Positions 1-64,000 of a stretch of DNA of 64,000 bases are shown one piece after another. This stretch comes from Clostridia bacterium. GTDB lineage: Bacteria; Bacillota; Clostridia; Lachnospirales; Lachnospiraceae. Positions within the stretch are counted from its first letter, which is position 1; the number at the start of each line of letters is the position of its first letter. The translations under genes and the position numbers were made by a program. The notes beneath the pieces are model-generated. The model did no database searches. It worked only from the letters and a program-made list of their open reading frames with translations, and had not been told where the DNA came from. The DNA is taken from positions 22,173 to 86,172 of the forward strand of contig QKJQ01000001.1 of assembly GCA_003249225.1 (NCBI GenBank), written 5' to 3'.

Positions 1-1
1 C

Positions 2-1423
2 TGTCAGGATGGATTTGAAGCCTATAATATGATACTTGATGAAAATCCTGACATTGCAATCACTGATATCATGATGCCAGGTCTGAATGGAATTGAGCTG
101 GTAAAACAATCCCGGGCCATGGGAGCAGAGACGGAGTTCATCTTTCTCTCCGGTTACCAGGAATTCGAATTTGCGAAGCAGGCCATGAAGCTCGAGGTAA
201 GGGATTATCTGTTAAAGCCCTGCAGTGAAAATGAGATTCTATCGGTACTTTCGCGCGTAAAGGCACTTGTTCTTGAGCGTAAAGCCATGACACTGATTAA
301 TACCGAAAATGAATCACTTCGTACTTCAATGCTCTCCTTGGCTGTAAAACAGACCATCATTGAATGTCTGGCTTCCCAGTCGGACGAATCCATGCTGCTT
401 TCCGATATGTTCGGCAAAGAAGAGGCTTACACCCTGATTCATGTACATTATCTTGAAAAAAAATATATTCCTGAGTTTTTAAAGAAAGCGGATCATCTGC
501 TGCTGGATCATGCGAAGGTCTTCATGTACTATGTCAGAAATACTTTAATCCTGATACTTCCCGTCCTGACGGAGGATTCCTGCACCCTGCTTTGTCACCA
601 TCTTGGTATGGTAACCTATACCGGACAGGCCGTAGCACTATCTTGTACGCACCAGACTTTTTTCACAATGAAATCGTTACTTGCTTTTCTACTTCCACGT
701 ATCCGGCGTTTTGACAAAATTTATATTGTTGAAGAGAACGGAAATGCAGAAGAAATATGTAATTATACCTTGCTGTTTGGCAGTATGGAACATTTACTTA
801 CGACCCTGAACAAGGACTTTGCTGCTTTTCAAAAGGAGTTGCTTCGCTCTCTGCGGGAATTCAAAGATCCTGAACTTGCAAGGATCTACAGTTTTCGATT
901 GTTCCATTCGCTTCAGGTCTTTCTGAGCAAGTCATCCCCTTCCCTGCCTTTTTCTTTTTCCGCTTATTTACAAAGTCTTTTAAAGCTGCAGTCCGTGGAG
1001 GAAATAACACAGTTTACCTCCGACGCCATCATTACCATATGTCTTAGCTATACCACTGCAGAAAACACGTATCGAAGCTTTATACAAAGGACCATTGATA
1101 TCGCTACAGAGCATATGAGTGATCCCAACCTCTCCCTGAAGCTGATTGCAGAAGACTATCTGTTCATGAATGTTGATTATGTAAGCCGTGAATTTTGCAA
1201 GGACACCGGAGAAAAATTCTCATCTTTTCTGACCAGAATTCGTATGGAAAAGGCAAAGGAGATTCTGGCCACCTCCTCACAGGAAAAAATCTATGCTATC
1301 TCTGAACAGGTCGGTTGCTGCAATCCTCAGTATTTCAGTCAGGTGTTTAAAAAATACACCGGTTTGTCACCGAGTACTTATATAGAATCACTCAAAGGAG
1401 ATCTTCAACTATGGAATGCATAA
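2..1423 (+). CDS. Response regulator, CheY-like receiver plus AraC-type DNA-binding domain (5' end cut by window)
   Basis: The reading frame is already open at base 2, reading CQDGFEAYNM before the first ATG at 29, so the true start lies upstream of the window. The receiver shows the phosphoacceptor Asp in ITDIMMPG (codon at 65), the switch Ser in FLSG and the conserved Lys in YLLKP. A middle region of about 250 residues has no clear motif. The last 100 residues form an AraC double helix-turn-helix ending FKKYTGLSPSTYIES. This is the YesN layout, which normally pairs with a membrane histidine kinase that would lie just upstream. The stop overlaps the next gene by 13 bases, so both are probably one transcript and the regulator may control carbohydrate uptake or breakdown. 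Confidence 0.93.
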   Translation, partial: CQDGFEAYNMILDENPDIAITDIMMPGLNGIELVKQSRAMGAETEFIFLSGYQEFEFAKQAMKLEVRDYLLKPCSENEILSVLSRVKALVLERKAMTLINTENESLRTSMLSLAVKQTIIECLASQSDESMLLSDMFGKEEAYTLIHVHYLEKKYIPEFLKKADHLLLDHAKVFMYYVRNTLILILPVLTEDSCTLLCHHLGMVTYTGQAVALSCTHQTFFTMKSLLAFLLPRIRRFDKIYIVEENGNAEEICNYTLLFGSMEHLLTTLNKDFAAFQKELLRSLREFKDPELARIYSFRLFHSLQVFLSKSSPSLPFSFSAYLQSLLKLQSVEEITQFTSDAIITICLSYTTAENTYRSFIQRTIDIATEHMSDPNLSLKLIAEDYLFMNVDYVSREFCKDTGEKFSSFLTRIRMEKAKEILATSSQEKIYAISEQVGCCNPQYFSQVFKKYTGLSPSTYIESLKGDLQLWNA

Positions 1424-3753
1424 CCAAAAACAAAAGAACGCTCACCCTTGGTAAAAACAGCCTTTATGTCAATCCCGCCCTGACCGCTTCTAATCCTGAG
1501 CATTTTACCTATCGCAGTCTTCATGAAGCCGCTGCCATGATAGTTCCCGGCACTAAGAACTGTCCCTCCGTCATTTATCTTGAGCCGGATGTCTACGCAA
1601 TGAATGGAACGAAGACCTCCTGCGGGCTGACCATACAAGGTGACTGGATCAGTCTGATTGGTCTGAGTGAGAATCCTCAGGATACAATTCTGGCGGATAA
1701 CCGTGGACACATGGTAAATTCCTACCCATCCGACGGCTTTCACTCCTCACCCGCCCAGACCCTGATGGTGGAAGGAAATGGCTTCCATTGTGAGAACCTT
1801 ACCATCGGTAATTACTGTAATCTTGATCTGGTCTACCCTCTCGACCCGAAAAAAAACATGCCACGTTACTCGGATACCATAACACAGGCCTATGCGATCG
1901 GCGGCTATGGGTATGATCAATGGAGCTTTGAAAACTGTCATATCATTGGTATGCTCGATACCATTTCAACAAGACTTGAACGAGCCTACTACCATAACTG
2001 TGTCATTAAAGGAACCAAAGATTTTATCGGTGGTGCTGAAAGCATTGTTTTTCATGAATGTACCATAAAAATACAGGATACCTGTCCCATGTACATGTCT
2101 GGTACTGTTGCTGCGCTTTATAAGAGCTGTTCCTTTGAGGTAACACTGGAAGACTTTGATACGCTGTATCTTACCAAATTCGGAGGAATGTTGATTCTGG
2201 ATCATTGTTCCTTTTTAGGGAATATGAAACACATTGAATGGGCGCTTGAACCGGAAGATGATATGAGATGCTATGTTAACGAAGTAGTATGTTTTGATAA
2301 CCCGGCAATTATCGGTGCATCAAAACCTCAAAATACGGTTACTATGACCAAGGAAATGGAAGACTCCCTAAGCATCTACAACCTGTTGTCCGGATCCGAT
2401 GAATGGAATCCATCCGGTTCTGACATTCTTCCCGCGAGACCGATCCGTATAGAATTAAAAAATCCAGCAGGAACTTCAGGCTCTGAACCTTTTTCTCTTT
2501 CTTATCAGGAAGAAAGCGTTATTTTATGCCGTGTTGTGCCATTTATGCCTTTGGAAAGAATGAAGCTTTCTGTTATCGGTCCCATCTGTTGTTCCGTCTC
2601 TGGAAACGAGCTTCATCTTCGCAATGAGAATAAGGACACAAAGAGTCTGTCCGCCAATGTTTGCCTGTCTGCTTATGGCGTTCTCGGCTGCTATAGTCTG
2701 ACCGCACACGCAAAAAAAACACCGCAGCCGGTGCTTTTCGCTGAACCTTCTATAATATTAGAGCAGGGAAAGGCAATTCTTTCTTATGCCTTTGATTGTA
2801 AGGACTCTGTGGATGAATCGGATATAACCTGGTTTCGCATTGAAGGCGACAGGGAGGTTCCCGTTGCTGTAAGCCGAACAAAGCCATGCAGAGATTATCA
2901 TCTGCTTCCAGGTGATATAGGTTGCCAGTTGAAAGCAGTTCTGTACCCAAAATATCAAAACAGCGAGGCATCTGATTTTGTAACCATTCTGTCTCCGTTC
3001 ATTTCATCAGAAAATGTAAACACAAAGGAAATAACCGTAAATGACTTCTCCACTTTTTCACTTGAAACCAATTTCCGTAGTGGCTGCTTTCAAATCGATA
3101 CCTGCCATCCATCGTACGAAGGGGTTGAAACCGAACATGTAGCCGCATGGGAAGCAGGAAATCCTTCCGAGGCGTTTGTCTATGGACGAGGACGTGATGG
3201 CGCTAGGTCAAGCTACGGACTGCTTACCTCTGCTCGTGGCTGCTGTCTCCGTTATTGGAATCTGCCCGATCGTGTACCTGCAAAAGCCATGAAATTATCG
3301 GTCGTTCTATGTCCTGAGAAAGATACCGGAGAGGGCTTTGGAAGTGCGAACGGACAATTTATTGAGCTTAAGCTAAACTATGATCCTATTACTAAGACAG
3401 GCCTTGGACTACGGATCGAGAGACTCCCTGTGAATGCCGTCAGCTGTTGCTTTTCTTTGCGCATTTATAAAAAGGGAATCTCCTCCCTGCTAGCTCCACC
3501 CGTTTTTTCCTCTGCCTACCTGACGCCCTGCACGGTTGTACTTTATGCCGATGCCAGTCATATAACAGCAGATATAACGAGTGAGGCGCAGCAGATGGAG
3601 CGTGCGAAAGTTTATGGTCTCTTACACAATGTACATCTTGAGGCTCCTGTTCCGGCTTTTCCTTACCGAGATGTTGAAATCCACCATACAGGAACAGTTC
3701 CAACCGGAAATCGTACACTGATTGAACAGCTTTGTATCTCCTATCTTACATGA
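1411..3753 (+). CDS. Pectinesterase-like right-handed beta-helix protein
   Basis: A 780-residue protein with no signal peptide, so probably cytoplasmic. Roughly residues 15-310 match the carbohydrate esterase family 8 (pectin methylesterase) beta-helix: MLDTISTRLERAYYHNC and GTKDFIGG correspond to the QDTL and GTVDFIFG motifs, keeping both catalytic aspartates. The Gln before the first Asp is Leu here, and the LGRPW motif that supplies a substrate-binding Arg and Trp reads YLTKFGG. The C-terminal 450 residues look like beta-sandwich modules of unknown role. The start is supported by AAAGGAG ten bases upstream of the ATG at 1411, inside the end of the regulator gene. It may act on a modified pectic oligomer after import, or may be a non-catalytic relative. 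Confidence 0.8.
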   Translation: MECITKNKRTLTLGKNSLYVNPALTASNPEHFTYRSLHEAAAMIVPGTKNCPSVIYLEPDVYAMNGTKTSCGLTIQGDWISLIGLSENPQDTILADNRGHMVNSYPSDGFHSSPAQTLMVEGNGFHCENLTIGNYCNLDLVYPLDPKKNMPRYSDTITQAYAIGGYGYDQWSFENCHIIGMLDTISTRLERAYYHNCVIKGTKDFIGGAESIVFHECTIKIQDTCPMYMSGTVAALYKSCSFEVTLEDFDTLYLTKFGGMLILDHCSFLGNMKHIEWALEPEDDMRCYVNEVVCFDNPAIIGASKPQNTVTMTKEMEDSLSIYNLLSGSDEWNPSGSDILPARPIRIELKNPAGTSGSEPFSLSYQEESVILCRVVPFMPLERMKLSVIGPICCSVSGNELHLRNENKDTKSLSANVCLSAYGVLGCYSLTAHAKKTPQPVLFAEPSIILEQGKAILSYAFDCKDSVDESDITWFRIEGDREVPVAVSRTKPCRDYHLLPGDIGCQLKAVLYPKYQNSEASDFVTILSPFISSENVNTKEITVNDFSTFSLETNFRSGCFQIDTCHPSYEGVETEHVAAWEAGNPSEAFVYGRGRDGARSSYGLLTSARGCCLRYWNLPDRVPAKAMKLSVVLCPEKDTGEGFGSANGQFIELKLNYDPITKTGLGLRIERLPVNAVSCCFSLRIYKKGISSLLAPPVFSSAYLTPCTVVLYADASHITADITSEAQQMERAKVYGLLHNVHLEAPVPAFPYRDVEIHHTGTVPTGNRTLIEQLCISYLT

Positions 3754-3766
3754 CCTTTCTTTTGAC

Positions 3767-4282
3767 CTATTCCTGTACCAGTGCCTCTGTGATCTCTACG
3801 ACATAGAGGCAGTGCAGGTCAAAGTCAGGATAGAACTGGTCCATCAGACTGTCATCCAGAAATCCTCCCGGAACAAGTTCCTGAATGAACATTTTCTTGC
3901 ATTTCAAAACCAGTTTCGCTTCCTCAAAATACGGAACTTCATCTTTGTTCGTAAGCTTCAGTCTGGAATTGATCAGCTTATCTTCTGTTCTTCCGGATAC
4001 GGTTCCAAAGAAAGAAAGGTCTTCTGCGTATTTCTTATGATCAAAGAAAGAAATCGAGAAGGATTCCGATGCGTCGATCAGCTCTTTTGTATACCGGCTG
4101 TTACGTATGACAACAAATGCCACATTTTTATTCCAAAGTACGCCAAGACCTCCCCACGAAGCGGTCATAGCGTTCATCTTATCTCCATCCTTTGCTGTAA
4201 TCAGCATCCAGTCATTCCCGATCAACTGGAATGGATTCATATCCATCATTCTGATGTTTTCTGCTTTTTTAAACTGACTCAT
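3767..4282 (-). CDS. Flavin reductase-like, FMN-binding split-barrel protein
   Basis: A 171-residue protein of the flavin reductase/DIM6-NTAB family, which binds FMN and usually passes electrons to a partner flavoenzyme or reduces flavin directly. Visible family features are NPFQLIGNDWMLITA near the N-terminus, NAMTASWGGLGVLW in the flavin-binding part and SISFFDHKKY further on. The ATG at 4282 is preferred over an in-frame TTG at 4288 because GGAG sits seven bases before it. It faces the pectinesterase-like gene tail to tail with a 13-base gap. A 227-residue frame on the other strand is a shadow. The substrate partner is unknown. Confidence 0.85.
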   Translation of the reverse strand: MSQFKKAENIRMMDMNPFQLIGNDWMLITAKDGDKMNAMTASWGGLGVLWNKNVAFVVIRNSRYTKELIDASESFSISFFDHKKYAEDLSFFGTVSGRTEDKLINSRLKLTNKDEVPYFEEAKLVLKCKKMFIQELVPGGFLDDSLMDQFYPDFDLHCLYVVEITEALVQE

Positions 4283-4465
4283 ATGCAATCTCCTTCCTGT
4301 ATCATGATGCTATCATGTACTGTCCTTTTCAGGTTTTGTTACTATCTTCATTCTATCAGCTCAGCACTCCATCAAAAAGAAGAACAAAGAGAGTCTCCTC
4401 ACTGATATCATTTTATTTGATATATAAATTATAACAGGGAAATCAAATAGCGCAACCGTTTATTT

Positions 4466-5044
4466 TCACCACATTTTTGTTATTTCTTTTTGAAAACCAT
4501 TTGTCGTAATGCTGATCAGCAGATTAATCAGCTCTTCGATCGGCATATCTTTCCCATTTTTATACCACAACGTTATTGTGCTGAGCACGGCGGAACTCTG
4601 GTATTCCATTAGGTAATGAAGCTTCCTTTGACTTCTGATTGTTGGAAAATGAAGGTGCTTCATCAGGACCGGTGCAATTCTTTGAAGCAGTTTGTTTCGA
4701 AATGCCGGATCCCCATGTTCACCCAGCAGTACAGTGAAGTACATGTTCTTTTCCTCATATAATGAAAGGATGTCCTGCAGTGCTGCTTCCTTGCCATTCC
4801 TCTTTTTCATATTCTCAAATATGATCTGTTCAAATTCCTCTGCCGTAACGACAGATTCTTCAATCTGTTCCAGAACATCATAAACATCCTTAAAATAATC
4901 GTAAAATGTAGACCGGTGATACCCAGCCGCCTCGCATATTGCAGTCACAGAGATCTTATCAATACGGTTCTTTTCGTACAACTTCCAGAACGCTTCCATA
5001 AGATTCCTCTTTGCTGCATTTTCTGCATCCTTCTTCACCTTCAA
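4466..5044 (-). CDS. TetR/AcrR family transcriptional regulator
   Basis: A 192-residue one-component repressor. The N-terminal helix-turn-helix reads ISVTAICEAAGYHRSTFYDY at about residues 30-50, followed by FKDVYDVLEQIE, typical of TetR proteins; the C-terminal half is the variable ligand and dimer domain. No ATG fits, and the frame begins at TTG (5044) with a weak AGCAGG element upstream; a GTG two codons later is an alternative. It is divergent from the ABC exporter starting at 5273, and an inverted repeat overlapping that promoter (5189-5217) is a candidate operator, so it probably represses the exporter until a toxic ligand binds. Confidence 0.88.
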   Translation of the reverse strand: MKVKKDAENAAKRNLMEAFWKLYEKNRIDKISVTAICEAAGYHRSTFYDYFKDVYDVLEQIEESVVTAEEFEQIIFENMKKRNGKEAALQDILSLYEEKNMYFTVLLGEHGDPAFRNKLLQRIAPVLMKHLHFPTIRSQRKLHYLMEYQSSAVLSTITLWYKNGKDMPIEELINLLISITTNGFQKEITKMW

Positions 5045-5188
5045 ATTCGTACCTGCTTTCTTATTACGAGATTGTGTATGATTGACTTGTCTTTTACTAT
5101 TTTCTTCTGATTATATTTCATTTCGCGCTTTCAGGCAAATGAATGCTCAAATTTTACGTAAGCGCAAAGAACTTTCTTATAACCTAAA

Positions 5189-5243
5189 AACCGACACTTC
5201 CACCGAAATCGTCGGTTGAGTAATGCAGTAAGAATAGTATAAT
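5189..5243 (+). promoter_or_regulatory. Exporter promoter with overlapping inverted-repeat operator
   Basis: TTGAGT (5216-5221) and TATAAT (5238-5243) are 16 bp apart and face the ABC exporter gene. The inverted repeat AACCGAC (5189-5195) / GTCGGTT (5211-5217), spaced by 15 bp, overlaps the -35 box. Its place between divergent tetR and exporter genes makes it the likely TetR site; this is inference from position and symmetry. Confidence 0.6.
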
Positions 5244-5272
5244 GGCAGTAATAAATGTAAAGGAGCCCTCCT

Positions 5273-6001
5273 ATGAACCAGCCTTTGGACCAAAAATCTG
5301 AAATCATTCTTACCGATATCGTAAAAAGTTTTAAACAAAAATGTGTCCTGGATCATATAAACCTTCATTTCCAATCCGGAAAAATTCATGGACTGCTTGG
5401 AGCCTCAGGTTCTGGAAAAACTACCCTGCTGAATATCATCATGGGCAGCCTGATTCCAAATTCCGGTACCGTGACCATACACGGACAAAGAATGCCTGAC
5501 CGTCATATCCTGCAGCACATTGGTTATATGCCACAGGAGGATGGTCTTTACCAGGAGCTCTCTCTGTATGATAACCTGCAGTTTTTTGCAGGCATTCAAA
5601 AGTTACCCAGAAGCGAATTCTCAAAAAAAGCACAGGAGTTAATCGAAATCGTTGGACTGACAGGAGAAGAGAACACGCTGGTCATGAATTGTTCCGGCGG
5701 TATGAAAAAACGTATATCGTTACTTGCCGCTTTGATCCATTCACCTTCTCTGCTGCTTCTGGATGAACCAACGGTCGGTATTGACCCGGTTCTTCGCCGA
5801 CAGATTTGGGAATACCTGCACCGATTAAAAAAAGAAGGTGCGACCGTACTTGTTACGACCCACGTTATGGATGAAGTAGATAAATGCGATACGGCTGCTT
5901 TGCTTCGGGACGGTCATATCCTCCTTCATGATACCATAGACGAACTAAAGAAAAACTCCCCGGATCACAGCATTGAATCACTTTTTTTCATGGCCCCTTA
6001 A
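5273..6001 (+). CDS. ABC transporter ATP-binding protein (exporter type)
   Basis: A 242-residue ATPase subunit. Walker A is GASGSGKT, the signature is NCSGGMKK (Leu of LSGG replaced by Cys), Walker B with its catalytic Glu is LLLLDEPTVGID, and the H-loop is VTTHVMDEVD. The GID after Walker B and the single-domain size are typical of DrrA/CcmA-type exporters with ABC-2 permeases. The start has AAAGGAG upstream. The permease gene follows after 118 bases that hold a small hairpin (TCAAAAGG/CCTTTTGA, about 6068-6090). It probably energises export of a drug, peptide or lipid and is controlled by the divergent TetR. Confidence 0.93.
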   Translation: MNQPLDQKSEIILTDIVKSFKQKCVLDHINLHFQSGKIHGLLGASGSGKTTLLNIIMGSLIPNSGTVTIHGQRMPDRHILQHIGYMPQEDGLYQELSLYDNLQFFAGIQKLPRSEFSKKAQELIEIVGLTGEENTLVMNCSGGMKKRISLLAALIHSPSLLLLDEPTVGIDPVLRRQIWEYLHRLKKEGATVLVTTHVMDEVDKCDTAALLRDGHILLHDTIDELKKNSPDHSIESLFFMAP

Positions 6002-6119
6002 ATTTCTGCAGAAAGCGGACCATATTTTGATCTTTTTACAAGACATATAAAAAGAATGATACTAGGATCAAAAGGCAAAATACCTTTTGACCCCAAAAAC
6101 ATAGAATGGAGATAATAAA

Positions 6120-7127
6120 ATGATAACGATATGCATCCGGATTCTAAAACAAATGAAAAATGACCATCGTTCCCTTGGTCTTCTCCTGTTTGCTCCCATG
6201 TTCATCCTTCTCCTGCTGTATTTTATTCTTGGGGATGCGAGTGCTCTGCCTGTCGTCTCTGCATATCAGCTGCCAGAAGCTTTCACCCGGACGCTCTCGG
6301 ACCATATGGAAGTAAATACATTGTCCGTCATGCCGGATGACATTGACGCATACCTGTATGAAGGAGATGCAGATGCATTGATTGCTGTTGATTCAAGCGG
6401 CATACAGGTCTATTTCCTTGAAACGAACGCAAAGACCGCAGTTGTTCAAAAAACACTGCAATCAATCCTTATGAACCAGTTATCCCAGCCGCTGTCTGTG
6501 CACTACAGTTACACGGTAAATTCAGATAATCAGCTGGATTCTCTAAGTTTTGTATTCTTAGGTGTCCTTGCTTTCTTCTTTGTGTTTCTGCTTTCCGGTG
6601 TGTCCTTTGTTAATGAACGTCATCACCAGACGCTTTCCAGAATGCTTCAGTCACCATTATCCAAGACATCCATAATTGGTGGTTATCTGCTTGGATATGG
6701 AATTCTGTCAACGTTACAAAGCATACTTTTACTGATCTTTTCTGCTTATGTCCTGAAGCTTCACTTTGAAGGCTCCATTTTACTCTGCATTCTTATCATG
6801 ACTTTATTGTCCTTCTGTGCGGTCTCGGTCGGTACCCTGCTTTCGATTTTTGCCAAGACACAGCTGCAGATGATTCAGTTCATACCGATCGTTATCGTTC
6901 CGCAGATTTTCTTTTCCGGGCTGCTCCCACTGGATACCATTCCTTTTCACATCGGGAAACTAAGCATATTATTTCCTGTCTATTATGGCTGCATTTCTTT
7001 GAAAAAGGTTATTGTATATGGCAGTGGCATCGCAGATATCCTGCCGCTCCTTGGGGGACTGCTTCTCCTGACGTTTCTTATCTTTACTGCAAATGTCTTT
7101 GCTCTGTCGCGTCATAAAGCAGCCTGA
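6120..7127 (+). CDS. ABC-2 type transporter permease
   Basis: A 335-residue membrane protein with the ABC-2 layout: one N-terminal membrane segment (LGLLLFAPMFILLLLYFIL), an extracellular loop of about 110 residues, then five or six helices from LDSLSFVFLGVLAFFFVFLL onward. The stretch SFVNERHHQTLSRMLQSPLS is the typical coupling region (NERERGTLERLL-like) between the loop and the core. A GGAG lies a few bases upstream of the ATG. It forms the channel for the ATPase encoded just before it. The exported substrate cannot be told from sequence; drug or antimicrobial-peptide efflux is likely given the adjacent TetR. Confidence 0.9.
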   Translation: MITICIRILKQMKNDHRSLGLLLFAPMFILLLLYFILGDASALPVVSAYQLPEAFTRTLSDHMEVNTLSVMPDDIDAYLYEGDADALIAVDSSGIQVYFLETNAKTAVVQKTLQSILMNQLSQPLSVHYSYTVNSDNQLDSLSFVFLGVLAFFFVFLLSGVSFVNERHHQTLSRMLQSPLSKTSIIGGYLLGYGILSTLQSILLLIFSAYVLKLHFEGSILLCILIMTLLSFCAVSVGTLLSIFAKTQLQMIQFIPIVIVPQIFFSGLLPLDTIPFHIGKLSILFPVYYGCISLKKVIVYGSGIADILPLLGGLLLLTFLIFTANVFALSRHKAA

Positions 7128-7226
7128 CCTGTATTCCTAAGATTCCGATTACCTGACCGCCGAACTGCCTGACTGTTATAATGATACTGTGTGTAGAAAT
7201 GTTTGCCTATTTTTGCCGTCATATTC

Positions 7227-8096
7227 TTAGAACAGATCACGGAAGATACTTTTATAACGCTCCTGAAAAATGCTCTGCTTTCGATACACCATAGTGAACT
7301 GATGATTAATAACAAAGTCTTTCAGTGGTATCTCTCGCAGGCTGCCATTCAGGAGCTCTTTTTCTACGGCTGCCTTATATAAAAATGTAATCCCGCAGTT
7401 CAAAGCCAGCATTGTCTTTATGGCGCTGATGCTTCCAATCTCTGTGCGTTTTGAAAAATCCAGAACAGAGCCATTCCGCTCCATGATATGCCGCTCCAGA
7501 ATCTCTCTGGTACCGGAACCCGGCTCGCGGAGAAGCAAACGTTCCTGGTACAGATCTGAAAGAACCCAGGGCTCCTTCCTAAATTTATACGAATCACTGC
7601 ATACGGCAATGTAAGGCTGTTTTGATACCAGAAACGATTCGTATTCGGCTTTCTGAAAATATCCTTCAATTATTGCAAAATCCAGCTCTCCGGTATCAAT
7701 CTTAGCTAATAATGTTTCTGTATTGTCAACGAGCATCCGAACCTCTGTATCCGGATGTTTTTCAATATAGCCTGCGATTCGTTCCGGCAGAACAAAGTCT
7801 CCGATTGTAAGGGTTGCCCCAAAAATTAGCGACTGCTGCTCTTTTTGCTGTAGCGCATCCATCAGAATCATCTCGTCATGCTTCATTGTTGTTACAGCAT
7901 TTTGCAGCATTCTTCCTGCTTTTGTAAGATATAATTTTTTCCCTTCATACGTAAAAAGGACTGCCTTGTAGTGCGTCTCAAGAAAATGTATATGCTGCGA
8001 TACCGCTGGCTGCGTAATATGCAAAAGTTCTGCGGCTTTTGTAAAGTTCAGGGTCTGGCATACGGTTAAAAATGTTTCGATACGAAAATCCTGCAT
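7227..8096 (-). CDS. LysR family transcriptional regulator
   Basis: A 289-residue LysR protein. The N-terminal winged helix-turn-helix reads FLTVCQTLNFTKAAELLH followed by ITQPAVSQHIHFLE; the rest is the periplasmic-binding-protein-like effector domain, with the family feature LREPGSGTREILE near residues 190-205. It is transcribed away from the YeiH-like gene at 8270 with 173 bases between starts, the arrangement known for YeiE/YeiH and CysL-type pairs, so it probably activates that transporter gene in response to a sulfur compound. The last point is inference from context. Confidence 0.92.
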   Translation of the reverse strand: MQDFRIETFLTVCQTLNFTKAAELLHITQPAVSQHIHFLETHYKAVLFTYEGKKLYLTKAGRMLQNAVTTMKHDEMILMDALQQKEQQSLIFGATLTIGDFVLPERIAGYIEKHPDTEVRMLVDNTETLLAKIDTGELDFAIIEGYFQKAEYESFLVSKQPYIAVCSDSYKFRKEPWVLSDLYQERLLLREPGSGTREILERHIMERNGSVLDFSKRTEIGSISAIKTMLALNCGITFLYKAAVEKELLNGSLREIPLKDFVINHQFTMVYRKQSIFQERYKSIFRDLF

Positions 8097-8269
8097 AAAA
8101 TACCTTTCTCTTACCTTCCGGTTCTGTCTCTGGCGGTGTTACGTACTTTTATGTGAATAGAATGATTATACCATAAATTTTCTTTATGATTCAATTATTA
8201 TTTATAATTTCATATTTTGTTTCATCAATGATATCATGAACAAAAATACGTATAAAAAGAGAGGGTCTT

Positions 8270-9298
8270 ATGGTAAACTCAATAAAACAAAAATCTCCCG
8301 GTATCCTTCTTTGCCTTCTGATCGCAATTCCTTCCTGGTTCTTAGGTAAGCTTATCCCGGTAATCGGTGGTCCCGTATTCGCCATATTACTTGGCATGTG
8401 TCTGGCGCTGCTTATTCATCAAAAACAACGTAAAACATTAAATCCTGGAATAGCTTTTACATCAAAAAAGATATTACAGCTCGCCGTTATTCTGCTGGGA
8501 TTTGGAATGAATCTTTCAGAAATCGCATCGGTCGGACTGACTTCCATTCCCATCATTCTTTCAACGATCAGTATCTCTCTGATCACAGCCTTTGTTCTAT
8601 TCAAGCTCTTAAAACTTCCATCCAATCTGTCCGTCCTGATCGGTGTCGGCTCTTCCATCTGCGGTGGATCCGCCATTGCTGCCACGGCACCTGTCATTGG
8701 TGCGGATGATGAAGATGTGGCACAGTCGATTTCTGTTATCTTCTTATTCAACGTCATAGCAGCTCTTTTATTTCCAACGCTTGGTGGTCTTCTTGGTCTT
8801 TCCGACTACGGATTCGGACTGTTTGCCGGTACCGCAGTGAATGATACTTCCTCGGTTACCGCAGCCGCTACTGCATGGGATGCGATTCACCACGCCAATA
8901 CACTGGATACGGCAGCCGTCGTCAAGATGACACGAACACTTGCCATCCTGCCAATCACTCTGGTACTTGCTTTTGTAAGAACAAAAAAATCAGCTTCTGG
9001 CTCAACACAGTCCAAAGCCAATCTGAAAAAGATTTTCCCTTACTTCATTTTATTCTTCCTTCTGGCTTCTGTAATTACAACACTTGGAACTATGCTTCAT
9101 GTACCCTCTGAAATATTTACCAGTTTAAAAACAGTAAGCAAATTCCTTATTGTAACCGCCATGTCTGCCATAGGACTTAACACCAACCTCGTGAAACTTA
9201 TAAAGAGCGGAGCCAAACCAATTCTCACCGGCTTTTGCTGCTGGGTCGCCATTGCTCTGGTAAGTTTAGGTATGCAGCATATTCTTGGAATCTGGTAA
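8270..9298 (+). CDS. YeiH/UPF0324 family putative sulfate exporter
   Basis: A 342-residue polytopic membrane protein with about ten hydrophobic segments. Family features include [15 protein letters not shown], the glycine-rich [19 protein letters not shown] and [14 protein letters not shown]. The UPF0324 (PSE, putative sulfate exporter) family is thought to export sulfite or sulfate, but direct evidence is thin. The start has AGAGAGGG upstream of the ATG. It is divergent from the LysR gene, its likely activator, and ends 40 bases before a clear terminator. Confidence 0.88.
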
Positions 9299-9337
9299 TC
9301 GATACCAGTTCATTCCTTTTGCAGGATCCTTTCTGCG

Positions 9338-9382
9338 CAAAAAGAGACAGAAGCGTTCGCGCCCTGTCTCTTTTCTTATTGC
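9338..9382 (+). terminator. Rho-independent terminator of the YeiH-like gene
   Basis: An 11-bp perfect stem, AAAAGAGACAG (9340-9350) with CTGTCTCTTTT (9364-9374), has a 13-base loop and continues into a T-rich tail. It sits 40 bases after the stop of the YeiH-like gene. Confidence 0.85.
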
Positions 9383-9474
9383 TGCATTTTATTTTTATAC
9401 TTTTCGATCGGGCTCAAAAGGTCTTTTGCTCCCGTGCTGCAGGGCATACTACTCTTACCCGAAATCTATTTATA

Positions 9475-9951
9475 TTATTCCTGTTCCGCTTTCTTGCGGA
9501 TCAGCTCTGATTTTTTATTCGCCCGTTCTACCTTTTCAAGTGCATCATCGAAACCTTTCATAATGACTTTGAAGTCGTCGATGGAAACATCATGATTCAG
9601 GAATATATGCTCTGTTCTTTCCCGGATTCTGTCCATCTCTGCTGCCAGATCAAGAAAGATTCCGATATCATTCACTTCTTTTGCTTTTCGGAATTTCTTG
9701 ACATCGTTTGTTATAAACTCAATAATCTCCGAATAGCTCGCATACTTACCATGAACCATGGCATATGGTTTCATCCGCTGTAAAAAATATTTATCACCAT
9801 GTGTTATGTTAAACACATAGGCAACTTCCAGTCCATCTCCTAAATCAAAGCTTGCAATATGCATAGTACTTGAAAAATTACGAATTTCTTTCGCCCCAAG
9901 CTGGTTAAGCATCATATCAATAACATCACCATTGACATTCTTTATCTGCAT
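9475..9951 (-). CDS. Hypothetical protein, 158 residues, soluble
   Basis: No family was recognised. The predicted product is soluble and mostly helical in its C-terminal half, with a charged segment ending ALEKVERANKKSELIRKKAEQE-like, rich in Lys and Glu, that may be a coiled coil. The N-terminal half contains YVFNITHGDKYFLQRMKPY. The ATG at 9951 is chosen because GGAG lies six bases upstream; the longer frame back to 9993 begins at TTG without a ribosome site. The gene stands alone between convergent YeiH and the ion transporter, with 136 bases to the latter. Confidence 0.6.
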   Translation of the reverse strand: MQIKNVNGDVIDMMLNQLGAKEIRNFSSTMHIASFDLGDGLEVAYVFNITHGDKYFLQRMKPYAMVHGKYASYSEIIEFITNDVKKFRKAKEVNDIGIFLDLAAEMDRIRERTEHIFLNHDVSIDDFKVIMKGFDDALEKVERANKKSELIRKKAEQE

Positions 9952-10087
9952 TATTCTCTCCATTCCGCTGCCAAACTCTGCGAATGACAGCAAGTTGCTG
10001 ATTGAACTGTACTATACAGTTACAATCTATCCTCATGTTGATGATAAGTCTGTTATCCGGACAGTGGTTCTTCCTCCGCATAACGTT

Positions 10088-11356
10088 TTAGCTAAACTTC
10101 AGTAATAAGAATACAGTTGCCACACATATTGAAACAATCATTAAAGGAAAGCCTCTTTTTAAGTAATAACCAAAGGTAATCGGATATCCATTCTTTTTAC
10201 TGATTCCGGATAGAACGACATTCGCAGAGGCACCGATCAGGGAACCATTTCCACCAAGACAGGAACCAAGTGACAATGCCCACCACAGAGGTGTTACATC
10301 CATTCCACTCGACTGCATGGTAAGAATCAACGGAATCATCGTTGCAACAAACGGAATATTATCAAGGAATGCGGAAAGAATCGCTGAGATCCAGACGATC
10401 AGAATCATAGTGAGAATCTGGTTTCCATCGGTCAGGTGCAAAAGTCCGTTTGCCATCATTTTGATAACGCCGGTTGCTTCCATACCGCCAACCACAACAA
10501 AAAGTCCCATAAAGAACAATATAGTGGACCATTCCACACTGAGTATAATATCTTCCGGATTCTGCTTGCCGATCAAAAGCATGATACATGCTGCTGAAAG
10601 AGCAATTACACTGGATTCCAGTCCAATGGCATCGTGCATGATGAATGCAACAACAACCAGGACCATGATTACAATACTCTTAATCATCAGTGATTTGTCT
10701 TTGATTGCTTTTCTCTCATCCAGTTCCATGATCTTTTTCATCTTGTCAGAGGTAACTTTAAGTTTTCTGCCGTAAATGATAAAGAACAGACCTGCGAATA
10801 CAATCAGAACTGCAAGAACCGTTCCGCCGGTGTTCTCAATAAAGTCAAGAAAACCTAAGTTCGCCGCACTTCCGATCATGATGTTTGGCGGGTCACCGAT
10901 CAAGGTTGCTGTACCACCAACGTTTGACGCAATGATCTGTGTCATTAAAAAAGGAATCGGATTTAATTCAAGAATACCGGTTACCGCTATGGTCATAGGA
11001 CCAACAAGCAATACCGTTGTAACATTGTCCAGAAATGCTGACAGAACCGCCGTAATAATCATAAAGGATAACATTATGATCCAGGGCTTTCCTTTTGATA
11101 ATTTTGCTGCTTTGATCGCGATATATTCAAAAATACCGGACTGCTTAACAACCGCAACAAAAAGCATCATCCCGACCAGCACACCAATGGTATTAAAATC
11201 AACTGCCTCAATTCCTTCTTCTGCTGAAATCACTTTGAAAACAATCAACAGCACAGCACCTGCAATTGCTGCTACAGATCTGTGTACTTTTTCCGTCATT
11301 ATGGCAATGATCGTAATAAGAAAAATTACAATAGATATTACTTGTACTCCAGTCAT
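10088..11356 (-). CDS. ArsB/NhaD-type (ion transporter superfamily) membrane transporter
   Basis: A 422-residue protein with about eleven hydrophobic segments in two related halves. The repeated motif LSAFLDNVTTVLLVGP in the first half and LSAFLDNIPFVATMIPL in the second, plus IASNVGGTATLIGDPPNIM and GGNGSLIGASANV, are hallmarks of the ArsB/NhaD group, which moves anions or arsenite or exchanges Na+ and H+. No arsR or arsC gene is adjacent, so an arsenical role is unlikely and a Na+/H+ or carboxylate role is equally possible. AAAGGAG precedes the ATG. About 500 untranslated bases follow upstream, carrying its promoter region. Confidence 0.88.
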   Translation of the reverse strand: MTGVQVISIVIFLITIIAIMTEKVHRSVAAIAGAVLLIVFKVISAEEGIEAVDFNTIGVLVGMMLFVAVVKQSGIFEYIAIKAAKLSKGKPWIIMLSFMIITAVLSAFLDNVTTVLLVGPMTIAVTGILELNPIPFLMTQIIASNVGGTATLIGDPPNIMIGSAANLGFLDFIENTGGTVLAVLIVFAGLFFIIYGRKLKVTSDKMKKIMELDERKAIKDKSLMIKSIVIMVLVVVAFIMHDAIGLESSVIALSAACIMLLIGKQNPEDIILSVEWSTILFFMGLFVVVGGMEATGVIKMMANGLLHLTDGNQILTMILIVWISAILSAFLDNIPFVATMIPLILTMQSSGMDVTPLWWALSLGSCLGGNGSLIGASANVVLSGISKKNGYPITFGYYLKRGFPLMIVSICVATVFLLLKFS

Positions 11357-11629
11357 ACTTACTCCTTTATTATATATTATATTTTCTCGTTTTGAAACGT
11401 ATTTTTACCCATTGTACTGACATATTGATTTTCCTTTTCACAAATCAGGAAAAAGGAAATAATGAAACAAAAATATCATTGTGTCACCCCCGACCATCAA
11501 TGTACAATGGTATAATAAATAAGAAGAAACACGTCTCAAAAAAACAACTTCGCCTATTATAATACTCGATTTTAAAAATTTCCACGTTTTTTTTAAACTT
11601 TTTTGCCAAAATACTTTATTTATTTAATA
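11357..11629. other. Intergenic region upstream of the ion transporter
   Basis: An AT-rich stretch that must hold the leftward promoter of the transporter gene. I see no open frame with a ribosome site, no strong hairpin and no clear consensus promoter. Confidence 0.5.
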
Positions 11630-11720
11630 AAAAGAACAAAGAGAACGAAGGAAGCCTGATGATTTGCCAATGATTTCTATATCATTGCAAATTTTCCTTA
11701 GACTCTCTTTGTTCTCTTTC
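11630..11720 (-). terminator. Long imperfect terminator hairpin after the hydrolase gene
   Basis: On the minus strand the arm AGAACAAAGAGAG pairs with CTCTTTGTTCT and is followed by TTTTTATT. Inner arms AAGGAAAATTTGC and GCAAAT..TTCC extend it into a long hairpin. It lies 130 bases after the stop of the alpha/beta hydrolase gene. Confidence 0.7.
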
Positions 11721-11852
11721 ATTCTCATGACACAATTTGTGTATTTATTAGTTTTTATGCATTTAATTTCATTTTACACAGATTTAACATGCAATTCACA
11801 TATAATTTACCTATACTGAGTTTTATAGATACTCAATCATCGCTTTCACTTA

Positions 11853-12722
11853 TCATTGCAGATACCTCTGTAAGAAAGGTACTACCATATCCGATGAATT
11901 CATTATGATATGTGCTCCTTCTATTATTTTTGTCTCTGATCTGGACACAAATCTTTTAATTCTTTCTTCCGCTTTTACCGCGCTCATTGTCGTATCATTC
12001 TTTCCTGCCACAAACAGAACTGGCATTGTAAGTCTCTTAAGCTGGTCATCCGTCATAAGAGGCAGACCACCGGTGAAAGGAATAAAGTTGTCCATTATTA
12101 ACTTCATAAATTCGAGAACCTCTTTTGGAACTCCGCTTTCATTAAGAATTGTATCGGATGCTTCATTTTCACTGGTTGTTTCATTGATCTTTGTAGTCTG
12201 TTCCAGAAAAACATCCGGAGGTGGCACGATTCCTGAGGCAGCGATAAGACCCAGAGCTTCAACGTTGTCAGGATAAATTACGGCGAATTTAAGTGCCATC
12301 CATCCCCCCATAGAATTACCGATTACAGAGGCTTTCTTAATCTTTAACTGATCCATAAGCTCCTTTAACCAGTCCGCATACTCATTGTTTACAAAGGAAA
12401 GCCGGTTGTCTTCGCTATTCCCCGGCTCTCCAGGGAGATCGATCGCAATTACCCGGTAGCTTTGTGCAAGTACCGGAAAATCACCGAGCCAGGCTGCGGT
12501 ATTGCTGCAGGACCCATGAAGTAAAAGTACGACCGGTTTTGTATCGTCACCGGCTTCAAGACAAAAAGTCTCACCACAGGATGTTGTGACATAATACTGT
12601 TTACAAGGGCAAAATCCTAGTATATGGTTGTAATAATTTCTGATCTTTTCACGGCCTTCTGCTGACCGAAAAACACTTTTTTTCTCTCTGCTGTTTGATT
12701 CATTTTCATTTACATTGTTCAT
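11853..12722 (-). CDS. Alpha/beta hydrolase
   Basis: A 289-residue alpha/beta-fold hydrolase. The oxyanion-hole HG motif is LLLHGSCSNTAAW at about residues 87-99, the nucleophile elbow is GNSMGG (Ser about 140), the acidic residue is probably the Asp in VAGKNDTTMS and the catalytic His is in IEGAHIIMNS near the C-terminus. There is no signal peptide. GGAG lies seven bases upstream of the ATG. The family covers esterases, lactonases and haloperoxidase-like enzymes, and the substrate cannot be assigned. A 14-bp tandem repeat lies just upstream, between this gene and the HTH gene. Confidence 0.88.
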   Translation of the reverse strand: MNNVNENESNSREKKSVFRSAEGREKIRNYYNHILGFCPCKQYYVTTSCGETFCLEAGDDTKPVVLLLHGSCSNTAAWLGDFPVLAQSYRVIAIDLPGEPGNSEDNRLSFVNNEYADWLKELMDQLKIKKASVIGNSMGGWMALKFAVIYPDNVEALGLIAASGIVPPPDVFLEQTTKINETTSENEASDTILNESGVPKEVLEFMKLIMDNFIPFTGGLPLMTDDQLKRLTMPVLFVAGKNDTTMSAVKAEERIKRFVSRSETKIIEGAHIIMNSSDMVVPFLQRYLQ

Positions 12723-12758
12723 TTCTACTCTCCACTTTTTACTCTGCGCAATTAATTA

Positions 12759-12828
12759 CTGTTACTGATTTTCTGTTAGTGATTATCTGTTACTGATTTT
12801 CTGTTACTGATTTTCTGTTACTGATTTT
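12759..12828. repeat. Five tandem copies of a 14-bp unit
   Basis: The unit CTGTTACTGATTTT is repeated five times, four exact and the second with two changes, followed by a degenerate part-copy. It covers the last codons of the HTH gene and most of the gap to the hydrolase start. Confidence 0.9.
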
Positions 12829-13261
12829 CTGTTACCGCTTCTAATGACTGCAGGATAACGCTGGTGAATTTTAAGCTTCCCCATATCATGATCCGTACGG
12901 TGTCTTCCGTCTCCAGATACATGGTTCGAAGTGTTGATGGACCATATTCAGGGGGTTTTATGTTCATTGCCGCACTTAACATATTGATGATTCTCACCGC
13001 TTCTTCTTTGTCAATGACTTTGATATCTATCACAGAGGACACGGTTACATTCTTCTCTGAATTTTCTTGTTTCTCCATGGTTCCTCCGATGGGGAGTTTC
13101 TCTCCTTCGGTGAACACACTCAGATCATGTCCGGTAACTCTCCAACTTTTTCCGATCTTTGTTGCTCTTAATTTTCCTTCTCGGATATATCGCTGAACAG
13201 TCTTTGGGTGAATGCCGAGCATCTGTGATATTTTCTCCACGCTATAATAACTTTCGCTCAT
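12818..13261 (-). CDS. Helix-turn-helix (excisionase/MerR-like) protein
   Basis: A 147-residue protein starting MSESYYSVEKISQMLGIHP; ATG 13261 has AAAGGAG six bases upstream, so a 219-residue frame extending to 13477 is rejected. The N-terminal 60 residues are an excisionase-type winged HTH (KTVQRYIREGKLRATKIGK then SWRVTGHDL). The C-terminal part (VIDIKVIDKEEAVRIINMLS onward) is a small alpha-beta domain of unknown role with MRIMIWGSLK-like segments. Such proteins often act as local repressors. The final codons are made of the 14-bp tandem repeat, so its C-terminus may vary between strains. The target is unknown; the hydrolase is the nearest candidate. Confidence 0.82.
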   Translation of the reverse strand: MSESYYSVEKISQMLGIHPKTVQRYIREGKLRATKIGKSWRVTGHDLSVFTEGEKLPIGGTMEKQENSEKNVTVSSVIDIKVIDKEEAVRIINMLSAAMNIKPPEYGPSTLRTMYLETEDTVRIMIWGSLKFTSVILQSLEAVTENQ

Positions 13262-13378
13262 GAAATGCTCCTTTCTGTTCCTTATGTAAGGAATTATAGG
13301 TAATGATAAGTAATTTGTCAAGTAATTTTTGAAAACTTTTTTAAGAATGAAACAGGTATAGCTTCCGAAGGACTGTAC

Positions 13379-13433
13379 ACAAAAAAACAAAGCTTTACGC
13401 CGGCAGTCTGAGGACTGCTTTAAAAGCTTTGTT
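13379..13433 (-). terminator. Terminator of the alpha-glucoside operon
   Basis: Read on the minus strand, AACAAAGCTTT pairs with AAAGCTTTGTT (11 bp), with an inner GCAGTC/GACTGC stem, followed by a run of seven T. It lies 80 bases past the GH13 stop. Confidence 0.9.
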
Positions 13434-13514
13434 CTGATTGCTATATTTATTCGATTCTTTATTACTTTTTCATTCAATTGCTGGTTGCTTTATTCGTTTC
13501 CAGCCTCCGTTGTC

Positions 13515-15194
13515 TTAATGAAGTCCATCTTTCTCCAGCTGCTTCTGAATGACAATGGTTTCGAACGGATGGAGAAACTCTTTTGAATGTTCCTTATAGT
13601 TACTTATCATAACTTTTGATGTTTCCAGATCGTCGTAAAGCAATGGAACCGGCTTTGCTGAAAAATTGCACAGGACCTGTATCTCTTCTCCATTCAGCCT
13701 TCTTGTATAGCCAAAGATATTGTCGTCCTCGGGGTACAGGAGGGAGAAATCGCCGTAAAGTAAGGTGTCGCTTGTTGTCTTACATTGAATCAGCTGCTTG
13801 TAAAAGTAATAAAGTGAATCTGGGTCGTTCATTGCCTGTTCTACATTGATGACCGGGAAACTTTCATTCACCAAAAGCCATGGGGTTCCTTTTGTGAAGC
13901 CGGCATTCTTTTCAGCGTTCCACTGCATGGGAGTCCTTGCGTGGTCTCGTCCCTTTCTGGCTATGGCACTCCACGCCTCTTCTTCCCTGCCTAACTTCTT
14001 TAACTCCTGGTAATACTGTATGCTCTCAATGTCCATAAGCTGATCAACAGAATCGAACGCGGCATTGATCATCCCGATTTCTTCTCCCTGATAGAGAAAT
14101 GAGGTGCCTCTTTGCAGATGCATCGCCACAGCCAGCATTTTCCCTGCCAGAACACGTTCTTCCTGCGTATTCCAGGTAACAAAGCGGGACAAAGGCCGTG
14201 GCTGATCGTGATTTGACCAGAATAAGCTGTTCCAGCTGTCCTTCGTCGCCTCCTGCCAGCGCGCGATCACCTCTTTGAAATCCTTCATTGTGTAGGGAAC
14301 GATTTCCCATTTTCCACTTTTTCCGCTGTCAATGTCCATCAGCTCGAACTGAAAGATCATATCAAGCATCGGATCTTCTTTTTTCAGGAACTTCTTTGCC
14401 GTCTCTGTGTCTGTAAATGGAGTCTCACCGACACACATGCAGTCTCTTCCTGTAAAACACTTTTTATAAAGCTCCGACAGATACGTAAATGTCATCGGCT
14501 GGTTTGCAAAGTATTCCGGGGAGAATACATACCCGGAAGGTGTCTTGTCCCCCATTCCATCCGGTAAGCCCGGAGCTTTAGCCACCAGATTGATGACATC
14601 CATGCGAAAGCCATCGACACCAAGATCGAGCCAGTTGTTGATCATGCGATAGATCTCTTCCCGAACTTTTCCGTTCTCCCAATTGAGGTCCGGCTGTTTC
14701 TCTGAAAAGAGATGCAGGTAGTATTCACCGGTACTCTCATCGAATTTCCATGCCGAAGGTGTAAAAAAGGAGGCCCAGTTATTCGGTTCTTTCTCCTGCT
14801 TGCCTTCCCGCCAGATGTAGTAGTCGCGGTAGGGATTGTCTTTTGATTTTCTTGATTCTATGAACCATTGATGTTCATCGGAGGAATGGTTCACGACCAG
14901 ATCCATAATGATTCGGATTTCTCTTTTGTGAGCTTCTTCGAGCATTTTCTTAAAATCATCCATGGTTCCAAATTCCTTCATGATCTGCTCGTAGTCACTG
15001 ATGTCATACCCCATGTCATCGTTCGGTGAAGCATAGACAGGATTCAGCCAGATTGCTCCAATTCCAAGACTTTTCAGGTAATCAAGCTTTTCTATGATTC
15101 CCGGAATATCTCCTATTCCATCCTGATTTGTATCATAAAAGCTTCTGGGATATAGCTGATAGATCACACATTCTTTCCACCATTTTCGCTTCAT
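13515..15194 (-). CDS. GH13 alpha-glucosidase (oligo-1,6-glucosidase/glucohydrolase type)
   Basis: A 559-residue family GH13 enzyme, the usual length of the oligo-1,6-glucosidase subgroup. The N-terminus WKECVIYQLYPRSFYDTNQD and the calcium-site-like DTNQDGIGD are typical. Conserved regions are DLVVNHSS, GVDGFRMDVIN (nucleophile Asp199), CVGETPF (acid/base Glu257) and FWSNHDQPR (Asp330). The Val after the nucleophile (MDVIN) favours alpha-1,6 over alpha-1,4 bonds in this family. No signal peptide, so it acts on imported oligosaccharides such as isomaltose. It is the last gene of the operon; its ATG overlaps the LacI stop (ATGA), implying translational coupling. Confidence 0.93.
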   Translation of the reverse strand: MKRKWWKECVIYQLYPRSFYDTNQDGIGDIPGIIEKLDYLKSLGIGAIWLNPVYASPNDDMGYDISDYEQIMKEFGTMDDFKKMLEEAHKREIRIIMDLVVNHSSDEHQWFIESRKSKDNPYRDYYIWREGKQEKEPNNWASFFTPSAWKFDESTGEYYLHLFSEKQPDLNWENGKVREEIYRMINNWLDLGVDGFRMDVINLVAKAPGLPDGMGDKTPSGYVFSPEYFANQPMTFTYLSELYKKCFTGRDCMCVGETPFTDTETAKKFLKKEDPMLDMIFQFELMDIDSGKSGKWEIVPYTMKDFKEVIARWQEATKDSWNSLFWSNHDQPRPLSRFVTWNTQEERVLAGKMLAVAMHLQRGTSFLYQGEEIGMINAAFDSVDQLMDIESIQYYQELKKLGREEEAWSAIARKGRDHARTPMQWNAEKNAGFTKGTPWLLVNESFPVINVEQAMNDPDSLYYFYKQLIQCKTTSDTLLYGDFSLLYPEDDNIFGYTRRLNGEEIQVLCNFSAKPVPLLYDDLETSKVMISNYKEHSKEFLHPFETIVIQKQLEKDGLH

Positions 15195-16228
15195 GCATTT
15201 ATTCTGCAGACAGATTCACGCTCTATGATCTCCAGCGGAAGTATGCATTCTCCGCCAGACAGCTTACGAATTCCTTTTTCCTCTTCTTCCGCGAGATGCT
15301 TGTACAGCATTTCCACTGCCTGTTTTCCTTTCTCAAAGATGTCCTGCCCTACCGTAGTCAGGGAAGGTGTACAGTAATTTGCTATGTTCAGATTGTCAAA
15401 GCCCATGACAGAAATGTCTTCCGGAACTCTGATTCCCATTGAATTCAGTTCGCGAATGACACCGACAGCCATGATGTCGGCCGTACAGAATACTGCCGTT
15501 ATATCAAGACCTCCCATGATCTTTCTTGTGATTTTTCGGGCTGCTTCAAACCCGACATTGCAGGTCATGACCCATTCATTCACTATCTTCTTCCCGGCTT
15601 CGTTCATCGCTTTTTCATAACCATTATAGCGGTTCAGACTGACACCGCCTTCTTTGCGTCTGCCGGAGAGGAAACCTATTTTTTCATGTCCATGTTCCAA
15701 CAGATAGGAAGTCGCAAGATAGCCGCCCTGTACATCGTCCAGCTTGACCTGACTGTAGCCGTCTTTCTGCAGATAAGAGTCCACAAGTACGACCGGAATA
15801 CTTTCGGAAGGAAGTCCGTTAAAAAAATCTTCCGAATACGCGCCAATGACAATAACACCATCCAAATTACGCTGACTTGCCAGATTAAAATACTTTTCGT
15901 CTGCATTTGTTCCTGACACGATTACATGGTACCCCCGCAGTCTGGCATGATACTCTATGCTTGATAAGATCTGACTGTAAAATGGATTCTCAAAGACCAT
16001 GGCACTTCCCGGTTCCGTCTGTGGGATTACCACCCCGATCAGATGACTGGTATTGCTGACCAGCGAACTGGCCGAGTAATTCTTAATGTAGCCCAGCCGT
16101 TTGATTGCTTCCTGCACCTTCTGTACCGTTTCGGGCGGCAGATTCTTTTTCCCGTTGATCGCATAGGAAACCGTAGCAATCGAAAGACCTGTTTCATTCG
16201 CAACATCTTTTATGGTTACATTTCCCAT
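15191..16228 (-). CDS. LacI family transcriptional repressor
   Basis: A 345-residue LacI/GalR protein. The DNA-binding domain is VTIKDVANETGLSIATVSYA at residues 4-23 with the hinge helix YSASSLVSNTSHLIGVVIPQ near residues 52-72, followed by a periplasmic-binding-protein-like sugar domain (DDVQGGYLATSYLLEHGHEKI; FCTADIMAVGVIREL). It starts with GGAGG six bases upstream, inside the 3' end of the GH31 gene (35-base overlap), and ends in the GH13 start. It lies within the operon it probably controls. The two palindromic CGTTTAAACG sites upstream of the binding-protein gene are the likely operators, so regulation is autogenous and sugar-relieved. Confidence 0.93.
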   Translation of the reverse strand: MGNVTIKDVANETGLSIATVSYAINGKKNLPPETVQKVQEAIKRLGYIKNYSASSLVSNTSHLIGVVIPQTEPGSAMVFENPFYSQILSSIEYHARLRGYHVIVSGTNADEKYFNLASQRNLDGVIVIGAYSEDFFNGLPSESIPVVLVDSYLQKDGYSQVKLDDVQGGYLATSYLLEHGHEKIGFLSGRRKEGGVSLNRYNGYEKAMNEAGKKIVNEWVMTCNVGFEAARKITRKIMGGLDITAVFCTADIMAVGVIRELNSMGIRVPEDISVMGFDNLNIANYCTPSLTTVGQDIFEKGKQAVEMLYKHLAEEEEKGIRKLSGGECILPLEIIERESVCRINA

Positions 16229-18149
16229 AGTACTCCTCCGCCTTCTGGTATTTTATGAATTCATCCAATGATATTATGTCTTTCTTTTGTTCTGCCGCAT
16301 TCATCGAATCAGCCTCTCCAAAATATATAAAACGCAGAACCTTATCGTTCTCTTCGTATCCATACGCTTTCCCAAGTCTGCCGTCTTTTCCGGTCTCTAT
16401 CAAAAGAATGGTATTCTCCTTAACAAATACCGGTATCTCATCGAGCGGCACCTCCCTCTCGAGCCACTGCTCTCCCAGGTATCTGTCTCCGTTCCAGAAA
16501 TCATACCAGCCCCCTTTGGGAAGGTAAACCTTTCTTTTTAAAGCACCTTCCTCCAGAACCGGAGCTACCAGCAGATCGCCAAGCAGGTATTCATCTTCCA
16601 TTGTATAAACCGTTTCATCCTCCGGATAATCCAGGTATAAGTGACGAAAGAACGGGGTCTTGTCCTGAACACTTCTGCAGGCTTCCTGATATAGATATTG
16701 TACCAGATTCTTATGGATCCAGGCATAAAAAAGACCGTTCGTGAGAATACCTTCGTCCTCATAGATTGCCGCAATGTTCCACGGGCTTCTGTCATTAACG
16801 GCCCGTTCTCCTTTCATGACTTCTTCGAACTGACCGCCTGCGGGCTCACTGTGCCATTGCATTGCCGGTAAAAATGCCGCCAGAGCCGTTGCACGAAAGT
16901 ATAATTCCCTCGAAGGAACCGGACCTGCAAAACCTGCAAGATCAAGTGTCCAAAAGTATGAACCCGTCAGAGACAGAGATAATCCGCCACGCAGTGCTGC
17001 CTGCATCTCCGAGAATTCTGACATCTGATCCCCTGCCCAGTGCATCGGCGTGACCTGTGACCCGGTATATCCTGCACGGCTGAACAGCACACCCTTCTCG
17101 CCAATAAATTCCTGATATGCTTCCTCGTAGTGAACCGGGTATAGATTCTTCTCCTGCTTTCCTGATCTGTTCTTATAAAAGATCAGATCTTCCTCGTAAA
17201 CAAATTCACCGCCATCGGTCTTAAAACCTTCTACACCCATCCTCAGCAGATAGTCACGTTTTGAGAACCACCATTTCTTTGTCTCAGGATTCGTAAAGTC
17301 CGGCAGGGAAGCCCCAATGAACCACTGTTTTGGAATGGTGTAGATGCTTTTGTCAGCCTTGAGGGCTACTAATTTTTCACTTTCTGCATAAGCTCTGTCT
17401 TTATCGTGTTGTATGCAGATCTGTCTTTCGTCAAGTTCCTTTAACGCCGGAATCTGCCAAAGCACCAGATGCATGTCATTTTCCTTTATTCTTTTGATCA
17501 TACCGACCGGGTCCGGCCATGGCTCATGATAAGTGATCTCCGTCTCTGTATGACTTTGACTGCCATCCTTTGCCTCATAGCTGCTGCCATTCCACATATA
17601 AAATGTTGCTTCATCGCTCCAGGCTTCCAGCACGATTACAGAGGCAGGATACTGGTATTCTTCTATTTTATTTAACTGTTCCTCAACAATGCTTTGTGAA
17701 TTCCAGCGGTTGGCAGATGCCCATACACCAAATGCCCATTCAGGCGGCAGGACCGGATCACCGGTCTGTTCCATGAACTGTCTTATGATTTCCTTTGGTG
17801 TACCATAGTAAAAATGAAAGACTGCATCCTGTTCGCCGGATAATACAATCTCTGCCCTGCCTTTTTCAAAACGAAACACAGCAGGTTCCTGTGTCTCTAC
17901 GAACAGCCCATATCCGTCTTCTGTATGAAAAAATGGAACCGGAAAATATGCGATCTCACCCTGGTGACAGAACTTTTCCACTACTTTGGATTCCAGTTGC
18001 TTACCTGCATGATTTACACTGCAGTAACGTTCACCAAGTCCAAAAAAGGAAGCTGCATCGGTGTCAAACGAAATAATTCTCCGGTCATTCTTATATTCTT
18101 CCATAAAATTTCTTATTTTATTCTCATTCTTATTCTTTATCTGTATCAC
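16194..18149 (-). CDS. Glycoside hydrolase family 31 (alpha-glucosidase/alpha-xylosidase type)
   Basis: A 651-residue GH31 enzyme. The nucleophile is Asp312 in GVEGFKTDGGEF and the acid/base Asp374 in MHWAGDQ, within SRAGYTGSQ. The N-terminal beta-sandwich (about 25-130) is shorter than in many GH31 members. No signal peptide, so it acts inside the cell. The start is GTG at 18149, with GGAGG nine bases upstream and a four-base overlap with the permease stop (GTGA), so it is translationally coupled. Family members cleave alpha-glucosides, alpha-xylosides or sulfoquinovosides; with GH13 next to it, a branched or 1,6-linked alpha-glucoside is most likely. Confidence 0.9.
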   Translation of the reverse strand: MIQIKNKNENKIRNFMEEYKNDRRIISFDTDAASFFGLGERYCSVNHAGKQLESKVVEKFCHQGEIAYFPVPFFHTEDGYGLFVETQEPAVFRFEKGRAEIVLSGEQDAVFHFYYGTPKEIIRQFMEQTGDPVLPPEWAFGVWASANRWNSQSIVEEQLNKIEEYQYPASVIVLEAWSDEATFYMWNGSSYEAKDGSQSHTETEITYHEPWPDPVGMIKRIKENDMHLVLWQIPALKELDERQICIQHDKDRAYAESEKLVALKADKSIYTIPKQWFIGASLPDFTNPETKKWWFSKRDYLLRMGVEGFKTDGGEFVYEEDLIFYKNRSGKQEKNLYPVHYEEAYQEFIGEKGVLFSRAGYTGSQVTPMHWAGDQMSEFSEMQAALRGGLSLSLTGSYFWTLDLAGFAGPVPSRELYFRATALAAFLPAMQWHSEPAGGQFEEVMKGERAVNDRSPWNIAAIYEDEGILTNGLFYAWIHKNLVQYLYQEACRSVQDKTPFFRHLYLDYPEDETVYTMEDEYLLGDLLVAPVLEEGALKRKVYLPKGGWYDFWNGDRYLGEQWLEREVPLDEIPVFVKENTILLIETGKDGRLGKAYGYEENDKVLRFIYFGEADSMNAAEQKKDIISLDEFIKYQKAEEYYGKCNHKRCCE

Positions 18150-18979
18150 TGTTTGATACCTCCTGCCATTAATCCATTCTTCATCTTTCCGCTTGCTGCC
18201 GTGTAGACAAGAACGATGGGGATCATTGAGATAAGGCTTCCTGCCATGAGCACATTGTAATCCGTGTTGTACTGACCATTCAGACTGTTGAGTGCCAGAG
18301 TAAGCGTCATTTTTTTCTTATCGGAAAGCATGATCAGTGGCCATAAATAATCATTCCAGCTTTCCATGAATGTAGTTATCGAGAGACTGGCAATCGCCGG
18401 TGTACTAAGCGGCATAATAATCCGCCAATAGATATATCCAAGTTTGGCTCCGTCCATCTGCGCTGCTTCCATAAAGTCATTCGGAATAGATTTCATATTC
18501 TGTACCAGCAGGAATACGGCAAATGCCCGAAAGACCGCAGGCAGAATAACACTCCCGTACGTATCAACAAGCTCTAACCGATTCATGATAACGAACAAAG
18601 GAATTAAGGTGACCTGTGTCGGTATCATCATTGTTGCAATATAAAGACTGAACAGCACCTTCTTGCAGGGTACCGCAAGTTTTGCAAAGGCGAACGCCGC
18701 CATGGATGCCGAAAGGATCGTGATCCCGGTGTAAAATACAGAAATCCCAACACTGTTGAACATCGCTCTGATAAATGGAAAACGCTCAAATACCTGCCGG
18801 TATGCTTTTACGCTTGGTTCCTCCGGTATCCACTGAATCGGCAGGGCCATCAGAGCACCTTTGCTCTTCAGTGAAGTAGACAGCATCCAGAAGAAGGGTA
18901 TCAGAACTATAATTGTCATAAGAACCGATATGAGATAGAAGCCTGCCGTATCTGCAATTTTTTTCCCTTTATGATTCAT
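18146..18979 (-). CDS. Sugar ABC transporter permease (MalG/LacG type)
   Basis: A 277-residue permease with six membrane segments. The EAA loop that docks to the ATPase is FMEAAQMDGAKLGYIYWRII followed by MPLSTPAIA, and the WNDYLWPLI motif is typical of CUT1-family MalG-like subunits. It overlaps the partner permease gene by 11 bases. No ATPase gene is present in this operon, so the importer probably borrows a shared MsmK-type ATPase encoded elsewhere, as is usual for such clusters. Confidence 0.93.
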   Translation of the reverse strand: MNHKGKKIADTAGFYLISVLMTIIVLIPFFWMLSTSLKSKGALMALPIQWIPEEPSVKAYRQVFERFPFIRAMFNSVGISVFYTGITILSASMAAFAFAKLAVPCKKVLFSLYIATMMIPTQVTLIPLFVIMNRLELVDTYGSVILPAVFRAFAVFLLVQNMKSIPNDFMEAAQMDGAKLGYIYWRIIMPLSTPAIASLSITTFMESWNDYLWPLIMLSDKKKMTLTLALNSLNGQYNTDYNVLMAGSLISMIPIVLVYTAASGKMKNGLMAGGIKQ

Positions 18980-19859
18980 AATGTACCCACCCGTTCTGTA
19001 GTTTGAACTGCACCAGTGTCAGAATAAAAATGATTACAAAAAGCAGCCAGGAATAAGCGGAGGCAAATCCCATTTTAAAATAACTGAAACCATAGGTATA
19101 GATTCTCTCTACCACGACTCTTGTCGCTCCATTTGGTCCGCCCTCTGTCATGATCTGGACCTGGGGGAACAATTGAAAGGCATTGATCAACGACATTATA
19201 AGGCAAAAGAAAAGAGTAGGAGTAACAAGAGGCATCGTAATCTTAAAGAACATGGTGAGCTTTCCTGCGCCATCTACTTTTGCCGCTTCATAATAGGTCG
19301 TATTGATTGCGGTCAGACCGGACAATAGGAACAGACCATAGAACCCCATGTCTTTCCATACGGAAGCCAGTACAATTCCAGGCATCGCCCATACCGGACT
19401 CGACAACCAGGCCGGACCCGTTATTCCAACGAGAGCAAGAAGATTATTAATGATACCATACTTGCTGCTAAGGACCCATTTCCAGATCAGACTGGCTGCG
19501 ACCCAGGAAGTAAGCACCGGAATATAATATACAATACGAAAAAATGCAGTTCCTTTTCTTCCTTTGTTCAGAAGAAGTGCTATCCCCATGGACGCAAGCA
19601 TGGCAAGTGGCAGATACAGTACGATAAAATATACCGTATGTCCAAGAACCTGCCAGAACTCCGCACTGCCAAGAATATTGATATAATTCTTGAATCCGAC
19701 GAACTCATTCTGTATCGTCGCCAGGTTCAGCTTGTCAAGTCCATTCCAGTCCGTAAAGCTCAGAACAATGGCTATTAGGATCGGAAGCAGACTTAGAACC
19801 ACCATCCCCAATAAACTCGGAAGCAAAAAGGGAATTGATTTCCATTTACTTTGTTTCAT
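18969..19859 (-). CDS. Sugar ABC transporter permease (MalF/LacF type)
   Basis: A 296-residue permease with six membrane segments. The EAA loop reads YYEAAKVDGAGKLTMFFKIT followed by MPLVTPTLFF, and GLFLLSGLTAINT precedes it, both typical of CUT1 MalF-type subunits. AGAGG precedes the ATG. It pairs with the MalG-type permease downstream and the lipoprotein binding protein upstream to form the membrane part of an alpha-glucoside importer. A 234-base spacer with a stable hairpin separates it from the binding-protein gene. Confidence 0.93.
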   Translation of the reverse strand: MKQSKWKSIPFLLPSLLGMVVLSLLPILIAIVLSFTDWNGLDKLNLATIQNEFVGFKNYINILGSAEFWQVLGHTVYFIVLYLPLAMLASMGIALLLNKGRKGTAFFRIVYYIPVLTSWVAASLIWKWVLSSKYGIINNLLALVGITGPAWLSSPVWAMPGIVLASVWKDMGFYGLFLLSGLTAINTTYYEAAKVDGAGKLTMFFKITMPLVTPTLFFCLIMSLINAFQLFPQVQIMTEGGPNGATRVVVERIYTYGFSYFKMGFASAYSWLLFVIIFILTLVQFKLQNGWVHYES

Positions 19860-19937
19860 GTTACTACCTCTCTCTGTACCTGCATTCTGTACATATCAAG
19901 TTTTAAGCCGGGAATTACGCTGGCGTAAAGCTTGCTG

Positions 19938-19960
19938 CATGAAATGCGTTCCATTTCATG
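19938..19960 (-). other. Intercistronic hairpin after the binding-protein gene
   Basis: CATGAAATG and CATTTCATG form a perfect 9-bp stem with a 5-base loop and no T-run. Hairpins in this place commonly protect the binding-protein mRNA segment, giving more binding protein than permease; that role is inferred. Confidence 0.6.
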
Positions 19961-20093
19961 ATAACTTCAATCTCCTGCACATGGTCTCTGAGCATCTCCA
20001 CACCGGTGTTCCTTACGGAGCCTCCGGTGCGAAGAAGTATTGTACCATTCTGCTCTTACACTAGACGAAACACATAGTACTGTTTTGCCGCCT

Positions 20094-21473
20094 TTATTTT
20101 AATGTGATCTGTGCTTCACACTCGCTCTGCGCTGCATCAAGTGCTTCCTGTACTGTCATGGTACCTGTTGCCGCTGCCGAAAGCTTGTCAGTGATAATAT
20201 CTGCCATCATGCTGTAGTCTTCGATGATCGGAGGAACCACAAGGTAATTCAAAGAGTCAAAGACTGCCTGACGGTTTTCCGGCGGTGTTATTGCAAGATA
20301 CCCATTTAATACATCCTGATTGTTGATTGCAGGGAGGTCCCAGCCTGCTGCTATACGAAGCTGCGCTGATTCATCACTGGAAGCAAGCCATGTGATCCAG
20401 GTAATGGCAGCATCTTTTTTCTCACTGCTCGCATTCACAACCAGTGAATTGCTGAAAAAGTGTGTTGCCTTTTGTGTCTGTCCGGGTTCTACACAGATAT
20501 CCCATGCAAAGTCACAGGCATCTGTAAAGGTATTGAATGCCCAGATACCGGTCGGAATCATACCAAGGCGTCCGCTCTCAAACAGATCCCAGTCACCCAT
20601 ACCGCCCATCTGTTCCGATGTAGGCTGTACATTGCTGACCAGAATACGGTCTACCATCATCTGTGCCGCTGCAATGTTTTCTGCTGAGTTAATTGTAAAC
20701 ATTGTCTTATCACTATTCAACAAAGATCCACCAAATTGTGCCGCAACTTTAAAGAACTCATTGTAGGTGATCGGTGCATAGATTCCATAATAGTCATCAC
20801 CAAGAGCTTTGATTGCTTCGGAAGCTGCCTGAACATCATCCCATGTCCAGCTGCTGTCCGGATAAGAAACACCGGCCTGATCAAAAAGATCTTTGTTAAA
20901 GAATAACACTACATTAGAAAAGTTGCCTGGCAGTCCGTACTGTGTTCCATTCACATTAAATGCACTCAGCGCCGTCGTGTTGAACTTGCTTGTATCGGAA
21001 GCAGAAAGATCTGCCAGTACACCTTTTGCCGCATAGGAAGCAAAATTTTCAATGTTCAGTTCATAACAGTCCGGTGCTGTTCCGCCGGCCACCCTAGTCT
21101 GCATTAAGGTGAAATAATCGGAATATGCTACGGTTTCGATTTCGACGGTTATGTTCGGATACACTTCGTGAAATGCTTCGTACATGGAAGCAAGTGTTGC
21201 TTCATTTCCGCCGGATGCATTGAAGTTACAGTATGTGATCGTAACCGGTTCTGCTGCATCAGCCGCACTGCTGTCAGCAGCTGTACTGTTATCGGTAGCT
21301 GCTGCGCTGTCTGTTGGTGTACTGTTATCGGTCTTTCCTGCATTTTCTGAAGTACTTGCAGTACCTGCTGTGTTCTGCGTATTCTGGCTTGTATTCGTTG
21401 TATTGGTGTTACCACAGGCAACTAAACCAAGCATCATTGCTGCAATTAATAGTATTACGAATCCTCGTTTCAT
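20094..21473 (-). CDS. Sugar ABC transporter substrate-binding lipoprotein
   Basis: A 459-residue extracellular binding protein. The signal peptide MKRGFVILLIAAMMLGLVAC ends in a lipobox (LVAC) whose Cys20 is the lipid anchor. A low-complexity Asn/Thr/Ser/Ala linker of about 50 residues follows, then the family 1 solute-binding fold (VTITYCNFNASGGNEATLAS; GIWAFNTFTDACDFAWDI). GGGAGG precedes the ATG. It is the first gene of the operon and captures an alpha-linked oligosaccharide for the two permeases. Twin palindromic operators lie 70-115 bases upstream of its start. Confidence 0.93.
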   Translation of the reverse strand: MKRGFVILLIAAMMLGLVACGNTNTTNTSQNTQNTAGTASTSENAGKTDNSTPTDSAAATDNSTAADSSAADAAEPVTITYCNFNASGGNEATLASMYEAFHEVYPNITVEIETVAYSDYFTLMQTRVAGGTAPDCYELNIENFASYAAKGVLADLSASDTSKFNTTALSAFNVNGTQYGLPGNFSNVVLFFNKDLFDQAGVSYPDSSWTWDDVQAASEAIKALGDDYYGIYAPITYNEFFKVAAQFGGSLLNSDKTMFTINSAENIAAAQMMVDRILVSNVQPTSEQMGGMGDWDLFESGRLGMIPTGIWAFNTFTDACDFAWDICVEPGQTQKATHFFSNSLVVNASSEKKDAAITWITWLASSDESAQLRIAAGWDLPAINNQDVLNGYLAITPPENRQAVFDSLNYLVVPPIIEDYSMMADIITDKLSAAATGTMTVQEALDAAQSECEAQITLK

Positions 21474-21540
21474 AAATACCTCCCATTCTGTCCGCTGTCA
21501 GCGGTGTAAAATATAAAGCCCAATGTTGTTTCAGTTTGTT

Positions 21541-21589
21541 CGTTTAAACGTTTAACTTCCCGGGAAAAAATATAAACGTTTAAACGTTT
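21541..21589. promoter_or_regulatory. Twin LacI-type operators
   Basis: CGTTTAAACG occurs at 21541-21550 and again at 21577-21586, the second inside the 16-base perfect palindrome at 21574-21589. The 36-bp spacing suits two dimers on a similar face of the helix. The central CG in a symmetric AT-rich site is characteristic of LacI-family operators, and a LacI gene is in the operon. Confidence 0.8.
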
Positions 21590-21945
21590 AACTGCTTTTA
21601 GTATACGCTCGTCCTTCTCTAAAATCAAGCAGTAAAACTACACAATTCTGATGTGTGATTTTTGTGCATAATTAATGGGTGAAAATGAACCATTTCCACC
21701 CACATTCCTACTATGATTCGAGAGGAAATCAAGGAACCGTTATAACTAAAGCGTAAAAACATAACTTTATGCCCCCTCTTGCTCCTCTTTTTACTTGTTC
21801 TCTTATTCATTTCTCTTATTCATTTCTCTTATTCATTTCTCTTATTCTCATCCTAATTCTTTTACCTTACTTTTTTCCTTTGTTCTTTTCCTTTGTCCTT
21901 TTCCTTCGCCAGCGTCTCTAGCTCGTTTCCGATGATGCAGCAGCT
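21590..21945. other. Intergenic region with tandem repeat and low-complexity pyrimidine tract
   Basis: The region between the operators and the DUF4003 gene holds the 13-bp tandem repeat at 21798 and a following CT-rich tract (about 21840-21905). Just past the DUF4003 stop, AGCTCGTT and CCGATGATGCAGC recur as an imperfect direct repeat (about 21920-21972) that includes the last codons. No supported gene was seen. Confidence 0.5.
21798..21846. repeat. Three and a half tandem copies of a 13-bp unit
   Basis: TTCTCTTATTCAT repeats exactly at 21798, 21811 and 21824, with a part-copy from 21837. Confidence 0.9.
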
Positions 21946-22938
21946 CTAGCTCGTTGCTGCCGATGATGCAGCGGCGCTGGAAGCAGCGATGGCAGCACAC
22001 ATAGCCGCCTGTTGTGCAGCAACAAGTGCAATGGTCCCACTGACCGCGGAAGCATTCATTGCTGCGTTCTCTCCCTCCTGAAGCAGATCGCTGGTAAGAA
22101 GCATTCCGGCGTGCATATATCTCTGTTTTTTCCCAATGCCAAAGACTCCATACCCTTTCTGATTTGCCAGGAAAGCATCGATCTCAACCATATCACTTAC
22201 GATATCTTTCACGTCTCCCGGAAGTTCTGCCAGTACACCAAGGGTTGCCAGTTCATAACTGGTACCATATTTCATTCCCTGCTCTCTCATTTTGTCATAG
22301 ATTTCTATGGTTCTGCTGCATTTCGATTCTGCAGAACCATCGCCCAAGGCCAGTACATGGCTTAAAGACTGAATCGCATTTTTTGAGTAGAAGCGGTCCT
22401 TAACATTTACATAGCACCGTTCTGTTTCCTCGACCAACGCTTCTTTTGTTCTGTCCGAAAGAGCGAGCAGCCCCGCATAAATACTGTCCTCCGCAGAGGT
22501 CAAAAAAGGATGTTCCTTTTTCATCAGCTCATAGATTTGTCTGGTCTTATCTGCAATCCGTTGATAATCCCCTTCTTCAGCCAGATCGGCTAAAATCATT
22601 GCTGTCAGCGGAAGATACGAAGAGGAGTAAAACTGCTCTTTTAAGAGCTTGTACATCTCCAGTGCTTTTTCCATCTTACGCTCCGAGTTATTGTCTACCG
22701 CCAGCATGGATATCATGGCCGGTTTTACAGTCCCACGAAAATTAGAGAATACTCCGGTCTGCGTTTTCAGGATCTCTTTGCATTCTTTGATCCGTTCTGC
22801 GTTTGCTGTCTTTTTCTTATCGGTAAAGATAGCGGCGCACACCGGATGCATGTAGCTGCTGTCAAAAGGAAACGCTGCCTTAACTACTTCTTTGTTGCTG
22901 CTATAGCTTTTACATACTTCCAAAAGTGAATCTCTCAT
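21946..22938 (-). CDS. DUF4003 family protein
   Basis: A 330-residue cytoplasmic protein that matches, from memory of the family, DUF4003, a helical family of unknown function found in Bacilli and Clostridia. Its features include FSNFRGTVKPAMISMLAV, YGVFGIGKKQRYMHAGMLL and a C-terminal 40 residues very rich in Ala and Ser. AGGAGG lies immediately before a first ATG (22944) and six bases before a second (22938), so the second is the better start. It precedes the SdpI/EFR1 genes in the opposite sense of function only; all are leftward and close, and may be co-transcribed with EFR1 upstream (51-base gap). Confidence 0.8.
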   Translation of the reverse strand: MRDSLLEVCKSYSSNKEVVKAAFPFDSSYMHPVCAAIFTDKKKTANAERIKECKEILKTQTGVFSNFRGTVKPAMISMLAVDNNSERKMEKALEMYKLLKEQFYSSSYLPLTAMILADLAEEGDYQRIADKTRQIYELMKKEHPFLTSAEDSIYAGLLALSDRTKEALVEETERCYVNVKDRFYSKNAIQSLSHVLALGDGSAESKCSRTIEIYDKMREQGMKYGTSYELATLGVLAELPGDVKDIVSDMVEIDAFLANQKGYGVFGIGKKQRYMHAGMLLTSDLLQEGENAAMNASAVSGTIALVAAQQAAMCAAIAASSAAASSAATS

Positions 22939-22989
22939 ACTCATCCTCCTACCCAGTTCTTTCTAACTTTTCTACTTCATCGTATCGTC

Positions 22990-23784
22990 TTACTTGCACG
23001 GCTTCTCAGTTTCTGTACCACATAACCGCTTGTATTGAATCTTTCTTTTTTTGCGATATAAAACTGCATTGGTCGGACATTGATTGATACACCTTGTGCA
23101 GCAGAGACACCTCCTGCCAAAGACCGGATACCCGTCCTTCATCTGAATGTTCTCCGCCGGACATTCTCTGGAACATTTTCCACACCCGATGCATTCATTC
23201 TTATCCGCGGAATATCGCATAAAGAAAAGTGGAAAAAGCTTCGTAAACGCGTGTCCGCTGATTTTACCTATAGTACTGGCAAAAAAGCCAGGATCTTCAA
23301 GCTTTGTCTCACCATCCAGAAAGCTCTTTATGTCATCCTCCAGCAGATGTTCAAGCAACCTCAGGTTTTCCATTTTTTTATCTTCAGCCGTCGGCTTTAT
23401 CATATCAAAGATCAGCAGATTGTTGGCTATTGAATAGGTCCTTGCCGTCTTCAAACGATAGTTTTTCTGCTTCAATATTTTTTTCATTTCCGCAAAACTT
23501 GTTTTGGAGGCGGAAGCCTCTGTTACAAAAGCAAAGACTGGGGTTTCACTCTCAGTTTTAGGGAGCTTATTCTTTAGATAATCAAAGATTGGAATTGCGG
23601 GATATTCATAATATTTTGGTGCTCCAACAAACAGAAAATCATATTCCTTCCTCTGTAGCACAGCATCCTTTTCAATTGAATGAAGTTCGGCTTCCACTGA
23701 CCGTCCGGACAGCTTTTCCTGTATTTTCTTTGCCACGTATTCTGTATTGCCGGTTCCGCTAAAGTATAGAAGTAAAGCTTTCAT
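22990..23784 (-). CDS. EFR1 family ferredoxin: flavodoxin domain fused to two 4Fe-4S clusters
   Basis: A 264-residue redox protein. Residues 1-150 form a flavodoxin-like domain (LLLYFSGTGNTEYVAKKI binds the FMN phosphate), and residues 195-250 carry two Cys-x2-Cys-x2-Cys-x3-Cys-Pro motifs (CIGCGKCSRECP and CLCCTRCINQCP). Such EFR1-type proteins are thought to shuttle electrons between flavin and iron-sulfur centres in anaerobes; the partner is unknown. AAAGGA lies seven bases upstream of the ATG. A 13-bp tandem repeat lies in its leader (23818-23869). Confidence 0.92.
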   Translation of the reverse strand: MKALLLYFSGTGNTEYVAKKIQEKLSGRSVEAELHSIEKDAVLQRKEYDFLFVGAPKYYEYPAIPIFDYLKNKLPKTESETPVFAFVTEASASKTSFAEMKKILKQKNYRLKTARTYSIANNLLIFDMIKPTAEDKKMENLRLLEHLLEDDIKSFLDGETKLEDPGFFASTIGKISGHAFTKLFPLFFMRYSADKNECIGCGKCSRECPAENIQMKDGYPVFGRRCLCCTRCINQCPTNAVLYRKKRKIQYKRLCGTETEKPCK

Positions 23785-23817
23785 TGCTGGTTCCTTTCAT
23801 TACGGTTTCTTCCATTG

Positions 23818-23869
23818 CATTCTTCCATGTCATTCTTCCATGTCATTCTTATATGTCATTCTATCATTT
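23818..23869. repeat. Four tandem copies of a 13-bp unit
   Basis: CATTCTTCCATGT occurs twice exactly, then twice with changes, in the 5' leader of the EFR1 ferredoxin gene. Confidence 0.9.
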
Positions 23870-23903
23870 CATAATTGAGTTATTGATTCTGCTGCCATTG
23901 TTT

Positions 23904-24284
23904 TTACTCCACACGTCTTCCCTTTGCATCAAATGTCCTTTTCAATGCAAGTTCTGTGGGAATAATGGTCACGATCATAAAGACACACTGTACTCCCGAA
24001 AGTACTCCTCCAACGATACCAACCGTATCCGTTTCCTTTCCGAATACAGGAAGCAAAAGTACAACAGTAACAAGGGCTGAAATGATTCCTCCCTTCTGCC
24101 ATGTCTTTCCCAGATGAATATGAGCGAACTCCCAGGTTGCTTCACTTAGCATGGATCGTTTGGTGCGGTATCCTGTCAGTGCATTTTTATATTTCGGCGG
24201 TTTCTTTTGAAACCGCATCCCAATCAGAATCATAGTGATCGGAATCAGAAGATCCATAATTGCCATGTATATCCAAAAAGCCAT
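23904..24284 (-). CDS. SdpI family membrane protein
   Basis: A 126-residue protein with three or four membrane segments. The stretch LTGYRTKRSMLSEATWEFAH matches the conserved cytoplasmic loop of SdpI-type proteins (GYRTKRSMKN..TWxFAH). In Bacillus SdpI gives immunity to the SdpC toxin and sequesters its repressor, but most relatives in Clostridia have no known toxin partner, and none is visible here. AAAGGAGG lies seven bases upstream of the ATG. Confidence 0.82.
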   Translation of the reverse strand: MAFWIYMAIMDLLIPITMILIGMRFQKKPPKYKNALTGYRTKRSMLSEATWEFAHIHLGKTWQKGGIISALVTVVLLLPVFGKETDTVGIVGGVLSGVQCVFMIVTIIPTELALKRTFDAKGRRVE

Positions 24285-24345
24285 ACGATTACCTCCTTTT
24301 CATGTCAAACAGGCTCATTGCTGCAACCTGCTCAAGCAGGGTTGT

Positions 24346-25170
24346 CTACTCAAAATCCAAATTTTCATTCAACCACTTTGCTACACCGTCCTTCTCATTG
24401 CTTTCAATAATACCAGTTGCGATCTCTTTCAGTTTCTGAACTGCATTTTCTACCGCATAGCACTCATCTGATATCTGGAACATTGGGATATCATTGATGG
24501 CATCACCAAAGGAAATGACGCGGTCACAACCCCATAGCTCTTTCAGTTGCTTGATCGCTTCTGCCTTTGTTGCTTTCTTTGGCATGATCTCACACCAGTA
24601 TTCCGGACGATACAGTTCCTGCTGCAATGTGCAGGTATAATCTGGATCTGCTGAAAAAATCTCATAGACAGGAAGCAGTTCCTGCTGCGTGCCTATGACA
24701 GTATAATAAAAATTCTGACCATCATACAGATTTTCTTCTGCATTTTGAGGCCGCATACGCTTATCATTCTTACGAAGACTCAGATATCGCTTACTTCCTT
24801 CGTTCTCTCGGTTCGTATCCCATGATACTTTTTCAATGCCTTGTATATAAGAGTATACCAATGGACTTACCTTATGGTCATGCAGAACCTGCTTAACTTT
24901 CTCTGTTTCTTTTTCTGAAAATGTGATCGACGACAGCACCGTACCGGTTCCTGGATATATGATCAAGGCTCCATTGTATACAATTACCGGAATATCCTGA
25001 GATAAACCTTTGGTAACAATGGAAGCGGATACCAGTGACCTTGCGGTTGCGTATGTGAACAACATGCCCTTTGAAACCAGTGAATTGATCACCGCAAGGC
25101 TGTATGTACTTATCGTATCCCGCTTATTTAACAAAGTACCATCGAGGTCCGTAACATAGAGTGTTTTCAT
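24346..25170 (-). CDS. HAD superfamily hydrolase (Cof type)
   Basis: A 274-residue HAD phosphatase of the Cof/YbjI group, acting on sugar phosphates or cofactor phosphates in the cytoplasm. Motif I is DLDGTLLN (nucleophile Asp8), motif II is TYATARS with the Thr-x-Arg pattern, and the final motif is ISFGDAINDIPMF, the GDxxND magnesium site. The cap domain lies between residues 85 and 195. The ribosome site is weak (GTGAG). No linked pathway genes identify a substrate. Confidence 0.9.
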   Translation of the reverse strand: MKTLYVTDLDGTLLNKRDTISTYSLAVINSLVSKGMLFTYATARSLVSASIVTKGLSQDIPVIVYNGALIIYPGTGTVLSSITFSEKETEKVKQVLHDHKVSPLVYSYIQGIEKVSWDTNRENEGSKRYLSLRKNDKRMRPQNAEENLYDGQNFYYTVIGTQQELLPVYEIFSADPDYTCTLQQELYRPEYWCEIMPKKATKAEAIKQLKELWGCDRVISFGDAINDIPMFQISDECYAVENAVQKLKEIATGIIESNEKDGVAKWLNENLDFE

Positions 25171-25222
25171 TTTGTCAGCATCTCACTTTCTGTTCCATCG
25201 TATTCATTACTTCCTGTATCAA

Positions 25223-25276
25223 TTCACACTTTCTTCACGTAAGTACCACGACTGCTTCACAATTTCGTTCTATACT
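25223..25276 (+). promoter_or_regulatory. Four-hexamer 11-bp-phased box and -10 element of candidate sRNA 1
   Basis: TTCACA (25223), TTCACG (25234), ACCACG (25245) and TTCACA (25256) start exactly 11 bp apart, and TATACT (25271-25276) follows nine bases after the last. There is no -35 consensus, as at activator-dependent promoters. The hexamers match the Bacillus PhoP half-site TT(A/C/T)ACA and its usual -60 to -20 placement. The same arrangement recurs at 26109-26162. Confidence 0.65.
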
Positions 25277-25282
25277 AAGTTC

Positions 25283-25450
25283 ATCAAAGAAAACAGAACA
25301 GAAAAACTTGCAAACAAACCCATCAAGGAACTTGATCTTCAAAGAAACACAAATAAGCTTACTTTCTTAAATTTAAATAGATTTCATAATACTCCCCTTA
25401 AAGAAGCGTTTTGTTTACCACCTCCCCGGTAAACAAAGCGCTTCCTCCCT
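25283..25450 (+). ncRNA. Candidate small RNA 1 with C-rich anti-Shine-Dalgarno motifs
   Basis: The predicted transcript starts about seven bases after TATACT and is about 165 nt. It holds an ATCAAG/CTTGAT hairpin (near 25322-25336), the segment TAGATTTCATAATACTCCCC shared with candidate 2, and a 16-bp terminator-like stem (25404-25419 with 25428-25443, one G-U pair) whose loop is ACCTCCCC. The tail after the stem is pyrimidine-rich but has only short T-runs. No conserved open frame or ribosome site is present. The exposed CTCCCC segments could pair with GGGGAG-type ribosome sites, as in RsaE/RoxS and the streptococcal csRNAs. It runs convergently toward the ParB-fold gene. Confidence 0.6.
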
Positions 25451-25463
25451 TTACAGGGAAGAT

Positions 25464-25919
25464 TTAGTGCCAATTATTTTGTTCGATCCGCTGCCGCAAT
25501 TCATCTTCCTGGTCTTTGTTGCCCCAAAGAATCACTGCGCACTCTTTACGATTCATCTTTTCTAAAGCACTGAATCTGTGATTCCCATCGGTAAGAACAA
25601 GCCTTCCCTCATCGATTTGTGCAATAAGCGGTGGCATATCCCATTCATCAAGCTTTTCAATAATTTTGTCGACTTTGTGGTTGAACCATTTCACTTCATT
25701 CGCATCTGTAATATCTTTCTCAATTCGTACCGTTGACAGACTGGTAAGCGGAAGCATCATAGGCCCAAAATAAACCCGCTCCTCTAAAAGAAGTCCATCC
25801 GCAAATCCGTAGTTAGGATTTGGCATATCTTTGTCTTCATAACGAAGAAAGGCCTGAATCCATTCTTTTAGCTTATTGTTCACCGCATATTGTTTTGCTT
25901 CTGTTAATGTGTAGTTCAT
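25464..25919 (-). CDS. ParB/sulfiredoxin-fold (ParB N-terminal domain) protein
   Basis: A 151-residue protein carrying only a ParB-N-type domain: MMLPLTSLSTVRIEKD corresponds to the N-terminal strand and LVLTDGNHRFSALEKM contains the DGNHR motif, the phosphate or nucleotide-binding box. It lacks the HTH and dimer domains of chromosome-partitioning ParB, so it is not a partition protein; related short proteins may act as small nucleases, kinases or CTP-binding switches. It is flanked on both sides by the duplicated sRNA cassette, which points away from and into it on the plus strand. Confidence 0.78.
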   Translation of the reverse strand: MNYTLTEAKQYAVNNKLKEWIQAFLRYEDKDMPNPNYGFADGLLLEERVYFGPMMLPLTSLSTVRIEKDITDANEVKWFNHKVDKIIEKLDEWDMPPLIAQIDEGRLVLTDGNHRFSALEKMNRKECAVILWGNKDQEDELRQRIEQNNWH

Positions 25920-26108
25920 AAACCTATCCCCAATTCAAAATTTATGATTCAGCTGCCTATGATATTGGTTTCAAAAGGTATCTTGTTAACAACATCATAC
26001 TATTTACACTATACCACAATAATGATTCCTTTGGAAATATTTGATTCTAAAAGCAATAGCAAAATGATAACACTAAAAAATTGTGTTTTTTATACTGAGA
26101 CAAATCAA

Positions 26109-26162
26109 TTCACAAATTATTCACTTTACCGCCACTTCTGCTTCACATTTTCTCATTATACT
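26109..26162 (+). promoter_or_regulatory. Four-hexamer 11-bp-phased box and -10 element of candidate sRNA 2
   Basis: TTCACA (26109), TTCACT (26120), GCCACT (26131) and TTCACA (26142) start 11 bp apart, with TATACT at 26157-26162 after nine bases. Hexamer order, register and distance to the -10 box are identical to the first cassette, although the spacers differ, so the phased hexamers look selected. Confidence 0.65.
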
Positions 26163-26168
26163 AAGCAT

Positions 26169-26288
26169 AGAAACAAAAGAAACACATCAAGAAGCCTACT
26201 ACCTAAAATTGAAATAGATTTCATAATACTCCCCTTAAAAAAGCGTTTTGTTCTCCTTCCCCCCGGTGAACAAAGCGCTTTTTACTTG
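26169..26288 (+). ncRNA. Candidate small RNA 2 with C-rich anti-Shine-Dalgarno motifs
   Basis: A predicted transcript of about 120 nt, paralogous to candidate 1: the start TATACTAAG, the motif ACATCAAG, the segment TAGATTTCATAATACTCCCC and the terminator stem are shared. The stem AAAAAGCGTTTTGTTC (26238-26253) pairs with 26268-26283 with one G-U pair, the loop contains CTCCTTCCCCCC, and a T-run follows. It lies on the same strand about 230 bases upstream of an ECF sigma gene whose ribosome site is GGGGGGAG, so it could act in trans, in cis as a leader, or both. Confidence 0.62.
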
Positions 26289-26520
26289 CTTTTACATAAA
26301 ATGTGATTTTTCTGTTGTTTTTCGCAATAATCGTCTATACTATTTCTATATAATTCCATTTTCCATTCTGACTGACCCTGGTCCTTCGTGCTATGTTCAG
26401 GTCTCAATTTAAAGTCAAACAAAATTCTACTGACATTCAATAAATTTAAACATTTATGCAAGATTTTGTAATCTAATGCGAATAGATAGTTATAGATCGT
26501 TGGGGGGAGAAGAAAACTTT

Positions 26521-27087
26521 ATGAATGATCAATCGCTGCTAACTTTATTGTACCAGGACAAGAATAGAGGACTTGAATCTGTTATGAAGCAATACGCCGG
26601 TCTTGTCTACACCATTGTCTTCAACAAATTATCTTTTGTTTCCGGAACAGAAGATATTGAAGAATGTATAAGTGATGTCTTTTTTACCTTTTCACAATCA
26701 TTTCAAAACGTAGATTTGGATCGTGGCTCACTAAAGTCTTACCTGGCGGTTATGGCAACCAGAAAGGCCATCTCAAGGTATCGAAGTCTTGTTTCCTTTA
26801 GCGAGATGGTTCCACTTGATGATAACATGGCCCTTCAAAATGACAGTACTCCTGAAGAATTATTTTTTCAAAACATCTCTGCAAAGGCACTGGTGAATGC
26901 AATTAATAAACTCGGTGAGCCTGACCGTGAAATTATCATACGAAAATACTACTTCAGACAGAGCTCCAAAGAAATAAGCAAAGCAATTCATAGTAAGCCA
27001 AATACTGTAGATTCCCGTGTTCACCGTGCACTAAAAAAACTTAGAGATCTAATGATGGAGGTTGAAAATGGACCATTTTCTATATGA
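26521..27087 (+). CDS. ECF-type RNA polymerase sigma factor
   Basis: A 188-residue sigma-70 family protein. Region 2 spans about residues 20-85 (MKQYAGLVYTIVFNKL; EDIEECISDVFFTFSQSF; SLKSYLAVMATRKAISRYR), and region 4 about 120-180 (INKLGEPDREIIIRKYYFRQ; SKEISKAIHSKPNTVDSRVH). The start at 26521 is favoured by GGGGGGAG eleven bases upstream; an in-frame ATG at 26476 has no ribosome site. Its last 20 bases overlap the next gene, a membrane protein that is its probable anti-sigma factor. The unusually G-rich ribosome site could pair with the C-rich RNAs encoded just upstream. Confidence 0.9.
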   Translation: MNDQSLLTLLYQDKNRGLESVMKQYAGLVYTIVFNKLSFVSGTEDIEECISDVFFTFSQSFQNVDLDRGSLKSYLAVMATRKAISRYRSLVSFSEMVPLDDNMALQNDSTPEELFFQNISAKALVNAINKLGEPDREIIIRKYYFRQSSKEISKAIHSKPNTVDSRVHRALKKLRDLMMEVENGPFSI

Positions 27088-28321
27088 AAAACTTGAAGAT
27101 CTTGATATAGATCTGACCGAACAATTGCTGCAGGAATCTGTTAAACTGACGATACCGTATAAAACAAAGAAACGAATCGCCGCTAGAGCATTGGCAAAGT
27201 TAACTACCGTTAAAAATTCCAAACGTTTTCTTAAGCCAGTTCGTGTATCCTTGCTTTGTACCTGTTTTCTTGCATTTTTATTACTTATTGGAATATTTTT
27301 AAAAGACCAGTACTCCATAAAAATCCTGACATTACCAGTTCCTCACCCGACACAGGATATATCAGATACTGATCCTCACTATGTTTTTGGCGCAGGAGGA
27401 GGTTTTTCACGACATTTTTTTTCGGTCCAAAATCTTTATATTCTTGATCGAAACAATCAGCTGGCATTGATAAACAAAGATTTTGAATCACTCACTTCGC
27501 TTGGTACTCTGCCTGAAAGCGGTGACTATATTATCGATAAGGAAAACCAAAAAATCTATTATGTCTCTGATCAAAGTATTTATGAGACTGATTTTACCGC
27601 ATCCTACGCAAACTGTATCTATACGAACACATCATCCGATGCGATTCGCTGTGTCTGGATAACCAACAAGCAACTTATTTTTTATACATCCTCCAGAGAA
27701 GATGGACTCTACCTTTTGGACAGCTACTTTTGCTTTGATCTTACGACCAATGCAATCAGACGTCTTCCCTTTGCTGATTATATCTTTATTGAAACCTCAC
27801 AAGATGATCTGATTGTTTTTGAAGCCAGTCAATTTCCGCGTAATACGATCGAAGATATTCGGTCTCATGATATACCTGACACGCAATTACTGCAGACGTA
27901 CGATTTATACACTGGTGAGCTTACAACATTAGCGACTCTGGAAAAATCAGACGGCAGTGCTGACTCAATATACCTTGTTCAGATTCATGATGGTTATGTC
28001 TACTATCTTGCCTCATCGTCTGGCTTATTTCGCGTTCCGCTGAACGCATCCTCTTCAACCGAGTTTCTGGTCAAAGATTTCGAGCGTTCAGCGATACGCT
28101 CCTTTGCATGGGCAAAAGACCACCTGATCCTATGCATGAATAAATACTACAGCAACGCCAGTAAACTGTATGAATTTGATTTATCTGACAATACAATGAA
28201 TACAATTATAAATTTAAAACAAGATATTTACTATATAAATAACGTTGAGTACAGCAATGGATATCTTTACTTATCTGATTTTATGAGCAATGATATGTAT
28301 CGTCTGAAGCTCTTTCCATAA
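27068..28321 (+). CDS. Membrane-anchored beta-propeller-like protein, probable anti-sigma partner (DUF5050-like)
   Basis: A 417-residue protein with a cytoplasmic N-terminus of about 60 residues, one membrane helix (VSLLCTCFLAFLLLIGIFL) and a large outside domain of WD/TolB/DUF5050-like repeats recognisable by spaced YILDRNNQLALI, GDYIIDKENQKIYYVSDQ and GYVYYLASSSGLFRVPL. The ATG at 27068 has GGAGG six bases upstream and lies inside the sigma gene, so the two are translationally coupled. The short N-terminal domain probably binds the sigma factor and the propeller may sense an envelope signal. This role is inferred from gene order and topology. Confidence 0.75.
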   Translation: MDHFLYEKLEDLDIDLTEQLLQESVKLTIPYKTKKRIAARALAKLTTVKNSKRFLKPVRVSLLCTCFLAFLLLIGIFLKDQYSIKILTLPVPHPTQDISDTDPHYVFGAGGGFSRHFFSVQNLYILDRNNQLALINKDFESLTSLGTLPESGDYIIDKENQKIYYVSDQSIYETDFTASYANCIYTNTSSDAIRCVWITNKQLIFYTSSREDGLYLLDSYFCFDLTTNAIRRLPFADYIFIETSQDDLIVFEASQFPRNTIEDIRSHDIPDTQLLQTYDLYTGELTTLATLEKSDGSADSIYLVQIHDGYVYYLASSSGLFRVPLNASSSTEFLVKDFERSAIRSFAWAKDHLILCMNKYYSNASKLYEFDLSDNTMNTIINLKQDIYYINNVEYSNGYLYLSDFMSNDMYRLKLFP

Positions 28322-28386
28322 GTCGCAAGGAACACATGAACCCGAAGATGAACGTGTATGGCCGCTGTTAACCTAGTCTTATGATA

Positions 28387-29592
28387 TCATTTTATCCTGA
28401 CAAACTTCTTCTTCCCGATTTTTAACACATCACCACTTTGCAGCAAATCCTTTAGAGCATCTTCTGTTATCTTCTCCTGGTTTCGCTGTACTCCATTCTG
28501 TCTAAGCATACGCAGGAACTCAGCTTTGCTTTTTACAAGCTCCATTTCGAGCAATTCCGGAATACAATCTGCCAGCGTTTTCTGCTCCTTTCCCAGAAGA
28601 AGTTCCGGGATGTCCTCCGGAATTGCCTTTTTACCAAAGGCTTCCCTGTAGTACTCTTCTGCTTTGTCCAGAGCTTCCATTGAATGGTAAAGTTTTGTTA
28701 TGATCCTTGCCAATTTTAACTTACAGTCTCTTGGATTCATACCTGTCTCCAAATCTTTTCTGATCTGGTCGATGGTATCCGGGTGTTCATCGGTTGCAAG
28801 TTCAAAGTAGCGAAGGATCAGATTGTCCGGAATCTCCATGACCTTTTTGAACATTACTTCTGCCGGTTCATTGACCCCGATGTAATTACCAAGACTTTTG
28901 CTCATCTTCTCGATGCCGTCAAGTCCCTCCAGGATCGGCATGAAGAGTGCGACCTGCTGCTCTTTGTTCATTGCTTTTTGCAATGTTCTTCCCATCAGAA
29001 TATTAAAGGTCTGGTCTGTACCGCCAAGTTCAAGATCTGCTTCAATGGCTATGGAATCGTAAGCCTGCATCAATGGGTAGAAGAACTCATGAATTCCAAT
29101 GGGTACACCATTTTTGTAACGGTTCTGAAAATCATCGCGCTCCAGCATTCTGGCTACCGTTGTAATAGACGCTAATCGTATTACATCTTCAAAATTTAAC
29201 TTTGACAGCCACTCGCTGTTGAATCTGACAACGGTCTTTTCTTTATCGAGCACTTTAAAGATCTGGTCACAATAGGTCAGCGCATTCTCTTTGACCTGCT
29301 CATCAGATAATGCAATCCGTCCTTTTGCTTTACCGGTCGGATCTCCGATCTTGCCCGTAAAATCCCCGATTATGATGACTGCTTTGTGACCTAATTCCTG
29401 CATTTGTCTAATCTTTCGCAGAACAACTGCATGTCCCAGATGAATATCCGGAGCAGAAGGATCAAGCCCCAGTTTTATAATCAGCGGTCTTTTTTCCTTT
29501 TCCGTTTTTTTAAGCTTCTCGAGCAATTCCTCTTCATTCACGCACTGATGTGCTCCTTTGCAGATAATTCTTATTTGTTCTTCTGGTTTCAT
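28387..29592 (-). CDS. tyrS: Tyrosyl-tRNA synthetase
   Basis: A 401-residue class I synthetase that charges tRNA-Tyr. The HIGH motif is [10 protein letters not shown] and the KMSKS motif is [12 protein letters not shown]; the tyrosine pocket includes [19 protein letters not shown]. The C-terminal 60 residues form an S4-like RNA-binding domain. This is the TyrZ-like branch by length and motif. The start has AAAGGG eight bases upstream. A tyrosine T-box leader (specifier UAC) precedes it, so expression rises when uncharged tRNA-Tyr accumulates. Confidence 0.96.
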
Positions 29593-29692
29593 TCCTTATA
29601 CCCTTTCTGCTGCGATTTATGATTGTTGACAGGTTTTGCGCAGCGCAAGCCTGTTTTACTAAATATCTGCAAAAGACTGATGAAGTAAGGCG

Positions 29693-29987
29693 GACAAAAT
29701 AAAAAACTCCCGTCCCTTTGTTACCAAAAGGACGAGAGTACAATCTCGTGTTACCACCTAAAGTTCACAGATAACTCACGTTACCTGTCTCATCAGGTAC
29801 GGCAAAAGCGATACCCTGGCACTTGATCACGGTGTGCTCTCCGTCGCAGCCTACTTTATGTTCGGTGCGCAGCTCAAAGAGGTATTCACACTTTCTATCC
29901 ATGAGCCTCTCATCAACCGGCGTCTTTCTGTTTGGAATCAAAAATGCTACTCTTTCTTATCATAGCCTTTTTCAATCTATTTAGTTA
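29693..29987 (-). promoter_or_regulatory. T-box leader, tyrosine specifier (UAC), upstream of tyrS
   Basis: Read leftward, the leader contains the T-box core GGTGGTAACACGAG, followed by a terminator stem (CTCTCGTCC with GGACGGGAG) and a run of T. In stem I the specifier is TAC at 29882-29884, ten bases before the end of the shared GAGC element. Confidence 0.93.
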
Positions 29988-29993
29988 GGCAGT

Positions 29994-30022
29994 ATATTAC
30001 CATAAACCACCAAACGAGTCAA
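29994..30022 (-). promoter_or_regulatory. Promoter of the tyrS T-box transcript
   Basis: On the minus strand TTGACT (30022-30017) and TAATAT (29999-29994) are separated by 17 bp. An unusual run of seven C (minus strand) lies just upstream near 30036-30042. Confidence 0.75.
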
Positions 30023-30055
30023 GTGTATTTTTGGGGGGGTAATCTCTTCTGCTTT

Positions 30056-31045
30056 TCAGGACAATACTTCTCTTATAATACGCAAAGCATTTTTTGAAAA
30101 GACTTTATCAATTTCAGATTCTGTAAATCCATGCTTTTTCATCGCATCCGCAAGACTCTGGATTCCTTCTGCACCTCCAAAGTCAGTGGTTTCACCAAAA
30201 CCGTCAAAGTCACTTCCAAGTGAAATACATTCAATTCCTCCAAGCTTTTTCAAATGTATCATATGGCGGACCATGTCATCCATACGTGCATTGTTCCTGT
30301 CATGGTACAAAAAGTCAGGACAAAAATTTATGCCTGCCACACCACCGCGTTCTGCCAGCTCTATAATGACCTCATCGGAGAGATTGCGCAGATGCCGGCA
30401 GACCGCTCTGGTATTGGAATGACTTGCCAGAATCGGTCCCTTTGTACAGGCAAATACATCCTCAATTCCTGTATCATTCAGATGTGAGATATCAATCAGC
30501 ATACCGATTTTCTCCATCTCCTGTACGATGTTTTGCCCCGCTTCTTTCAGCCCATTTTCACCGGGCTTTACTGCAGATTCCTCTCTGGTCTTGTAGATAT
30601 TGGGAAACCCCAGTTCATTTTCAAAATTCCAGGTCAGTGTGGATATCCGGACCCCTCTGTCATACAGTGCATGAAGCTTTTTGATCTCGCCTTCATAGAC
30701 CGCACCTTCCTCTACCGTCATAAGGGCCGACATTTTCCCATTGGCTTTGTTCCTCATTATATCCTGATAGCAGACTGCTTTTTCAATCAGATCGTTATTC
30801 GAAATTATCTGTTCTTCCCAGTAGTCTGCCAGTTTCAAGGCATGCTCATAGGGACTTTCCCTGCGGGATTGAAGCGCTTCCAGATAGGAGAACAGAGCAA
30901 AACACTGGCAAAGGTATCCGCCCATTTTCATGCGTTCCAGATCCATATGCATATGATTGGTCCGCAGCATTACATCCACACCTTCCCGGTGCTTTGCTTC
31001 CATCACTGATATCGTATCACAGTGAAGATCTACTACATCAAACAT
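30056..31045 (-). CDS. Membrane-dipeptidase family (M19) peptidase
   Basis: A 329-residue metal-dependent dipeptidase of family M19. Zinc ligands are visible in DLHCDT (His-x-Asp), the bridging Glu in TVEEGAVYEG, DISHLND and ASHSNTRAVC, with the late GSDFDG Asp. The bacterial members cleave Xaa-D-amino acid or L,L dipeptides and lack a signal peptide, as here. It is the last gene of the opp operon and probably cleaves dipeptides brought in by OppABCDF. GGAGG lies upstream of the ATG, and the gap to the Amt-PII gene is 58 bases. Confidence 0.93.
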   Translation of the reverse strand: MFDVVDLHCDTISVMEAKHREGVDVMLRTNHMHMDLERMKMGGYLCQCFALFSYLEALQSRRESPYEHALKLADYWEEQIISNNDLIEKAVCYQDIMRNKANGKMSALMTVEEGAVYEGEIKKLHALYDRGVRISTLTWNFENELGFPNIYKTREESAVKPGENGLKEAGQNIVQEMEKIGMLIDISHLNDTGIEDVFACTKGPILASHSNTRAVCRHLRNLSDEVIIELAERGGVAGINFCPDFLYHDRNNARMDDMVRHMIHLKKLGGIECISLGSDFDGFGETTDFGGAEGIQSLADAMKKHGFTESEIDKVFSKNALRIIREVLS

Positions 31046-31103
31046 ACCTCTACCTCCTTTCCTGAAAGATTATGGGTATGGTTCCATACTGCTTGGAGAC
31101 CCG

Positions 31104-32768
31104 TTATTCTGAGGCTCCGCCCTGCATGGCATCATAACCCTTCTCACCGGTCCTGACACGTACAACATCTTCCAGCGTATGAATGAATATCTTGCCATCC
31201 CCGACATGACCGGTGTTCAACACTGCTCTTGCCGTAGTCACGACGTCCGCCACCGGTACCTTCGCCACTACAACTTCCACACGGATCTTTGGACGTAGCT
31301 GAACTTCAACAGGAATTCCCCGATATACTTCCTTATATCCTTTTTGTACACCACAGCCGGATACCGGAAATACCGTCATACCTGTGATACCTATATCATT
31401 CAGTGCGATTTTAAGTTCTTCGAACTTTTCTTTTCTGGTTATTATTTCGATCTTTGTCAGCAAAGCGGCTTGTTGCTCTGCGGAACCCGTTTGATATTCA
31501 TAAGCTGGCTCTGCTATATCTCCCGCCTTGCCATCTTCCTTCCAATCCTCACTTTTCAAAGCTTTCCTGTTAAAATGGTCTTTTTTTCTGTTGCGGTCCC
31601 GGCTGTCATTCCAGTCCGTGGTATCAATATTGTAAGTGAAATCATGGTAGGCACTCAGCAGTCCGTTCTCCTCCGTGTCCAGTCCCTCAATCTCCTGCTC
31701 CGGAAGCAGACGAAGTCCTATTGTTTTTTTCAGAATCCAGAACACCAGCGTAATGGTAATTGCCATGAGCAAAATGCTGAGAACTGCTGTTGCTGCCTGA
31801 ATCCCAAGGGACGCAAGTCCGACTCCTGAAAATAAGCCTCTTGTCCTTGAAAACAGTCCTGTCCCAAGCAATCCTGCGATTCCTCCGATTCCAAAAATGG
31901 AAACATTACCGCTTGGATCATCGATCTGAAGATTCTGATCAAGATTTTCTATGGAAAACACAATGCAAAATCCAACTGCTATTGCGAGGATCACCACGCC
32001 CGGCAAACTGACTTCATCACAGAAACTGCTTCCGGCAATGGCACCGGACAGCATTCCACTTAGCGATATCGTAATATCCGGTTTCTTATACCTTGCCCAG
32101 GAAATCAACAGCGCCGTTAGACCGGAAAGGCTGACAGAAAGCAGTATATTCTGAACTATTTTATAGCCTTCTTCTATGCCCACCGATGCACGAAGGACAG
32201 AAGTCATTGCAAGGACGGATACGCAGACAATCAGCAGAAGCATCCCAAGAATACTAAGCGGAATATTATGTCCCGGCATCGCTCTTGAAACACCACCTCC
32301 GGAGTATTTTCCGGTCCGTGCCCCCAGTGCTTTTGCCGAGAAAAATGCTCCTGCACCACCGACCAGACTGATTATTGAAAGACCGGTAAAATCATGCAGC
32401 CCACCCGGTAAAAGAAATCTGCTTTCAAGCATCCAAAAAAGCGGATAGATAAAAAGTGCAGTGATTATACATAAAAGAATGTACGCTGATAATTTCATTC
32501 TCTCACTGACAGCTCCGGCAATAATGTTCGTGATCATCGTGCAGGCCGCTGCCGACATAAAGGTCTGCAGTATCGAGTCATGACCTGCGGTAACATGCTG
32601 TCCCAGCAGAATAAATACAGGAATAGAAATCATGAATCCGACTGCACATTTGACCACGGTATTCCCGGCGTTCTTTGCTCTTGCCATACCTGTTTCCATT
32701 GCCGAAAAGCCTACAACTGCAAGCAATGATAACATTACACCTATAACAGGATACCAAGTATTCTCCAT
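31104..32768 (-). CDS. Ammonium transporter-like protein fused to a PII signalling domain, twin-His motif lost
   Basis: Numbering from the GTG at 32780, residues 10-360 give about eleven membrane helices of the Amt/Rh fold, residues 361-440 a charged linker, and 442-558 a complete GlnB/GlnK-type PII domain with the T-loop GYKEVYRG and B-loop TGHVGDGKIF. Where AmtB has the pore His168 (VVHI) this protein has Ser138 (SIISL), and where it has His318 (VHG) it has Phe296 (SIFGIGG). The tandem His that conducts ammonium is therefore absent, so it may be a sensor or regulator of nitrogen state. The start is more likely the ATG at 32768, with AAAGGTGG upstream, than the GTG. Confidence 0.85.
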   Translation of the reverse strand: MENTWYPVIGVMLSLLAVVGFSAMETGMARAKNAGNTVVKCAVGFMISIPVFILLGQHVTAGHDSILQTFMSAAACTMITNIIAGAVSERMKLSAYILLCIITALFIYPLFWMLESRFLLPGGLHDFTGLSIISLVGGAGAFFSAKALGARTGKYSGGGVSRAMPGHNIPLSILGMLLLIVCVSVLAMTSVLRASVGIEEGYKIVQNILLSVSLSGLTALLISWARYKKPDITISLSGMLSGAIAGSSFCDEVSLPGVVILAIAVGFCIVFSIENLDQNLQIDDPSGNVSIFGIGGIAGLLGTGLFSRTRGLFSGVGLASLGIQAATAVLSILLMAITITLVFWILKKTIGLRLLPEQEIEGLDTEENGLLSAYHDFTYNIDTTDWNDSRDRNRKKDHFNRKALKSEDWKEDGKAGDIAEPAYEYQTGSAEQQAALLTKIEIITRKEKFEELKIALNDIGITGMTVFPVSGCGVQKGYKEVYRGIPVEVQLRPKIRVEVVVAKVPVADVVTTARAVLNTGHVGDGKIFIHTLEDVVRVRTGEKGYDAMQGGASE

Positions 32769-32804
32769 TCTTGTTCCCACCTTTCCTCTTCTGCCCGGCA
32801 GATT

Positions 32805-33920
32805 TTACTCTTTTTTTGGTACATTTCCTTCTTCGATGACCTTCTTTATAATGGCAATCATGTCCTTATTTTGTTCCATGGTTCCAATCGTTATTCTGCT
32901 GTAATCAAAATTACCGCGTATGATAAGTCCGTACTTTTCCAGTTCATTCGCAAGTGCTGCGGTCTGATAACCGGAGTCGGCGTACAAAAAGTTCGTGTGG
33001 GACTCCCATACCTTCCAGCCGAGCAAAGAAAGCTCTTTTGTTATATATTCACGTCCCTGACGGATTCCTTCAATCGTTGATGTTACAAACTCCTCATCAT
33101 CCATGGCTGCCATAACACCGGCAAGTGCGATTCTGCCCGCAACAAAGACCGTTGTTGCTTTTTGAAGTACACCATGAAGTTCTTTGTTCATAAGGGAATA
33201 CCCCACACGTACGCCGGCCATCCCATATAACTTAGAGAATGTTTTAATTATGATCAGATTCACATCATCCGAAATTTCTGAAACCATACTTTTTACTTTG
33301 GGATCCGTGGCAAACTCAATGTAAGCTTCATCTACAACAACGATTATATTCTTCGGCACCTTATGAATAAAGGCTTTCAGTGCCTCACTGTCTACTGCCG
33401 TGCCGGTGGGATTGTTGGGATTACAGATAAAGATCATTTTTGTTTTTTCAGTAATGGCTTTGTATATTCCATCAAGATCATAAAGCTGATCTTCGGTAAC
33501 CGGAACACGTACCACAACGCCGCCATTTCGTTTGCAGGCACCGCCATAAGCGCCAAAGGTCGGATCGCAATAGATCATTTCATCACCTTCTGTAATGAAG
33601 ACTTCCCCGAGAAGAGAGATGATTCCGCAGCCTCCCTGTGATATGATTACATTATCACCACTGTCATCAAACCCGAATTTCTTTCCAATTTTCTTTCTCA
33701 GCTGAATGCAGAAAGGATCCGGATATATGTTAGCCTCTGTCGCTGCCTTCACCATCGCCTCTACCGCCTTTGGTGATACCCCGTACTGGTTCTCATTGGA
33801 GGCGAGCTTCAGGACCTTATCAAGCTTATACTTTTCTTTAACACTTTCTGCTGTTCTGCCCGGAATGTAGGCCGGTATGTTCTGTATTCCTTTTTTCGTT
33901 AACTTATCAATACCACTCAT
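32805..33920 (-). CDS. hisC: Histidinol-phosphate aminotransferase-like (class I/II PLP enzyme)
   Basis: A 371-residue PLP-dependent aminotransferase of the HisC type. KLASNENQYGVSP opens the fold, NPNNPTGT and DEAYIEF line the cofactor site, and the catalytic Lys is in KTFSKLYGMAGVRVGY. There are no other histidine genes nearby; it sits in a peptide-uptake operon, so it may act on aromatic or other amino acids freed from peptides. AAGGA precedes the ATG. The symbol hisC is by family, not proof of substrate. Confidence 0.85.
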   Translation of the reverse strand: MSGIDKLTKKGIQNIPAYIPGRTAESVKEKYKLDKVLKLASNENQYGVSPKAVEAMVKAATEANIYPDPFCIQLRKKIGKKFGFDDSGDNVIISQGGCGIISLLGEVFITEGDEMIYCDPTFGAYGGACKRNGGVVVRVPVTEDQLYDLDGIYKAITEKTKMIFICNPNNPTGTAVDSEALKAFIHKVPKNIIVVVDEAYIEFATDPKVKSMVSEISDDVNLIIIKTFSKLYGMAGVRVGYSLMNKELHGVLQKATTVFVAGRIALAGVMAAMDDEEFVTSTIEGIRQGREYITKELSLLGWKVWESHTNFLYADSGYQTAALANELEKYGLIIRGNFDYSRITIGTMEQNKDMIAIIKKVIEEGNVPKKE

Positions 33921-34053
33921 ATTCTATCCTTCTTTCTTGTAAAATCATGAAAGCAGACACAGACGTAAGGTATTTTCTGGCCTGACGTCTGATGTCTGAA
34001 CTTTCTCATGCGTAAAAGCTTTTGAATTACGGCAGGTAAATCACCGAATGCAG

Positions 34054-35754
34054 TTATTCTATAATGTCTGCATAGGTATAGGATGCTTCCCCTTTATCGT
34101 TATACGTAATTCCGGTAATATTTGAATTGCGAAGTCCAATGTAATGCATGGTAGAAACCGGTATTACATAAAAGTTCTTATTGATCAAAATATTCTGTGC
34201 TTCATGCAGGTAGGCATTTCTTTCTGCCGGATCCGCGGTGGTATTTGAGTTCTCAATGGCTGCATCATAATCTGCATCGTTTATGTGATTAAAATTAAGT
34301 GAAGAATTTGAGGTATAAAGAGACAGATAGTTGATCGGATCATTAAAATCTGCGGTCCAGTTATAACGCAGTAATTCAAAGCTTCCCTCTCTCTTTGTTG
34401 TGTTATAGACTTCCGATTCCTGTGCCGCCAGATCAATGTCAATGTTCAGGACTGCTTTTAACTGAGCCTGAATTGCCTGCGCCAGGATTGCATCCTTTTC
34501 ACTGCTTGGATAAGTATACGTAAGTTTCGGGAAGCCTTCTCCGTTTGGATATCCGGCATCCGCAAGTAACTGCTGTGCACGGGCTGCATCTTCCGCAAAT
34601 GGAGTCTCTTCTTCGCTGAACGCAGCGCTTCCAGTATTCGAGAGCATGTACTTTGGAACCCAGGTATAGCTTGGTTCATAATTAGCACCCATGGATGCAC
34701 AGATTGCTTCACGGGAAAGTGCAAGAGCCAGTGCTTCACGTACAAACTCATTGTTCAGCGGCTCCACATCCATATTGGGTAAGATTGCCGTCGTTGTAAG
34801 CATGTTCCAGATCGTAAGTTCATCAGAACCTGCATACTGGGTCTCAACATAATCCGGAAGTCCGGAGCAGGCATTGATCTCACCGGTCTGATATGCTGCT
34901 ATGGTTGACTGGGTGTCGGATATACAAACATTTACGATAGTATCAATGTTGACTTTATCTGCATTAAAGTAATAAGGATTCTTAACCACTGTATAGGACT
35001 GATCCTGAATGTACTCTGTCAGCATAAAAGGTCCGTTACATAAATTCTTGGCAGGGTCTTTGTACCATTCCTTGTCTTCGTTCGTTGCCACGCCAGTTTT
35101 TGATGGATAAAAAACAGGAAGAGTCAACAGCTTTTTAAAGTAAGGGCAGACCTTTGTAAGCTGGAACTCAAGTGTATATTCATCCACTGCTGTGACCATC
35201 ACAGCGTCCAGTGTGCCACTGCCACTGTTTGCTTCTTCTGCTCCTTTGATACAATAAAGCATTTCTGCATAGATGGAGTCACTGTTTTCCGGATCCAGGG
35301 CACGTTTGATCGTGTTGATAAAATCATCCGCGGTTACAGCAGAACCATCGCTCCACTTCCCATCTTTTCGAAGTGAAAAGGTCCAGGTAAGCTGATCGTC
35401 GCTTACGGTATAACTTTCTGCTGCTCCCATTACTTCAGCGCCTTCGCTGTCAAAGGAAAGCAGTGGTGTGGAACAAAGACTTGCAAAACCATTCCAGGTC
35501 TGAAGAGCAAAGCCTGCCGGATCCATACTTCCAAACATTTCATCAATTGCGGTTACGATCTTCTTTTCTGATACCGCAGTCGTACTGTCTGTTGCCGTAC
35601 CGGCATCGGTTGCCGCCGGTGTACTGGTCGCACTGCTTGCATTGCCGGCAGAACCATTGTCTGCTGCTGCATTTTTTGATTCATTGGAATTGCCGCAGCC
35701 GGCAAGACTTACCATAAGAATCATTACAAGAATACAGGAAATAATTTTTTTCAT
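34054..35754 (-). CDS. oppA: Oligopeptide ABC transporter substrate-binding lipoprotein
   Basis: A 566-residue family 5 solute-binding protein. The signal peptide MKKIISCILVMILMVSLAGC ends in the lipobox LAGC, with the anchor Cys20, then a low-complexity linker of about 45 residues. The body shows DQLTWTFSLRKDGKWSDGSA and VTADDFINTIKRAL, characteristic of OppA/DppA. AAAGGAG precedes the ATG. It binds peptides outside the cell for the OppBCDF importer encoded upstream in the same operon; the gene order BCDFA is common in Clostridia. Confidence 0.95.
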   Translation of the reverse strand: MKKIISCILVMILMVSLAGCGNSNESKNAAADNGSAGNASSATSTPAATDAGTATDSTTAVSEKKIVTAIDEMFGSMDPAGFALQTWNGFASLCSTPLLSFDSEGAEVMGAAESYTVSDDQLTWTFSLRKDGKWSDGSAVTADDFINTIKRALDPENSDSIYAEMLYCIKGAEEANSGSGTLDAVMVTAVDEYTLEFQLTKVCPYFKKLLTLPVFYPSKTGVATNEDKEWYKDPAKNLCNGPFMLTEYIQDQSYTVVKNPYYFNADKVNIDTIVNVCISDTQSTIAAYQTGEINACSGLPDYVETQYAGSDELTIWNMLTTTAILPNMDVEPLNNEFVREALALALSREAICASMGANYEPSYTWVPKYMLSNTGSAAFSEEETPFAEDAARAQQLLADAGYPNGEGFPKLTYTYPSSEKDAILAQAIQAQLKAVLNIDIDLAAQESEVYNTTKREGSFELLRYNWTADFNDPINYLSLYTSNSSLNFNHINDADYDAAIENSNTTADPAERNAYLHEAQNILINKNFYVIPVSTMHYIGLRNSNITGITYNDKGEASYTYADIIE

Positions 35755-35902
35755 CTTTCTTTTCTCCTTTTAAATTAAATTCCAATCAAAAGCGAATTGC
35801 TCCTTCTTGGTTTCATTATATAAATGACTGTATTGGTGACAGCGCCTTATCCCTAGACCAAACGCCATTGTTTGTCATAAATCTAATGATATACAGCATC
35901 AC

Positions 35903-36877
35903 TTATACATATTTATAACATGCTACTTTATGCCCGTTTACATTGGCTACGACCGGAGGATCGATACGGCATTCCGGTCGGCATTCCGGACATCTTGGAC
36001 TGAATGGACAGCCGGAAGGAGTATGAATCGGACTTGGCACTTCCCCCTCCAGTTTTATTCTCTCCTGCGTTCTTGACAGGACCGGATCAGCGACCGGGGC
36101 AGCAGATATCAGTGCCTGTGTATAGGGATGCAGTGGGTTCTTATAGACCTCTTCTGCCTCTCCGAATTCCACCAGATGTCCCAGATACATAACGCCGATT
36201 TTATGGCTGATATGCCGAACCATGGTCAGGTCGTGTGCGATAAATAAATAAGACAGCTTTTTTTCATCCTGAATTTTTTCCAGAAGATTTATTATTTGTG
36301 CCTGAATGGATACATCAAGCGCAGATATTGGCTCATCACATATAATAAAATCAGGATCCAGTGCCAATGTCCTTGCAATTCCTATCCTCTGCCTTTGCCC
36401 ACCGGAAAACTCATGGGGATAGCGCGTAATATGATCCGGCTTCAGACCCACCTGCTCCAACAGTTCCTGCACCTTTTCTTCCCGCTCTTTTTTCGTGTAC
36501 ATATTGTATATTTCCATGGGTTCTGCAATGATTTCAGCCACGGTCAAGCGAGGGTTCAGGCTGGCATAAGGGTCCTGGAAAATCATCTGCATCTTATTGC
36601 GGTATGCTCTCATCTTACGATTGGAAAGATGGGCAATGTCTGTGTTCTTATAAATGATTTCCCCTTCTCCGGGTTCGTAGATTCGTATGATCGTTCTCGC
36701 CAGCGTGCTTTTTCCACATCCACTTTCCCCAACGAGTCCAACGGTTTCGCCGGGCATTATATCAAAACTTACATCATCAATCGCCTTTACATAATCTGTC
36801 GCACCAAACACATGTCGGTTCGCTACAAAATACTTCTTCAGATGACGCACACTTACCACCGGTTTTTCTTTTTCCAT
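35903..36877 (-). CDS. oppF: Oligopeptide ABC transporter ATPase OppF
   Basis: A 324-residue ATPase. Walker A is GESGCGKST, the signature is FSGGQRQRIGIARTLAL, Walker B is FIICDEPISALD, and the C-terminal oligopeptide extension carries the Cys-rich CPFSPRCPECRPEC that binds a 4Fe-4S cluster in relatives. It overlaps the OppD stop by one base (TGATG) with GAGGAGG ahead, so the two ATPases are translationally coupled. Confidence 0.95.
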   Translation of the reverse strand: MEKEKPVVSVRHLKKYFVANRHVFGATDYVKAIDDVSFDIMPGETVGLVGESGCGKSTLARTIIRIYEPGEGEIIYKNTDIAHLSNRKMRAYRNKMQMIFQDPYASLNPRLTVAEIIAEPMEIYNMYTKKEREEKVQELLEQVGLKPDHITRYPHEFSGGQRQRIGIARTLALDPDFIICDEPISALDVSIQAQIINLLEKIQDEKKLSYLFIAHDLTMVRHISHKIGVMYLGHLVEFGEAEEVYKNPLHPYTQALISAAPVADPVLSRTQERIKLEGEVPSPIHTPSGCPFSPRCPECRPECRIDPPVVANVNGHKVACYKYV

Positions 36878-37932
36878 CAGGACACCTCCTCTGACATCAT
36901 CCGTTCACTCTGTTTCGACACGATCCGATCAGCGTGCTCTTTGCAATAATGCCAGCAGGAAGCATATTGTTCTTCTCCAAAGCTGGCAGCCTCCGGCAGG
37001 TAATCCTTACATATCTTCATAGCCTCCCTGCATCTTGGCATAAAGGCACAGCCAGTATTCAGCTTCAGAAGATCCGGCGGCGTCCCCGGAATGGAAGACA
37101 GGGACTGTCGTTTTGTGCTGTCGTGTGTTTTTACACTGTTTAGCAAACCTTTGGTATAAGGGTGCTGTGGCCGGTAAAATATATCATCGATCGTGCCATG
37201 TTCTACGACTTTTCCTGCGTACATAATATTGACTGAATTACACATCTTGGCTACAACACCAAGATCATGCGTTATCATGATAATCGAAGTATCCTGTTCC
37301 TTCACAATTGCTTTCAGCAGATCGATAATTTGCGCCTGAACAGTCACATCCAGTGCTGTGGTCGGCTCATCCGCAATAATTAACTTTGGATTGCAGGACA
37401 ATGCTATGGCTATAACAATTCTCTGACGCATACCACCCGAGAATTCAAAGGGATATTGTGAAAAACGTTCCTCTGCACTGGGAATTCCGACCTGCTGCAT
37501 TAAGGCAATGGCTCTTTTTTTCGCTTCCTGCTTCGAACATTTTTCATGCTTAATGATACCTTCCGTAATCTGCGTCCCGATCTTTAACACCGGATTTAAA
37601 TAGGTCATAGGATCCTGAAAGATCATGGACAGGTCTTTTCCCCTGATTTGCTTCATATATCTGTCATACCCTTTGGGGTCGTTCTTAAATTCTTCCGCTA
37701 CCGGTGAAATGTTCCTGCCATTGAACCATATTTCACCCTCTGTTATTCTTCCATTTCCGGCAAGCAGTCCCATCACTGCGAGCATACCAACACTCTTTCC
37801 TGAGCCGGATTCACCTACAATACCAAGAAGCTCTCCTTTCTCCAGAGAGAAGTTCACATCTCTTACGGCATTGACAATGCCATGCCTAGTCTGAAACTGT
37901 ACGGACAAATTTTTTATCTCTAAAAGCGGCAT
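36877..37932 (-). CDS. oppD: Oligopeptide ABC transporter ATPase OppD
   Basis: A 351-residue ATPase. Walker A is GESGSGKS, the signature FSGGMRQRIVIAIALS, Walker B LIIADEPTTALD and the H-loop MITHDLGVVA. The C-terminal region CAFMPRCREAMKIC is the usual Cys-containing oligopeptide extension. GGAGG precedes the ATG, 15 bases after oppC. It drives peptide import with OppF. Confidence 0.95.
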   Translation of the reverse strand: MPLLEIKNLSVQFQTRHGIVNAVRDVNFSLEKGELLGIVGESGSGKSVGMLAVMGLLAGNGRITEGEIWFNGRNISPVAEEFKNDPKGYDRYMKQIRGKDLSMIFQDPMTYLNPVLKIGTQITEGIIKHEKCSKQEAKKRAIALMQQVGIPSAEERFSQYPFEFSGGMRQRIVIAIALSCNPKLIIADEPTTALDVTVQAQIIDLLKAIVKEQDTSIIMITHDLGVVAKMCNSVNIMYAGKVVEHGTIDDIFYRPQHPYTKGLLNSVKTHDSTKRQSLSSIPGTPPDLLKLNTGCAFMPRCREAMKICKDYLPEAASFGEEQYASCWHYCKEHADRIVSKQSERMMSEEVS

Positions 37933-37946
37933 ATCCTTCTTCCTCC

Positions 37947-38858
37947 TTATCTGCTTCCTTTTGGATTTAACGCTTCGTCAAGTCCCTCTCCAATAAAGTT
38001 CAAGGCAAAAATGATCAGACAGATCATGGCAATCGGGCAGATCATCTGGTTCGGGTAGATCGACATATACATCCTTGCGCTTTGTGCCAGCGTTCCAAGA
38101 CTTGCCTGCGGTGCAGAAATACCCATTCCGATAAAACTCAAAAAAGCTTCCATAAAAATAGCCTGCGGTACAGCCAGTGTTGCCGATACCACAATGGGTC
38201 CCATGGCATTGGTGAACAGATGACGGAACAAAATTCTTCCAGCGCCAGCTCCCTGTGTATAGGCCGCAAGTGCAAATTCACGTTCTTTCAGTGTAATGAC
38301 CTGCGATCTCATAAGCCGTGCAACCCCGATCCAGCCGGAAACACACATACCAAGCATAATGCTTCCAATGTTCGATCCAAATATAAGCATCAGCAGTATG
38401 ATGTACAAAAGAGAGGGTACCGCATACATTACATCCACGATCCGCATCATGGCCATATCCGTTTTTCCGCCTACATAGCCTGCAATTCCGCCATACAAAA
38501 TTCCCAGCACAATATTGATCAGGGTCGTTACGAACCCTATGGTAAGACTGATACGTATACCATATAAGACTCTGATGAACAGATCTCTGCCAAGTGCATC
38601 TGTCCCGAACCAATGGGTCAGACTTACTTTGGAATTGATCGAGGTTCCCATTCCATCATAGGAGTATGGTGACAGAATTGGTCCAAGCAGGGTAATTATC
38701 ATGATAATGCCAAGAACGATTAACCCGGTCAGTGCACGCCGATTACTTTTGAACCGCTCCCAGACATCACGGACAAAGCTTTTTCGTTCTATCGCTATAA
38801 ATTCGCTGTTTTGTTCTTCTTTTTCAATCGGATCAAAGTACTCTTCCCTCTGTATCAT
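37947..38858 (-). CDS. oppC: Oligopeptide ABC transporter permease OppC
   Basis: A 303-residue permease with six membrane segments and an N-terminal cytoplasmic part (DVWERFKSNRRALTGL) typical of OppC/DppC. FGTDALGRDLFIRVLYGIR is the family signature, and the EAA-type docking loop lies around AYTQGAGAGRILFRHLFTNA. GAGGTGG precedes the ATG, 20 bases after oppB. Confidence 0.95.
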   Translation of the reverse strand: MIQREEYFDPIEKEEQNSEFIAIERKSFVRDVWERFKSNRRALTGLIVLGIIMIITLLGPILSPYSYDGMGTSINSKVSLTHWFGTDALGRDLFIRVLYGIRISLTIGFVTTLINIVLGILYGGIAGYVGGKTDMAMMRIVDVMYAVPSLLYIILLMLIFGSNIGSIMLGMCVSGWIGVARLMRSQVITLKEREFALAAYTQGAGAGRILFRHLFTNAMGPIVVSATLAVPQAIFMEAFLSFIGMGISAPQASLGTLAQSARMYMSIYPNQMICPIAMICLIIFALNFIGEGLDEALNPKGSR

Positions 38859-38877
38859 GTTCCACCTCGCATTTCTT

Positions 38878-39801
38878 CTATTTTGACTTATCCAGTTTTA
38901 TTCTTGGATCTACCAAGGCACAGGATATATCACTTAACAGGTTTGCAATAATAATTATGCCGCCGACAAAGATCGTCAGACCCATGATCACGGTGTAATC
39001 TCTGTTATTTACTGAATTAACAAATTCCTTCCCGATTCCCGGAATCGTAAAAATATTTTCCACAACAAAACTTCCGGTAATCTGAAATGCAATCATAGGA
39101 CCTGCTACGGTAACAAGAGGGATCAGGGCATTTTTCAGGATGTGCACCAAATGTACCCTGGCCTTCCCCAGACCCTTTGAATTAGCCATGACCACAAAAT
39201 CCTGATTTATGGCTTCTGAGAAACTCGAATGCACCAGACGAGAAATCTCTGCTATCGGATATACGGCCAGGGCTGTGACCGGAAGAATATAGCTTTTGAA
39301 GGAACCCGTCCACAGAACCGGAAGCCAGTTCAGCTTTACCCCAAAGAAAAGCATCAATACGATGGCAAGTACAAAGTTAGGGACACTGATGAACAAGGTC
39401 GAAGCAGTCAGCAGTCCTCCTCTGACACTGTTTTTTCTGGTGACAGACATCCAGATTCCGATCATTATTCCAATCACGAGTGCAACTGCAAAAGATATCA
39501 GTCCAAGCTTCAGGGTGACCGGAAATCCGGTCGAAATCAGACGATTGACCGATACTCCTGTCTTTTTATAGGAAACACCAAGATTTCCGTGCAGCAGCTC
39601 CTTAATATACATCAGATACTGCTGGTCGATTGGTTTATCGAGTCCATAATTTTCTTCCATCGCCGCAAGCATGGTCGGTGTGATATTTTCTGTTTCAAAT
39701 GGACTTCCCGGCATAATTCTGGTCAGAAAAAAGGTGATTGTTATCAAAAAGAACATTGTGACCAACCCCATCCCCAGTCGTTTCATTATATACTTGACCA
39801 T
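38878..39801 (-). CDS. oppB: Oligopeptide ABC transporter permease OppB
   Basis: A permease of about 307 residues with six membrane segments. The opening YIMKRLGMGLVTMFFLITIT followed by FFLTRIMPGSP, the GLDKPIDQQYL stretch and the docking loop VMANSKGLGKARVHLVHILK are typical of OppB/DppB. The start is ambiguous: AAGGAGG abuts an ATG at 39810 but is nine bases before an ATG at 39801, so the second is preferred. It is the first gene of the opp operon, and a terminator-like hairpin ends right at its ribosome site. Confidence 0.94.
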   Translation of the reverse strand: MVKYIMKRLGMGLVTMFFLITITFFLTRIMPGSPFETENITPTMLAAMEENYGLDKPIDQQYLMYIKELLHGNLGVSYKKTGVSVNRLISTGFPVTLKLGLISFAVALVIGIMIGIWMSVTRKNSVRGGLLTASTLFISVPNFVLAIVLMLFFGVKLNWLPVLWTGSFKSYILPVTALAVYPIAEISRLVHSSFSEAINQDFVVMANSKGLGKARVHLVHILKNALIPLVTVAGPMIAFQITGSFVVENIFTIPGIGKEFVNSVNNRDYTVIMGLTIFVGGIIIIANLLSDISCALVDPRIKLDKSK

Positions 39802-39817
39802 TTTTCTCATCCTCCTT

Positions 39818-39865
39818 AAAAAAAGACAACAAAGAAGCTCTGTTTCTTACAACTTCTTTGTTGTC
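39818..39865 (-). terminator. Intrinsic terminator or attenuator between MATE and oppB
   Basis: GACAACAAAGAAG (39825-39837) pairs perfectly with CTTCTTTGTTGTC (39853-39865), a 13-bp stem. On the minus strand it runs into seven T, and the AAGGAGG site of oppB follows with no gap. It ends the MATE transcript or controls read-through into opp. Confidence 0.85.
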
Positions 39866-39892
39866 TGCTTTTCCTCTATTCTTTTCTTTCAC

Positions 39893-41308
39893 CTATTCTT
39901 GTCTTCTTGTTTCTGGCCTTCCTGCTTTTGCTCTGATTTCCCTGTTCAGTTCCCGTATGCCGTAAAAGTACATTACTGCGACAAGAAGCAGGGAGCATCC
40001 ATCTGAGATACTGGTGCAGGCAAGCACACCATTTAATCCATAAAGTCCCGGAACGATAAGCAGCGCCGGTATCAGAAAGAGTCCATTTCTGCTTATTGAG
40101 ATAAGTACTGCTCTTCCCGGTCTCTTGATCGATGAATAGTACATGGAAGCCAGGGTCTGAAATCCCAGTCCGAAGACAAATAATTTCCCATAATGCAAGG
40201 CGTGCACACCGTACTCCGCCAAGGCTGTATCCTCTGAGAACAGATAGAACAGTGATTTTGGAAAAAACATCATCATGCTCCATACGAATACACTGACAAC
40301 CATTGCAATGACCTGCCCTGTTAAGGTCGTCTTTTTTACACGGTCATATTGCTTCATGCCATAATTGAATGAAATAATGACGGAAAGCGCATTGTTCATT
40401 CCCATAATGAACATAATGGCAAAACTTTCAATGGAACTGATTACTGAAATTGCAGAAATCGCAAGGTCTCCGCCATTTTCTCCAAGCGCCTCGTTCCCAT
40501 AATGCATTAAAAAATGATTGATCAGCGTGTTATTCAAAAAGCTTAGTCCCTGGAAGATAGCAGGAGCTGCCCCCAGTGAGAGAATTCTTATCATCACCTG
40601 CAGGTCGATTGCTCCTTTGCCAGACCAGCGAATGATACTCTTCCCTCGATAAAAATATAAAAAACTCAATCCGCAGCTGACGATCTGACTAAAAACAGTG
40701 GACCATGCCGCTCCGGCCAGTCCCATATGAAAGCCAATGATCAGGACCGGATCGACCAGCGAATTCAGTACGGCACCAGTGAGCGTAACAATCATTGCGT
40801 ATTTCGTATTTCCCTCTGCACGAATGGTCGCTGCCAAGGCCAGATTCACGATAATAAAAAATTGTCCGATTGCGGTAATCCTTAAATAGGTAACGGCCAG
40901 ATCAAAAAGTCCTGAACTCTTCGTTCCACCGCATAATGTTACCAACGGTTCTGTAAAGACCATGAAAATTAAACTAATACAGACTGCCAGCACAATTGCC
41001 ATGACGGTGATGTTGGTGAAGGCCTTGTCTGCTTCTGACTGCTTTGCTTCACCAAGCGCTCTTGACATTAAGACACTGCCTCCGATGCTCAGCATAATGA
41101 TTAAGGCTGATGTCAGATTATGAAGAGGAAAAATCAACCCAATGCTTCCCAGCGCATCAGTACTTACATAATGTCCTACAAAAAACCGATCCACGAAATT
41201 ATAGATTGCATTTGCTACATTGGCACATATGGCTGGTACTGACATTGTGATGATCAGAGGAAGAATCTTTTGGTTTTTCATAGCTTCTATTCTGTTCTTA
41301 TTTTGCAT
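39893..41308 (-). CDS. MATE family efflux transporter
   Basis: A membrane protein with twelve hydrophobic segments in two repeats. The first begins ILPLIITMSVPAICANVANA and carries NFVDRFFVGHYVSTDALG; the second begins near IRILSLGAAPAIFQGLSFL. MATE proteins export drugs or metabolites using Na+ or H+. The open frame reaches 41419, but a strong promoter (41443-41415) would start RNA near 41408, so an internal ATG is used; 41308 (MQNKNRIEAM) is the best fit, with 41347 as an alternative. It is divergent from the dehydrogenase/TetR pair. Confidence 0.88.
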   Translation of the reverse strand: MQNKNRIEAMKNQKILPLIITMSVPAICANVANAIYNFVDRFFVGHYVSTDALGSIGLIFPLHNLTSALIIMLSIGGSVLMSRALGEAKQSEADKAFTNITVMAIVLAVCISLIFMVFTEPLVTLCGGTKSSGLFDLAVTYLRITAIGQFFIIVNLALAATIRAEGNTKYAMIVTLTGAVLNSLVDPVLIIGFHMGLAGAAWSTVFSQIVSCGLSFLYFYRGKSIIRWSGKGAIDLQVMIRILSLGAAPAIFQGLSFLNNTLINHFLMHYGNEALGENGGDLAISAISVISSIESFAIMFIMGMNNALSVIISFNYGMKQYDRVKKTTLTGQVIAMVVSVFVWSMMMFFPKSLFYLFSEDTALAEYGVHALHYGKLFVFGLGFQTLASMYYSSIKRPGRAVLISISRNGLFLIPALLIVPGLYGLNGVLACTSISDGCSLLLVAVMYFYGIRELNREIRAKAGRPETRRQE

Positions 41309-41414
41309 TCGTTCTCTGAATCCCTCTTTTCTGTGTCCTCTTATCATATTTTCGAAAGTTCCTGCAACCTGAGCAAAAAAACTTGCCTGCCTGAAGATCT
41401 CCCTGAATGGCAAT

Positions 41415-41443
41415 ATCATAAAACAAAGTCTTTAATTAGTCAA
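41415..41443 (-). promoter_or_regulatory. Promoter of the leftward MATE gene
   Basis: On the minus strand TTGACT (41443-41438) and TATGAT (41420-41415) are 17 bp apart. The GTATAATTTTATAC palindrome (about 41444-41457) lies just upstream and may be an operator. Confidence 0.7.
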
Positions 41444-41573
41444 GTATAATTTTATACATGAACAATATTTTTTTGTTTCTCTCTCTTTCTAAATTCAATT
41501 TAGTGCTATATTAATAGGTTTTATAGGTATTTTCTAATATTCTTACGATTTTGATCTCACGTTTAATTTGTGG

Positions 41574-41602
41574 TTGACAATTATACATGTCTAATTTAAT
41601 AT
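41574..41602 (+). promoter_or_regulatory. Promoter of the dehydrogenase/TetR operon
   Basis: Consensus TTGACA (41574-41579) and TAATAT (41597-41602) are 17 bp apart. The spacer contains GACAATTATACATGTC, whose ends are inverted repeats, a possible site for the TetR protein encoded downstream. Confidence 0.8.
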
Positions 41603-41679
41603 AAAAGAAATCTGTCTCTTTTGAGCAAAGCACCGATTCATCAAAAATTATATTATTGAATTGAAAGGAGTTCTAATCC

Positions 41680-42684
41680 ATGAATAAAGTTGCTGTTCTC
41701 TATACGACCCCCTCCGGTAATGACATTTCCCTTGACGAGGTTTTAAAAACATGGGATAATCTTTCTAAAATACCTGGTGTAAGTTATACCATGGTCCACT
41801 TTGATGGTTTTCCCACTGCGGAGGAATTCAACCAGAAGATTGAAAAGGACGTGGATGCCATACTTGGTGTCTGGATCACACCAAAGTTTCTGAATGAGAC
41901 ATTTTTTGATGCACATCCCAATGTTACATACATTGCCGGCCTCGCGCATGGATATCAGGAGCTGGACTGGGCATTGACAAGATCCCGTGGTATAACCATA
42001 ACGAATACGATGTATGGTGAATATACCATTGCAGAATATGCTTTTTCTTTGCTGCTTGACATATGCAAACAGACTTCTTACAGTTCACAGCATGTAAAAA
42101 AAACGGACTGGACCAATACCCAAAAAAGATATATGGCAGCGCCGGTCAATCAGGTGGAGCTATATCAAAAAACCTTTGGAATTATAGGGCTTGGAGCCAT
42201 TGGATTTCGTGCTGCAAAGATGGCAGAAGCCTTCGGAATGAATGTTATCGCTTATAACAGAAGTAAAAAGACCGATACAAAGTATGATTTTATCAAACAG
42301 GTATCGTTTCAAGAGGTTCTTGGGCAGGCAGATGTAATCTCTCTGCATATTGCCCTAAATGAACATACAAAAAACATCATCAACAAAGAAGCCATCTCCA
42401 AAATGAAAGATGGCGCCATTTTGATCAACACCGCCAGAGGAAGTCTGATCGATGAGCAGGCGCTGACAGAAGCGTTACAGTCCGGGAAGATTTATGGCGC
42501 CGGTCTTGATGTACTCGTTAACGAACCGCCCCTGGCCGATGACTCATTGCTTACCTGTGATAATGCGCTTATAACACCTCATATTGCCTGGATGCCAAAA
42601 ACCTGCAGATTGCGGCAGCTTTCCATGGCCATTGATAATTATGAGTCCTATTTGAATGGCAATCCGGTCAGTGTAATCAATTAA
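41680..42684 (+). CDS. D-isomer-specific 2-hydroxyacid dehydrogenase
   Basis: A 334-residue NAD-dependent dehydrogenase of the D-2-hydroxyacid/phosphoglycerate dehydrogenase family. The Rossmann motif is GIIGLGAIGFRAAKMAEAFG, the Arg of the substrate site is in NTARGSLIDEQAL, the Glu in DVLVNEPPL and the catalytic His in TPHIAWMP. GAAAGGAG precedes the ATG. It begins an operon with a TetR regulator 38 bases downstream. The substrate is unknown; reduction of a 2-keto acid or a toxic carbonyl, linked to the divergent exporter, is possible. Confidence 0.92.
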   Translation: MNKVAVLYTTPSGNDISLDEVLKTWDNLSKIPGVSYTMVHFDGFPTAEEFNQKIEKDVDAILGVWITPKFLNETFFDAHPNVTYIAGLAHGYQELDWALTRSRGITITNTMYGEYTIAEYAFSLLLDICKQTSYSSQHVKKTDWTNTQKRYMAAPVNQVELYQKTFGIIGLGAIGFRAAKMAEAFGMNVIAYNRSKKTDTKYDFIKQVSFQEVLGQADVISLHIALNEHTKNIINKEAISKMKDGAILINTARGSLIDEQALTEALQSGKIYGAGLDVLVNEPPLADDSLLTCDNALITPHIAWMPKTCRLRQLSMAIDNYESYLNGNPVSVIN

Positions 42685-42722
42685 GAATCCGATACAAAAT
42701 AATTTGAAATGAGTGCCGATGC

Positions 42723-43373
42723 ATGAAACATTATGAAAAGGGAAAACAGACAAAACAACGAATTCTTACGGTCGGCAGACAGCTTTTTTATGAGAAGGGC
42801 TATCAGATTGTTACCATGAGAGAGATCGCCGCCGATTCTGAAGTGAATCTTGGTCTGCTGAATTACTACTTTAATGGGAAAGCCGACCTTGGAATGAAGG
42901 TATATGTTGAAATCAGAAATGCAATGAACCAAAAAATCAAAAGCTGCTTTCCAGACCGGGAAGGCAGAGACTACTTTTTGCTAAGCAGTGCCATTGAGCT
43001 GATCATGTGTCTGGAAAGCAGCGAATATGGTGATTTTTATCTTCAGATATCAAAAGAACAGCCTTTTAAAACAGAAATTAATGAAACAATCATAAGCACG
43101 ATGGAGCGTTATTCAGCGACCGATAAAACTTCTAACCATGCTATCCTCTCAAGCTTAAGTATTATGGCCACAAAGCCCGCCCTCGTTGAACATAGCTGTC
43201 AGCATCCGGAAATCTTACAAAAAACAGCATATCTTGATTACTACCTGGAAATGCAGGCTTATCACCTTGGACTCGAAAATGATAAGGCGCATTCTCTGCT
43301 TGCGGATATTAAGAAATGCTATTTTACCATGGCTAAGAATTTCACTCCCATTATTGAAAGAATTGAAGATTGA
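42723..43373 (+). CDS. TetR/AcrR family transcriptional regulator
   Basis: A 216-residue repressor. The HTH reads KQRILTVGRQLFYEKGYQ then IVTMREIAADSEVNLGLLNY with the typical TetR spacing, and the C-terminal ligand domain is variable. The ribosome site is weak; the start is likely dependent on coupling with the dehydrogenase gene. It probably regulates its own operon and the divergent MATE exporter. Its last 23 bases overlap the end of glyS on the opposite strand. Confidence 0.88.
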   Translation: MKHYEKGKQTKQRILTVGRQLFYEKGYQIVTMREIAADSEVNLGLLNYYFNGKADLGMKVYVEIRNAMNQKIKSCFPDREGRDYFLLSSAIELIMCLESSEYGDFYLQISKEQPFKTEINETIISTMERYSATDKTSNHAILSSLSIMATKPALVEHSCQHPEILQKTAYLDYYLEMQAYHLGLENDKAHSLLADIKKCYFTMAKNFTPIIERIED

Positions 43374-44739
43374 TCCTGTCCGATAGATATCTGGACAGAT
43401 CTCCAAGCCGAACGGTCTCCTGTTCCATGGAATCCCTCTCCCGTACTGTTACCATACCATTCTCAAGAGTGGCATCGTCAATCGTGACCGCATACGGAAT
43501 TCCGATGGCATCGCCTCTTCGGTATCTCTTCCCGATACTTCCGGACTCGTCATATTGAACCATCATCTGTCTGGCAAGCTTCTTGTGTATTTCTCTGGCT
43601 TTTTCTGCATGACGTTTCTTAATAAGCGGCAGCACATTCACTTTAACAGGGGCCAGAAAGACCGGTAGCTGCAAAACCGTTCTTTTCTCCTTCTCATCCA
43701 GTTCTTCCTCACGTAAACATTCAAAAAGCAATGCCAGAAAGACACGGTCAAGACCATAGGTCGATTCAATGATAAAAGGAACTTTCTTTTCCTTTGTCTC
43801 CTCCTCCAGATTTTCCATGGATATCCCGGAATACTGCTGATGTCTGGTCAGATCAAAATTCGTCCGGTTGTGAGTTCCGTTGATTTCTCCCCAGCCAAAG
43901 GGGAACAAATACTCTATATCGCAGGCAGCTTTTGCATAATGCGCCAGCTTTTCATGATCGTGGAACCGCAGCTTCTCCCTTGGCAGTCCAAGTGACTCAA
44001 AGAAACTGATTCCATACTCTTTGTAGTAATCATAAAGTTCTCCGTCCGTTCCTTCTTTGCAAAATGTCTGGAACTCCATCTGTTCGAACTCAATGGTTCG
44101 GAAAGTAAAGTTTCCGGGAGTTATCTCATTGCGGAACGCTTTTCCAATCTGTCCGATGCTAAATGGCAGCTTCGCCCGCATCGTCCTTGCCACATTCAGA
44201 TAGTTCACGTATTCTCCCTGTGCATTTTCCGGTCTGAGGTAGATGGTATTTGCGGAGTCTTTTGTTACGCCGCGCTGCGTTGCAAACATCAGATTGAACT
44301 GCCTTATGTCTGTAAAATCCGATTTCCCGCACTTTGGACAAGGAATCCTGTGAGTCCTGATGTACTCCACCATTTCCTCCTGTGTCATGCCATCCGCATT
44401 AGCACCACTGTCAAAATCGTTGATCAGATTGTCTGCACGATGTCTGGTTTTACAAGCCTTACAATCTAATAACGGATCTGAGAAACCCGCCAGATGCCCA
44501 CTTGCCTCCCATACGGTGGGGTTCATCAGAATATCGGAATCCACCTCATAACTGTTCTCTCTGATCTGAATAAAATAATACCGCCAGGCATCCTTGATCT
44601 GATTCTTCAGCCTGCTTCCAAGAGGTCCATAATCCCAGGTATTGGCAAGCCCGCCATAGATCTCACTCCCCTGAAAGATAAAACCATACTGATTGCAATA
44701 CCTCACCAACTCATCCATTTCAAATGTTCTGCTCTTCAT
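43351..44739 (-). CDS. glyS: Glycyl-tRNA synthetase (dimeric, single-chain type)
   Basis: A 462-residue class II synthetase of the alpha2 GlyQS type used by Firmicutes, charging tRNA-Gly. GLANTWDYGPLGSRLKN opens the catalytic core, QIGKAFRNEITPGNFTFR is motif 2, and IESTYGLDRVFLALL is motif 3; the C-terminal anticodon domain begins LPVFLAPVKVNVLPL. The ATG at 44739 is preferred because AAAGGA precedes it; a longer frame to 44775 lacks a site. A glycine T-box leader controls it. Confidence 0.95.
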   Translation of the reverse strand: MKSRTFEMDELVRYCNQYGFIFQGSEIYGGLANTWDYGPLGSRLKNQIKDAWRYYFIQIRENSYEVDSDILMNPTVWEASGHLAGFSDPLLDCKACKTRHRADNLINDFDSGANADGMTQEEMVEYIRTHRIPCPKCGKSDFTDIRQFNLMFATQRGVTKDSANTIYLRPENAQGEYVNYLNVARTMRAKLPFSIGQIGKAFRNEITPGNFTFRTIEFEQMEFQTFCKEGTDGELYDYYKEYGISFFESLGLPREKLRFHDHEKLAHYAKAACDIEYLFPFGWGEINGTHNRTNFDLTRHQQYSGISMENLEEETKEKKVPFIIESTYGLDRVFLALLFECLREEELDEKEKRTVLQLPVFLAPVKVNVLPLIKKRHAEKAREIHKKLARQMMVQYDESGSIGKRYRRGDAIGIPYAVTIDDATLENGMVTVRERDSMEQETVRLGDLSRYLSDRINLQFFQ

Positions 44740-44795
44740 AATTTTCCTTTCCTTATGCAAGTTTTTTGCACACATATAAGTTTGGTCTTTTGCAA

Positions 44796-45081
44796 CAAAA
44801 AAACCCTAAGCATAATAAAATTATGCTTAGGGCGAATAATCCGCGGTTCCACCTAAGTTCAGATGATTTTTCATCTGCTCTTTCCCAATACGGGTCACAT
44901 CAGGACCTTATACTGAATTCCCTTTAACGGCAGAATACTCCGTCGGTAGCTACTTTAAAAAAATTCACTCCGCTGCTCCAAGACGCCTTCCATGCACCTG
45001 TCATAGGAATTCACACCAGTCATTCCCTCTCTGTAAATCAAGATACCATGTACTACTTCTTTTCGTTGCATTTAAAATATA
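44796..45081 (-). promoter_or_regulatory. T-box leader, glycine specifier (GGC), upstream of glyS
   Basis: On the minus strand the T-box core is AGGTGGAACCGCGG, then the terminator stem CCCTAAGCATAA / TTATGCTTAGGG and a run of seven T. The specifier is GGC at 44985-44987, in the same register as in the tyrS and alaS leaders. Confidence 0.94.
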
Positions 45082-45087
45082 TGCTAA

Positions 45088-45116
45088 ATTCTAGCATGCA
45101 CAGCTCCAAATAGCAA
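45088..45116 (-). promoter_or_regulatory. Promoter of the glyS T-box transcript
   Basis: On the minus strand TTGCTA (45116-45111) and TAGAAT (45093-45088) are 17 bp apart, just upstream of the leader. Confidence 0.65.
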
Positions 45117-45139
45117 GAGCTGAATTAAATTTTACATAC

Positions 45140-45228
45140 TTGTTTTTCATCAGGCTGTATGCTATACTTTCAGCATTATCGGGTGAGTACCTACCGTATG
45201 CGAGGCTAATCTTGCATACGGTTTTTTT
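45140..45228 (+). promoter_or_regulatory. Short transcribed leader with terminator upstream of the second MATE gene
   Basis: TTGTTT (45140-45145), a 17-bp spacer and TATACT (45163-45168) predict a transcript of about 54 nt that ends at the stem ACCGTATGC/GCATACGGT (45193-45222) and seven T. A preceding CGGGTGAGTACC stretch can compete by pairing with the ACCG arm. It may be an attenuator or a small riboswitch-like leader; I do not recognise the family. Confidence 0.6.
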
Positions 45229-45356
45229 ATGAAAATTCTATAGATGACCTTTCAGCAAAAACACTTCGTCCAAGTAACGAAGCTTACTTGAACGTTTGCA
45301 TAAAATGATACCGGGAGGCTGGGCGTGATAACAAACCTTTCACGCTCGAAAAAACG

Positions 45357-46706
45357 ATGCATTGGAAGACCACAAAAGAAAAGCAAGAGAATATCGCACT
45401 GACACTGATCAAATTCTGTGCACCACTTATTTTCAGCGGTATACTGCAGCAGCTCTACAGCTGGGCCGACGCTTTCATTGTTGGAAATGTAGCCGGCGAG
45501 ACGGCACTTGCTGCAATCGGTGCGACCTATGCTGTGATCAACCTATACCTTATGGCAATCACAGGATTTACCTTAGGATTGTCCATTCTTTTCGCACATA
45601 AATTCGGAAGCAAAAAAGAGGCGGAAATTACTGAACTTCTTTCTTCTTTTTCCTTCCTGTTCGGAGTCCTTTTCACCTTGCTCTCAGGGGTTGGCATTCT
45701 GCTTTCTGCTCCCCTTCTTACTGCCATGAATACAACGCCGGAGACCATTTCAATGGCTACGAAATACCTGCAGGTCATACTGTTTGGCATTCCGTTTCTT
45801 GCTGTATATAATGTATATGCCGCAGCACTTCGAGGTGTCGGGAACAGCAAAGCTCCTTTTCTTTCGGTTCTTTGTTCCTCGGTGATCAATGTCCTTCTGG
45901 ATCTTCTTTTTGTTGCCCTGTTTCACTGGAGTGTCGTTGGCGCAGCACTGGCTACGGTAATCTCACAGATCATCATGATGCTTTATCTGATCCTTTACAG
46001 CAGGAAGAAGTACTCTTATATGCATCTCAAAAAAGTCAGGACTACCTATGACCGTTCACTGCAAAAACAGGGCTTCCGGCTTGGGACGCCTCCCATGGTG
46101 CAGTCCTGTATCACCGCCGTCGGTAATCTTACGCTTCAGAATTTTATGAACGGCTTTGGAACTCTTACGGTGGCAGCCATAACCACGGCCTACCGCGTTG
46201 ATTCTATCATACTTCTTCCAATTATAAATCTTGGCTCCGGCATTTCCACCATTGTTGCGCAGCATTATGGTGCCGGCAAGAAGAAACAGATACCTCGAAT
46301 CGTTGCGGTTGGTACCGCTATCATGACCGCTGTATCCATCCTGCTGACCTTGCTTGTTATTAAGACCGGAACCTTTCTAATCGCCATGTTCGGTCTCGGT
46401 CCGGAATCTACTGCCATCGGCGGCGAATTCTTTTCAAGGATCGCTGTCTTTTATCTGTTGTTTGGCATTGCAACCGCCCTCCGCGGATACTTAGAAGGTC
46501 TGGGAGATGTACTTTATTCCAGCATTGCCGGAGTAATATCGCTTCTTTCCCGTATTTTCTTTTCTTATGCTTTTGTTGCAGTCAGCGGCAATATGATCAT
46601 CGTCTATGCAGAAGCAGGTTCCTGGGGTGTCTTACTGTTCCTGTATGTGCTCCGGATGATTTGGAAAAGCCGTTCTAATGACAGCTCCCGATTACCTTCT
46701 ACATAG
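45357..46706 (+). CDS. MATE family efflux transporter
   Basis: A 449-residue protein with twelve membrane segments. The repeat signatures are FCAPLIFSGILQQLYSWADA then FIVGNVAGETALAAIGA, and GTPPMVQSCITAVGNLTLQN in the second half. It probably expels a drug or metabolite by cation exchange. The ATG at 45357 has no adjacent ribosome site; a strong GGGAGG lies 39 bases upstream next to an out-of-frame GTG (45325), and a GGGCGTGA/TCACGCTC hairpin lies between. Its end overlaps the truncated acetyltransferase gene by eight bases on the opposite strand. Confidence 0.87.
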   Translation: MHWKTTKEKQENIALTLIKFCAPLIFSGILQQLYSWADAFIVGNVAGETALAAIGATYAVINLYLMAITGFTLGLSILFAHKFGSKKEAEITELLSSFSFLFGVLFTLLSGVGILLSAPLLTAMNTTPETISMATKYLQVILFGIPFLAVYNVYAAALRGVGNSKAPFLSVLCSSVINVLLDLLFVALFHWSVVGAALATVISQIIMMLYLILYSRKKYSYMHLKKVRTTYDRSLQKQGFRLGTPPMVQSCITAVGNLTLQNFMNGFGTLTVAAITTAYRVDSIILLPIINLGSGISTIVAQHYGAGKKKQIPRIVAVGTAIMTAVSILLTLLVIKTGTFLIAMFGLGPESTAIGGEFFSRIAVFYLLFGIATALRGYLEGLGDVLYSSIAGVISLLSRIFFSYAFVAVSGNMIIVYAEAGSWGVLLFLYVLRMIWKSRSNDSSRLPST

Positions 46707-47136
46707 TGTATCTTGTCATCACGCTTTTGCAGCCGACCTGATCAAAGAAATACCCGGTTACTTTTGTAACCGCTTCTGACGTGATTCCCTGTCCCCAATA
46801 CTCTTCAAAGACGTGGCAGAAAAGTTCTGCTGACTTTTTGTCTTCTTCTATTTTAGTGGCACCGATGACTCCGATGATCTGCTGATTTTCCTTCCATTCA
46901 ATGCACCAGCGATATTCTTTTAAGGCTTTTCCACTTTGACTGTCATCCGCATTTTTCCATCGCACGACCATGGCTTTCATGATTTCTTTTGAAGCCATAT
47001 TTTCACAGCTTTGTTCTGCCCCGGATACAGGAGTACCGGATGAGTTACCACCTCCTGCAATACTTTGAATATCTTCTCCCACCACTGCACAGATCCTTAT
47101 GCGATCCGTCTCAATAATACTTTCTCTTTTTGACAT
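46699..47136 (-). pseudogene. GNAT acetyltransferase, C-terminally truncated, with T-box leader
   Basis: A 145-residue RimJ/RimL-type GNAT domain starting MSKRESIIETDRIRI, with AGGAGG nine bases upstream. It reads well through GVIGATKIEEDKKSAELFCH and EYWGQGITSEAVTKV (the acetyl-CoA pyrophosphate loop is QGITSEA), then ends at VGCKSVMTRYTM. Full members continue for about 30-45 residues with a N-x-x-S-x-x-V-x-E-K-x-G motif needed for the acetyl-CoA fold, which is absent here. The truncation point meets the end of the convergent MATE gene, which suggests a rearrangement. A complete T-box leader and consensus promoter remain upstream. Confidence 0.7.
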
Positions 47137-47139
47137 AAT

Positions 47140-47444
47140 AAAAGCCCTCCTCTCTGAAAATTTCTTTTCAGGGACGAGAGCCAAAGCTTCGTGTTACCAC
47201 CCTAATTCGCCCATACCTCACAGTATAAGCCTTATCAACTACGGAAAGACAGATCATCCCTCGATAGCCTGTCACTATAACGGGTGCACCCGTCGCAGCC
47301 TAACTTTAAAAGTTCGGTGCGCAGCTCCGAGACCATGTTCGATCATTCTTGCCTTCCTCATTCTCACCCTTCTGAGGTCTCTGTAAAAGCGCCAACCATC
47401 TACTCTTCTCTTCTTCGCCTTTGCTGCTTCAATATTTATTTACA
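47140..47444 (-). promoter_or_regulatory. T-box leader upstream of the truncated acetyltransferase, specifier best read AUG
   Basis: On the minus strand the T-box core is GGGTGGTAACACGAAG, followed by a 17-bp terminator stem with one mismatch and TTTTATT; the 3' arm of that stem contains the AGGAGG ribosome site. Aligned with the four synthetase leaders by the ten-base distance to GAGC, the specifier is ATG (47336-47334), that is Met; one base off it would be CAT (His). Confidence 0.85.
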
Positions 47445-47449
47445 ACTGC

Positions 47450-47478
47450 ATTATAGTAATGCTCTTTCGATTTGTCAA
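47450..47478 (-). promoter_or_regulatory. Promoter of the acetyltransferase T-box transcript
   Basis: On the minus strand TTGACA (47478-47473) and TATAAT (47455-47450) are exact consensus with a 17-bp spacer. Confidence 0.85.
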
Positions 47479-47570
47479 TCCCATTTTAACGGATAGTTAC
47501 TATCAGCTCTATGCTTTTGATCTGATTCGTTTGTACTGGACTGCACTTTTCAGATCATTGTCTTTCGTAT

Positions 47571-47767
47571 TCCATTTCCCTTTTAAGTTCAGCAGTAGTG
47601 CGGAGTTGGTTATGACAAGCACCGAACCGGCATTGTGCACAAGCGCACCTACAATTGGATTTAGGATTCCGGTTATTGCTTTTCGCAAAGCAGGGGCATC
47701 GTTCACCCCATCCCCAATCATACAGACTTTGTCATGATTTTTCTGGAATTTCTCAATCTGGATTTTC
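47571..47767 (-). pseudogene. Partial duplicate of the metal P-type ATPase gene with internal deletion
   Basis: About 197 bp match the 3' part of the ATPase gene at 49101-49486 closely, but a block of about 187 bp is missing. The fragment encodes MIGDGVNDAPALRKA joined directly to ITGILNPIVGALVHN, losing the last conserved cytoplasmic part and the first of the final membrane helices. The join lies at a shared TTGC. It cannot give a working pump. Confidence 0.85.
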
Positions 47768-48130
47768 TATGTCAATTCATAAACAATTCTGTATAATGTT
47801 TTTTATTCTTATTAAATAGAGGGAAGTTATTCACAATGTATGTGGAAACACATATCAATTACTAATAAGATATTGAGATACTTGTTTACATTGATCAAAT
47901 GATTAAATTAGTATCAATTAATCCTATTTTTGGTTGGCTGCTCAACAAATAGGTTGTTTACAACATCCAAATGGTTGTTTACATCATTCCACTCCATAAA
48001 AGAAATAAATCTGGTATCATTTGGGCAAACACAAATGAGTTATATATCGCTGTAATGACAATGATTATTGCTCCTTAACACAAATAGCCATGGCAAAAGT
48101 ACTTTCTGATGAATACTATGAGGTAGCTAA
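47768..48130. other. AT-rich intergenic region
   Basis: Contains related words GTTTACATTGATCAAATG and GGTTGTTTACA..CAT repeated near 47883-47990. No gene with a ribosome site was seen before the GTG at 48131. Confidence 0.4.
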
Positions 48131-48862
48131 GTGAAAAAATTAACGTCAACAGACATTGCAAAAACATTATTGATTTTAGCGTTCATTTCTATTATACTTT
48201 TTATTCTATTCGCCATTCTCCAACAAAGAACAAAAAGTTGGTATCATGGTAGCATATACGTTTATAACGACTGTTTATATTATAATATAGAAAGTGACAT
48301 ATATAAATATCAACCCGGATTTGGGGAATCTTTGTTTATCGAAAATACAGACTATAAAAATAACTATTGCATAAACAGGAATGTGTTTTATTATGTTAAA
48401 AGCAATGGTCTCTATGCATTAAATCTTGATACAAATATTATTGAACAAATCTATAAATGTAAAGATGATGAATCGATGAAAATAATTGGGATTCATAATA
48501 ATATAGTTAAAATTCAAGCAGGTAATGATGCTGTCAGTGATGTAATTTACATCACTGATGAAAAGCTCGTTTTCAAAGAAACATATAGTTTCTTTGAAAG
48601 TAAAGAAGAATGGAATGATCTTGAACAGCAATATGAACAATACGATGATATCCGATGGGATACAATGTCAGAAAATGAAAGCAATTTGATATTGAAAACG
48701 TTTCCTTTTTCAATTGATTATGTTAGAAAAACAAATAACTTTGTGTATTTTTTACATCATAGTTTAAATGAAGATAACCTGTATTGTTGTGAATTTCTTT
48801 ATTCAAACGATGGACAAGCATATGAAATACGTCTTTTAGATGTTTTATCAACCAGCAATTGA
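48131..48862 (+). CDS. Hypothetical membrane-anchored protein (DUF5050-like outside domain)
   Basis: A 243-residue protein with a short N-terminal tail, one membrane helix (TLLILAFISIILFILFAIL) and an extracellular beta-rich domain (GSIYVYNDCLYYNIESDIYK; NVFYYVKSNGLYALNLDTN) that resembles the propeller of the sigma partner at 27068 but with fewer blades. The start is GTG with GAGG seven bases upstream. Codon use is more AT-rich than in the surrounding operons. It stands alone in a degraded accessory stretch; function unknown. Confidence 0.6.
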   Translation: MKKLTSTDIAKTLLILAFISIILFILFAILQQRTKSWYHGSIYVYNDCLYYNIESDIYKYQPGFGESLFIENTDYKNNYCINRNVFYYVKSNGLYALNLDTNIIEQIYKCKDDESMKIIGIHNNIVKIQAGNDAVSDVIYITDEKLVFKETYSFFESKEEWNDLEQQYEQYDDIRWDTMSENESNLILKTFPFSIDYVRKTNNFVYFLHHSLNEDNLYCCEFLYSNDGQAYEIRLLDVLSTSN

Positions 48863-48889
48863 TAAATATGCATATTATTACCAGATTCC

Positions 48890-49036
48890 TTATCGACTCC
48901 CAGTGGTATCACAGTTTTTTAATTGCTCCAGAGTTAAACCTGAAGCTTTGAAAAGTTTTGGAATATACTGCACTATTCCCGACCCGATAGAATACCGGTT
49001 CTGAATAGCACTTTTGGAGTACTTATTTGGGTACAT
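48890..49036 (-). CDS. Small 48-residue ORF, possible DNA-binding remnant
   Basis: A frame too short for usual gene calls: ATG at 49036 with GGAG eight bases upstream, reading MYPNKYSKSAIQNRYSIGSG, then IVQYIPKLFKASGLTLEQLK, to a TAA at 48890. The composition (basic N-terminus, an amphipathic helix and TLEQL) suggests a small helical DNA- or protein-binding peptide or a fragment of one. It overlaps the last 14 bases of the ATPase gene in another frame. It may be spurious. Confidence 0.35.
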   Translation of the reverse strand: MYPNKYSKSAIQNRYSIGSGIVQYIPKLFKASGLTLEQLKNCDTTGSR

Positions 49037-50993
49037 TATTATAACTCCAATAATTGTGTTGTTGTCCTGCAGAATCCCTTACATTCCTATTCTTCTCTGT
49101 TATATTCCATTTCCCTTTTAAGTTCAACAGCAGTGCGGAGTTGGTTATGACAAGCACCGAACCGGCATTGTGCACAAGCGCACCTACAATTGGATTTAGG
49201 ATTCCGGTTATTGCCAGTATGATTGCTGCAAAATTCAGCAGCATGGAAAAAGTCAGGTTCACTTTGATTGTTGTCATCATTCTCTTGGAAAGTGCAAGCA
49301 AATGCGGAAGCTCTTTTACTTCATCATCCACAAGCGCAATGTCCGCAGCATCCACCGCAATATCACTTCCGACTCCGCCCATAGCGATTCCGACATTTGC
49401 TTTTCGCAAGGCAGGGGCATCGTTCACGCCATCCCCAATCATACAGACTTCGTTATGATTTTTCTGAAATTTCTCAATCTGGATCAGTTTATCTTCCGGC
49501 ATGCAAGCAGAGACAACTTCTTTAATACCTAGCAGGGAAGCAATTGCCCTGGCGGCATTTTCATGATCTCCGGTAAGTAAGACCGGCTGTACGTTACAAT
49601 TTTTCAGGTATTCTATCATCTGCGCACTCTCTTCACGCAAGGTGTCGGAAAGCGCCAGAAACCCAGCATATTTCCCATTCACAGCGATATAGATTACGGT
49701 ACATCCTTTTTCAAGGTACTGCTTAGCTTCCAAAAGAGCATCATGGTTTCCAATCAGGCTGATGTTCTTACCGGCAAATAATTTTTCATTTCCAGCCAGT
49801 ATTTCTTTATCTCCCACACGGGCAAAGATTCCCTGCCCCGGTGTCATAAAAAAATCTTCCGTCCGCATAAGCCGATTCGTTACTTCATGCTTATAGCATT
49901 TTGTTATGGCTTTTCCAAGCGGATGCTCCGAGTACTGCTCTGCAGCGGCCGCCATGCCGTATATCTCATCTTTTGTATAGTCACCTGTTATACTTTTCAC
50001 TGCAATGACCTCCGGGACGCCCTTTGTCAGTGTGCCGGTCTTATCAAACGCAATCCATGAAACGCGGGATAAACGCTCCAACGCATCTCCTTCTTTTACA
50101 AGAAATCCATGCTTTGTAGCATTTCCAATGGCTGCCATGATCGCAGTCGGGGTTGCGAGTACCAGGGCACAGGGACAAAATACAACCAGTATAGTAACAG
50201 CTCTTATGATTTCCCCGGAAATCAGCCAGGTAAGAGAGGCTGCTGTTAATGCAATGACAACGATCCAGGTCGCCCAACGATCAGCCAGTCCAACGATCTT
50301 TGCCTTTCCGGCATCCGCAGACTGAACAAGCCGGATCATTCGCTGAATGGAACTGTTCTCACCGACTTTGGTCGCTTCCATTTCAAATACACCGAACTGG
50401 TTCACGGTTCCGCTTAGTACCTCATCTCCGATCGTTTTATCAACTGGCATGGACTCTCCGGTCATAACGGCCTGATTGATTGAAGTTACCCCACGATTGA
50501 TGATGCCGTCAACTGGAACTGTCTCTCCCGGAAGCACCCGGATAATGTCTCCTACCAAAACCTCTTCCGCTGGAATCACTTTCTCTTTATCACTGCGAAT
50601 CACACGGGTCGTACGCGGTGTTAAATGCACTAACTTTTCAATTCCCGCCCTTGCTCTGTTGACGGTAATATCTTCAAGCAATGCGCCAAGCTGCATAATA
50701 AATGCGACTTCACCGGCAGCAAAATTCTCTCCTATCAGAACAGAAGCGATCAGAGCGAGAGAAACCAGTACATCTGCCTTTATGTCAAATTCCGTGACAA
50801 GCCCGAGAATCGCTCCGATTACAATTGGTGTACCACACAGCAATATTGCCACCCAGGAGATATCGAACGGTAAGGAAACCACATGAAAGATACTAAGAAT
50901 CAGTGCTATACCTGATAATACCAAAAACAATATATCTTTCTTCATGCCCCCAAAATCTAAAACTTCCTCAATCTTAGCCGCTATCTGCTTCAT
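49023..50993 (-). CDS. Heavy-metal P-type (P1B) ATPase
   Basis: A metal-exporting ATPase of about 656 residues (numbering below from an ATG at 51005; GAGGGG better supports the ATG at 50993). The TGES motif is at 182-185, the metal-binding CPC at 277-279, the phosphorylated Asp321 in DKTGTLT, and the hinge GDGVNDAPA follows. There is no N-terminal HMA domain. The last membrane helix reads HNAGSVLVITNS, without the Met-Ser-Ser pattern of Cu(I) pumps or the Asp of ZntA, so specificity (Cu, Zn or Mn) is uncertain despite CsoR control. The final 20 residues after KGKW are not typical of the family. Confidence 0.93.
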   Translation of the reverse strand: MKQIAAKIEEVLDFGGMKKDILFLVLSGIALILSIFHVVSLPFDISWVAILLCGTPIVIGAILGLVTEFDIKADVLVSLALIASVLIGENFAAGEVAFIMQLGALLEDITVNRARAGIEKLVHLTPRTTRVIRSDKEKVIPAEEVLVGDIIRVLPGETVPVDGIINRGVTSINQAVMTGESMPVDKTIGDEVLSGTVNQFGVFEMEATKVGENSSIQRMIRLVQSADAGKAKIVGLADRWATWIVVIALTAASLTWLISGEIIRAVTILVVFCPCALVLATPTAIMAAIGNATKHGFLVKEGDALERLSRVSWIAFDKTGTLTKGVPEVIAVKSITGDYTKDEIYGMAAAAEQYSEHPLGKAITKCYKHEVTNRLMRTEDFFMTPGQGIFARVGDKEILAGNEKLFAGKNISLIGNHDALLEAKQYLEKGCTVIYIAVNGKYAGFLALSDTLREESAQMIEYLKNCNVQPVLLTGDHENAARAIASLLGIKEVVSACMPEDKLIQIEKFQKNHNEVCMIGDGVNDAPALRKANVGIAMGGVGSDIAVDAADIALVDDEVKELPHLLALSKRMMTTIKVNLTFSMLLNFAAIILAITGILNPIVGALVHNAGSVLVITNSALLLNLKGKWNITEKNRNVRDSAGQQHNYWSYNNVPK

Positions 50994-51076
50994 ACATCCC
51001 CTCATTTCTTATCTTTGTGATGTTGGGACGAACGTACTTTGTCCCTTTGATACCTGTGGGTTGACAGTCCTGATTC

Positions 51077-51135
51077 ATACCCCCATGGGTATACTTTCTG
51101 TATCGCATTATACCCATAGGGGTATAGGTTGTCAA
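51077..51135 (-). promoter_or_regulatory. ATPase promoter with two CsoR operators
   Basis: On the minus strand TTGACA (51135-51130) and TATAAT (51112-51107) have a 17-bp spacer that is filled by the operator ATACCCATAGGGGTAT (51110-51125). A second operator, ATACCCCCATGGGTAT, is at 51077-51092, 33 bp away. The same site lies before csoR, so CsoR represses the pump until metal binds. Confidence 0.88.
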
Positions 51136-51450
51136 TACTTTCACAAAAAGATATGAAAACTTATGGAAAGATTTTAGGATGAAGAACTGGGAATGGCGGT
51201 AAAGCAGTAGCAATTGTCCCCCGTTACTATTCGTTGAGAAGATTGTTTGCAACTTATAACTTGTTGTTTATAACATCTGACGGATTGTCTGAAATAACAA
51301 CTGGCATATTTCGTAAAATAAGCATATAGTTGGCTTTAGGAGATGACAAATATAATGTCCATAAAGAACGATAATTTGAAAAAGGAAAGTGAATTTGCTG
51401 CAATAATAATATTTACTTAGAATGAATAAATTTGAAAGAAGGAGAATACT
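51136..51450. other. Intergenic region between the ATPase promoter and the stop-broken gene
   Basis: AT-rich with no supported gene. It holds TTGCAACTTATAACTTGTTG-type words similar to those at 47950, but no clear hairpin. Confidence 0.35.
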
Positions 51451-51891
51451 ATGAAACAGGCTCTAAATATTACAAAGAAGCATTTTCTCAGAGGAAAAGT
51501 TCTTGTCTTTATGGTGGGATTATGTGTTTTGACTATTTCTATAGCTATTTACCTTTCTTTCATTAATAAATCCAAATAGTATGATGTTGGTACATTACCC
51601 GGTGCTGAAGAAATCAACCACTCGGTTATGTATAACAACACAATTTATACGTGAAGTCATTTATCGTTGGATTCAGTATTTCAAAAGCAAGGACATTTAC
51701 CTGATGGATACGAGCTTGTTGGAAACATAGAACATATAAAAGGCAACTACCTATCGAATGAATTTCAGTTCATATCAACATTTTATGCAACGGGTGAAAT
51801 ATATTTTAACAATGATATCCCAAATGATCTATGTATTTGCATTACTACTTATTGGTTAAAAGATACCTATGTAATATTTTCAGCTGAATAG
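51451..51891 (+). pseudogene. Membrane or secreted protein gene broken by two in-frame stops
   Basis: AAGGAG six bases before the ATG at 51451 begins MKQALNITKKHFLRGKVLVF with a membrane helix or signal anchor. The frame meets TAG at 51577 and TGA at 51652, yet continues open and protein-like to TAG at 51889 (YDVGTLPGAEEINHSVMYNN; LPDGYELVGNIEHIKGN; YFNNDIPNDLCICITTYWL). One frame over 147 codons with a good ribosome site and only two stops points to a recently lost gene. The intact product would be about 145 residues with an outside domain. The family was not recognised. Confidence 0.7.
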
Positions 51892-52168
51892 GATATATAA
51901 GAGGAAGTCTGCAAATTAGAACAACATAAAGAACGATACATTATTTATTGATTGATAAGATAACAGAAATGTAAATATTACAAATAACAGATGGTAAAGA
52001 ACAAAAGTTAATTCTTTTCATAAAGTGTCACAAATCACCTCCTTTCACTGTTATTAATACTGAAAGGAGTATTCATTCCGAATAAACCTCTTGCCAAATC
52101 CGCCAGAATAACTGCTCGATCACTCATTATTTTAAAGATCATTCGTTCGAACTTATGGAAAGGAAAAT
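51892..52168. other. Intergenic region with an inverted repeat
   Basis: CTCCTTTCA (52039-52047) and TGAAAGGAG (52061-52069) form a 9-bp inverted repeat with a 13-base loop. A frame open after AAAGGAG at 52062 has no standard start codon. Nothing else is supported. Confidence 0.45.
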
Positions 52169-52798
52169 GTGATTCTAAACTATCACATTTATGGTATTCT
52201 TTATATGAAAAAATCAATATTTAAATTCATAGGAGCTGCTTGCTTTCTCACTTTTATTATTATTAACATAATTATAAGTGGACATCTTCCTCAAAAAAGT
52301 AAAAATGGATATGTTTTCAAAAATATCGATGGTACATATAAAGTGGTTGATGGACCTAACTATATAAATAAAGTAATCATTTTTACAAATAACAATGGCC
52401 TCACTTTTAACAATGAGTATTATGAATATGCATTCGATGGTGACTATACAAACTATTCATTAACAGTCACGTTTCCAGATGGTGGAAGTTGTTATTATTC
52501 AAGCTCAAATATATCCTATGGTTCAAACACAACATATGATCCTATATTCATTGGTGATGCTATAGTAACGCTCCAACTTCAACCACCAATACAAAATATG
52601 TTAATTGAATTTTTAATAATCATAGTAGGCATAATTATGTTATTTTTTCCTGATTTCGTATTTCGTGTATCACTGGGATTGATGTTCAAAAATCTAGAGA
52701 TTTCAACTTTATATATATTTATATTGCGTTGTTTTGGTGTTGTTCTGTCGGTTTGCGGATCGATTGCATTTATTTATTATAAATTTATTGAATGGTAA
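52169..52798 (+). CDS. Hypothetical membrane protein
   Basis: About 197-209 residues: an N-terminal helix (FIGAACFLTFIIINIIISG), an extracellular beta-rich region with GYVFKNIDGTYKVVDGPNYI and several Ser/Tyr/Gly-rich stretches, then two C-terminal helices (FLIIIVGIIMLFFPDFVF; IFILRCFGVVLSVCGSIAF). The start is either GTG 52169 (AAAGG upstream) or ATG 52205. A 9-bp inverted repeat, AAATGTGAT/ATCACATTT (52165-52190), covers the GTG and would hide it in a hairpin. The protein was not recognised; codon use is AT-rich like its neighbours. Confidence 0.6.
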   Translation: MILNYHIYGILYMKKSIFKFIGAACFLTFIIINIIISGHLPQKSKNGYVFKNIDGTYKVVDGPNYINKVIIFTNNNGLTFNNEYYEYAFDGDYTNYSLTVTFPDGGSCYYSSSNISYGSNTTYDPIFIGDAIVTLQLQPPIQNMLIEFLIIIVGIIMLFFPDFVFRVSLGLMFKNLEISTLYIFILRCFGVVLSVCGSIAFIYYKFIEW

Positions 52799-52956
52799 AC
52801 CGTTACTATTTAAGACAATTTGAGATAGTGTTACTAAGATATTTTTATATCAATTTACAACTCTAGTATGGACATAGTCAAAACTTTAGATTTTTGAATC
52901 GAGCAGTAGATTCAAAGATATGTGGTCATTTATCCTGAGATTTTCATGATGTAATA

Positions 52957-52990
52957 GCTAAAAGGCTCCCGAATTTCGGAAGCCTTTGCT
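52957..52990. terminator. Possible bidirectional terminator between convergent genes
   Basis: AAAGGCT (52961-52967) and AGCCTTT (52981-52987), with inner CCGA/TCGG, form a stem; the T-run is short on both strands. It sits between the rightward membrane-protein gene and leftward csoR. Confidence 0.5.
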
Positions 52991-53031
52991 AGTTTCATCT
53001 TTTTCCGCATTCCTGCGCGGTTTTTACGTAT

Positions 53032-53102
53032 AGCAAGTTTGAACGAGTGGTGACGCGAGAGGCACAAACTTGCTTGTGAAAGAATGATCGATTTCTTTCA
53101 CT
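53032..53102. repeat. Two hairpins downstream of csoR
   Basis: AGCAAGTTTG (53032-53041) pairs with CAAACTTGCT (53065-53074), loop 23 bases, and GTGAAAGAA pairs with TTCTTTCAC across 53077-53102. Neither has a strong T-run; they may stabilise or end the csoR message. Confidence 0.5.
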
Positions 53103-53108
53103 TTTCTC

Positions 53109-53384
53109 TTACGACATATTCGCAAACCGTTCCACTGCTTTTGTAAATTTCTCAATGGTCTGATCTGCATCTCCGTGTTCCAGTCCATCTTTTACGCAGT
53201 GCTGAATGTGACCTTCTAAAACGACCTGTCCAACTTTATGTAAGGCTGATTTTGCAGCATTGATCTGGGAAAGTACATCCTCACATGGAATATCTTCATC
53301 GACCATACGGTCAATTGCATTGATCTGACCAATAATTTTCTTAAGCCTGCGGTGCAGGTTATCAGAATCCATACACTGAATCAT
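53109..53384 (-). CDS. csoR: CsoR family metal-sensing repressor
   Basis: A 91-residue all-helical repressor. The metal ligand set is Cys34, His59 and Cys63 (numbered from the ATG at 53384), with the same spacing (25 and 4) as Bacillus CsoR Cys45-His70-Cys74, in DIPCEDVLSQ and EGHIQHC. The opening LHRRLKKIIGQINAIDRMVD is the DNA-binding surface. Copper(I) is the usual effector. GGAGG lies seven bases before the ATG, and the CsoR operator at 53398-53413 abuts the ribosome site, so it represses itself and the ATPase gene. Confidence 0.92.
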   Translation of the reverse strand: MIQCMDSDNLHRRLKKIIGQINAIDRMVDEDIPCEDVLSQINAAKSALHKVGQVVLEGHIQHCVKDGLEHGDADQTIEKFTKAVERFANMS

Positions 53385-53397
53385 CAAAACACCTCCT

Positions 53398-53413
53398 ATA
53401 CCCCTATGGGTAT
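53398..53413 (-). promoter_or_regulatory. CsoR operator before csoR
   Basis: ATACCCCTATGGGTAT is the same pseudo-palindrome as at the ATPase promoter. It lies between the likely -10 region and the ribosome site of csoR, where bound protein would block transcription. Confidence 0.85.
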
Positions 53414-53529
53414 TCTTTAAAGTATAGGATATACGATTTTCCTATCGATTGCAAGTTTTTGATGTGATATTGTTGCGACTCCGTTTACACGGGCGATCAC
53501 ACTGGTTTCATGAAATGCTGAGATGTATG

Positions 53530-55287
53530 TTACCTTTCCATTTCTTTTTTTAATTCTTCCATCAGTTGTGCTACCGGTATGCTGCCGCCATCTTTCTCAT
53601 CTCTTTTTCGGACCGATACTTTTGATGTCTCCATTTCCTGTTGCCCGACAATCAGCATGTAAGGGACTTTGTCCAGCTGCGCTTCTCGTATCTTATAGCC
53701 GATCTTTTCTGCTTTACTATCTATCTCACAGCGAAATCCTTCCTTTGAAAGCTGTTCCATAATGCTTTGCGCATACTCGATATACCGGTCAGAGATGGGA
53801 AGTATCCTGATCTGAACCGGTGATAGCCAAAGCGGGAATTTCCCGGCATAATGTTCAATGAGAATTCCAATGAATCGTTCCATGGAACCAAAAACTACGC
53901 GATGGATCATGACTGGCTGGTGCTTCTCGCCATCCTCACCGATATATTCAATCTGGAAACGCTGCGGAAGCTGGAAATCAAGTTGTATCGTACCACACTG
54001 CCACGTCCTTCCCATACAGTCTTCCAGATGAAAATCAATCTTTGGTCCATAAAATGCACCGTCTCCTTCATTAATACGGTACGGCTTGCCATAGACATCA
54101 AGTGCCTGCCGTAGCGCATCTGTCGCCATCTCCCAGTCTTCCAGACTCCCTATGCTGTTCTCCGGTCTTGTTGATAACTCCAGTTTGTAGCTGAATCCAA
54201 ACTTGCTGTATACCTCATCAATCAGACGTATAACACCCAAAATCTCGCTCGTGACCTGTTCTTTCATCATAAAGATATGTGCATCGTCCTGTGTAAAGCA
54301 CCGAACACGCATCAATCCATGCAAGACCCCTGACTTTTCATGGCGGTGCACAAGTCCGAGTTCACCCATTCGAATTGGCAATTCGCGGTAGGAGTGCGGC
54401 TGCATTTTATAAATCAACATTCCTCCCGGGCAGCTCATGGGTTTGATGGCATACTCCATCTCATCGATCACCGTTGTGTACATATTTTCTCGGTAATGAT
54501 CCCAGTGTCCGGACGTCTCCCATAGGTCACGATTCAGAATGATCGGTGTTGATACCTCGCTGTACCCTTCTCTCCTATGAATTTTCCGCCAGTATTCTAT
54601 CAGCAGATTTTTAAGGATGACTCCCTTTGGCAGGAAGAAAGGTAATCCCTGACCTTCTTCCATAAGTGCGAATAATTCCAGTTCTTTCCCGATCTTACGG
54701 TGATCCCTGCGTTTGATCTCCTCCTGTAACATGAGATATTCATCCATCATGGGTGCGTTCGGAAAAGAGATACCATAAATCCTCGTAAGCATTTTATTGT
54801 TTTCGCTTCCCCGCCAGTACGCTCCGGCAACAGACAAAAGCCGCAGTGATTTGATCTGGCCTGTACTGCTAAGGTGAGGGCCTGCACAAAGGTCTGCATA
54901 CTCTCCCTGTTCGTAAAATGTAAGTACCGCATCCTCCGGTAAATCCTGAATCAATTCAAGCTTATAAGGCTCCCTGCTTTCCTTCATCCTGTCGATTGCC
55001 TGCTCTCTGCTCAGCTCGAATCTTTTTAACATCAGATTTTCTTTTACAATTCGTTTCATCTCATCTTCAATGATACCTAAGGCTTCCCCTGTAAACTCAA
55101 AATCAAAGTCAAAATCATAGTAAAAACCTTCTTTGATTGCCGGTCCAATCGCGCACTTTGTATTCGGATAAATGCGTTTTACTGCCTGAGCCAGTATGTG
55201 TGCCGTCGTATGCCAGAAGGCCTCCTTCCCTGCTGCCTCTTCAAAAGAAATCTGTGCCACCGTTCCATCTTTTTTACTGATCTTCAT
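53530..55287 (-). CDS. thrS: Threonyl-tRNA synthetase lacking the TGS domain
   Basis: A 585-residue class II synthetase. The editing domain begins near the N-terminus with HTTAHILAQAV (the His-x3-His motif) and CAGPHL, then the catalytic core (MSCPGGMLIYKMQPHSYREL; HGLMRVRCFTQDDAHIF) with Cys and His zinc ligands, and a C-terminal anticodon domain (SPVQIRILPISDRYIEYA). Most bacterial ThrRS are about 640 residues with an N-terminal TGS domain; here only about 20 residues precede the editing domain. Motif positions show MSCPGG where MNCPGH is usual. Start 55287 has AAAGGAG seven bases before. A Thr T-box precedes it. Confidence 0.92.
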   Translation of the reverse strand: MKISKKDGTVAQISFEEAAGKEAFWHTTAHILAQAVKRIYPNTKCAIGPAIKEGFYYDFDFDFEFTGEALGIIEDEMKRIVKENLMLKRFELSREQAIDRMKESREPYKLELIQDLPEDAVLTFYEQGEYADLCAGPHLSSTGQIKSLRLLSVAGAYWRGSENNKMLTRIYGISFPNAPMMDEYLMLQEEIKRRDHRKIGKELELFALMEEGQGLPFFLPKGVILKNLLIEYWRKIHRREGYSEVSTPIILNRDLWETSGHWDHYRENMYTTVIDEMEYAIKPMSCPGGMLIYKMQPHSYRELPIRMGELGLVHRHEKSGVLHGLMRVRCFTQDDAHIFMMKEQVTSEILGVIRLIDEVYSKFGFSYKLELSTRPENSIGSLEDWEMATDALRQALDVYGKPYRINEGDGAFYGPKIDFHLEDCMGRTWQCGTIQLDFQLPQRFQIEYIGEDGEKHQPVMIHRVVFGSMERFIGILIEHYAGKFPLWLSPVQIRILPISDRYIEYAQSIMEQLSKEGFRCEIDSKAEKIGYKIREAQLDKVPYMLIVGQQEMETSKVSVRKRDEKDGGSIPVAQLMEELKKEMER

Positions 55288-55351
55288 ATGTGTTCTCCTT
55301 TCTTGATCCACCTGTTACCTGATTCTGTGGTCGTTTCTAAAGCAAACAACA

Positions 55352-55616
55352 TAAGAAAAGCACCCACTGGTCACAGTTTTATTCCATGACCAAAGGGTGC
55401 ATAAATTCTAATGCACGGTTCCACCTTTACTTTTCACTTCGGATTCTATCAAATCCTAGACCTTAACGCAGTCACACGGTAATGCTTACATTTTCGGCAC
55501 TACAGCTCAGGAATGGTTTTCTTATAACTTTCACATAAAAAGCTTTCACCAAATGCTTTTCTCTCTGAATGCTTCTGCTATAATACTCTTTCCGTCAATG
55601 CTTTTCTTTATGTTGT
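55352..55616 (-). promoter_or_regulatory. T-box leader, threonine specifier (ACC), upstream of thrS
   Basis: On the minus strand the T-box core reads AGGTGGAACCGTGC, followed by a terminator stem GCACCC..TGGTCA / TGACCA..GGGTGC and T-run. The specifier ACC is at 55517-55515, ten bases before the end of GAGC. Confidence 0.9.
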
Positions 55617-55622
55617 ACCTTC

Positions 55623-55650
55623 ATTATAGCAAAGCTTCCGGCTATGTCAA
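55623..55650 (-). promoter_or_regulatory. Promoter of the thrS T-box transcript
   Basis: Exact TTGACA (55650-55645) and TATAAT (55628-55623) on the minus strand, spacer 16 bp. Confidence 0.85.
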
Positions 55651-55684
55651 CAAGTAAAATAGTAGAAACAGTAAAGTACTGGTT

Positions 55685-56548
55685 TTATTTGCTATTAATC
55701 AGACTTTCAAACATTCCTTTTGCCATGGACTCGTACTTTTCTTTCTCAGCTTCTTCCTTCGACATAACGACTGCCCACATGGCGTTCCAAAAGGTAACAA
55801 CATACTTCATCTGTTCCATGTTGCTGTAATGTTCCTTGGTGCATTCTCCAAAATAAGCAGTCAGCAGCAACTTGGTCTGTATCTCATTAAAGAACATCGA
55901 CGCGCAGACCAGATCAAAATAAAGATCTCCCATTCCGGCATACTCATAATCGATCAGCCAGAGTTTTTCTCCGGCAATGAAATTATTCGGGAAAGGATCA
56001 TTGTGACAAAGCTTGATCAGACTGTCTGCCTGATTGCTCCTTTCCTGTTCGATCCGCTCAAGTTTTTCCAGCAAAGGAAGGATCTCACCCGGGAGATAAA
56101 GAGAATTCTCTTTTGCATACTGTATTCTCGCTCTCACATCCTCATAGGGTTCGAATTTTCCGGCAATCGCGGGCAGCTCATGCAGTTTTTTAAGCGTGAT
56201 GCCAATAGCATGAATGCTCTCCTCTGTCAATGCACCCTCCTGGCTTAGCAGACGCCCAGGGATAAATCTTGTTATCATATCACCGCTCTGTTCACAAAAG
56301 CAGACCAGCTCAGGACCAATGCCGGCCAGGGCTGCTGCCTCTGCTGCCTGCTTTTCTGTAGCCCGGCGAATTCCAAGAACGCTGCTCTGCCCGGCTCCCA
56401 GCCGAACAACTACCTTCTCGTCTCCATTTGTAACAATAAAATTCTTATTCGTCAGTCCGTCTCCTGCATATTCGATTGTTATATCTGCCTGCAGCCAGCC
56501 AAGTGCTCTCTGAATCAATTCTAAAAGTGCTGTATTTACCGTATTCAT
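55685..56548 (-). CDS. Choline/ethanolamine kinase-like phosphotransferase (LicA/APH fold)
   Basis: A 287-residue protein of the choline kinase/aminoglycoside phosphotransferase fold. ADITIEYAGDGLTNKNFIVT opens the N-lobe (like the GLTN motif of choline kinases), Brenner's motif is LCHNDPFPNNFI (catalytic Asp and Asn), and the DFG-like metal motif is LIDYEYAGMGDLYFDL. It probably phosphorylates choline or a similar amino-alcohol in the cytoplasm. No lic or phosphocholine-transfer genes are adjacent, so use of the product is unknown. Confidence 0.87.
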   Translation of the reverse strand: MNTVNTALLELIQRALGWLQADITIEYAGDGLTNKNFIVTNGDEKVVVRLGAGQSSVLGIRRATEKQAAEAAALAGIGPELVCFCEQSGDMITRFIPGRLLSQEGALTEESIHAIGITLKKLHELPAIAGKFEPYEDVRARIQYAKENSLYLPGEILPLLEKLERIEQERSNQADSLIKLCHNDPFPNNFIAGEKLWLIDYEYAGMGDLYFDLVCASMFFNEIQTKLLLTAYFGECTKEHYSNMEQMKYVVTFWNAMWAVVMSKEEAEKEKYESMAKGMFESLINSK

Positions 56549-56675
56549 GGGCCGTGTTTCTTCCTTTCAGTTTCTGCTTCCTGCTTACTTGTTGCAACAA
56601 GGTTCTTCTTTATCTGCTTCGCACATGCGAATGCATATCTGCAAAACCTTGCTTTTATTCCGCTTACCATATGAA

Positions 56676-57605
56676 TCAGATACGTTCAAAGCTTTTTAGC
56701 ATTCGTACATTCTCCACTGCGCGGAATCCTTTCCACCAGTTCTCACTGATTGTAAAATACTTCCCATACTGTTCCATATTCTGAAACCAGGTCCAGGTTA
56801 TTCCCCACACATCTCCTTCCGGTTTTGTGTTCATCAGGTAAGTTAGCTCTTCCTGAACAATAGCTTCGTTCTCCTTATAGAACCTGCTGTCAGGGCTATG
56901 TATAAAGTTCGATGGCCTTGCTCCATAGGAGCTCCATTTCGTGGTATCATGTTCAATTGCAGCAGTTATCTTCTTTGATAAAAGATCATAGACCGCGGTG
57001 TAATCATATTCTGTAAAACCAGTCAATTCCATTGTCTCGATCAGAAGAATAAACCCTTCCAGTCCCATGTCGCCAAATCGTTTTTCTTCAAGAAATTCCT
57101 GCATGAGTTTTTTACCAAAAGCTACGGCTTCGCTATAACAGGCCATATCCTCCTCCCCGTATTCCAGGATAAAGGCAGAAAACTCAGCCGTTACACCATA
57201 GTATTCCTTCTCATTCTCTGCCTCACTGTAATTCCACCACGGCGCATGTGGATGATCCTCATTCGAAGGCAGGGTAAAGCGCCAGCCATAGGAGCTGCAA
57301 TCCTTTTTTGAATTCAGATACTTCCAGATTCCCTGATAGACCGGATGATCCATCTCATAAAAGCCAATGCTTTTTAAGATTTTTATTGCATGGTTCGTTG
57401 CAATCGGGCTGGAATCCGGGTTCCAGTTGTCCGCCTCCAACGCTTTTCCAAAACCGCCGTCTTCATTCTGATAATACATCAGTTCCTCTACAACCGCTTC
57501 TTTCGTTCCGTTCTCAAAAAACACTTTCCACAGGCTCAGATCAATACTTCTTGCATTTCGATGCATCCAGTTCTGAATATCTTGAAACATTCCCTTCTCT
57601 TTCAT
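56676..57605 (-). CDS. Terpenoid-cyclase/prenyltransferase alpha-toroid-like protein
   Basis: A 309-residue helical protein. The motif EDGGFGKALEADNWNPDSSP near residues 48-68 and repeated helices with NHAIKILKSIG, FSAFILEYG and FILLIETMEL fit the (alpha/alpha)6 toroid of squalene cyclases and protein prenyltransferases, but the DxDD acid of cyclases is not seen. Related proteins in Firmicutes are uncharacterised. The start is unsure: two close ATGs (57605 and 57590), both with purine-rich sequences nearby. It is leftward like its neighbours but about 127 bases from the kinase gene. Confidence 0.65.
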   Translation of the reverse strand: MKEKGMFQDIQNWMHRNARSIDLSLWKVFFENGTKEAVVEELMYYQNEDGGFGKALEADNWNPDSSPIATNHAIKILKSIGFYEMDHPVYQGIWKYLNSKKDCSSYGWRFTLPSNEDHPHAPWWNYSEAENEKEYYGVTAEFSAFILEYGEEDMACYSEAVAFGKKLMQEFLEEKRFGDMGLEGFILLIETMELTGFTEYDYTAVYDLLSKKITAAIEHDTTKWSSYGARPSNFIHSPDSRFYKENEAIVQEELTYLMNTKPEGDVWGITWTWFQNMEQYGKYFTISENWWKGFRAVENVRMLKSFERI

Positions 57606-57700
57606 CCTTTCACTTGTCCTCTCACTATAATGTTAACCGTTCGTGCTTCTCCTTTATTATAGTCGAACGTACGTTCTGTTTCAAGATAAATATATCTCGT

Positions 57701-58576
57701 TCACATATAATATTTTCCTTCGATAATTACTTTTGCTTTTCCGCCGAACAACACCTTGCCTTCCTGAACTTTCACCTGAACCGTATTGAAGGCAAAGGAT
57801 TCTGCTCCTTGTTCCAGCTTTATCGGAGAGCCATCCCACATGGCATTTTTCAAAAGATAATTTGCAAAAGCACTGTTTCCGGAACCGGTTGCCGTATCTT
57901 CCAGATAGCCGAACTTTGGAGCAAAGACTCTCGTATGGGCAAAGTAATCCTTTTGTTTCGTCTGCATACAGTATAGTAAAATGATATCAATATCATTCGT
58001 TTGGCAGAACTCTTTTGCACGTTCAAGCGATGGATAGACTGCAATTTCCGTGTCAAGTGTTAGCACAGGAACTATCAGGGTACGCAGTCCGGCATCAATC
58101 AGCTCAATTGTATGCTTTGTGTCTATATCAGCCTTGGTAAGAGAAAGAGCTTCTGCTGTTGCTTCAAGGCTGGCCTTTACAGGCAAATACTGTGCTTCTG
58201 GTGCCGTTATATAGATTGCGTCTTCTTCCCTGATGGAATTGTATACGGTCAGTATTCCCTTTTTATTTGTTTCAATTGTAATCTTATCTTTTAAGAATAA
58301 AGTCTTATTCTCCTGAATCAAATCATACATAGCAGCAATTGTTCCATGCCCGCAAAAATCGACTTCACATTCGGATGAATAATAGGTAAGTTTACAGTCT
58401 GCATCTTTTGATGGCGTACAAAATACAACTTCAGATACAAATCCGGCATGTTCTTTCCCAATTGCCAACATTTCTTCCGGTGCCAGATCTGCCTCCGCCA
58501 CAAGGTAAGCCGCCGGATTCCCTTTTGAATGCTCTGATACGAATGCATTTACCTTTTTATAGTTATATCCTTTCAT
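57701..58576 (-). CDS. PhzF family isomerase/epimerase-like protein
   Basis: A 291-residue PhzF-fold protein of two similar halves (diaminopimelate epimerase-like). The conserved Glu is in FVSEVVF, CGHGTIAAMYDL is the first-half motif and EDTATGSGNSAFANYL the second. PhzF isomerises a phenazine precursor; most homologues like this one have unknown substrates. The start at 58576 (MKGYNYKKVNAF) has AGGG just upstream and lies seven bases after the membrane-protein stop; a longer frame into that gene is rejected. Confidence 0.88.
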   Translation of the reverse strand: MKGYNYKKVNAFVSEHSKGNPAAYLVAEADLAPEEMLAIGKEHAGFVSEVVFCTPSKDADCKLTYYSSECEVDFCGHGTIAAMYDLIQENKTLFLKDKITIETNKKGILTVYNSIREEDAIYITAPEAQYLPVKASLEATAEALSLTKADIDTKHTIELIDAGLRTLIVPVLTLDTEIAVYPSLERAKEFCQTNDIDIILLYCMQTKQKDYFAHTRVFAPKFGYLEDTATGSGNSAFANYLLKNAMWDGSPIKLEQGAESFAFNTVQVKVQEGKVLFGGKAKVIIEGKYYM

Positions 58577-58583
58577 CTTTCCC

Positions 58584-59297
58584 TCACTTCTGCTCTGTCT
58601 TTTTGTTGCTGTGCATTGCATAAATTCCAGCAATCCCATATCCTGCTGCCACGTATATTACAGAAGCATAGGGCGCTATAGTGTTATATATCACGGACAG
58701 ATTATAACTCTCGGCAGAAGAACTCAGATAAACACTGAACATAATTCGAGACACTACAATTATTCCAAGAAAGGCCAGTACGAAATATATTCCTGCTGTC
58801 GTTTTCAATGCGGAGTTATTACTGTAACAGCCACAAAGAAAGATCAGAATCGCTGCCGATGCTATTCCTAACAATGACCCATACTCTGTACCATACGTTA
58901 AAGCTGACGCAAGCGGTATAAGTGCATTCATACAGATAAGAACCATGATAATGGCATCAAAAATCCAGATATTTTCTTTTGTATTGTTATTTGCATTGTT
59001 CTTTATCTTGTTTTTCTCGGAAAAAAGGAACAGAACGATCGGTATCTGCCAGATCAGAATACTGATTGCATCATACACCGAAGAAAAATAAGAATGGGCA
59101 ATCTTCCCCCAGTTCATAAAAAAATCAGATAGCCTCTGGTAAGTCACCGCATTGACTAATCTCTGCCCCCAAAAAGAAGCAAGAGAATATCCAGCCATAA
59201 TCAGTAAGAACAAGGCAAGTCTGTCAGTAACAATAGATTTTCCAGAGTTTTCAATTTTCATGGTTCCTTGCTTCGTTACAGTCTGAGAGTGATTCAT
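58584..59297 (-). CDS. Hypothetical polytopic membrane protein
   Basis: About 237 residues with six hydrophobic segments (RLALFLLIMAGYSLASFWG; YDAISILIWQIPIVLFLF; IWIFDAIIMVLICMNALIPL; GIASAAILIFLCG; GIYFVLAFLGIIVVSRIMF; YASVIYVAAGYGIAGIYAM). No family was recognised. Start 59297 has AAAGGCGG upstream. It lies seven bases before the PhzF start, so the two are probably co-transcribed. Confidence 0.65.
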   Translation of the reverse strand: MNHSQTVTKQGTMKIENSGKSIVTDRLALFLLIMAGYSLASFWGQRLVNAVTYQRLSDFFMNWGKIAHSYFSSVYDAISILIWQIPIVLFLFSEKNKIKNNANNNTKENIWIFDAIIMVLICMNALIPLASALTYGTEYGSLLGIASAAILIFLCGCYSNNSALKTTAGIYFVLAFLGIIVVSRIMFSVYLSSSAESYNLSVIYNTIAPYASVIYVAAGYGIAGIYAMHSNKKTEQK

Positions 59298-59473
59298 GCT
59301 TTCCGCCTTTCTGCACAGATTTGTGCAAATCAAATTAATATGTGTAATGTGCGGTGTATTTTTTCATTTCATGTCTCAAATACTTTATATGCTAACTTCT
59401 TCACAATTATTGTACTGCCAAATAAAGGAAAAATCAAGAAGATTACAATAAGCAATTCTTCCTGTTTCCTGAT

Positions 59474-61312
59474 TTATTCCGATCGTTCTCTCAGCACTGC
59501 TTTTATTCTTCTAACTCCGGATGACGAGGCTTCTTCCTTTATGATTTGAAAGCCAGTAAGTTCTCCTGTATTCCCAGCATGCGGACCGCCGCAGATCTCC
59601 ATCGAAAAATCGGGAATCTCATATACTTTGACCTTCTCAGCGTATTTATTTTCGAACAGACCAATGGCTCCTTTTTCCTTTGCTTCTTCGACGGTCATTT
59701 CTGTCATGATGACATCACGCTTTTTTGCAATCGCACTGTTTACGAGGTCTTCTACTCTGGCAAGCTCATCCTTGGTAACCTTGACCGGATGCGAGAAATC
59801 GAAACGTAACCGCTCTGCTGTAATATTGCTTCCTCTTTGCTGCACCTGTTCTCCGAGTACCTGACGTAATGCTGCATGCAGCAGATGGGTTGCAGTATGA
59901 AGTCTTGCCGTCTGAACACTGTGATCTGCCAGTCCGCCTTTGAATTTAGCTTCTGAGCCCTGCCGTGATTTTTCCTGGTGCTCTAGAAAGCATGCTTGGA
60001 ATCCTTCCAGGTCGACCAAGCAACCTTTCTCCTCTGCTAATTCACAAGTAAATTCAATCGGGAAGCCATAGGTGTCATATAACTTAAAGGCAAGTGCTCC
60101 GCTTAGGATTTTCAACTCGCTTCGTTGTTCCTTTTTTTGTTGCTCACCTTTCTTTTGTACATCTTCAGCCTGAACCGTCCGTTCCATCAGGTAACGCTCT
60201 GCCTTTTTCAACCCAGCATCCAGTGTTTTTGAGAAGAGCTCACTCTCATTTTTCATCTGTTCTAAAATGAACGGACCATTTTGACCAATCTCTTCATATA
60301 CTTCTTGATACTGCAAGATAATTATCTCTGCCAGTTTGATCAGCGTATCATTTGGGAGTCCTGCTTTCTTTAGTATTCTGATCATCCTGCGAATCAGACG
60401 GCGCACAATATAGCCCTGTTCAGTGTTGGAGGGAGCGATGTGCTTATCATCCCCCAGAATGAAACACGTTGCTCTGGTGTGCTCGCACAGAATCCTTTTG
60501 TCCCGCATGGTCATGTTGGTCTCATTCTCAGACAGTATTTCACTCAGAACCGTCATGACCGGGATAAAAAGCTCTGTATCATACACATTGGTCTTACTCT
60601 GATTTATCGTAAGAATACGCTCGAACCCCATACCGGTGTCAACATTCTTCTGTGTCAGCTCGGTCAGACTGCCATCTGCTTCCTTTTTATACTCCATAAA
60701 TACATTGTTCCATATTTCAACGTATTTTCCACAATGACATGCCGGACCGCACGTATCGCTGCACTTTTTCTTCCCGAAATCATAGAAAATTTCTGTATCC
60801 GGCCCGCAGGGTCCTGTCTGTCCCACCGGTCCCCACCAGTTCTCATCAGTTCCATAATAGAAGATCTGATCCTCTCTTAACCCTTTTCTTCTCCAAATTT
60901 CTGCCGTTTCAACATCTTTCCTGACCCGTTCATCTCCTTCAAATGCGGTAACAGCCAGACGTTCCATGGGAATCTGCAGAACTTTTGTCAGAAAATCAAA
61001 GCTCATGGAGATTGACTCCTCCTTAAAGTAATCCCCGAGCGACCAATTACCGAGCATTTCGAAAAAGGTAAGATGTGAATCATCGCCAACCTCCTCGATA
61101 TCACAGGTACGGACACATTTTTGAACATCGGTAAGCCGTGTTCCCAATGGATGCTTTTCTCCCAAAAGATACGGTACCAGCGGATGCATTCCTGCTGTTG
61201 TAAACAATACGGTAGGATCATTTTCCGGCAAAAGTGAGGCGGACGCGATCTCTTTGTGCCCCCTTTCCGTAAAAAATCCTACATAACATCTCCTCAATTC
61301 TTCTGCTGTCAT
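59474..61312 (-). CDS. alaS: Alanyl-tRNA synthetase, short form without C-Ala domain
   Basis: A 612-residue class II synthetase. The catalytic core (residues about 1-240) shows [34 protein letters not shown] and GDYFKEESI; the tRNA-recognition helices follow, then the editing domain with [11 protein letters not shown] and the CGGPH zinc motif near the C-terminus. Typical AlaRS is about 870 residues with a C-Ala oligomerisation domain, which is missing. Short AlaRS forms exist, but a second, full-length copy elsewhere in the genome is likely. AAAGGAG precedes the ATG. An Ala T-box leader controls it. Confidence 0.9.
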
Positions 61313-61344
61313 TTCATTTCTCCTTTCCGTTTTTTCGTTTTAAA

Positions 61345-61649
61345 TATAAAAACGCCCTAAGCCAACATATTGTCAGCTTAGGGCGAATATATCATCGCGG
61401 TACCACCTAATTTCAGATTTCTCTGCTCTCTTAGTACGGGATTTCTCCGATACTTTTTCCTGTGATAACGGTGGAATTCCGTTGAAGCCTACTAAGAATT
61501 CATTCTTTTCGGTTCAAAGCTCAAAGACTGCTTCCGTTTCAGTTCAATGAAGATTCACACCAGCCATCTTCTCTCTGAAGAGATATCTCTATCTCTGTTA
61601 AATCCCTGATACGTACTATTTCTCATCGACGCCTTTTTATTTTAAGTTA
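61345..61649 (-). promoter_or_regulatory. T-box leader, alanine specifier (GCA), upstream of alaS
   Basis: On the minus strand the T-box core is AGGTGGTACCGCGATG, then the terminator CGCCCTAAGC / GCTTAGGGCG with a T-run. The specifier GCA is at 61531-61529. Confidence 0.95.
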
Positions 61650-61655
61650 AAATGG

Positions 61656-61684
61656 ATGTTACCATAACAGATTTATATTGTCAA
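61656..61684 (-). promoter_or_regulatory. Promoter of the alaS T-box transcript
   Basis: On the minus strand TTGACA (61684-61679) and TAACAT (61661-61656) are 17 bp apart. Confidence 0.75.
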
Positions 61685-61789
61685 TTAAAATTATTAATCT
61701 ATGACTGATATATACAAATTATTGATGGCTGATATATCTGGATTTGTGTCTTTTGAAATCGCAATAATATCATTCCTATCAGAGATATC

Positions 61790-62215
61790 CTAATCAACCG
61801 TAGATTTTGTCATAACAACAGTTCCATTTGATTTTAGTCCGGCAATAGAATCTACGGAGGCAACGCTTACTATGTTTGTCCATGTTGATGCTTCATCATC
61901 AAAGTCAGCATAATCAATTCCATTTTGAACATAAGTATAATTATATCCAGTATTTGACATAGCGATATAATTATTATAGTCAGATGATATTTGAACAATG
62001 TCGTGAAGCGATTCTACTTTATCGGCTACAAGATGATAATCTTCATCCGGTATAACTGTTGAATGAACAATACCGTCTTTATCGAAAACATCCAGACGAT
62101 CAAAACCACAAGAAAGCAGCGTTATATTTTCCCAGTTTTCAATTTCACTAAAATTGAACAAAGGAGCTGTCGTACTATTTAGCGCGAAGCTCCAAATACT
62201 ATTTCTCAATATCAC
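61790..62215 (-). CDS. RCC1-like repeat fragment
   Basis: A 141-residue frame that starts at a GTG (62215) with only AATAG ahead and has no signal peptide or membrane helix. The stretches IENWENITLLSCGFDRLDVF and WTNIVSVASVDSIAGLKSNG with TVVMTK match single RCC1-type beta-propeller blades (W-x-N-I-V-x-V, then GLKxDGTV). Intact RCC1 proteins need about seven blades, so this is either a remnant of a larger surface protein or a short family member. It lies 45 bases after the anti-sigma gene and could be the outside part of a split anti-sigma protein. Confidence 0.45.
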   Translation of the reverse strand: MILRNSIWSFALNSTTAPLFNFSEIENWENITLLSCGFDRLDVFDKDGIVHSTVIPDEDYHLVADKVESLHDIVQISSDYNNYIAMSNTGYNYTYVQNGIDYADFDDEASTWTNIVSVASVDSIAGLKSNGTVVMTKSTVD

Positions 62216-62260
62216 CTATTTTCTGTATTGTCAACAAAATGAATTATTTATAGACGGATT

Positions 62261-63079
62261 TTATAATCCTTCCGCTGCATTTTCCAGTGAAATAATAACA
62301 GCTACCAACTCATCACTTGATAGATTGCTTCCTGCGACAGTATAATATATTCCGTTATTCTCAAATTTTGTATAGTATTCCATAATTCCTTCATCATCTG
62401 TGTACGATATCACAGTCATAGGTATTCCATTGATTTTTGATTCCTGCAGATCCATATCTTCATCGCCCAACATGATTCCACCTGCAACACTATTGATCTT
62501 TGAAAGAGCTATCGTAACATTTCCAGTGCTAATATTGCTGTTGAATGTAAATCCATTAAGATCAAAATAAACACCTCTGCTTTCCGACTGATAAATGCTA
62601 TACGCCTCCTCTGATCTATCTTCTGAATCCAACGTAAATCCTGGCAGAAATTCTTCTTCGTTGACATTAATTCCATAATAATCCATAATTTCATCAAGCT
62701 TCATTGTAACGCAATCATCCACCATTAATGCAATCCCATGACTTGCCACATGAGTTACTTCAGCTTCATTAATGGTAAGTGACACATCTGCATTCTCAAG
62801 AATATCCACCAGTTTGTTCTCCATACTGATATTCACATCATTCGCTGTCTTATAGCTTCCTAAGAGATACACACTTGGTACGGCAATGATAACCAATGCT
62901 ATCATAGCAGCTATTGTTTTAAACAGCATTGGATTACCCTTGTTCATCGTTCTGTTCATCCATACTGTCATATCACAATATGTCTTATCATTATACATAA
63001 CAGAATTTAAAATTCGTTTTCTTGTTTCTTCTTTTATCTTAATGTCGTTGAAACATGCCACCAATTCCGCTTCCTTCAT
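62261..63079 (-). CDS. Membrane protein, probable anti-sigma factor
   Basis: About 272 residues: a cytoplasmic N-terminus of 45 residues (EAELVACFNDIKIKEETRKR), one helix (KTIAAMIALVIIAVPSVYLL) and an extracellular domain (VDILENADVSLTINEAEVTH; IPMTVISYTDDEGIMEYYTK) similar to DUF4367-type sensing domains. AGGAGGG precedes an ATG at 63079 (or GTG at 63082), just after the sigma-factor stop, so translation is coupled. Gene order and topology suggest it holds the sigma factor at the membrane until a signal arrives. Confidence 0.75.
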   Translation of the reverse strand: MKEAELVACFNDIKIKEETRKRILNSVMYNDKTYCDMTVWMNRTMNKGNPMLFKTIAAMIALVIIAVPSVYLLGSYKTANDVNISMENKLVDILENADVSLTINEAEVTHVASHGIALMVDDCVTMKLDEIMDYYGINVNEEEFLPGFTLDSEDRSEEAYSIYQSESRGVYFDLNGFTFNSNISTGNVTIALSKINSVAGGIMLGDEDMDLQESKINGIPMTVISYTDDEGIMEYYTKFENNGIYYTVAGSNLSSDELVAVIISLENAAEGL

Positions 63080-63083
63080 CACA

Positions 63084-63566
63084 TTAACCCTCCTGGTATT
63101 CCATTATTAATAGTTTCCGTCCGTATTGCAGACGTTTCCTTACAGTTGCTGGCCTAATTTTTAAAATGGATGCTATTTCATCCGTCTTATAGCCGCTGAT
63201 ATAATGCAGACAAATAACGATTCTGTAATTTGGAGGCAATTCCATGACCAGCCTTATCATTTCACCATTTTCCTCTGTTTTGTAATAATCGCAAAAATCC
63301 TCGATATTGAGTGCCTCCCGATAAGCTCTTGATTTGTATACATCCTTGCATACATTTTTAGCAACACGAATAAGCCAGGCTTTTTCATGTTCACTGCTTT
63401 GAAATTCGGGCGACTTGTTTATATACTTTAAGATTGTTTCCTGTAAGGCATCCTCGGCATCGCTCTCATTACGCAGCATAATCAGGCATATTTTAAAAAT
63501 CATATCGCCATGCTGATCTACGACCCGTTCAATCTTATCATTGGTCGGATATTCATGACTTTTCAA
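63084..63566 (-). CDS. ECF-type RNA polymerase sigma factor
   Basis: A 160-residue sigma factor. Region 2 is IFKICLIMLRNESDAEDALQ then ETILKYINKSPEFQSSEHEK with AWLIRVAKNVCKDVYKS; region 4 is LVMELPPNYRIVICLHYISG and YKTDEIASILKIRPATVRKR. The start is TTG at 63566, supported by AAAGGAGG eight bases upstream. It is followed directly by its membrane partner. The promoter it recognises may lie in the 400-base region upstream (63567-64000), where I could not find a clear paired motif. Confidence 0.9.
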   Translation of the reverse strand: MKSHEYPTNDKIERVVDQHGDMIFKICLIMLRNESDAEDALQETILKYINKSPEFQSSEHEKAWLIRVAKNVCKDVYKSRAYREALNIEDFCDYYKTEENGEMIRLVMELPPNYRIVICLHYISGYKTDEIASILKIRPATVRKRLQYGRKLLIMEYQEG

Positions 63567-64000
63567 TGCTATCGCCTCCTTTCACTTACTGCTAGGACAA
63601 ATGACTGTAAAACTGAAAGAGTTTTTAAGCTCAGAATGCCGCCAATTCGCCTGTTCACTATATATACGATTAAGAACTGGATTTTGTGATAAATAAAATT
63701 AATAATCCAACTTATTTTACTTGATTCATATGTTATCCTATGTATAATAAATATGGAAGTATATATCAAAATTATGAAACAAGTTTGTTCACAATTTTGT
63801 CTTGCCTTCACTTAATATTTGAGTAAAAGTGTAAGTAGATGTATAACAATGTTTATAGGAGACTAACTATTAGAAGTCAATAGATTTTTTTAATTATTTT
63901 AACTTAGCAGAAGGGTATACTTAATAAACCTTTCAAAAGTTCATTTTGAAAAGCAATGTATATGATTATTGCTGATTAACCACTACATTAATCAGCGAAG
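63567..64000. other. AT-rich region upstream of the second sigma operon
   Basis: No supported gene, strong hairpin or consensus promoter seen; an open frame of 80 codons (63569-63811, minus) lacks a ribosome site and family features. Confidence 0.4.

What the first reader, a model, noticed from the sequence alone, without database searches (positions are those of the whole stretch)
25223..26288. Two paralogous intergenic cassettes that look like response-regulator-controlled small RNAs
Seen directly: both cassettes have four hexamers at exactly 11-bp intervals (TTCACA, TTCACG/T, A/GCCACG/T, TTCACA), nine bases to TATACTAAG, a variable body, the shared TAGATTTCATAATACTCCCC segment, and a near-perfect 16-bp stem with a C-rich loop. 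No ORF is conserved. Family knowledge: 11-bp phased hexamers of form TT(A/C/T)ACA upstream of a -10 box without a -35 are the PhoP (OmpR/PhoB) box, and C-rich loops under such a regulator are the design of streptococcal csRNAs and of RsaE/RoxS. Inference: this is a pair of sister sRNAs that block ribosome sites, possibly under phosphate or envelope control. They flank a ParB-fold gene and precede an ECF sigma gene.
Basis: partly seen in the sequence, partly recalled or inferred. Interest (0 to 1): 0.85.

Follow-up and report, generated by a model that had tools for sequence, protein, structure and literature searches.

The report
Envelope-stress small RNAs blocking translation starts
The window carries two of seven copies in this genome of a short intergenic element whose promoter array recurs in nearly half of the 397 related genomes searched, standing at most of the sites examined before the same kind of RNA-like sequence and also before htrA-type protease genes; it likely encodes small RNAs that are predicted to be switched on by an envelope-stress regulator and would stop protein synthesis by pairing with the start sites of messenger RNAs.

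Summary
In detail: both cassettes have four hexamers 11 bp apart, nine bases to TATACT, a shared core and a long hairpin. The genome has seven copies, a same-genus genome three. Array plus -10 occurs in 183 of 397 genomes of the taxonomic family (reversed pattern: 4). Of 110 sites examined, 83 are followed by a U-run with CAU and then CUCC-type motifs, contiguous or split by a covarying hairpin (controls 5 and 6 of 110). Conversely, 29 of 30 hits of a model of the RNA alone have the array upstream (0 of 60 controls). A matrix trained on the RNA promoters finds the array before 41 of 50 htrA-type genes (0 of 80 controls) but not before pstS here. The controller is therefore most likely the htrA-controlling response regulator (CssR/CiaR/LisR kind), not PhoP. 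The core is antisense to SD + AUG-AAA and prefers start regions beyond shuffled seeds, with a weak lean to exported proteins. No Rfam family matches. By design it is a counterpart of streptococcal csRNAs and listerial LhrC with its own box and layout. Regulator gene, expression, 3' end and targets are untested.

The parts
25223..25261 (+). copy 1: four-hexamer array, 11-bp period (TTCACA, TTCACG, ACCACG, TTCACA)
   Evidence: array matrix score 36.1 bits
25271..25276 (+). copy 1: -10 element TATACT, nine bases after the array; transcription start inferred near 25283
   Evidence: in 83 related sites the base before the inferred start is C or T in 99% and the start base A in 66%
25283..25450 (+). 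copy 1: predicted small RNA, about 165 nt
   Evidence: seven copies in the genome
25375..25398 (+). copy 1: conserved core AAATAGATTTCATAATACTCCCCT, antisense to SD + AUG AAA
25403..25444 (+). copy 1: terminator-like hairpin, 17 bp, loop ACCTCCCC, tail CTCCCTTT (not a clean U-run)
   Evidence: the simple terminator scan flags this hairpin only on the opposite strand
26109..26147 (+). copy 2: four-hexamer array (TTCACA, TTCACT, GCCACT, TTCACA)
   Evidence: 45.0 bits
26157..26162 (+). copy 2: -10 element TATACT; start inferred near 26169
26169..26288 (+). copy 2: predicted small RNA, about 120 nt
26212..26235 (+). copy 2: conserved core
26238..26283 (+). copy 2: terminator-like hairpin, loop TTCCCCCC, U-rich 3' side (CTTTTTACTT)
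   Evidence: not flagged by the simple terminator scan
20094..21473 (-). possible target: substrate-binding-protein-like lipoprotein gene whose start GGGAGGTATTTATGAAA pairs with the core (-15.2 kcal/mol); a homologue's start lies on the G003 contig L092
   Evidence: prediction only, not among the 25 best

Best explanation
The two cassettes are likely genes for sister small RNAs, members of a large bacterial RNA family that is predicted to be transcribed from an 11-bp phased response-regulator array shared with htrA-type genes and would block translation by pairing with the Shine-Dalgarno and AUG-AAA start of target mRNAs. Shown by sequence: the phased array at fixed distance from the -10, seven copies in this genome, family-wide recurrence with the conserved parts UUUUUCAUA and CUCC(U/C), a covarying hairpin between them in many relatives, and the same array upstream of htrA-type genes. 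Inferred: an OmpR-family regulator of the CssR/CiaR/LisR kind, activated by misfolded or damaged envelope proteins, binds the array and recruits RNA polymerase without a -35 element; the RNA then binds mRNAs by a bipartite anti-start (CAU with flanking U's) and anti-SD (CUCC) segment. Exported proteins and lipoproteins, many of which begin SD-AUG-AAA-AA, would be preferred targets, so the stress response would raise quality control (HtrA) and lower the inflow of new exported protein together.
For: Seven copies with varied bodies but a nearly invariant 24-nt core; the C4 copy, whose terminator is unrelated, still has hexamer-like steps of 11 bp in phase with its likely -10, in G000 and in G003 (my reading; 16.3 and 12.5 bits). 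Array + -10 in 183 of 397 family genomes, reversed pattern in 4. The third hexamer, not part of that pattern, comes out C 96%, A 100% at its third and fourth positions. RNA-like element after 83 of 110 sites, controls 5 and 6 of 110; strict rule 66 of 110, controls 0 and 4. Hairpin covariation in 13 aligned relatives: 6 of 8 pairs with double changes, score 0.72 against 0.21 shuffled and at most 0.15 slid. Converse test: 29 of 30 RNA-model hits have the array upstream, 0 of 60 controls. htrA: 41 of 50 upstream regions above every one of 80 controls, both htrA-type genes of this genome among them (15.1 and 2.0 bits). The core pairs with start regions better than inside genes, by 2.99 kcal/mol against 1.01 (sd 0.56) for 12 shuffled seeds. 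No ORF: the anti-start ATG opens a median of 13 codons on the reverse strand, 0 of 83 reach 50; closed + strand ORFs within the RNA have at most 30 codons. Known parallels: CiaR drives htrA and csRNAs with anti-SD/anti-AUG (PMC3091779, PMC12826053); LisR drives LhrC (PMC4132741); CssR box TTTTCACA (PMC6749698); passages read.
Against: No transcript data. Copy 1's hairpin has no clean U-run and the terminator scan flags neither hairpin in the + direction. The regulator gene was not identified: of 24 DNA-binding-domain matches in this genome, three have a half array upstream above the best reverse-strand control (10.3 bits), and the best of them has a different repeat. htrA scores are lower than those of the RNAs; 9 of 50 fall below the threshold and only 29 exceed 10 bits. 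The short seeds CUUUUUCAUAAU and CACUCCUCAUUUU taken singly do not prefer start regions more than shuffled seeds do. Preference for exported targets is weak: p = 0.016 for the core on 525 genes and not significant on 212 of this genome's own genes (p = 0.27; top decile 8 of 21 against 64 of 212 overall). No perfect target was found: all seven genome matches to the full antisense, up to 3 mismatches, are the RNAs themselves. The split-hairpin model R3 does not hit this genome's own, contiguous-type copies, so the tie between the two layouts rests on the shared array, CAU and CUCC parts. Two same-genus genomes, one rated 100% complete, gave no hit of R1.
Confidence: 0.72

Rival explanations
1. 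Phosphate control: the array is a PhoP/PhoB box and the RNAs respond to phosphate limitation.
For: TTCACA fits the recalled PhoP consensus TT(A/T/C)ACA; the 110 array sites include one PhoB-like regulator gene (L163, best NCBIfam model PhoB at 251.9 bits, below its cut-off of 296.2).
Against: pstS of this genome scores -17 bits and carries TTTACA/TTAACA; L163 reads TTTACA in three of four hexamers, each a mismatch to TTCACA; htrA-type genes carry the array.
Confidence: 0.06
2. WalR (YycF) or another essential cell-wall regulator drives the array; the RNAs are part of wall homeostasis rather than secretion stress.
For: The recalled WalR box TGTWAH-N5-TGTWAH read backwards resembles the hexamers; yycFG lies upstream of an htrA gene in some Gram-positives (PMC12826053, passages); one array site precedes a protein with choline-binding repeats (L171).
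Against: The third position of the hexamers is C in 72-100% of the sites (partly imposed by the search pattern except in hexamer 3, 96%), which WalR boxes lack (recalled); no wall hydrolase was recognised among the 27 other sites, of which only some were scanned by profile.
Confidence: 0.14
3. The RNA is a decoy for a protein (an RNA chaperone or a ribosome-associated factor) and UUUUUCAUAA is a protein site, not an antisense seed.
For: U-rich single-stranded stretch with invariant CAU; varied spacing between the two conserved parts; the short seeds alone show no start-region preference beyond shuffles.
Against: Two separate conserved parts, CAU and CUCC(U/C), are anti-AUG and anti-SD, and this genome's joined core prefers start regions beyond composition.
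Confidence: 0.13
4. A dispersed repeat without function, or the start region of a gene on the opposite strand.
For: Multicopy in one genome; the reverse strand reads SD-like then ATGAAA.
Against: Reverse ORFs have a median of 13 codons, 0 of 83 reach 50; a hairpin separates the 'SD' from the 'ATG' in many relatives; compensatory pair changes; the promoter stands upstream of 29 of 30 RNA-model hits.
Confidence: 0.02

Closest known systems
csRNAs of the CiaRH regulon (Streptococcus)
   Same: several similar RNAs per genome; hexamer direct repeat with N5 about ten bases from a -10; unpaired anti-SD and anti-AUG (CAU in 53 of 61 csRNAs); the same regulator activates htrA (PMC3091779, PMC12826053, passages read)
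   Different: box TTTAAG twice there, TTCACA-type three to five times here; other bacteria; here many relatives have the anti-AUG and anti-SD split by a covarying hairpin
LhrC1-5 of the LisRK regulon (Listeria)
   Same: multicopy, cell-envelope-stress response regulator, UCCC anti-SD motifs, reported targets include the surface-exposed LapB, OppA and TcsA (PMC4132741, PMC7602753, passages read)
   Different: no LisR consensus had been identified in that paper; three UCCC sites in two loops and a linker; no anti-AUG segment mentioned in the passages read; no Rfam match here
CssRS secretion-stress regulon (Bacillus subtilis)
   Same: box TTTTCACA (PMC6749698, one passage), two htrA genes as members (PMC12826053, passages)
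   Different: I know of no small RNA of this kind in that regulon (recall); a search for CssR with small RNA listed 4 papers, none opened
RsaE/RoxS and FsrA C-rich RNAs
   Same: C-rich segment that would pair with SD sequences (recalled; UCCC role of RsaE and FsrA mentioned in PMC4132741)
   Different: other regulators (recalled); no Rfam match in the loci scanned

Membership tests
csRNA (CiaR-dependent RNA) | TTTAAG-N5-TTTAAG box about ten bases before the -10 | tested here: not met
   box is TTCACA-type, four hexamers in the window copies
csRNA (CiaR-dependent RNA) | unpaired anti-SD and anti-AUG segment | tested here: met
   core TTTCATAATACTCCCC in front of the hairpin, unpaired or nearly so in the predicted folds; in copy 2 the minimum-energy fold has a weak 5-bp stem over part of it, absent from the centroid
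csRNA (CiaR-dependent RNA) | promoter box shared with htrA | tested here: met
   array before 41 of 50 htrA-type genes; that one regulator reads both is inferred
LhrC | match to a described RNA family in Rfam | tested here: not met
   nothing relevant at E <= 1 in the cassettes nor at E <= 0.1 in 18 relatives' loci; that Rfam holds an LhrC family is recalled
LhrC | LisR-dependent, induced by cell-wall antibiotics | not testable with these tools
   needs expression data
PhoP/PhoB regulon | same box as the pst promoter of the genome | tested here: not met
   pstS upstream best score -17 bits
CssR-type regulon | TTTTCACA-like repeats before htrA | tested here: met
   (A/T)CACA-N5/6-(A/T)CACA arrays before most of the 50 genes; consensus from PMC6749698
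CssR-type regulon | orthologous CssR/CssS pair reads the array | tested here: inconclusive
   a regulator-kinase pair in L277 has a half array 28 nt before its start, but L281 and L280 score higher; no NCBIfam model above its cut-off among the 25 shown

The most novel reading that the evidence does not exclude
A whole bacterial family uses a secretion-stress regulator to make 'anti-start' RNAs that mimic the antisense of a generic exported-protein start (SD, AUG, AAA, AA), so that when the envelope is overloaded the cell throttles translation of its exported proteome while raising HtrA: a Gram-positive counterpart of the sigma-E / MicA-RybB brake on outer-membrane proteins.
Probability: 0.35. 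Interest if true: 0.85.

Novelty: new variant of a known kind. Interest (0 to 1): 0.72.

Why it matters
If right, it adds a large, apparently undescribed small-RNA family to a species-rich group of Clostridia, in which response-regulator-controlled small RNAs are, to my knowledge, hardly known, and ties it to htrA control. It would show that the pairing 'htrA regulator plus multicopy anti-start RNA', known from streptococci and Listeria, recurs with a different box and a different RNA layout, and it makes the question of how Gram-positive bacteria reduce secretory load at the translation level directly testable.

Tried and rejected
Rejected: phosphate control (pstS); conserved ORF on either strand; promoterless repeat; a single perfect target of the core (one search found only the RNAs). 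R1 hits in G004, G005 and G045 showed no good array in the scan and look like chance. Of 24 stretches with the 18-nt core in named genomes, three are SZUA-448 contigs; the other 21 and the one viral contig have neither the AAATAG extension nor a close array. Five other family genomes have the core with 3 mismatches; I did not inspect them one by one (the one in G292 is the reverse of an ordinary gene start).

Led nowhere or weak: RNAalifold found no structure on alignment A5 of 22 RNAs because stems of two registers were mixed, so I used 13 of them in one register and gave the structure by hand, which favours that structure; model R2 is sequence-only and was not used. The order-wide search with R3 scored only 17 candidates a genome, so 30 of 344 is a low bound, and the 30 come from 10 genera only. 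The duplex test on this genome's own genes was biased by how many loci had been picked and showed no export preference. Regulator search by half array was inconclusive. Paper searches on such RNAs in Lachnospiraceae or Clostridia (9 paper searches in all) showed no report of them in their listings; most listed papers were not opened, and open-access text is only part of print.

Selection to bear in mind: the 110 array sites are the 30 given as loci plus 80 of the further listed rows (about 150 rows were listed and more were not) that I fetched in list order, skipping some rows, several of them with a poor -10; 83 of 110 is therefore not an unbiased rate. My 110-site rules were written after looking at the first sites. 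The 50 htrA loci are the 30 given as loci plus 20 of its remaining rows, all from the better-scoring part of the list; the scanned stretch can include the first part of the gene, distances to the start codon were not checked one by one, and some misses have little upstream DNA (contig ends: L222, L231, L258). Two of the 30 sites (L342, L363) had been training sites of the matrix.

Full report
What is there. Both cassettes are as described. In each, four hexamers sit at exact 11-bp steps, nine bases separate the last one from TATACTAAG, a body of different length follows, then the shared core and a long hairpin. One hundred shuffles of the window never give two such arrays.

Copies in the genome. 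Searches by array, by DNA, by antisense and by core together give seven copies: the two here, one on contig C35, three within 15 kb on C28 and one on C4. The six array-bearing copies have bodies and stems that differ, with changes on both sides in 6 of 19 stem pairs, while AAATAGATTTCATAATACTCCCCT has at most one change per copy. The C4 copy has an unrelated terminator; its array is degenerate (16.3 and 12.5 bits in two registers), but by my reading hexamer-like steps of 11 bp (TTTACG, TTCATT, TACATA, CTCACA, AACATA) run up to nine bases before its likely -10, in this genome and in the same-genus genome G003. G003 is the MAG 'Clostridia bacterium SZUA-448', to judge by equal contig lengths and sequence. 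It holds a tandem pair with arrays that match the pattern exactly beside counterparts of the HAD and DGNHR genes and of the lipoprotein gene; motifs of the ECF gene were not found on that contig stretch. Two other same-genus genomes gave no hit. No call names the taxonomic family; its size and the class of the relative suggest Lachnospiraceae (inference).

The array is family-wide. Array plus -10, with three mismatches allowed and the third hexamer left open, hits 183 of 397 genomes; by my reading of the table the reversed pattern hits 4 (G003 was not among the 397). I examined 110 of these sites. In 66, a run of T followed by CATA and, within about 75 nt, TCC[TC]C lies downstream (upstream control 0, opposite strand 4). 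With a looser rule it is 83 (controls 5 and 6). The open third hexamer reads C in 96% and A in 100% of the 83 at its third and fourth positions; the base before the inferred start is C or T in 99%. No Rfam family matches in the stretches scanned.

The RNA. By a distance rule, in 60 of 83 the CAU and the CUCC-type part are more than 14 nt apart and in 23 they lie within 14 nt, as in this genome; 54 of the 83 have a predicted hairpin better than -6 kcal/mol between the two. In an alignment of 13 split-type RNAs TTTTTCATA and CTCCT are invariant while 6 of 8 stem pairs change on both sides; the covariation score is 0.72 against 0.21 (sd 0.05) in shuffles and at most 0.15 when slid. A model of this RNA part alone (R3), searched in 344 genomes of the order, hit 30, all in the same family and in 10 genera; it does not hit this genome, whose copies are contiguous. 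Upstream of 29 of the 30 lies the array with its -10, 28-71 nt before the T-run; 0 of 60 control stretches pass the threshold. Two of these sites had been training sites of the matrix.

Which regulator. The other 27 of the 110 sites include seven ABC-transporter ATPase genes alike in sequence (one scanned: GldA type, below cut-off), VTC-domain genes (two by Pfam), an HtrA-type protease, an HlyD-type adaptor, a protein with choline-binding repeats, other exported proteins, and a PhoB-like regulator gene with TTTACA hexamers; several of the 27 are unresolved, some of them RNA-like. I then tested htrA directly. With a matrix trained only on the 83 RNA promoters, 25 of 30 and 16 of 20 htrA-type upstream regions exceed 0.45 bits, more than any of 80 controls (opposite strand in both calls, shuffles; highest 0.449); 29 of 50 exceed 10 bits. 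Both htrA-type genes of this genome are among the positives (15.1 and 2.0 bits). pstS of this genome scores -17. The array is therefore shared by the RNAs and htrA, the pattern known for CiaR in streptococci; htrA is also reported under LisR in Listeria and CssR in B. subtilis (PMC3091779, PMC4132741, PMC12826053, PMC6749698; passages read). The regulator gene itself is not identified.

What it does. The core read backwards is AGGGGAGTATTATGAAATCT: an SD, a short spacer and AUG AAA. Duplex energies on 525 genes from the held DNA of the family (this genome's loci included; L043-L067 and L291-L340 left out) show that the core binds start regions better than gene interiors by 2.99 kcal/mol on average, against 1.01 (sd 0.56) for 12 shuffled seeds; it binds genes with a hydrophobic N-terminus slightly better (p = 0.016; mean difference -0.65 against +0.37, sd 0.29, for shuffles). 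The 12-nt anti-start seed shows the same lean to such genes (p = 0.0026; -0.57 against -0.04, sd 0.18, for 20 shuffles) but, like the anti-SD seed, does not by itself prefer start regions beyond shuffles. Genes that begin ATGAAAAA have hydrophobic N-termini in 10 of 14 cases against 21% of 400 others. On 212 genes of this genome the export lean is not significant (p = 0.27). A lipoprotein gene 3.7 kb away (start at 21473, minus strand) begins GGGAGGTATTTATGAAA and pairs with the core at -15.2 kcal/mol, a value that at least 25 other start regions exceed; a homologue with the same start lies on the G003 contig.

Reading. Predicted small RNAs under the htrA-controlling response regulator, acting as antisense to translation starts, is the best account; that they mainly relieve the envelope by damping exported proteins is the bolder and less certain step. 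Against it stand the lack of any expression data, the imperfect U-runs, the weak htrA scores in part of the set and the unproven targets.

Noticed in passing
window 11773-11811 (+): Another phased array, TTTACA/TTAACA/TTCACA/TTTACC at 11-bp steps, flush against TATACTGAG; I recognised no gene downstream on that strand in the stretch printed.
   Followed up: no
window 29725-29972, 44825-45075, 47167-47424, 55390-55607, 61376-61638 (-): Five T-box leaders above Rfam's gathering score in one 64-kb window.
   Followed up: no
L017 13469-15292 (C28 of the genome): An ORF that looks like a secreted trypsin-like protease (by eye, no profile scan) lies convergent to the C28a copy; three RNA copies sit within 15 kb there.
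   Followed up: no
L005 (C1:185726 of the genome): A further array (19.6 bits) in this genome lies upstream of an ORF with a signal-peptide-like start.
   Followed up: no
L095, L111, L112, L117, L119, L148, L169; L143, L164: In seven relatives' loci the same array precedes an ABC ATPase gene, in two a VTC-domain (polyphosphate-polymerase-like) gene, suggesting further regulon members.
   Followed up: partly
L281 (C4:27772 of the genome), upstream of a response-regulator gene: A different 11-bp repeat, AACCATAATTC twice, directly before the -10-like AACCTTATACT.
   Followed up: no
window 25464-25919 (-): The small gene between the copies has no Pfam match at 1e-3 but a DGNHR motif; in G003 both RNA copies lie on one side of its counterpart.
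   Followed up: partly
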